Origin: Desulfobacteraceae bacterium
GTDB taxonomy: Bacteria; Desulfobacterota; Desulfobacteria; Desulfobacterales; Desulfobacteraceae
DNA: 13,178 bases
Direction of reading: 5' to 3'
NCBI GenBank assembly: GCA_015486915.1
Contig: WFQS01000624.1
Location: forward strand, 1-13,178
The translations under genes and the position numbers were made by a program. This document shows positions 1-13,178 of the stretch, in pieces; the stretch's first letter is position 1, and every line of letters starts with the position of its first letter. The notes below the pieces were generated by a model, which worked only from the letters and a program-made list of their open reading frames with translations, ran no database searches and was not told where the DNA came from.

Positions 1-186
1 ATATAGTGAAGTCTCAGAACCATATTGGAACCACAATTTCAATGGACTGCACTTTAAATATTTCAGGCTGACCGGACATCGGTACAGCAGTATAGCAGTA
101 CACTGACACCATGCTATATCCATTGATTGAACAGCAGGTTAAATCCTTAAACAATCGGTTAATTAAAATTCCTGAAGTTGACGGAA

Positions 187-233
187 GGATGCTGTGGTGC
201 TATAAAAGAAGGTGATGCAGCATCCCTTTTTTT
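187..233 (+). terminator. Terminator-like hairpin with T-run
   Basis: The arms GGATGCTG (187-194) and CAGCATCC (218-225) are perfect complements around a 23-nt loop. A C and seven T follow (227-233), the layout of an intrinsic terminator on the plus strand. The loop is long, which weakens the call. It would end a plus-strand transcript entering from the left, outside the window. Confidence 0.45.
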
Positions 234-256
234 CAGGGGGAACTCATCCTTGGGAA

Positions 257-343
257 GGCAGCCTGTGAACCTTGGCCGGTAATGGGCTGTCTTCTTGTAT
301 CTGTTTATGTCTGTCAGTTGCCGGATTTGCCTCATGGCAGTTA
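257..343 (+). repeat. Dispersed hairpin element, copy 1
   Basis: The 3' part is TGCC (328-331), loop TCAT (332-335), GGCA (336-339), followed by GTTA and preceded by CCGGAT. This matches the core of the other copies. A second hairpin lies upstream: GGCAGCC (257-263) with GGCTGTC (285-291), seven pairs including one G-T. The gap between the two hairpins is 36 nt, the same as in the copy inside the CcsA-like gene. The upstream hairpin is less certain to belong to the element. Confidence 0.55.
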
Positions 344-394
344 TAATAATATATTGTCTGTTTTACCCTCCTTTTTTTCTGTTTAATTTATGTC

Positions 395-1654
395 TTATTT
401 AAGGAATGCAGGGTTTTGTATGATTTGCCCATATTCCTTCACCATTTCCGAAAAAACAGGTTTATCCACAAAGAATTTGTATATTTCGTCTGCCTTTTCC
501 ACAGGATCAATATCCCTGAACGCTTGAGGATAAAGAACCTTGCCAACGGCATAGGCATCTGAAATTGCTGTCCCCAGATTTGTTGCATACCAGTTGAAAG
601 GCATTAAAGTGTAGACTTGTTTGTTTCGGAACGCCTTTAATGCATTATAAAAAGTTGTTTTTTTACGGAAATCCTGAGCAATGAGGTCAAGCCCCCCGTC
701 ATCAATAAAGATAATATCAGGATCAAGTTTTAAAAGCATTTCCCTGTCAAGAAAAACATGACTTCCCATGGCAGGCTTTACCTGCATTGCCAGATTTGGC
801 ACATCAAGCCAATCAAAGGGGATATAGCGCTGTTCCGTACTTTCAATGCCGTGGGCTCCCCGATAGCCGAGACCACCCACATATGCCCTTGGGTGCATAC
901 TCTTAGAAATACCTGATACACGGTTTTTCAAATCTTTTCTAAGAAGTTTAATGTAATTGATCAGATCCTCTGCTCTTTTTCCCCGGTTCAGAATTCTTCC
1001 CGTAATGGAAAGTGCATCATAAACTGCTTCATCAAAGGTGGCAAAAGCGCCATAATTCAGCACAACCACTGGTATCCCAAGTGTTTTCTGTACCTGATCA
1101 GCAAGAGAAGCTTTCATATAGGTAACAAAAATCACCTGTGGCGCAAGGGCGAGCAATGCCTCCATATTAGGTTTTTTATTAATACTCACCGTTCCTCCGG
1201 GGCCGCAGCTTGGTAATCCGGAAAGTTCAGGATGGGCAATCCAATAGGGACGACCCCCTGGGAATCTTTTTTCCATATCTTCAACACCGACGACTTTTGA
1301 TTCAGCCTGAAGGTATACGATCAGCCGCAATGCCCCGGGACCGATGCAGACAATACGCTCAGGATCAAAGCAAAGTGTTATCCGACGTTTTGTCATATCA
1401 GTCACCCTTATTGTCCTGGCAGAAATATCATTGCCTGAACATGGAATGTTATATTGTCCAGCTTCGGCAACGGATAAATTCAGAATCAGGCTCCATATTA
1501 TAATCCAAATAACGGCCAGGAGGCCAATCCGGGATTGCAGCCACAGTATAGACCGTATGCTTTGTTTTGCTTCGAATTCCACTGACATCAAAGCTTCCAG
1601 CCCATACCCAGATATAATATTTAAACTTTTTTCTATAGAATTGTGCTTAATCAT
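395..1654 (-). CDS. ABC transporter periplasmic substrate-binding protein, FecB/BtuF type
   Basis: This is a helical-backbone (class III) binding protein that would deliver a metal complex, siderophore or corrinoid to the permease/ATPase encoded just upstream. An ATG at 1654 preceded by AGAGG gives 419 residues, 19 nt after the ATPase stop. An ATG at 1588, preceded by GGAAG, gives 397 residues and a more normal signal-peptide length, so the start is uncertain. The hydrophobic segment (LLAVIWIIIWSLILNL) ends at AEA, a plausible signal peptidase site. Next come the usual two lobes: VCIGPGALRLIVYL near the N-terminus, a GRPYWIAHPEL segment, LLALAPQVIFV, and later LLKLDPDIIFID and NKQVYTLMPFNWYATN. 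The longer open frame reaching 1846 overlaps the ATPase gene and is not the likely start. The substrate cannot be read from the sequence; iron complexes, molybdate/tungstate and corrinoids are all possible for this family. Confidence 0.88.
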   Translation of the reverse strand: MIKHNSIEKSLNIISGYGLEALMSVEFEAKQSIRSILWLQSRIGLLAVIWIIIWSLILNLSVAEAGQYNIPCSGNDISARTIRVTDMTKRRITLCFDPERIVCIGPGALRLIVYLQAESKVVGVEDMEKRFPGGRPYWIAHPELSGLPSCGPGGTVSINKKPNMEALLALAPQVIFVTYMKASLADQVQKTLGIPVVVLNYGAFATFDEAVYDALSITGRILNRGKRAEDLINYIKLLRKDLKNRVSGISKSMHPRAYVGGLGYRGAHGIESTEQRYIPFDWLDVPNLAMQVKPAMGSHVFLDREMLLKLDPDIIFIDDGGLDLIAQDFRKKTTFYNALKAFRNKQVYTLMPFNWYATNLGTAISDAYAVGKVLYPQAFRDIDPVEKADEIYKFFVDKPVFSEMVKEYGQIIQNPAFLK

Positions 1655-1673
1655 ATTAAACCTCTGATTAATG

Positions 1674-2426
1674 TTACAACGGAACTGCCACTGTGTGACC
1701 ATTAATTTTTTCCAAAATAACGTCAACGTCATACACCTGCCTGATAATATCACAAGTGAGTTCTTCCTTTGTGGAAAGTGCGTGAATTCTATGATCCTTG
1801 AGAAACAGAAAATTATCTGCAAACCGTATGGCAGTATTGAGATCATGGATTACAATAACGGCTGAAATTTTTTTTATTTTAACCACTTTGCGAATCAGCG
1901 CCATTACCTCAAGCTGATTTTTAATGTCAAGGCTGCTTGTGGGTTCATCAAGAAGCAGAACAGAAGGGGACTGTGCAAGAGCTCTTGCTATAACAACTTT
2001 CTGAATTTCACCGCCGCTCAGATCACTGACACGACGCATGGCAAGCTCTGCAATGCCGATCTGTTCGATGATGTTTTCCACAAAGGCATAATCTTTTCCG
2101 GTAACTGACCATCTGATATGGGGCCTGCGACCCATGAGCACAGCCTCAAAAACAGTGACGTCTATTTCAGGATGGCGTTGCGGTACATATCCCATATGCT
2201 GTGCCACTGAGTTTCGGTTCATGCGCAGTATGTTTTTCCCATCCACAAAAACAGAACCTTTTTCTGGATTTAAGATACAATTCAGGCATTTAAGCAGCGT
2301 GGATTTTCCAGCCCCGTTTACACCAAGTACACACATGATCTGCCCCTTGTTCAGGGAGAAACTTACATTGGAAAGGACAGGATGGCTGTTATATGAAAAT
2401 TGGATATCAGCTACCTTGAGTTTCAT
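1674..2426 (-). CDS. ABC transporter ATP-binding protein, FecE/BtuD type
   Basis: This is the cytoplasmic ATPase that powers the importer, 250 residues, normal for the family. Visible motifs are Walker A GVNGAGKST (35-43), Q-loop glutamine near 83 (YVPQRHPE), ABC signature LSGGE (136-140), Walker B VLLLDEP (156-162), D-loop SSLD (164-167) and switch histidine H194 (VIHDLN). All catalytic residues are present. The start codon overlaps the permease stop by 4 nt (ATGA), a sign of translational coupling. It is the only ABC ATPase in the window, so it might also serve the plus-strand permease, which lacks one; that sharing is inference. Confidence 0.96.
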   Translation of the reverse strand: MKLKVADIQFSYNSHPVLSNVSFSLNKGQIMCVLGVNGAGKSTLLKCLNCILNPEKGSVFVDGKNILRMNRNSVAQHMGYVPQRHPEIDVTVFEAVLMGRRPHIRWSVTGKDYAFVENIIEQIGIAELAMRRVSDLSGGEIQKVVIARALAQSPSVLLLDEPTSSLDIKNQLEVMALIRKVVKIKKISAVIVIHDLNTAIRFADNFLFLKDHRIHALSTKEELTCDIIRQVYDVDVILEKINGHTVAVPL

Positions 2427-3454
2427 TTATACCCCCTGATTAACAAATAAAGAAATACCGGGGCTCCAAAAAATGAGGTTATCACACCAACCGGCAGTGC
2501 ACCGGAACCAATGAATACACGGCCTATAGTATCTGCACCTAGCAGAATAAGGGCACCGATCACTGAGGAGAACGGGATCAGCAAACCATGGTCATCACCT
2601 GTCAGCCGCCTTGCAATATGCGGTGCGATGAGTCCGACAAAGGCGATGATACCGTGAAAAGCCGTGGCAAGTGCAGAAATAAGGGTGGCTGCAATCATAC
2701 CGGCTATTCTGATTCTTTCAACGTTCACTCCAAGCCCTTTTGCTGTTTCCTCTCCGGAAGACAGAGTGTTCAGATCCCATTTCAAAGCCGTTAAAAAAGC
2801 TGTGGCTGCTGCAGTACAGACCAGTAACAGCATTATCTCCTGCCAATTGGAACGCGCTACATCCCCAAATGTCCAGAAGACCACCATGGCAAGTTCAGTT
2901 TCGGTTGCAAGGTATTGAATAAGTATTGTTGCAGAGGCAAAAAGAGCAGAAAGCCCCACACCCGCAAGAATGATGGTTTCAGGAGAAAGCCTTTTCAATC
3001 CTGACAGAAGCAGAATAACCAGAGTTGCAGTCATTGCCCCGCCAAATGCACAAATTGTTACAGAAAAAAACTTTCCATTAAATACAACAATGGACAAGGC
3101 TGCTCCAAAGGCTGCTCCGTGACTGATTCCAAGCGTCGAAGGTGAACCAAGGGGATTTTTCAGCAGAGACTGTATTGCAAGCCCTGAAACCGAAAGACCC
3201 CATCCACATACAAGAGCTGCAATAACACGCGGCAGTCTGATATCTCTTATTACAATACCGGAAGTACCCCTTATTTCTCCGGTTAAGGCTTTCAGTATAG
3301 TTTTGATTGGAATTTCATATGCTCCCTGGGTTACGGCATAAACGCAAAGCAAAAGCATTACACCTGCCAGAATCAACAGAACCATCATTTTCCTGTGCAC
3401 ACAGTTTAAATATTCTGCTGTTATGGTGCCTGTTGTTTCATATGGATCTTTCAT
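2423..3454 (-). CDS. ABC transporter permease, FecCD/BtuC type
   Basis: This is an inner-membrane permease of the iron-siderophore/cobalamin family, about 343 residues, expected to form a homodimer with about ten transmembrane helices per subunit. Family hallmarks are IRLPRVIAALVCGWGLSVSGLAIQ near the N-terminus, NPLGSPSTLGISHGAAFGAA, GLSALFASA, the coupling-helix region FVGLIAPHIARRLTG, and the C-terminal ITSFFGAPVFLYLL. The start is ambiguous: ATG at 3454 sits 12 nt after AAGGTGG, whereas a TTG at 3463 sits only 3 nt after it. It is the first gene of the three-gene minus-strand operon and directly follows the attenuator-like leader. Confidence 0.95.
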   Translation of the reverse strand: MKDPYETTGTITAEYLNCVHRKMMVLLILAGVMLLLCVYAVTQGAYEIPIKTILKALTGEIRGTSGIVIRDIRLPRVIAALVCGWGLSVSGLAIQSLLKNPLGSPSTLGISHGAAFGAALSIVVFNGKFFSVTICAFGGAMTATLVILLLSGLKRLSPETIILAGVGLSALFASATILIQYLATETELAMVVFWTFGDVARSNWQEIMLLLVCTAAATAFLTALKWDLNTLSSGEETAKGLGVNVERIRIAGMIAATLISALATAFHGIIAFVGLIAPHIARRLTGDDHGLLIPFSSVIGALILLGADTIGRVFIGSGALPVGVITSFFGAPVFLYLLIRGYK

Positions 3455-3481
3455 ATTGTACAATTACCACCTTTTTAAAAT

Positions 3482-3543
3482 AAAAAAAGGCCACAAAAAC
3501 ACACACTCCATTAACGGGAGTGTGAGCCTTCATGGCCTTTTTT
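3482..3543 (-). terminator. Attenuator-like terminator hairpin before the minus-strand permease
   Basis: Read on the minus strand, an outer stem of 11 pairs (AAAAAAGGCCA at 3543-3533 with TGGCCTTTTTT at 3493-3483) encloses an inner 8-bp stem (CACACTCC at 3524-3517 with GGAGTGTG at 3509-3502). A run of seven T (3488-3482) follows the GGCC, as in an intrinsic terminator. It lies between the minus-strand promoter and the permease ribosome-binding site, so it would attenuate its own operon. The outer arms are T-rich on both strands, so it could also work on the plus strand. Confidence 0.65.
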
Positions 3544-3642
3544 AAACAATATTGGAATAATTATCAGATGCCGGTCAGCACAATCCATAAAAATTGTGCT
3601 TAACATTTAAATTTATTTCAAGGCAGCTTCGGCTGCCAATTT
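3544..3642 (-). promoter_or_regulatory. Structured leader of the minus-strand ABC operon
   Basis: Between the probable transcription start near 3642 and the attenuator hairpin the transcript can form two hairpins: GGCAGC, loop CGAA, GCTGCC (3637-3622), and an 8-bp stem AGCACAAT with ATTGTGCT (3600-3577) with an 8-nt loop. None of the conserved sequences of the cobalamin, TPP, SAM, c-di-GMP, fluoride, molybdenum-cofactor or NiCo riboswitches can be recognised by eye. The promoter, folded leader, terminator, gene layout suggests conditional termination by an unidentified signal. Protein binding, rather than a ligand, is equally possible. Confidence 0.4.
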
Positions 3643-3648
3643 TTCTGG

Positions 3649-3677
3649 AATCTACTTTAGCAATTTTTAAAAGTCAA
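3649..3677 (-). promoter_or_regulatory. Sigma-70-type promoter of the minus-strand ABC operon
   Basis: On the minus strand there is TTGACT (3677-3672), a 17-nt spacer, then TAGATT (3654-3649). The -35 is one base from consensus and the -10 matches at four of six positions, with ideal spacing. Position and direction fit transcription of the permease, ATPase and binding-protein genes. Confidence 0.6.
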
Positions 3678-3749
3678 CAGTTTTCCAGATTTTTTTATAT
3701 AAATTTCAGTGAAAGTATTGTAAACCGGATAAAAAACTAAAAAAATTTT

Positions 3750-3797
3750 ATTCTATGTCGTGGACGTCAGGTCAATCCTGTCCTGCTTATTAAGCGG
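3750..3797 (+). repeat. 48-nt direct repeat R1 with dyad (possible operator)
   Basis: R1 matches R2 (3883-3930) at 39 of 48 positions. Both contain GGA, a 3-nt bulge, CAGG, a 5-nt loop, CCTG, TCC. The arms are identical in both copies, and the differences fall in the bulge, in the loop and outside the dyad. R1 lies between the divergent promoters, about 70 nt upstream of the minus-strand -35. It has no -35 element of its own at the equivalent position. Confidence 0.55.
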
Positions 3798-3862
3798 AAA
3801 AAATTATTGAGAAACAGATCAAAAAGAATGCCTTTCTTGCTTTAAATTTTATGAAATTGTTC

Positions 3863-3892
3863 TTGACAAGGATAAATTTTTAATTCTATATA
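3863..3892 (+). promoter_or_regulatory. Sigma-70-type promoter of the plus-strand B12 operon
   Basis: A perfect TTGACA (3863-3868) is followed by an 18-nt spacer and TATATA (3887-3892). Transcription would start near 3899, about 125 nt before the riboswitch, inside direct repeat R2. This is the best promoter candidate ahead of the riboswitch. Confidence 0.55.
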
Positions 3893-3930
3893 GCGGACAT
3901 CAGGTTATTCCTGTCCTTCTGATTAAGCTG
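3883..3930 (+). repeat. 48-nt direct repeat R2 overlapping the plus-strand promoter
   Basis: R2 is the second copy of the R1 repeat. It begins just before the -10 hexamer and puts its dyad (CAGG, 5-nt loop, CCTG) at the probable transcription start, where a repressor site or a 5' stabilising hairpin would sit. The shared dyad near both divergent promoters suggests common regulation; no regulator gene is in the window. Confidence 0.55.
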
Positions 3931-4023
3931 CACAGGACTGACCTTACAGACAATATAGTATTAGCAATACGTGAAAAACTAAGATTTTATGAAAAAAGTT
4001 TTTCATGTAAAATTGAGTTTTAG

Positions 4024-4185
4024 TTCAGGCGCTCATTGTGAGCTTAAAAGGGAACTCCGTTAAAATCGGAGACGGGCCCGCCGCTGTGATCGGGGACGAA
4101 AACCGCATTATGCCACTTGTGTTTTAAAACAACAGGGAAGGCGCGGTAATTAAGGATGATCCGAAAGTCAGAAGACCTGCCTGAA
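4024..4185 (+). promoter_or_regulatory. Cobalamin riboswitch
   Basis: The aptamer shows the family's ordered landmarks: closing stem P1 TTCAGG (4024-4029) with CCTGAA (4180-4185), the GCTCA/TGAGC hairpin, the TTAAAAGGGAA junction, a CTCCG/CGGAG arm, GCCGCTGTGA (4078-4087), and the B12 box AGTCAGAAGACCTGCC (4166-4181). Adenosylcobalamin or a related corrinoid is the known ligand of this class. An intrinsic terminator follows 65 nt downstream, so binding probably ends transcription before the CcsA-like gene. It implies B12 repression of the plus-strand operon. Confidence 0.96.
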
Positions 4186-4250
4186 TGAGGAGTCGAATCT
4201 CGCGGATAAAGAGAATGACTCAATGATCCTGCTGGATAAGCACGGGACAT

Positions 4251-4287
4251 CCCGGATCGATTTTTTTTTCGGTCGGGGATTTTTTTT
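4251..4287 (+). terminator. Riboswitch expression-platform terminator
   Basis: The arms CCCGGATCGA (4251-4260) and TCGGTCGGGG (4269-4278) pair at nine of ten positions, counting one G-T pair, around a T-rich loop, followed by A and eight T (4280-4287). It lies between the cobalamin aptamer and the first gene, as expected for the off state. An upstream hairpin using GAGTC (4190-4194) and GACTC may take part in switching. The short hairpin GGTTAAT/ATTAACC (4337-4355) just before the weak ribosome-binding site AGG could add a translational layer. Confidence 0.8.
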
Positions 4288-4366
4288 GCCCGGCTGATAC
4301 CCCTGATTAATGGTCTTTTGTTGTAGAGCATTACAGGGTTAATATCAGATTAACCGGACAGGTATC

Positions 4367-5287
4367 ATGGTTTTTGTTGATAATACCTTTTATCTTGCAG
4401 TTCTGTTTTATGTTTTAAGCTGGTTTTCAGCTGTTAAAAGGCAGGTCTCCATATTTTTGCTATGTATGGGACTTGTTGCGAATTTTTTTTCAATTGCAGG
4501 GCGTTATTATCTTTCCTTTCCTCTGATGCCCATGTATCAGACTCCTTTTTTCCTGCCAATTTTTATTGGCCTTTTCTCCATAAAAATCATATGGAATAAG
4601 GATAAAATGCGGGTAAGCATTATCTCCGTCATATCCTGTTTATCAATAATAGCAGTATTTTTCCCAAATGATTTTTATCTGCCTTTCCTTAAATCAAAAA
4701 CTATCTTTTCCCATATTTTTTTCTTATCAGGCGTTATGGCCAAGGCATGTTTTATAATTGCCGGAGTTTACAGTATTCATAATCTTCCCTTTTATAAGAA
4801 AGAGCTCTATTTTGACAGAGTCACAAATACTCTGTCCATGTTCGTTGAGAGGCACTGTAACGCAGTTCAGATCTGCCTCATGGCAGTTATAAAAAAATAC
4901 AGAAAAAGCCGGAAAAATTCTGAAACCCGTGAAATTCCGGTTAATAAATCCATTGATACAAATAAAAAAATAATGAACTGGATAATCACAGGATTTGCCC
5001 TGTGGACTATATCCATGTTTTCCGGAGAAATATGGTCATTTCTCGGATGGGGAAATCCCGTTGCATGGGATGATGCCGCCATTCTCACCACAATGGCGAC
5101 CTGGCTTTACTATGTATGTTTTCTGCATCTTCATTTTGTAAAAGCATTTAAAAATTATCAGATAAAAACATATGCTGCTGCATTTGGTACGATTCTTATA
5201 CTGATCCTGAATTTTTATCCTGAGCTCGGGATATTTCAGATACCCCGGATAAACCGCATTTTTGAATTTCCATGGATGGTATTATGA
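4367..5287 (+). CDS. CcsA/ResC-like cytochrome c assembly (haem-handling) membrane protein
   Basis: This is a polytopic inner-membrane protein, 306 residues, with hydrophobic helices from the N-terminus to about 140 and again from about 204. The diagnostic feature is a divergent WWD motif at residues 220-237 (GEIWSFLGWGNPVAWDDA: W223, W228, W234, D235), followed by TTMATWLYYVCFLHLHF with H254/H256. H116 and H138 flank a further helix. In System II cytochrome c assembly the WWD domain presents haem at the outer membrane face together with Ccs1/ResB, whose homologue is the next gene. Residues about 150-175, in a soluble loop, are encoded by a copy of the dispersed hairpin element, so this loop is probably an insertion. 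It is the first gene after the cobalamin riboswitch, which is unusual for this family; the true cargo (haem, corrinoid or another tetrapyrrole) is unknown. The ribosome-binding site (ACAGG) is weak. Confidence 0.82.
   Translation: MVFVDNTFYLAVLFYVLSWFSAVKRQVSIFLLCMGLVANFFSIAGRYYLSFPLMPMYQTPFFLPIFIGLFSIKIIWNKDKMRVSIISVISCLSIIAVFFPNDFYLPFLKSKTIFSHIFFLSGVMAKACFIIAGVYSIHNLPFYKKELYFDRVTNTLSMFVERHCNAVQICLMAVIKKYRKSRKNSETREIPVNKSIDTNKKIMNWIITGFALWTISMFSGEIWSFLGWGNPVAWDDAAILTTMATWLYYVCFLHLHFVKAFKNYQIKTYAAAFGTILILILNFYPELGIFQIPRINRIFEFPWMVL
4814..4890 (+). repeat. Dispersed hairpin element, copy 2, inside a coding region
   Basis: The first hairpin is GACAGAGT (4814-4821), a 7-nt loop, ACTCTGTC (4829-4836), a perfect 8-bp stem. 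After 36 nt comes the second: CTGCC (4873-4877), TCAT, GGCAG (4882-4886), then TTAT. The segment from about 4838 also matches the inverted copy near 13030, sharing TTCGTTG, GAGGCA and then the core hairpin. The element is read in frame by the CcsA-like gene and encodes residues about 150-175, between two membrane regions, without breaking the frame. Confidence 0.72.
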
Positions 5288-6108
5288 AAAAAATATGGAA
5301 AATACTGGGAGATATTAAATTTACGGTAATTATACTTTTACTGCTTGTCTGCGACCTTTGTGCAGGGTATTTCAGTCTTCTTGGAAATGAAAAAATATTC
5401 AGGCCACTTGGGGATTTCGGCCTGATTCAATGGATAAACACATTCGGAAAAACATACCCTGTTCATACAATGTGGTTTTTTGCCCTGTTTATTCTTCTTG
5501 CTCTGCTTGGAATAAATACATTTGCATGTACAACAGACAGAATTATTATTTTGATTAAAAACCGCAGTCATTTTAATAATCCTGTTTCTTTTGCCCTGAA
5601 ATTTTCCGTTCATATCATGCATTACTCCCTGATTATCATTTTAACAGGATATCTGATAACCTATGTTTTACCTTCGGTCTCTTCCAATGAAATTCTTGTT
5701 TTAAATCAGAATAAAAAAATCCCCAATACAAAAATAAATGTAATGCTTAAATCAATGGATATTAAATATTACCACGGAACCAGACTGAAATTTTTAAATA
5801 ACCGTGCCTGGGATTTAAATGCAAAACTGCTGGTCACAGGCAGGAATGTTTCCCGGGGAGAATTAAAGACAATAGGCATTAATAAGCCTTTTATATTTAA
5901 GAATATCAGTTTTACTCTCAAGGATTTTGGTCCTAAATACAAATACGGCATGAAACAGCAGCCCTATATAAGTCTTATCATAAAAAAGACCCTGGGCATT
6001 AAATTCTATTTTGCGGGAACTCTGCTCTTTTCCTGCGGGCTTTTCATGTATCTGTATCAGTGTTTTTTTCATAGGGGTCATGATCAGATGATCAGAGAAC
6101 CGGTGTAA
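5284..6108 (+). CDS. Ccs1/ResB-like cytochrome c assembly protein
   Basis: The product is 274 residues, short for the family. The first segment WKILGDIKFTVIILLLL resembles the ResB N-terminus. Membrane helices are predicted at about 13-34, 62-83 and 106-130 (with H110 and H113), then an extracytoplasmic domain at about 131-237 and a last helix at 238-262. This is the ResB plan of three helices, a soluble domain and a fourth helix. Known ResB/Ccs1 proteins work with CcsA/ResC to carry haem and hold apocytochrome c. The ATG at 5284 overlaps the previous stop codon (ATGA) and has GGATGG in front; the upstream ATG at 5272 lacks a ribosome-binding site. Coupling to the CcsA-like gene supports a two-subunit complex. 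No cytochrome c gene (CXXCH) is visible in the window. Confidence 0.82.
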   Translation: MKKIWKILGDIKFTVIILLLLVCDLCAGYFSLLGNEKIFRPLGDFGLIQWINTFGKTYPVHTMWFFALFILLALLGINTFACTTDRIIILIKNRSHFNNPVSFALKFSVHIMHYSLIIILTGYLITYVLPSVSSNEILVLNQNKKIPNTKINVMLKSMDIKYYHGTRLKFLNNRAWDLNAKLLVTGRNVSRGELKTIGINKPFIFKNISFTLKDFGPKYKYGMKQQPYISLIIKKTLGIKFYFAGTLLFSCGLFMYLYQCFFHRGHDQMIREPV

Positions 6109-6165
6109 ACCATGTCAGCAGGTACCATTTTTGAACGTTAAGAATAAAAGCAAGGGAGATAGATT

Positions 6166-7299
6166 ATGGGAAAAAAACTTCAAATATTTAAAACCGTCAT
6201 GATCACATGCATTTTTATAAGCGGTTTATTATTGCAGGGTGCATGCAGTGAAAACTCCAGAAGGAGTTCAGGTTTCACCAGTATAGGTGAATTTTCCATC
6301 AGATATTTGCCGGATAATTGTAAGGAAATAAGAGATGGAGCAGGCAGGCTCATGGTTCTTGTTCCAAGGGGGCAGAAACCACCAGAGGGGTATGAAAAAG
6401 ATCATATCATTGAAATACCTGTGAAAAGGGTTGTGGTATCCTCGGGATTCAATGTCAGTCTGCTAAAGGCTCTTGGTGTTTTAAACACCCTTGTCGGTGT
6501 AACACATGAAAAAAAATACTGGACAATTAAAAAAGTTGTTCAGGGAATGAAGAGCGGTAAAATAACATGCATAGGCAGATCAGGAGCAATTGATTTTGAA
6601 AAACTAAAGGCAATCAGGCCTGATTTGATGCTGACCTGGGATGCCTGCGCCATTGCAAAAATTACAAGGCTTAATATTCCGGGGGTTATTACTACCACGG
6701 GAGAAGCCATGAATCTTGATACACGAATACGTTTTGTTAAGTTTCTATCTGTGTTTTTCAACAGAGAACAAAGAGCAGATGAATATATAAAAAAAATTCA
6801 AAATACCATTACAAAAGTAAGTAAATTATCAATGAATATTAAAAAACAACCAAAAATCATATGGGGAGATATATTTGAAAAAAGAGTGCTTGTGGAACCG
6901 GGAAATTCATGGGCTGCCCAGTTGATAAACTTAAGCGGGGGAAATTATCTGTTTAATGACATAAAGGGGGCATCTTGAATTGAGATCTCACTGGAAAAGT
7001 TTCTTTCCAGCGGAAAAAAAGCTGATATTCTTTTTACATACAGAACACCGAAAACCGGCGCAACATCAATACAGGCCCTTGCCCGTGCCAATTCGCTGTT
7101 AAAAAATATCAAACCTTTGACCATGGGGAGTGTGTATGCTCCTCTTCCCTGTTACAGCCAGTCTGCAGATAAATTTGATCAAATTATTGAGGAGATATCA
7201 GGCATTATTAATAATTTCAGGGGTTTGAAAAAGCAGGATCTAAAATTTTTTATAAAACTGCCGTTAAAAAATCCCGGTAAGTCCAGACCGGCCTCATGA
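6166..7299 (+). CDS. FecB/BtuF-type binding lipoprotein interrupted by an in-frame UGA
   Basis: This is a periplasmic binding protein related to the one at 11573-12691. The start has a strong GGGAGA 6 nt ahead. The N-terminus has a hydrophobic segment ending LLLQGACS, a plausible though atypical lipobox (Q at -3). The first reading frame stops at TGA 6976-6978 after 270 codons. The same frame then stays open for 106 codons to TGA 7297-7299, and this second part matches the C-terminus of the paralogue (for example EKFLSSGKKADI versus EYFCAHGSKADI, and LKFFIKLP versus LRYFVKLP). The whole, 377 codons, equals the paralogue's 372. It is therefore one gene with an internal UGA: a recent nonsense mutation, or a recoded codon (see the hairpin at 6976-7010). 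The final stop lies within a copy of the hairpin element. It probably serves the permease that follows. Confidence 0.8.
6976..7010 (+). promoter_or_regulatory. UGA followed by a SECIS-like hairpin
   Basis: Twelve nt after the in-frame TGA (6976-6978) there is a perfect 7-bp stem CTGGAAA (6991-6997) with TTTCCAG (7004-7010) and a 6-nt loop AGTTTC. The loop starts 19 nt after the UGA and has G as its second base followed by U, features of bacterial SECIS elements. Against recoding, the aligned residue in the paralogue is asparagine, not cysteine, and such short hairpins arise by chance. Confidence 0.25.
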
Positions 7300-7412
7300 C
7301 GTTTTATAAGAAATAGAATGTAACCTGTTACATTTATATCATACTTTGTCAGAATCTCTGATTCTTTGAGACGGGTCTGTGTCTGAATCCGGATCGGCCT
7401 CATGGCCGTTAC
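7283..7412 (+). repeat. Dispersed hairpin element, copies 3 and 4 (tandem cores)
   Basis: A degenerate core (CGGCC, TCAT, GACG at 7289-7301) overlaps the end of the binding-protein gene and supplies its stop codon. It is followed by TTTTATAAG, a perfect 8-bp palindrome AATGTAAC-CT-GTTACATT (7317-7334), a 6-bp hairpin AGAATC-TCT-GATTCT (7351-7365), and a full core CGGCC-TCAT-GGCCG (7395-7408) followed by TTA. Nearly the same order recurs at 12709-12812. The AT-rich flank after it carries AAGAAAAGGAAA ahead of the permease start. Confidence 0.72.
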
Positions 7413-7443
7413 AGAAAAATAAGAAAAGGAAATAAAAATTTAA

Positions 7444-8472
7444 GTGGAAGATTCATTAAAATTTAATGAAAAAAAATACACCATGGTATTTATCCTGCTC
7501 TGGTTTGTGCTGGTATCAGTATTTGCCGTTAATATTATAATCGGGTCAGTAAAGATTTCACTTCCCGCCCTTTTTAATATTATATGTACGCATGACACTG
7601 CAAGTATTTGTGGATTTATTATATGGAACATCCGTATTCCAAGGGCTGTTGCCGCTGTACTTGGCGGAGCATATCTTTCCGTTGCAGGACTTTTACTGCA
7701 GGTTTTTTTTCGAAATCCCATTGTGGGACCATTTATTCTCGGAATATCCTCAGGGGCAACCCTGATGGTTTCATTTGTTATGCTTACAAGCATAAGCCTT
7801 GGTTTCACTAATCTTATTCCTTATCTTACAACTATATCAGGTCTTGCAGGTGCCTATGCAACCATGGTGATCATCCTTGTTATTGCTGCAAAGGTAAAAG
7901 ATGGAATAACCCTTCTCATTGCAGGCCTTATGATGGGATACCTTTGCCATGCAGTGACCAGCATACTTGTCGTTTTTGCTGAACAGCAGAAAATAAAAGG
8001 CTTTGTGCTGTGGCAACTTGGAAGCTTTTCAGGGCTGAAATGGAGTGAAATACAATTATTGTTTATTACCGGGAGCATTATTTTGATTATTGTTTATTCT
8101 CTGAGCAAATCATTAAACGCCTTTCTTGCCGGAGAAACATATGCCCTGACAATGGGTGTCAATATCCGTTTGTTCAGGTTTCTTATTGTTTTGTGTTCGT
8201 GTGCCCTTGCCGGAATGGTGACGGCATTTGCAGGGCCTGTGGCATTCATAGGACTTGCAGTGCCTCATATGACGAGGCTGTGTTTTTCAACATCCGACAA
8301 TCGTATTTTAATTCCCGGAACTATTATGCTCGGAGCCATTGTAACGGTGTTATGCGATTTATTAGCACGACAGATATTTTCCCCGGTTGAACTTCCCATC
8401 AGTGCAATTACAGCATTTTTTGGGGCACCGGTTGTTATAGGTCTTTTAATGAAGAAAAGGGTCTCGGTATAA
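7444..8472 (+). CDS. ABC transporter permease, FecCD/BtuC type
   Basis: This is a second inner-membrane permease, 342 residues from the GTG at 7444 (an ATG at 7483 is the alternative). Family landmarks are IRIPRAVAAVLGGAYLSVAGLLLQ, FFRNPIVGPFILGISSGATL, GLMMGYLCHAV, FVLWQLGSFSGLKW, the coupling region FAGPVAFIGLAVPHMTRL, and the C-terminal ITAFFGAPVVIGLLMKKR. It follows the UGA-containing binding-protein gene and precedes the adenosyltransferase, which suggests corrinoid import. No ATPase gene accompanies it on this strand. A partly deleted, recently duplicated copy lies at 12847-12988. Confidence 0.94.
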   Translation: MEDSLKFNEKKYTMVFILLWFVLVSVFAVNIIIGSVKISLPALFNIICTHDTASICGFIIWNIRIPRAVAAVLGGAYLSVAGLLLQVFFRNPIVGPFILGISSGATLMVSFVMLTSISLGFTNLIPYLTTISGLAGAYATMVIILVIAAKVKDGITLLIAGLMMGYLCHAVTSILVVFAEQQKIKGFVLWQLGSFSGLKWSEIQLLFITGSIILIIVYSLSKSLNAFLAGETYALTMGVNIRLFRFLIVLCSCALAGMVTAFAGPVAFIGLAVPHMTRLCFSTSDNRILIPGTIMLGAIVTVLCDLLARQIFSPVELPISAITAFFGAPVVIGLLMKKRVSV

Positions 8473-8503
8473 CACCCGAATAAACCGGAAAGGAAAAGGT
8501 AAA

Positions 8504-8647
8504 ATGCAGCAGGTTTGTTTACATGAAAAAAATGAAATTAAAATAAAAATACCAGATACAATACGGAAAATTCAAGGAAGCAAGGTGGATGTCCTTGGCA
8601 CTGATGATGTTGATAAATGGCAGATGGAATGGAGGATCGCCAAGTGA
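8504..8647 (+). CDS. 47-residue small protein coupled to cobO
   Basis: The ATG at 8504 has AAAGGAAAAGG 5 nt ahead, and the frame ends in TGA at 8645-8647, overlapping the adenosyltransferase GTG start by 4 nt (GTGA). The product begins MQQVCLHEKNEIKIKIPD and ends DKWQMEWRIAK; it is charged, with no signal peptide or membrane segment. I do not recognise the family. The strong ribosome-binding site, the overlap and an identical second copy of its 5' end at 13113 support a real gene. A role as a helper or leader of the adenosyltransferase is a guess. Confidence 0.6.
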   Translation: MQQVCLHEKNEIKIKIPDTIRKIQGSKVDVLGTDDVDKWQMEWRIAK

Positions 8648-9192
8648 GTAAAGAGATAAAAGAAACCAGGGAAAAAGATGGTTTAATTTTGATATTTACC
8701 GGCCATGGCAAGGGCAAGACCACCGCAGCCATAGGCATCACTATGCGGGCAGTGGGCCATGGTTTTAAGACCTGCTTTATCCAATTTATTAAAGGAAGCT
8801 GGAAATATGGTGAGATGGAGGCCATTGCCAAATTTCCCGACAATATTGACTTTCATGTCATGGGTCGAGGCTTTACCTGGAAATCCGATGATCTCGATAA
8901 AGACCGGGCTGTGGCGAGGGAAGCATGGGAAAAGGCCAAAGAGGTGATTTTTACAGGGCAATACAAGATGGTGATACTGGATGAATTCACCTATCTGCTC
9001 CTCTATGACATGATTGACCGTAATGATGCCCTTAGGGTTCTGGCCAATAAACCCGCAGATCTGCATATTGTTATCACTGGCCGCGATGCCGACCCGGCTC
9101 TGATTGACCTTGCCGATCTGGTCACTGAGATGAAGGTGATTAAGCATCCATACAAACAAGGAATAAAGGCTCAGAAAGGAATTGAGTTCTAA
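8644..9192 (+). CDS. cobO: Corrinoid adenosyltransferase, CobO/BtuR type
   Basis: This enzyme transfers the adenosyl group of ATP to reduced corrinoid, making the coenzyme form, in the cytoplasm. The GTG at 8644 preceded by GGAGG with an 8-nt gap gives 182 residues; the earlier ATG at 8617 lacks such a site. Motifs are the P-loop GHGKGKTT (20-27), TCFIQFIKGSW, VMGRGFTW, Walker B-like MVILDEFTYLL, and the C-terminal signature ITGRDADPALIDLADLVTEM followed by KHPYKQGIKAQKGIE. The family requires a reduced corrinoid. Position between the permease and the B12 receptor and downstream of the riboswitch fits B12 salvage. The gene looks more GC-rich than the genes before it. Confidence 0.95.
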   Translation: MSKEIKETREKDGLILIFTGHGKGKTTAAIGITMRAVGHGFKTCFIQFIKGSWKYGEMEAIAKFPDNIDFHVMGRGFTWKSDDLDKDRAVAREAWEKAKEVIFTGQYKMVILDEFTYLLLYDMIDRNDALRVLANKPADLHIVITGRDADPALIDLADLVTEMKVIKHPYKQGIKAQKGIEF

Positions 9193-9419
9193 TGGCAGGA
9201 CAAATAAAAAAACTACTCAATTTTTCCACCCACCCTGGCGAGTTGGAATTCTTTGGTGATGACTGGGGGAGGTGGCAAAGTTCACGAACAAATGGTAAAT
9301 CGATGGCTTTGAGTCATTGCCGGCGGGCGATTACCCATTTGCCCGGGCATATCGATCAGCGCCGCGTATGGCGGTATGACATTTTTACGTTAAGCTTTGG
9401 TATTCCCATACTACTATGA
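9192..9419 (+). CDS. Unrecognised 75-residue protein or gene remnant
   Basis: The ATG shares a base with the adenosyltransferase stop (TAATG), so translation could be coupled. The product begins MAGQIKKLLNFSTHPGELEF and has no obvious motif, signal or membrane helix. The second half is GC-rich and arginine/histidine-rich, unlike a typical conserved domain, so a truncated or shifted remnant is possible. It ends 17 nt before the receptor start. Confidence 0.35.
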   Translation: MAGQIKKLLNFSTHPGELEFFGDDWGRWQSSRTNGKSMALSHCRRAITHLPGHIDQRRVWRYDIFTLSFGIPILL

Positions 9420-9436
9420 AAAAAGGAGATTTGAAA

Positions 9437-11515
9437 ATGAGATACGTTTTTAAAATGGTAATTATTTTTGTTTTTTTTACCCTATTCTTGGCCCTATCAG
9501 AGATAAGCTTTGCAAAACAAAATGCGAGGGTGGAGGAAATTCCTAAAAGCAAACAGGAGCAGGCAAAGAAAGAGGAGCAAAAAAAGGCAGTGACATTAGA
9601 AGAAATAGTGGTTACCGCCACCAGAACCCCTGAGGAGAAAAAAAATCTCCCCCAAGTTGTTGATATAATTTCAACGAAAGATATTAAAATGACAGCAGGA
9701 GACGATCTCACTGATATCATAAAGGAAAATTCCAGTGTGGATGTGATCCAATACCCCGGAGGATATTCCGGTACTATAAGTATAAGGGGGATTAGGTCAG
9801 ACTATTGGGGTACTATTAAACACTGTTTAACATTGGTGGACGGCCGGCCAATCGGTGCTACAACCCTGGCGTCTATTAACAAGAATACTATTAGTCGAAT
9901 CGAAGTTCTCAAAGGTCCTGCATCCTCCCTTTACGGTTCGGGTGCCATGGGCGGAGTACTGAATATTATTACAAAAAAAACAAAGGGAAAAGTCAAAACT
10001 GCATTCACCATGGGAGGCGGCAGTTCTGATACGTTTAAGACGGAACTCTCTTCAGGGGGAAACATAACGGAAAAATTCGATTTTAACCTTGATGCAAGCA
10101 CCTATCATCAGAACGACGACATTCGTATGGGTAATGGTCACACGAGAGACTATACCGCATTTAAAAAATATAATGGCACCGCAAGATTAGGACTGGATCT
10201 GGCTGACACCTGGCGCCTGGATATGAAAGGCAACTGGTATGCCGGCCGGGATATAGAAAATCCGAATGACATAGATTGGGGGGACAGCAAACAGAAAAAA
10301 AGGGATGTCGATCAGTATGGGGGCGATTTAAGTCTTTCCGGAACGATTGCAAAGAATAACGAGGTTAACCTGACTTTTTATAATTCACGGGAAGAAAATA
10401 AATACAGCTATGAGTATACGGGAATCAACCCGTACACCGGTTCCTGCAACAGGTTTGACTGGCTGGGTGCGCAGTTTCAGGATACCTATCGTTGGGGCGT
10501 ACATAGTCTGACCATGGGGCTTGATTATCAGAAAGTTACCGAGGAAGGAAAATCCTGGAATGCCGACGGTACACGCAAAGGTCCCTGGCGGCCTGACAAC
10601 GAACGTGAAACATTGAGTGCTTTCGGTGAGGCGATGCTGAAGTTTTTAGATGACCGGATGATCGTCACCATGGGGGGAAGATACAATGCTATAGAGCTGA
10701 AGACAAGGGAAACTCCCTATAAAACTGGATTCACGCCCGGCTCTGAAAAATTTTACGCTTTCAATCCCAGCGGCGGCCTGAAGTTTTTTCTCTCTCCCCA
10801 ATGGCAGGTTCACTCGACTATCGGAACGGCCTTTGTAACTCCGAAGCCCGAACAGGTAGCCGGAACATGGGTGAGCAGTTGGGGTACCATCACCAAGGGA
10901 AATCCCGGCCTGGATCCGGAAAACAGCGTTAGCTGGGATGCCGGCATAAGTCATTCCAAAAAAGCATGGGGTCTTTCGGGAGATCTCACATACTTCATGA
11001 CCGATATTGATGACAAAATCGAAAAGGTCAAGACGGGCAGTTCGCTCTACACCTACGAAAATGCTCTGAAAGCCAGGATACGCGGCTTAGAAGGAGAGTT
11101 TTCTTTTGACATCGGCACTCTTGTCAGGCTGAATTATTCAGTTCGTTTTTTTGCCAATTTTACCAGGTTGTTCGAAGCGGAAGAGACCCTGTCTACCGGT
11201 AGGCAGGATATCCGTAATATCGCCGATACCAAGATAAATTACGGCCTGGAATATGACGATGGTCACTTTTTTAACAGCAAATTGACCGCCCGCTATGTGG
11301 GACACCGGAAAGATACGGATTGGGCTGTCAGTGGGTCCCCTGAAGTTGAGAATCCTTCATTTACAGTTGTCGATCTTGCAATGAATTTCAATTTACTCAA
11401 ACGTCACCATCTTGGTTTCCAGATATATAATATTTTTGACAAGTATTATTATGAAACCAAGGGGTATCCGTTACAGGGACGGTCCTTCTTTGTGAAATAT
11501 ACGATTGAGTTATGA
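9437..11515 (+). CDS. TonB-dependent outer-membrane receptor, BtuB-like
   Basis: This is an outer-membrane active-transport channel, 692 residues from the ATG at 9437, which follows AAAAGGAG by 8 nt (the ATG at 9416 has no such site). A signal peptide ends near SFA (residues 24-26). A lysine/glutamate-rich linker (about 33-50) and a TonB box EEIVVTATRT (55-64) follow. The plug has SIRGIRSDYWG, TLVDGRPIG and the conserved RIEVLKGPASSLYGSGAMGG with VLNIITKK. The rest is a beta barrel with many aromatic, alternating strands, including a GYPLQGRSFFVKYTIEL terminus. Receptors of this family take up siderophores, haem or cobalamin; the riboswitch and the adjacent cobO favour corrinoid. The C-terminal residue is leucine rather than the common phenylalanine. 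Confidence 0.92.
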   Translation: MRYVFKMVIIFVFFTLFLALSEISFAKQNARVEEIPKSKQEQAKKEEQKKAVTLEEIVVTATRTPEEKKNLPQVVDIISTKDIKMTAGDDLTDIIKENSSVDVIQYPGGYSGTISIRGIRSDYWGTIKHCLTLVDGRPIGATTLASINKNTISRIEVLKGPASSLYGSGAMGGVLNIITKKTKGKVKTAFTMGGGSSDTFKTELSSGGNITEKFDFNLDASTYHQNDDIRMGNGHTRDYTAFKKYNGTARLGLDLADTWRLDMKGNWYAGRDIENPNDIDWGDSKQKKRDVDQYGGDLSLSGTIAKNNEVNLTFYNSREENKYSYEYTGINPYTGSCNRFDWLGAQFQDTYRWGVHSLTMGLDYQKVTEEGKSWNADGTRKGPWRPDNERETLSAFGEAMLKFLDDRMIVTMGGRYNAIELKTRETPYKTGFTPGSEKFYAFNPSGGLKFFLSPQWQVHSTIGTAFVTPKPEQVAGTWVSSWGTITKGNPGLDPENSVSWDAGISHSKKAWGLSGDLTYFMTDIDDKIEKVKTGSSLYTYENALKARIRGLEGEFSFDIGTLVRLNYSVRFFANFTRLFEAEETLSTGRQDIRNIADTKINYGLEYDDGHFFNSKLTARYVGHRKDTDWAVSGSPEVENPSFTVVDLAMNFNLLKRHHLGFQIYNIFDKYYYETKGYPLQGRSFFVKYTIEL

Positions 11516-11572
11516 AATATTAAAGATGATCGAAAAAAAGATAATTTTAAATAATTTGTCCCTATATTCAGA

Positions 11573-12691
11573 ATGTTATCCAATGGTAGCCGAATGATTT
11601 TAAGAAAGATATATATTACATGCTTTACATCTGTTGTTATCTTTTTTTTGTGTCTATCTGTTTCCGAGGGAGGAAGCCCCCTCAAGCTCCTATATGCCAC
11701 TCATTTTCATGTTGATTACTTACAGAATGGGTGTAAAAAAGTGACGGACGGGGCAGGCAGAGAGCTTCTTCTTGTACCACAGAGGAAAAAACCTGATCCA
11801 GCTTATCGGAAGGATGTGACTATAGTCAGAATTCCCGTAAGTAAGGTTATTACAAGATGGAGTACCATTCCAGCATTTTTAAAGGCGCTGGGAGTTATGA
11901 ATACCCTTGTAGGCGTGACTACCAGAAAAGAGGAGTGGTGTGCTGAGGATATAAAAATGATGATGGATCAGGGAATTATAAAAAATATTGGAACTCGTAA
12001 CGCTGTAGATTATGAGGAATTATACGTCATAAAGCCTGATATATTTTTTGCAAGTACATGGGAAAAAACAAGCAAGCTGATGGAATTGGGAATCCCAGTA
12101 GCCAAAACAAGTGAGTATTTAGAAGGTAATCCACTGGGAAGGTTAGAATGGATTAAGTTCTTTGCAGCCTTTTATGACAAGGAGAAGGAAGCGAAGGAAT
12201 ATTTTGATAAGGCGGTCAATGAGGTACGCCGGCTATCAGAAAAGATTGCAAATGTAAAGAAAAGGCCAAGAATACTGTGGGGAGCTATTAGAATTGGAGG
12301 AACGATTTATGCGCCTACAGGGAAGTGCTATGTAAGTAAGATGATTGCCATCTCTGGTGGAGATTCCATTTTAAAGGGATTAAGACGAATGGAGAATGCC
12401 CCAATAACCCTGGAGTATTTTTGTGCACATGGCAGCAAAGCGGATATCTACATATGCCCCGAGCCTTTACTGCAGGATGGCATTACCACAATAAAAAAGT
12501 TGGTCTTCATACATCCCATCATCTCCGCTTTCAAGTCAGTAAAAACGGGAAATGTGTTTTGCTTTCAGCCTTGGTATTGGGAATCCATTGACAAGACAGA
12601 TGAGATAATGGAAGATCTGGCTGCAATTTTTCATCCCGGCCTATTTCCTGAACATAAGCTTAGATATTTTGTCAAACTCCCTGCACAATAG
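11573..12691 (+). CDS. ABC transporter periplasmic substrate-binding protein, FecB/BtuF type
   Basis: This is the second plus-strand binding protein, 372 residues, with a hydrophobic N-terminal segment (YITCFTSVVIFFLCLSVSEG) acting as a signal peptide. It aligns along its length with the UGA-containing paralogue: GCKKVTDGAGR versus NCKEIRDGAGR, FLKALGVMNTLVGVT versus LLKALGVLNTLVGVT, PRILWG versus PKIIWG, and KADI segments. Divergence at protein level is large, so this is an old duplication. Neither possible start (ATG 11573 or 11594) has a good ribosome-binding site. It begins 57 nt after the receptor stop. It is intact, so it could substitute for the interrupted paralogue. A corrinoid substrate is inferred from context. 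Confidence 0.9.
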   Translation: MLSNGSRMILRKIYITCFTSVVIFFLCLSVSEGGSPLKLLYATHFHVDYLQNGCKKVTDGAGRELLLVPQRKKPDPAYRKDVTIVRIPVSKVITRWSTIPAFLKALGVMNTLVGVTTRKEEWCAEDIKMMMDQGIIKNIGTRNAVDYEELYVIKPDIFFASTWEKTSKLMELGIPVAKTSEYLEGNPLGRLEWIKFFAAFYDKEKEAKEYFDKAVNEVRRLSEKIANVKKRPRILWGAIRIGGTIYAPTGKCYVSKMIAISGGDSILKGLRRMENAPITLEYFCAHGSKADIYICPEPLLQDGITTIKKLVFIHPIISAFKSVKTGNVFCFQPWYWESIDKTDEIMEDLAAIFHPGLFPEHKLRYFVKLPAQ

Positions 12692-12708
12692 TCAATTATA
12701 ATCTGGTT

Positions 12709-12814
12709 AATAAATGTAACTCATTACATTTATTGGCTTTGCGTCTTCGACCCATTTTTTGTCAGACTTTTTGAGACAAATGTAGGTAGATCCGGATCGC
12801 CCTCATGGCAGTTA
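12709..12814 (+). repeat. Dispersed hairpin element, copy 5
   Basis: It starts with a perfect 11-bp stem AATAAATGTAA (12709-12719), loop CTCA, TTACATTTATT (12724-12734). A 6-bp stem TTTGTC/GACAAA (12758-12780) follows, then GATCCGGAT and a degenerate core CGCCC-TCAT-GGCAG with GTTA. The order and flanks (AGGAAAATAAGTAAAGGAAA) mirror the region before the intact permease, including the location between a binding-protein gene and a permease. Confidence 0.68.
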
Positions 12815-12846
12815 CAGGAAAATAAGTAAAGGAAATAAAAATTTAA

Positions 12847-12988
12847 GTGAAAGATTCATTAAAATTTAATGAAAAAATACACCATGGTATGTATCCTGTT
12901 TGGCTTTGTGCTGTGGCAGCTTGGAAGCTTTTCAGGGCTGAGATGGGTTGTTATAGGTCTTTTAATGAAAAAAAGGGTCTCGGTATAA
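12847..12988 (+). pseudogene. Collapsed duplicate of the FecCD permease
   Basis: Three blocks match the permease at 7444-8472: its first about 50 nt, the FVLWQLGSFSGLKW region (about 8001-8043), and the last 14 codons with the stop. Between them roughly 500 and 390 nt are missing. The first junction lies at TTTGTGCTG, present in the parent at 7504-7512 and 8002-8010, pointing to deletion between short direct repeats. Two A residues are also lost from the early A-run, so the GTG-start frame shifts. From the internal ATG at 12884 the reading frame remains in register through both junctions and yields a 34-residue hydrophobic peptide ending LLMKKRVSV. It cannot be a working permease; whether the peptide is made is unknown. 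Confidence 0.85.
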
Positions 12989-13068
12989 CGGCTATGAGGC
13001 CGATCTGGATTCAGGTCCAGTTGCCTCACAACGAATGTAGAAATAGAACGAATGATTTACGCTCTATT
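12989..13068 (-). repeat. Dispersed hairpin element, copy 6 (inverted)
   Basis: On the minus strand it reads AATAGA...TCTATT (13068-13042, outer arms of a hairpin with an added CG/CG pair), then 39 nt including TTCGTTG and GAGGCA, then CCAGAT and the core CGGCC-TCAT-AGCCG (13002-12989), then TTA. Its upstream flank TTTATAAAAAATAGA matches TTTATAAGAAATAGA near 7304. It lies between the permease remnant and the second small-gene copy, where the parental segment (8473-8480) has only a few bases. Confidence 0.7.
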
Positions 13069-13112
13069 TTTTATAAAAATCTGAATAAATAAACCGGAAA
13101 GGAAAAGGTAAA

Positions 13113-13178
13113 ATGCAGCAGGTTTGTTTACATGAAAAAAATGAAATTAAAATAAAAATACCAGATACAATACGGAAA
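13113..13178 (+). CDS. Second copy of the small cobO-linked gene (partial)
   Basis: This begins with the same ribosome-binding site and first 22 codons as the gene at 8504; 89 nt (13090-13178) are identical to 8481-8569, including synonymous positions. It runs off the window edge. A second adenosyltransferase gene probably follows, which would make this a repeated operon segment. Confidence 0.6.
   Translation, partial: MQQVCLHEKNEIKIKIPDTIRK

Follow-up and report, generated by a model that had tools for sequence, protein, structure and literature searches.

A CcsA/ResB-like gene pair linked to a cobalamin-riboswitch-controlled importer with a predicted selenocysteine in its binding protein

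Background

Genes of the CcsA/ResB type are routinely annotated as genes of cytochrome c biogenesis (System II). According to the available passages of PMC6299221, the attachment of haem by the CcsBA protein required all four of its histidines, and variants of the TM histidines retained about 15% of the haem. On the side of cobalamin, B12 elements are found ahead of B12 transport loci in delta-proteobacteria, and CcsA and ResB are not named in the corresponding sections of PMC545781. CcsA-annotated genes also occur in an iron-responsive locus of Bacteroides, a different setting, as described in the accessible part of PMC10434189. In the openly licensed literature no account was found of a cobalamin riboswitch together with ResB and CcsA, nor any description of the cassette presented here, including in the accessible parts of PMC13188914, PMC9312934, PMC12013277 and PMC545781.

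The window analysed in this paper is a stretch of 13,178 nucleotides from a Desulfobacteraceae bacterium (contig WFQS01000624.1), in which the same fold is tied to a B12-repressed importer. The initial annotation of this stretch had proposed that a shortened CcsA/ResB-like pair handles a corrinoid or another tetrapyrrole, or assembles a cytochrome needed for cobalt reduction.

Results and discussion

The gene pair and its neighbours in the window

A cobalamin riboswitch aptamer (RF00174) occupies positions 4010..4198 of the forward strand, matched over its full length with 117.6 bits (cmscan, E 1.6e-29; gathering score 31.5). Position 4024, where the stretch first annotated begins, falls within this aptamer. 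Scan and folding place a hairpin that resembles a terminator and has a T run behind the aptamer, at about 4249..4287 on the same strand; by consensus match only, it is a possible expression platform, and the z-score of the 112-nt stretch is -2.32. Next on this strand are the genes of a CcsA-like integral membrane protein of 306 aa (4367..5287; Cytochrom_C_asm 52.9 bits, cut-off 29.9) and of a short ResB-like membrane protein of 278 aa (5272..6108; ResB 29.5 bits, cut-off 24.6), the two ORFs overlapping by 16 nt. The initial annotation was thus correct in placing a cobalamin riboswitch ahead of the pair. Its description of the pair as shortened applies to the ResB-like protein, since 11 of the 12 ordinary copies have 456-511 aa and one has 667; it does not apply to the CcsA-like protein, for which 14 ordinary copies range from 275 to 350 aa (all ordinary lengths being those of open frames, stop to stop).

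The CcsA-like protein does not reach the NCBIfam CcsB equivalog TIGR03144 (54.1 bits, cut-off 187.6). In fold comparison, the best match of both partners is CcsBA. When PDB sequences were searched with profiles from the alignments of the pair, no relative of CcsBA appeared up to E 10, and the link of the pair to CcsBA runs only through the ordinary copies and the fold comparison.

Genes of the B12 type follow the pair on the forward strand, as had been claimed: a class III substrate-binding protein (SBP), a FecCD-type permease (7444..8472; PF01032, 243.3 bits), a CobO/BtuR corrinoid adenosyltransferase (8617..9192; PF02572, 227.5 bits; TIGR00708, 220.2 bits, over cut-off), a TonB-dependent receptor with Plug and barrel domains (9416..11515) and a second SBP. 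Relatives of the permease in other cassette loci are 54-73% identical. The reported absence of a cytochrome c nearby also stood within the window, where no called ORF of at least 90 aa contains CxxCH. No ATPase gene was found in the forward operon. A divergent set on the reverse strand consists of a BtuC-like permease gene (2423-3463; PF01032), a BtuD-like ATPase gene (1674-2426; PF00005) and a BtuF-like SBP (395..1846; PF01497, 58.9 bits), and its genes at 1674..3463 are a possible source of the ATPase. The best NCBIfam names of the divergent permease and ATPase, PRK03784 and PRK09536, are both under cut-off, and none of the BtuC, BtuD and BtuF equivalog cut-offs was reached by the window proteins or by the ATPase and SBP taken from two other loci (L018 and L005, respectively).

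Recurrence of the cassette

As found by CcsA similarity, 44 loci carry the CcsA-like gene, with ResB next to it in 44/44, an SBP in 42, a permease in 40 and an ATPase in 38; gaps in the cassette affect six loci, of which four are interrupted by a contig end. Three loci with a partial CcsA match and no cassette (L045-L047) were left out. In 39 of the 44 loci a riboswitch is found on the strand of the pair and upstream of it, at 600 nt or less in 28. In 11 of the 39 the distance is 2.0-8.4 kb, and co-transcription with the pair is therefore not established by position there. Five loci have no riboswitch at the gathering score, nor at E up to 0.5, with 10 kb upstream covered in two of them. No riboswitch was detected at any of 20 ordinary loci (ResB, CcsA and HemX-like) with flanks of 1.5 kb, HemX-like being what we presume one PF01578 group to be. 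The recurrent B12 linkage that the initial annotation proposed to look for elsewhere is therefore present.

When the search was started from the SBP, ResB adjoined the SBP in all 16 new loci and CcsA in 14, and a riboswitch was listed upstream in ten of them (at 600 nt or less in five). Locus L027 has a riboswitch and the pair, and no further cassette gene was matched there, so that the pair is not strictly tied to the importer. The linkage of the pair to a B12-controlled importer is nevertheless strong, and it is seen in a wide range of anaerobic bacteria. Cultured carriers include Desulfocicer vacuolatum, Desulfobulbus elongatus and Desulfogranum japonicum, which opens the system to experiment.

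Ordinary System II copies and haem-ligand histidines

The initial annotation would have been contradicted by a pair that is the only System II copy of its genome and serves general cytochrome c maturation, with no recurrent B12 linkage; another ResB/CcsA pair was found elsewhere in 12 of 13 carrier genomes, although the second ResB is only a fragment in G007 and is in a split frame in G004. The 13th genome has two other PF01578 proteins. In a quick tree, a branch with SH-aLRT 100 divides the CcsA of the pair from the ordinary CcsA and the HemX-like proteins that carrier genomes encode. This supports the separate clade asked about in the initial annotation, although the separation is partly by construction because the set was gathered by similarity to the window.

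Histidine positions were mapped onto the CcsBA structure 7s9y by way of the ordinary copies, of which all those aligned (12 ResB and 14 CcsA) have the four histidines. In the alignment of the pair, TM-His1 and TM-His2 are each kept in 45/45, P-His1 in 36/45 and P-His2 in 0/45. The window proteins have TM-His2 as H254 and P-His1 as H116 in the CcsA-like partner, where P-His2 is absent, and TM-His1 as H117, with an additional H114, in the ResB-like partner. The WWD motif is also altered, from WGxYWxWDPKE to WGxPVxW(D/E)D. This residue signature, with the TM histidines kept and P-His2 lost, sets the lineage apart.

Because P-His2 is lost throughout, cytochrome c synthesis by the pair is unlikely to judge from the alignment. 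The CxxCH scan of called ORFs at the loci gave three matches, none of them a cassette cytochrome: in L005 the match is a radical SAM protein, and in L017 and L018 it is an ORF that lies outside the cassette. These findings, together with the separate ordinary copies, led us to reject a role of the pair in building a cytochrome for cobalt reduction, and ordinary System II maturation was rejected on the same grounds. An ordinary cytochrome c synthase with a B12 riboswitch ahead of it by chance would accord with the Pfam names and the fold; the recurrence of the linkage is a further point against it, and this explanation is very improbable.

The retained TM histidines would fit the passage of haem equally well as electron transfer. 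The pair could still move haem, exporting it to the periplasm for the SBP, the receptor or a b-type haem protein without attachment to cytochrome c, since the membrane haem site of CcsBA (as located in the accessible text of PMC6299221) is the one retained in all copies. However, the external haem site is degraded, with P-His1 lost in 9/45 and the WWD motif lost in part besides P-His2, and profile matches revealed no haem acceptor among the cassette genes. Haem export is thus considered improbable.

A predicted selenocysteine in the substrate-binding protein

The cassette SBP (6166..7299, forward strand) is a predicted selenoprotein when its in-frame TGA at 6976-6978 is read through; PF01497 matches its first 270 aa with 52.5 bits. 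A mechanical ORF call ends this gene early at the TGA, a codon that the initial annotation did not mention. Among 44 aligned SBP rows, the column of the TGA (271) has 34 Cys, 8 TGA, one Asn and one gap (L010), so that of the 35 rows with a residue and no TGA there, all but one have Cys. The Asn belongs to the second SBP of the window (11573..12691, forward strand; PF01497, 80.5 bits), which is paralogous to the first and, in the alignment, has Asn at each of the two Cys/Sec columns. Cys also occupies the column in 120/120 of the homologues listed of 340, and 17 further rows from the new loci added 15 Cys and 2 TGA.

A SECIS-like hairpin, recognised by folding and codon conservation, is located 12 nt beyond the TGA at 6991..7010 of the same strand. 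The corresponding hairpin is the lowest-energy fold in nine of the ten TGA copies (7/8 of the first set and both new ones), and in the exception, L008, the stem can still form. Two of six Cys copies that were folded (L012, L013) also have a hairpin there, of different sequence. In the hairpin region of the TGA copies, codons for the same residue are identical in 185/202 comparisons, against 2719/5469 (0.50) elsewhere in these copies; in the Cys copies the values are 0.44 and 0.46. As far as codon usage indicates, this conservation is confined to the TGA copies. SelB is over cut-off in six and tRNA-Sec is present in all of seven genomes with TGA copies of the first set, G302, G427 and the genome of the window being left out.

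Because the ten TGA copies share a near-invariant Cys column and a downstream hairpin sequence, the in-frame TGA is predicted to encode selenocysteine, in the motifs GASU, GAAU or STU. A nonsense mutation was considered and rejected, given the same column in 10 copies and the conserved hairpin sequence. No match to the NCBIfam models of SaoB/SaoX (NF040727/NF040735) was among the hits of a cassette SBP (P0001) to E 0.1.

Candidate cargoes

CobN with ChlI/D-type subunits is a cobalt-inserting kind of enzyme, and both are encoded near the cassette in many loci. The one CobN tested (L018) passed its equivalog cut-off (992.5 vs 822.05). Of 27 CobN-cluster ORFs longer than 1100 aa, 24 showed no hydrophobic segment in a crude hydropathy scan; in the other three the segment is within the ORF (L005, L019) or at its start (L025). 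Cassette-linked CobN is thus probably cytoplasmic.

With these genes close by, the cassette may import cobalt, as an ion or a chelate, instead of a corrinoid; the Cys/Sec of the SBP would bind it as a soft ligand, and the haem pair would reduce Co(III) chelates before uptake. A precedent is CbtJKL of Sinorhizobium meliloti, a BtuF-like system that imports Co(II) under the control of a cobalamin riboswitch, as stated in the available part of PMC7689651. However, CbiK was found in 15 of 16 carrier genomes searched, and cobalt is therefore probably inserted early there, which makes a class I chelatase unneeded. Moreover, the one ATPase tested (L018) is most similar to a corrinoid ABC ATPase (239.6 bits, under the cut-off of 537), and TonB receptors directly upstream of CcsA in four loci (L004, L041, L117, L128) point to a bulky ligand. 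Cobalt as the cargo proper is therefore rated as somewhat unlikely.

Salvage of haem or other metalloporphyrins, as by Hmu/BtuS of Bacteroidota, might be indicated by the TonB receptor of the window, which scores 243.6 bits with the haem-receptor model TIGR01785 and 165.3 bits with the B12-receptor model TIGR01779, both under cut-off. The SBPs have weak IsdE matches, and a CobN-family protein is part of the hmu operons too (accessible parts of PMC12583661 and PMC6460266). Control by a B12 riboswitch speaks against such salvage, as do the ChlI/D-type subunits alongside CobN and the scarcity of signal or anchor segments in the long CobN ORFs, unlike the periplasmic HmuS/BtuS, and there is little likelihood of it. 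By sequence, cobalt, a corrinoid and another tetrapyrrole are indistinguishable as cargo.

Proposed mechanism and implications

We favour, at about even confidence, a reading in which the pair descends from System II and forms a membrane haem protein that works for one B12-repressed importer of corrinoid or cobalt, probably as an electron conduit; its mechanism and substrate are inferred. A b-haem would be held by H117 of the ResB-like and H254 of the CcsA-like protein, and electrons would cross the membrane through it to the Cys/Sec site of the SBP, or to a bound Co(III) corrinoid or cobalt chelate. Reduction could loosen axial ligands or keep the SBP site reduced, after which the FecCD/ATPase pump would import the cargo. 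Inside, CobO and, in many loci, the probably cytoplasmic CobN with its ChlI/D-type subunits would process it, and the riboswitch would shut the system off at plentiful B12.

A more specific form of this proposal, held somewhat less firmly, is a redox-coupled ABC importer in which the haem pair sends electrons across the inner membrane to a cobalt-containing cargo on two cysteines or one selenocysteine of the SBP, and this reduction gates uptake. If true, the CcsA/ResB fold would have acquired a new use, and the importer would represent a new class of selenoprotein transporter, under the control of B12. We know of no component for an electron or haem step in corrinoid or cobalt uptake. The lineage described here points to a need for electrons or haem in such uptake in anaerobes.

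Comparison with known systems

The pair resembles CcsBA/ResB-CcsA (7s9y, Helicobacter hepaticus) in the fold of both partners, in adjacent genes and in TM-His1 and TM-His2. It differs in the loss of P-His2 (45/45) and in part of P-His1, in the changed WWD motif, in a far shorter ResB and in neighbours that form an importer instead of cytochromes. With BtuCDF the cassette shares the SBP, FecCD permease, ATPase and riboswitch control; unlike BtuCDF, its SBP has a Cys or predicted Sec and a haem-protein pair is attached. CbtJKL, the cobalt ABC importer, likewise combines a BtuF-like SBP with control by a cobalamin riboswitch. Its description in the available part of PMC7689651, the basis of this comparison, mentions neither a CcsA/ResB pair nor a TonB or CobN gene.

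The HmuS/BtuS operons of Bacteroidota have a TonB receptor, a CobN-family protein and ExbB-type genes in common with the loci. In the accessible descriptions, however, HmuS/BtuS is periplasmic, membrane-anchored and linked to haem iron, whereas the CobN near the cassette is mostly without such segments and often accompanied by ChlI/D-type subunits. Finally, the selenoprotein SBPs SaoB/SaoX and a BtuF-type selenoprotein, as described in the available part of PMC13188914, also have Sec in the binding protein of an ABC transporter. The Sec motifs listed there are CUxxT, UxP and, for BtuF, CxxU, the BtuF type being compared by its listed motif only, and those of the present cassette are GASU, GAAU and STU.

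Gene layout of the window

A cobalamin riboswitch (4010-4198, plus strand, 117.6 bits), followed by a terminator-like hairpin, precedes the CcsA-like gene (4367-5287) and the ResB-like gene (5272-6108), which overlap. Further along the same strand are found a substrate-binding protein (SBP) gene (6166-7299) with an in-frame TGA at 6976, a FecCD permease (7444-8472), cobO (8617-9192), a TonB receptor (9416-11515) and a second SBP (11573-12691). In line with the initial annotation, which saw no cytochrome c nearby, the CxxCH motif is absent from the window ORFs of at least 90 aa in the ORF set. On the minus strand, a divergent BtuC/BtuD/BtuF-like set occupies 395-3463, and no RF00174 match was found for it on its strand within the window; its 483-aa BtuF frame shares 173 nt with btuD, so that the true start is probably further in.

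The end of the window (12790-13178) is pieced together from near-copies of 7387-7512, 7999-8052, 8430-8473 and 8479-8569, and is either a degraded second copy of the permease gene or an assembly artefact. A 30-nt repeat at 4870-4899, with further copies at 324, 7392 and 12795, lies within the CcsA-like frame, in a 32-residue stretch missing from the 85% identical relative P0003. All genome-wide tests were done on genomes of relatives.

Recurrence of the cassette

The protein search returned 58 CcsA-like proteins (the window's own included) and 18 ResB-like proteins. From 38 of these 58 an alignment was built, and scanning GTDB genome contigs with it gave 47 loci, from which L045-L047, partial matches without the cassette, were left out. 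Across the 44 loci kept, the gene order CcsA-ResB-SBP-FecCD-ATPase is recurrent, with ResB in 44/44, SBP in 42/44, permease in 40/44 and ATPase in 38/44. Contig ends truncate L008, L010, L016 and L038; L027 has the riboswitch and the pair, with no match for any other gene of the cassette, and L037 has no SBP or ATPase match.

The initial annotation had called for a survey of CcsA/ResB homologues near cobalamin riboswitches, and the linkage does recur. In Rfam searches, a riboswitch was found upstream on the same strand in 39 of the 44 loci, versus none of 20 control loci drawn from carrier genomes and searched with 1.5 kb flanks (13 ordinary System II ResB, 1 ordinary CcsA and 6 of a PF01578 group provisionally labelled HemX-like). 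The distance is 600 nt or less in 28/44; the remaining 11 of the 39 riboswitches lie 2.0-8.4 kb upstream, where the linkage shown is one of position. No riboswitch was found in L002, L010, L012, L028 and L043, even at E values up to 0.5, with 10 kb upstream searched in L028 and L043. L043 is a cassette in Oleispirillum naphthae, a genome with no ResB match to PF05140; horizontal transfer is possible.

For a test with a starting point other than CcsA, the SBP alignment was searched in one phylum-level and two class-level genome draws, with matches in 4/148, 16/192 and 13/192 genomes. These represent 31 distinct genomes, 7 of them already covered. One place per genome was taken from the other 24 (two weaker places in genome G302 were left out); 8 were DNA already seen and 16 were new. 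ResB stands beside the SBP in all 16 new loci and CcsA in 14, the two others having a contig border there. Among the matches listed, a riboswitch lies upstream in at least 10/16, and within 600 nt of CcsA in at least five (L109, L112, L115, L125 and L127). In five of the six new loci without a listed riboswitch, the contig stops at CcsA or ResB or no more than about 0.4 kb away; L117 also has no riboswitch among the matches listed. The cassette is patchy across the phylum, not universal.

Relation to ordinary System II copies

An alternative raised in the initial annotation was that the pair is the sole System II copy of its genome. This is contradicted in 12 of the 13 carrier genomes checked, where an ordinary ResB and CcsA pair exists elsewhere, although the ordinary ResB of genome G007 is a fragment cut by the contig end and that of G004 is in a split frame. 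In the thirteenth, Oleispirillum, no ResB was matched, its own cassette copy also being missed, and two other PF01578 proteins lie on one contig. In a tree of 71 CcsA-type proteins, built by a quick method, a branch with SH-aLRT 100 divides the 45 B12-linked proteins from 14 ordinary and 12 HemX-like ones; L027 forms a long branch. Since the B12-linked set was gathered by similarity, the tree supports the suggested separate clade only as separateness from ordinary copies, not as an independent discovery.

A predicted selenocysteine site in the partner SBP

The TGA at 6976 aligns with Cys at column 271 of the SBP alignment, whose 44 rows hold 34 Cys, 8 TGA (the window, L001-L004, L008, L009 and L016), one Asn (the window's second SBP) and one gap (L010). 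Column 271 is Cys in 120/120 homologues listed, of 340 found, and the 17 rows from the new loci hold 15 Cys and 2 TGA (L118 and L127). At position 183, Cys-type SBPs have a second Cys in 32/34 rows (the other two have Asp) and in 13/15 new rows; the TGA copies have Asp or Asn in 10/10. In L122, a second SBP (6675-7694) lies in tandem beside the first, with Cys at column 271 and not at 183. The window's second SBP (11573-12691) has Asn at both columns; it may have a different ligand, or its sequence may be drifting.

A SECIS-like hairpin starts 12 nt past the TGA (together 6976-7010) and is the lowest-energy 48-nt fold in 9/10 TGA copies; in L008, the exception, the stem can still form. A hairpin at that place is not exclusive to TGA copies, being present, with different sequence, in 2/6 folded Cys copies (L012 and L013). 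Codon conservation is the stronger evidence for selenocysteine. Among same-residue pairs of the 8 TGA copies, codons are identical in 185/202 within the hairpin versus 2719/5469 elsewhere in the gene, a level reached by 1/323 windows; the corresponding values in the 34 Cys copies are 1740/3976 and 49076/106341. SelB exceeds the cut-off in 6/7 TGA genomes and tRNA-Sec is present in 7/7 (lowest 56.5 bits); because most of the nine Cys genomes also pass, this machinery is a necessary condition only. The partner SBP is predicted to be a selenoprotein, in which selenocysteine takes the place of a Cys that is nearly invariant in the other sequences. In the alignment with SBP 4ovk, position 271 falls on a Trp. 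The BtuF cavity residues given in PMC5269720 include W196, which would be the same site.

The wider operon

ORFs were clustered across 45 sources (window included), and ten representatives were searched with Pfam/NCBIfam; ORF calling was mechanical, with wrong frames in GC-rich loci, and all cluster counts are therefore rough. A CobN cluster occurs in 28/45 sources, often directly after the ATPase; in L017 and L032 it precedes CcsA, and some sources have it on the opposite strand. ChlI/D-type subunits occur in 16/45, TonB receptors in 14/45 and a radical SAM protein in 12/45, the last lying between the ATPase and CobN in L001 and L003-L007; that of L007 (6872-7903) resembles peptide or sulfatase maturases. 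ExbB and DUF3450 genes are found in a few sources. The CobN tested exceeds the cobaltochelatase equivalog cut-off, and 24/27 long CobN-cluster ORFs have no hydrophobic segment. CbiD and CbiK were each found in 15/16 carrier genomes searched; early cobalt insertion is thus probable, and CobN must then have another role, perhaps in salvage. In L017, a CbiK-type chelatase gene (381-1448) shares the locus with the cassette, and a gene from its cluster is also present in L032.

Proposed mechanism and comparison with known systems

The linkage, residue signature, control element and selenoprotein signature are shown here, and a mechanism can be proposed beside them. A b-haem between H117 of the ResB-like protein and H254 of the CcsA-like protein would pass electrons to the SBP site or to its Co(III) cargo. 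Import via FecCD and the ATPase would come next, and CobO, and CobN with ChlI/D, would act inside the cell. We consider the chances about even that the pair is an electron conduit with a corrinoid or cobalt as substrate; the stronger form, in which import is redox-gated, is somewhat less probable. Candidate substrates are a corrinoid, a cobalt chelate, for which the CbtJKL system described in PMC7689651 is a precedent, and another metallo-tetrapyrrole.

Every part belongs to a known superfamily, and in searches of openly licensed papers the text available did not describe them in combination. Selenoprotein SBPs in the review table of PMC13188914 include SaoB, SaoX and a BtuF-type protein with the motif CxxU. 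The SBP of this cassette has a different motif, and the protein P0001 gives no match to the Sao models; against the BtuF-type protein, the difference is one of the motif as tabulated.
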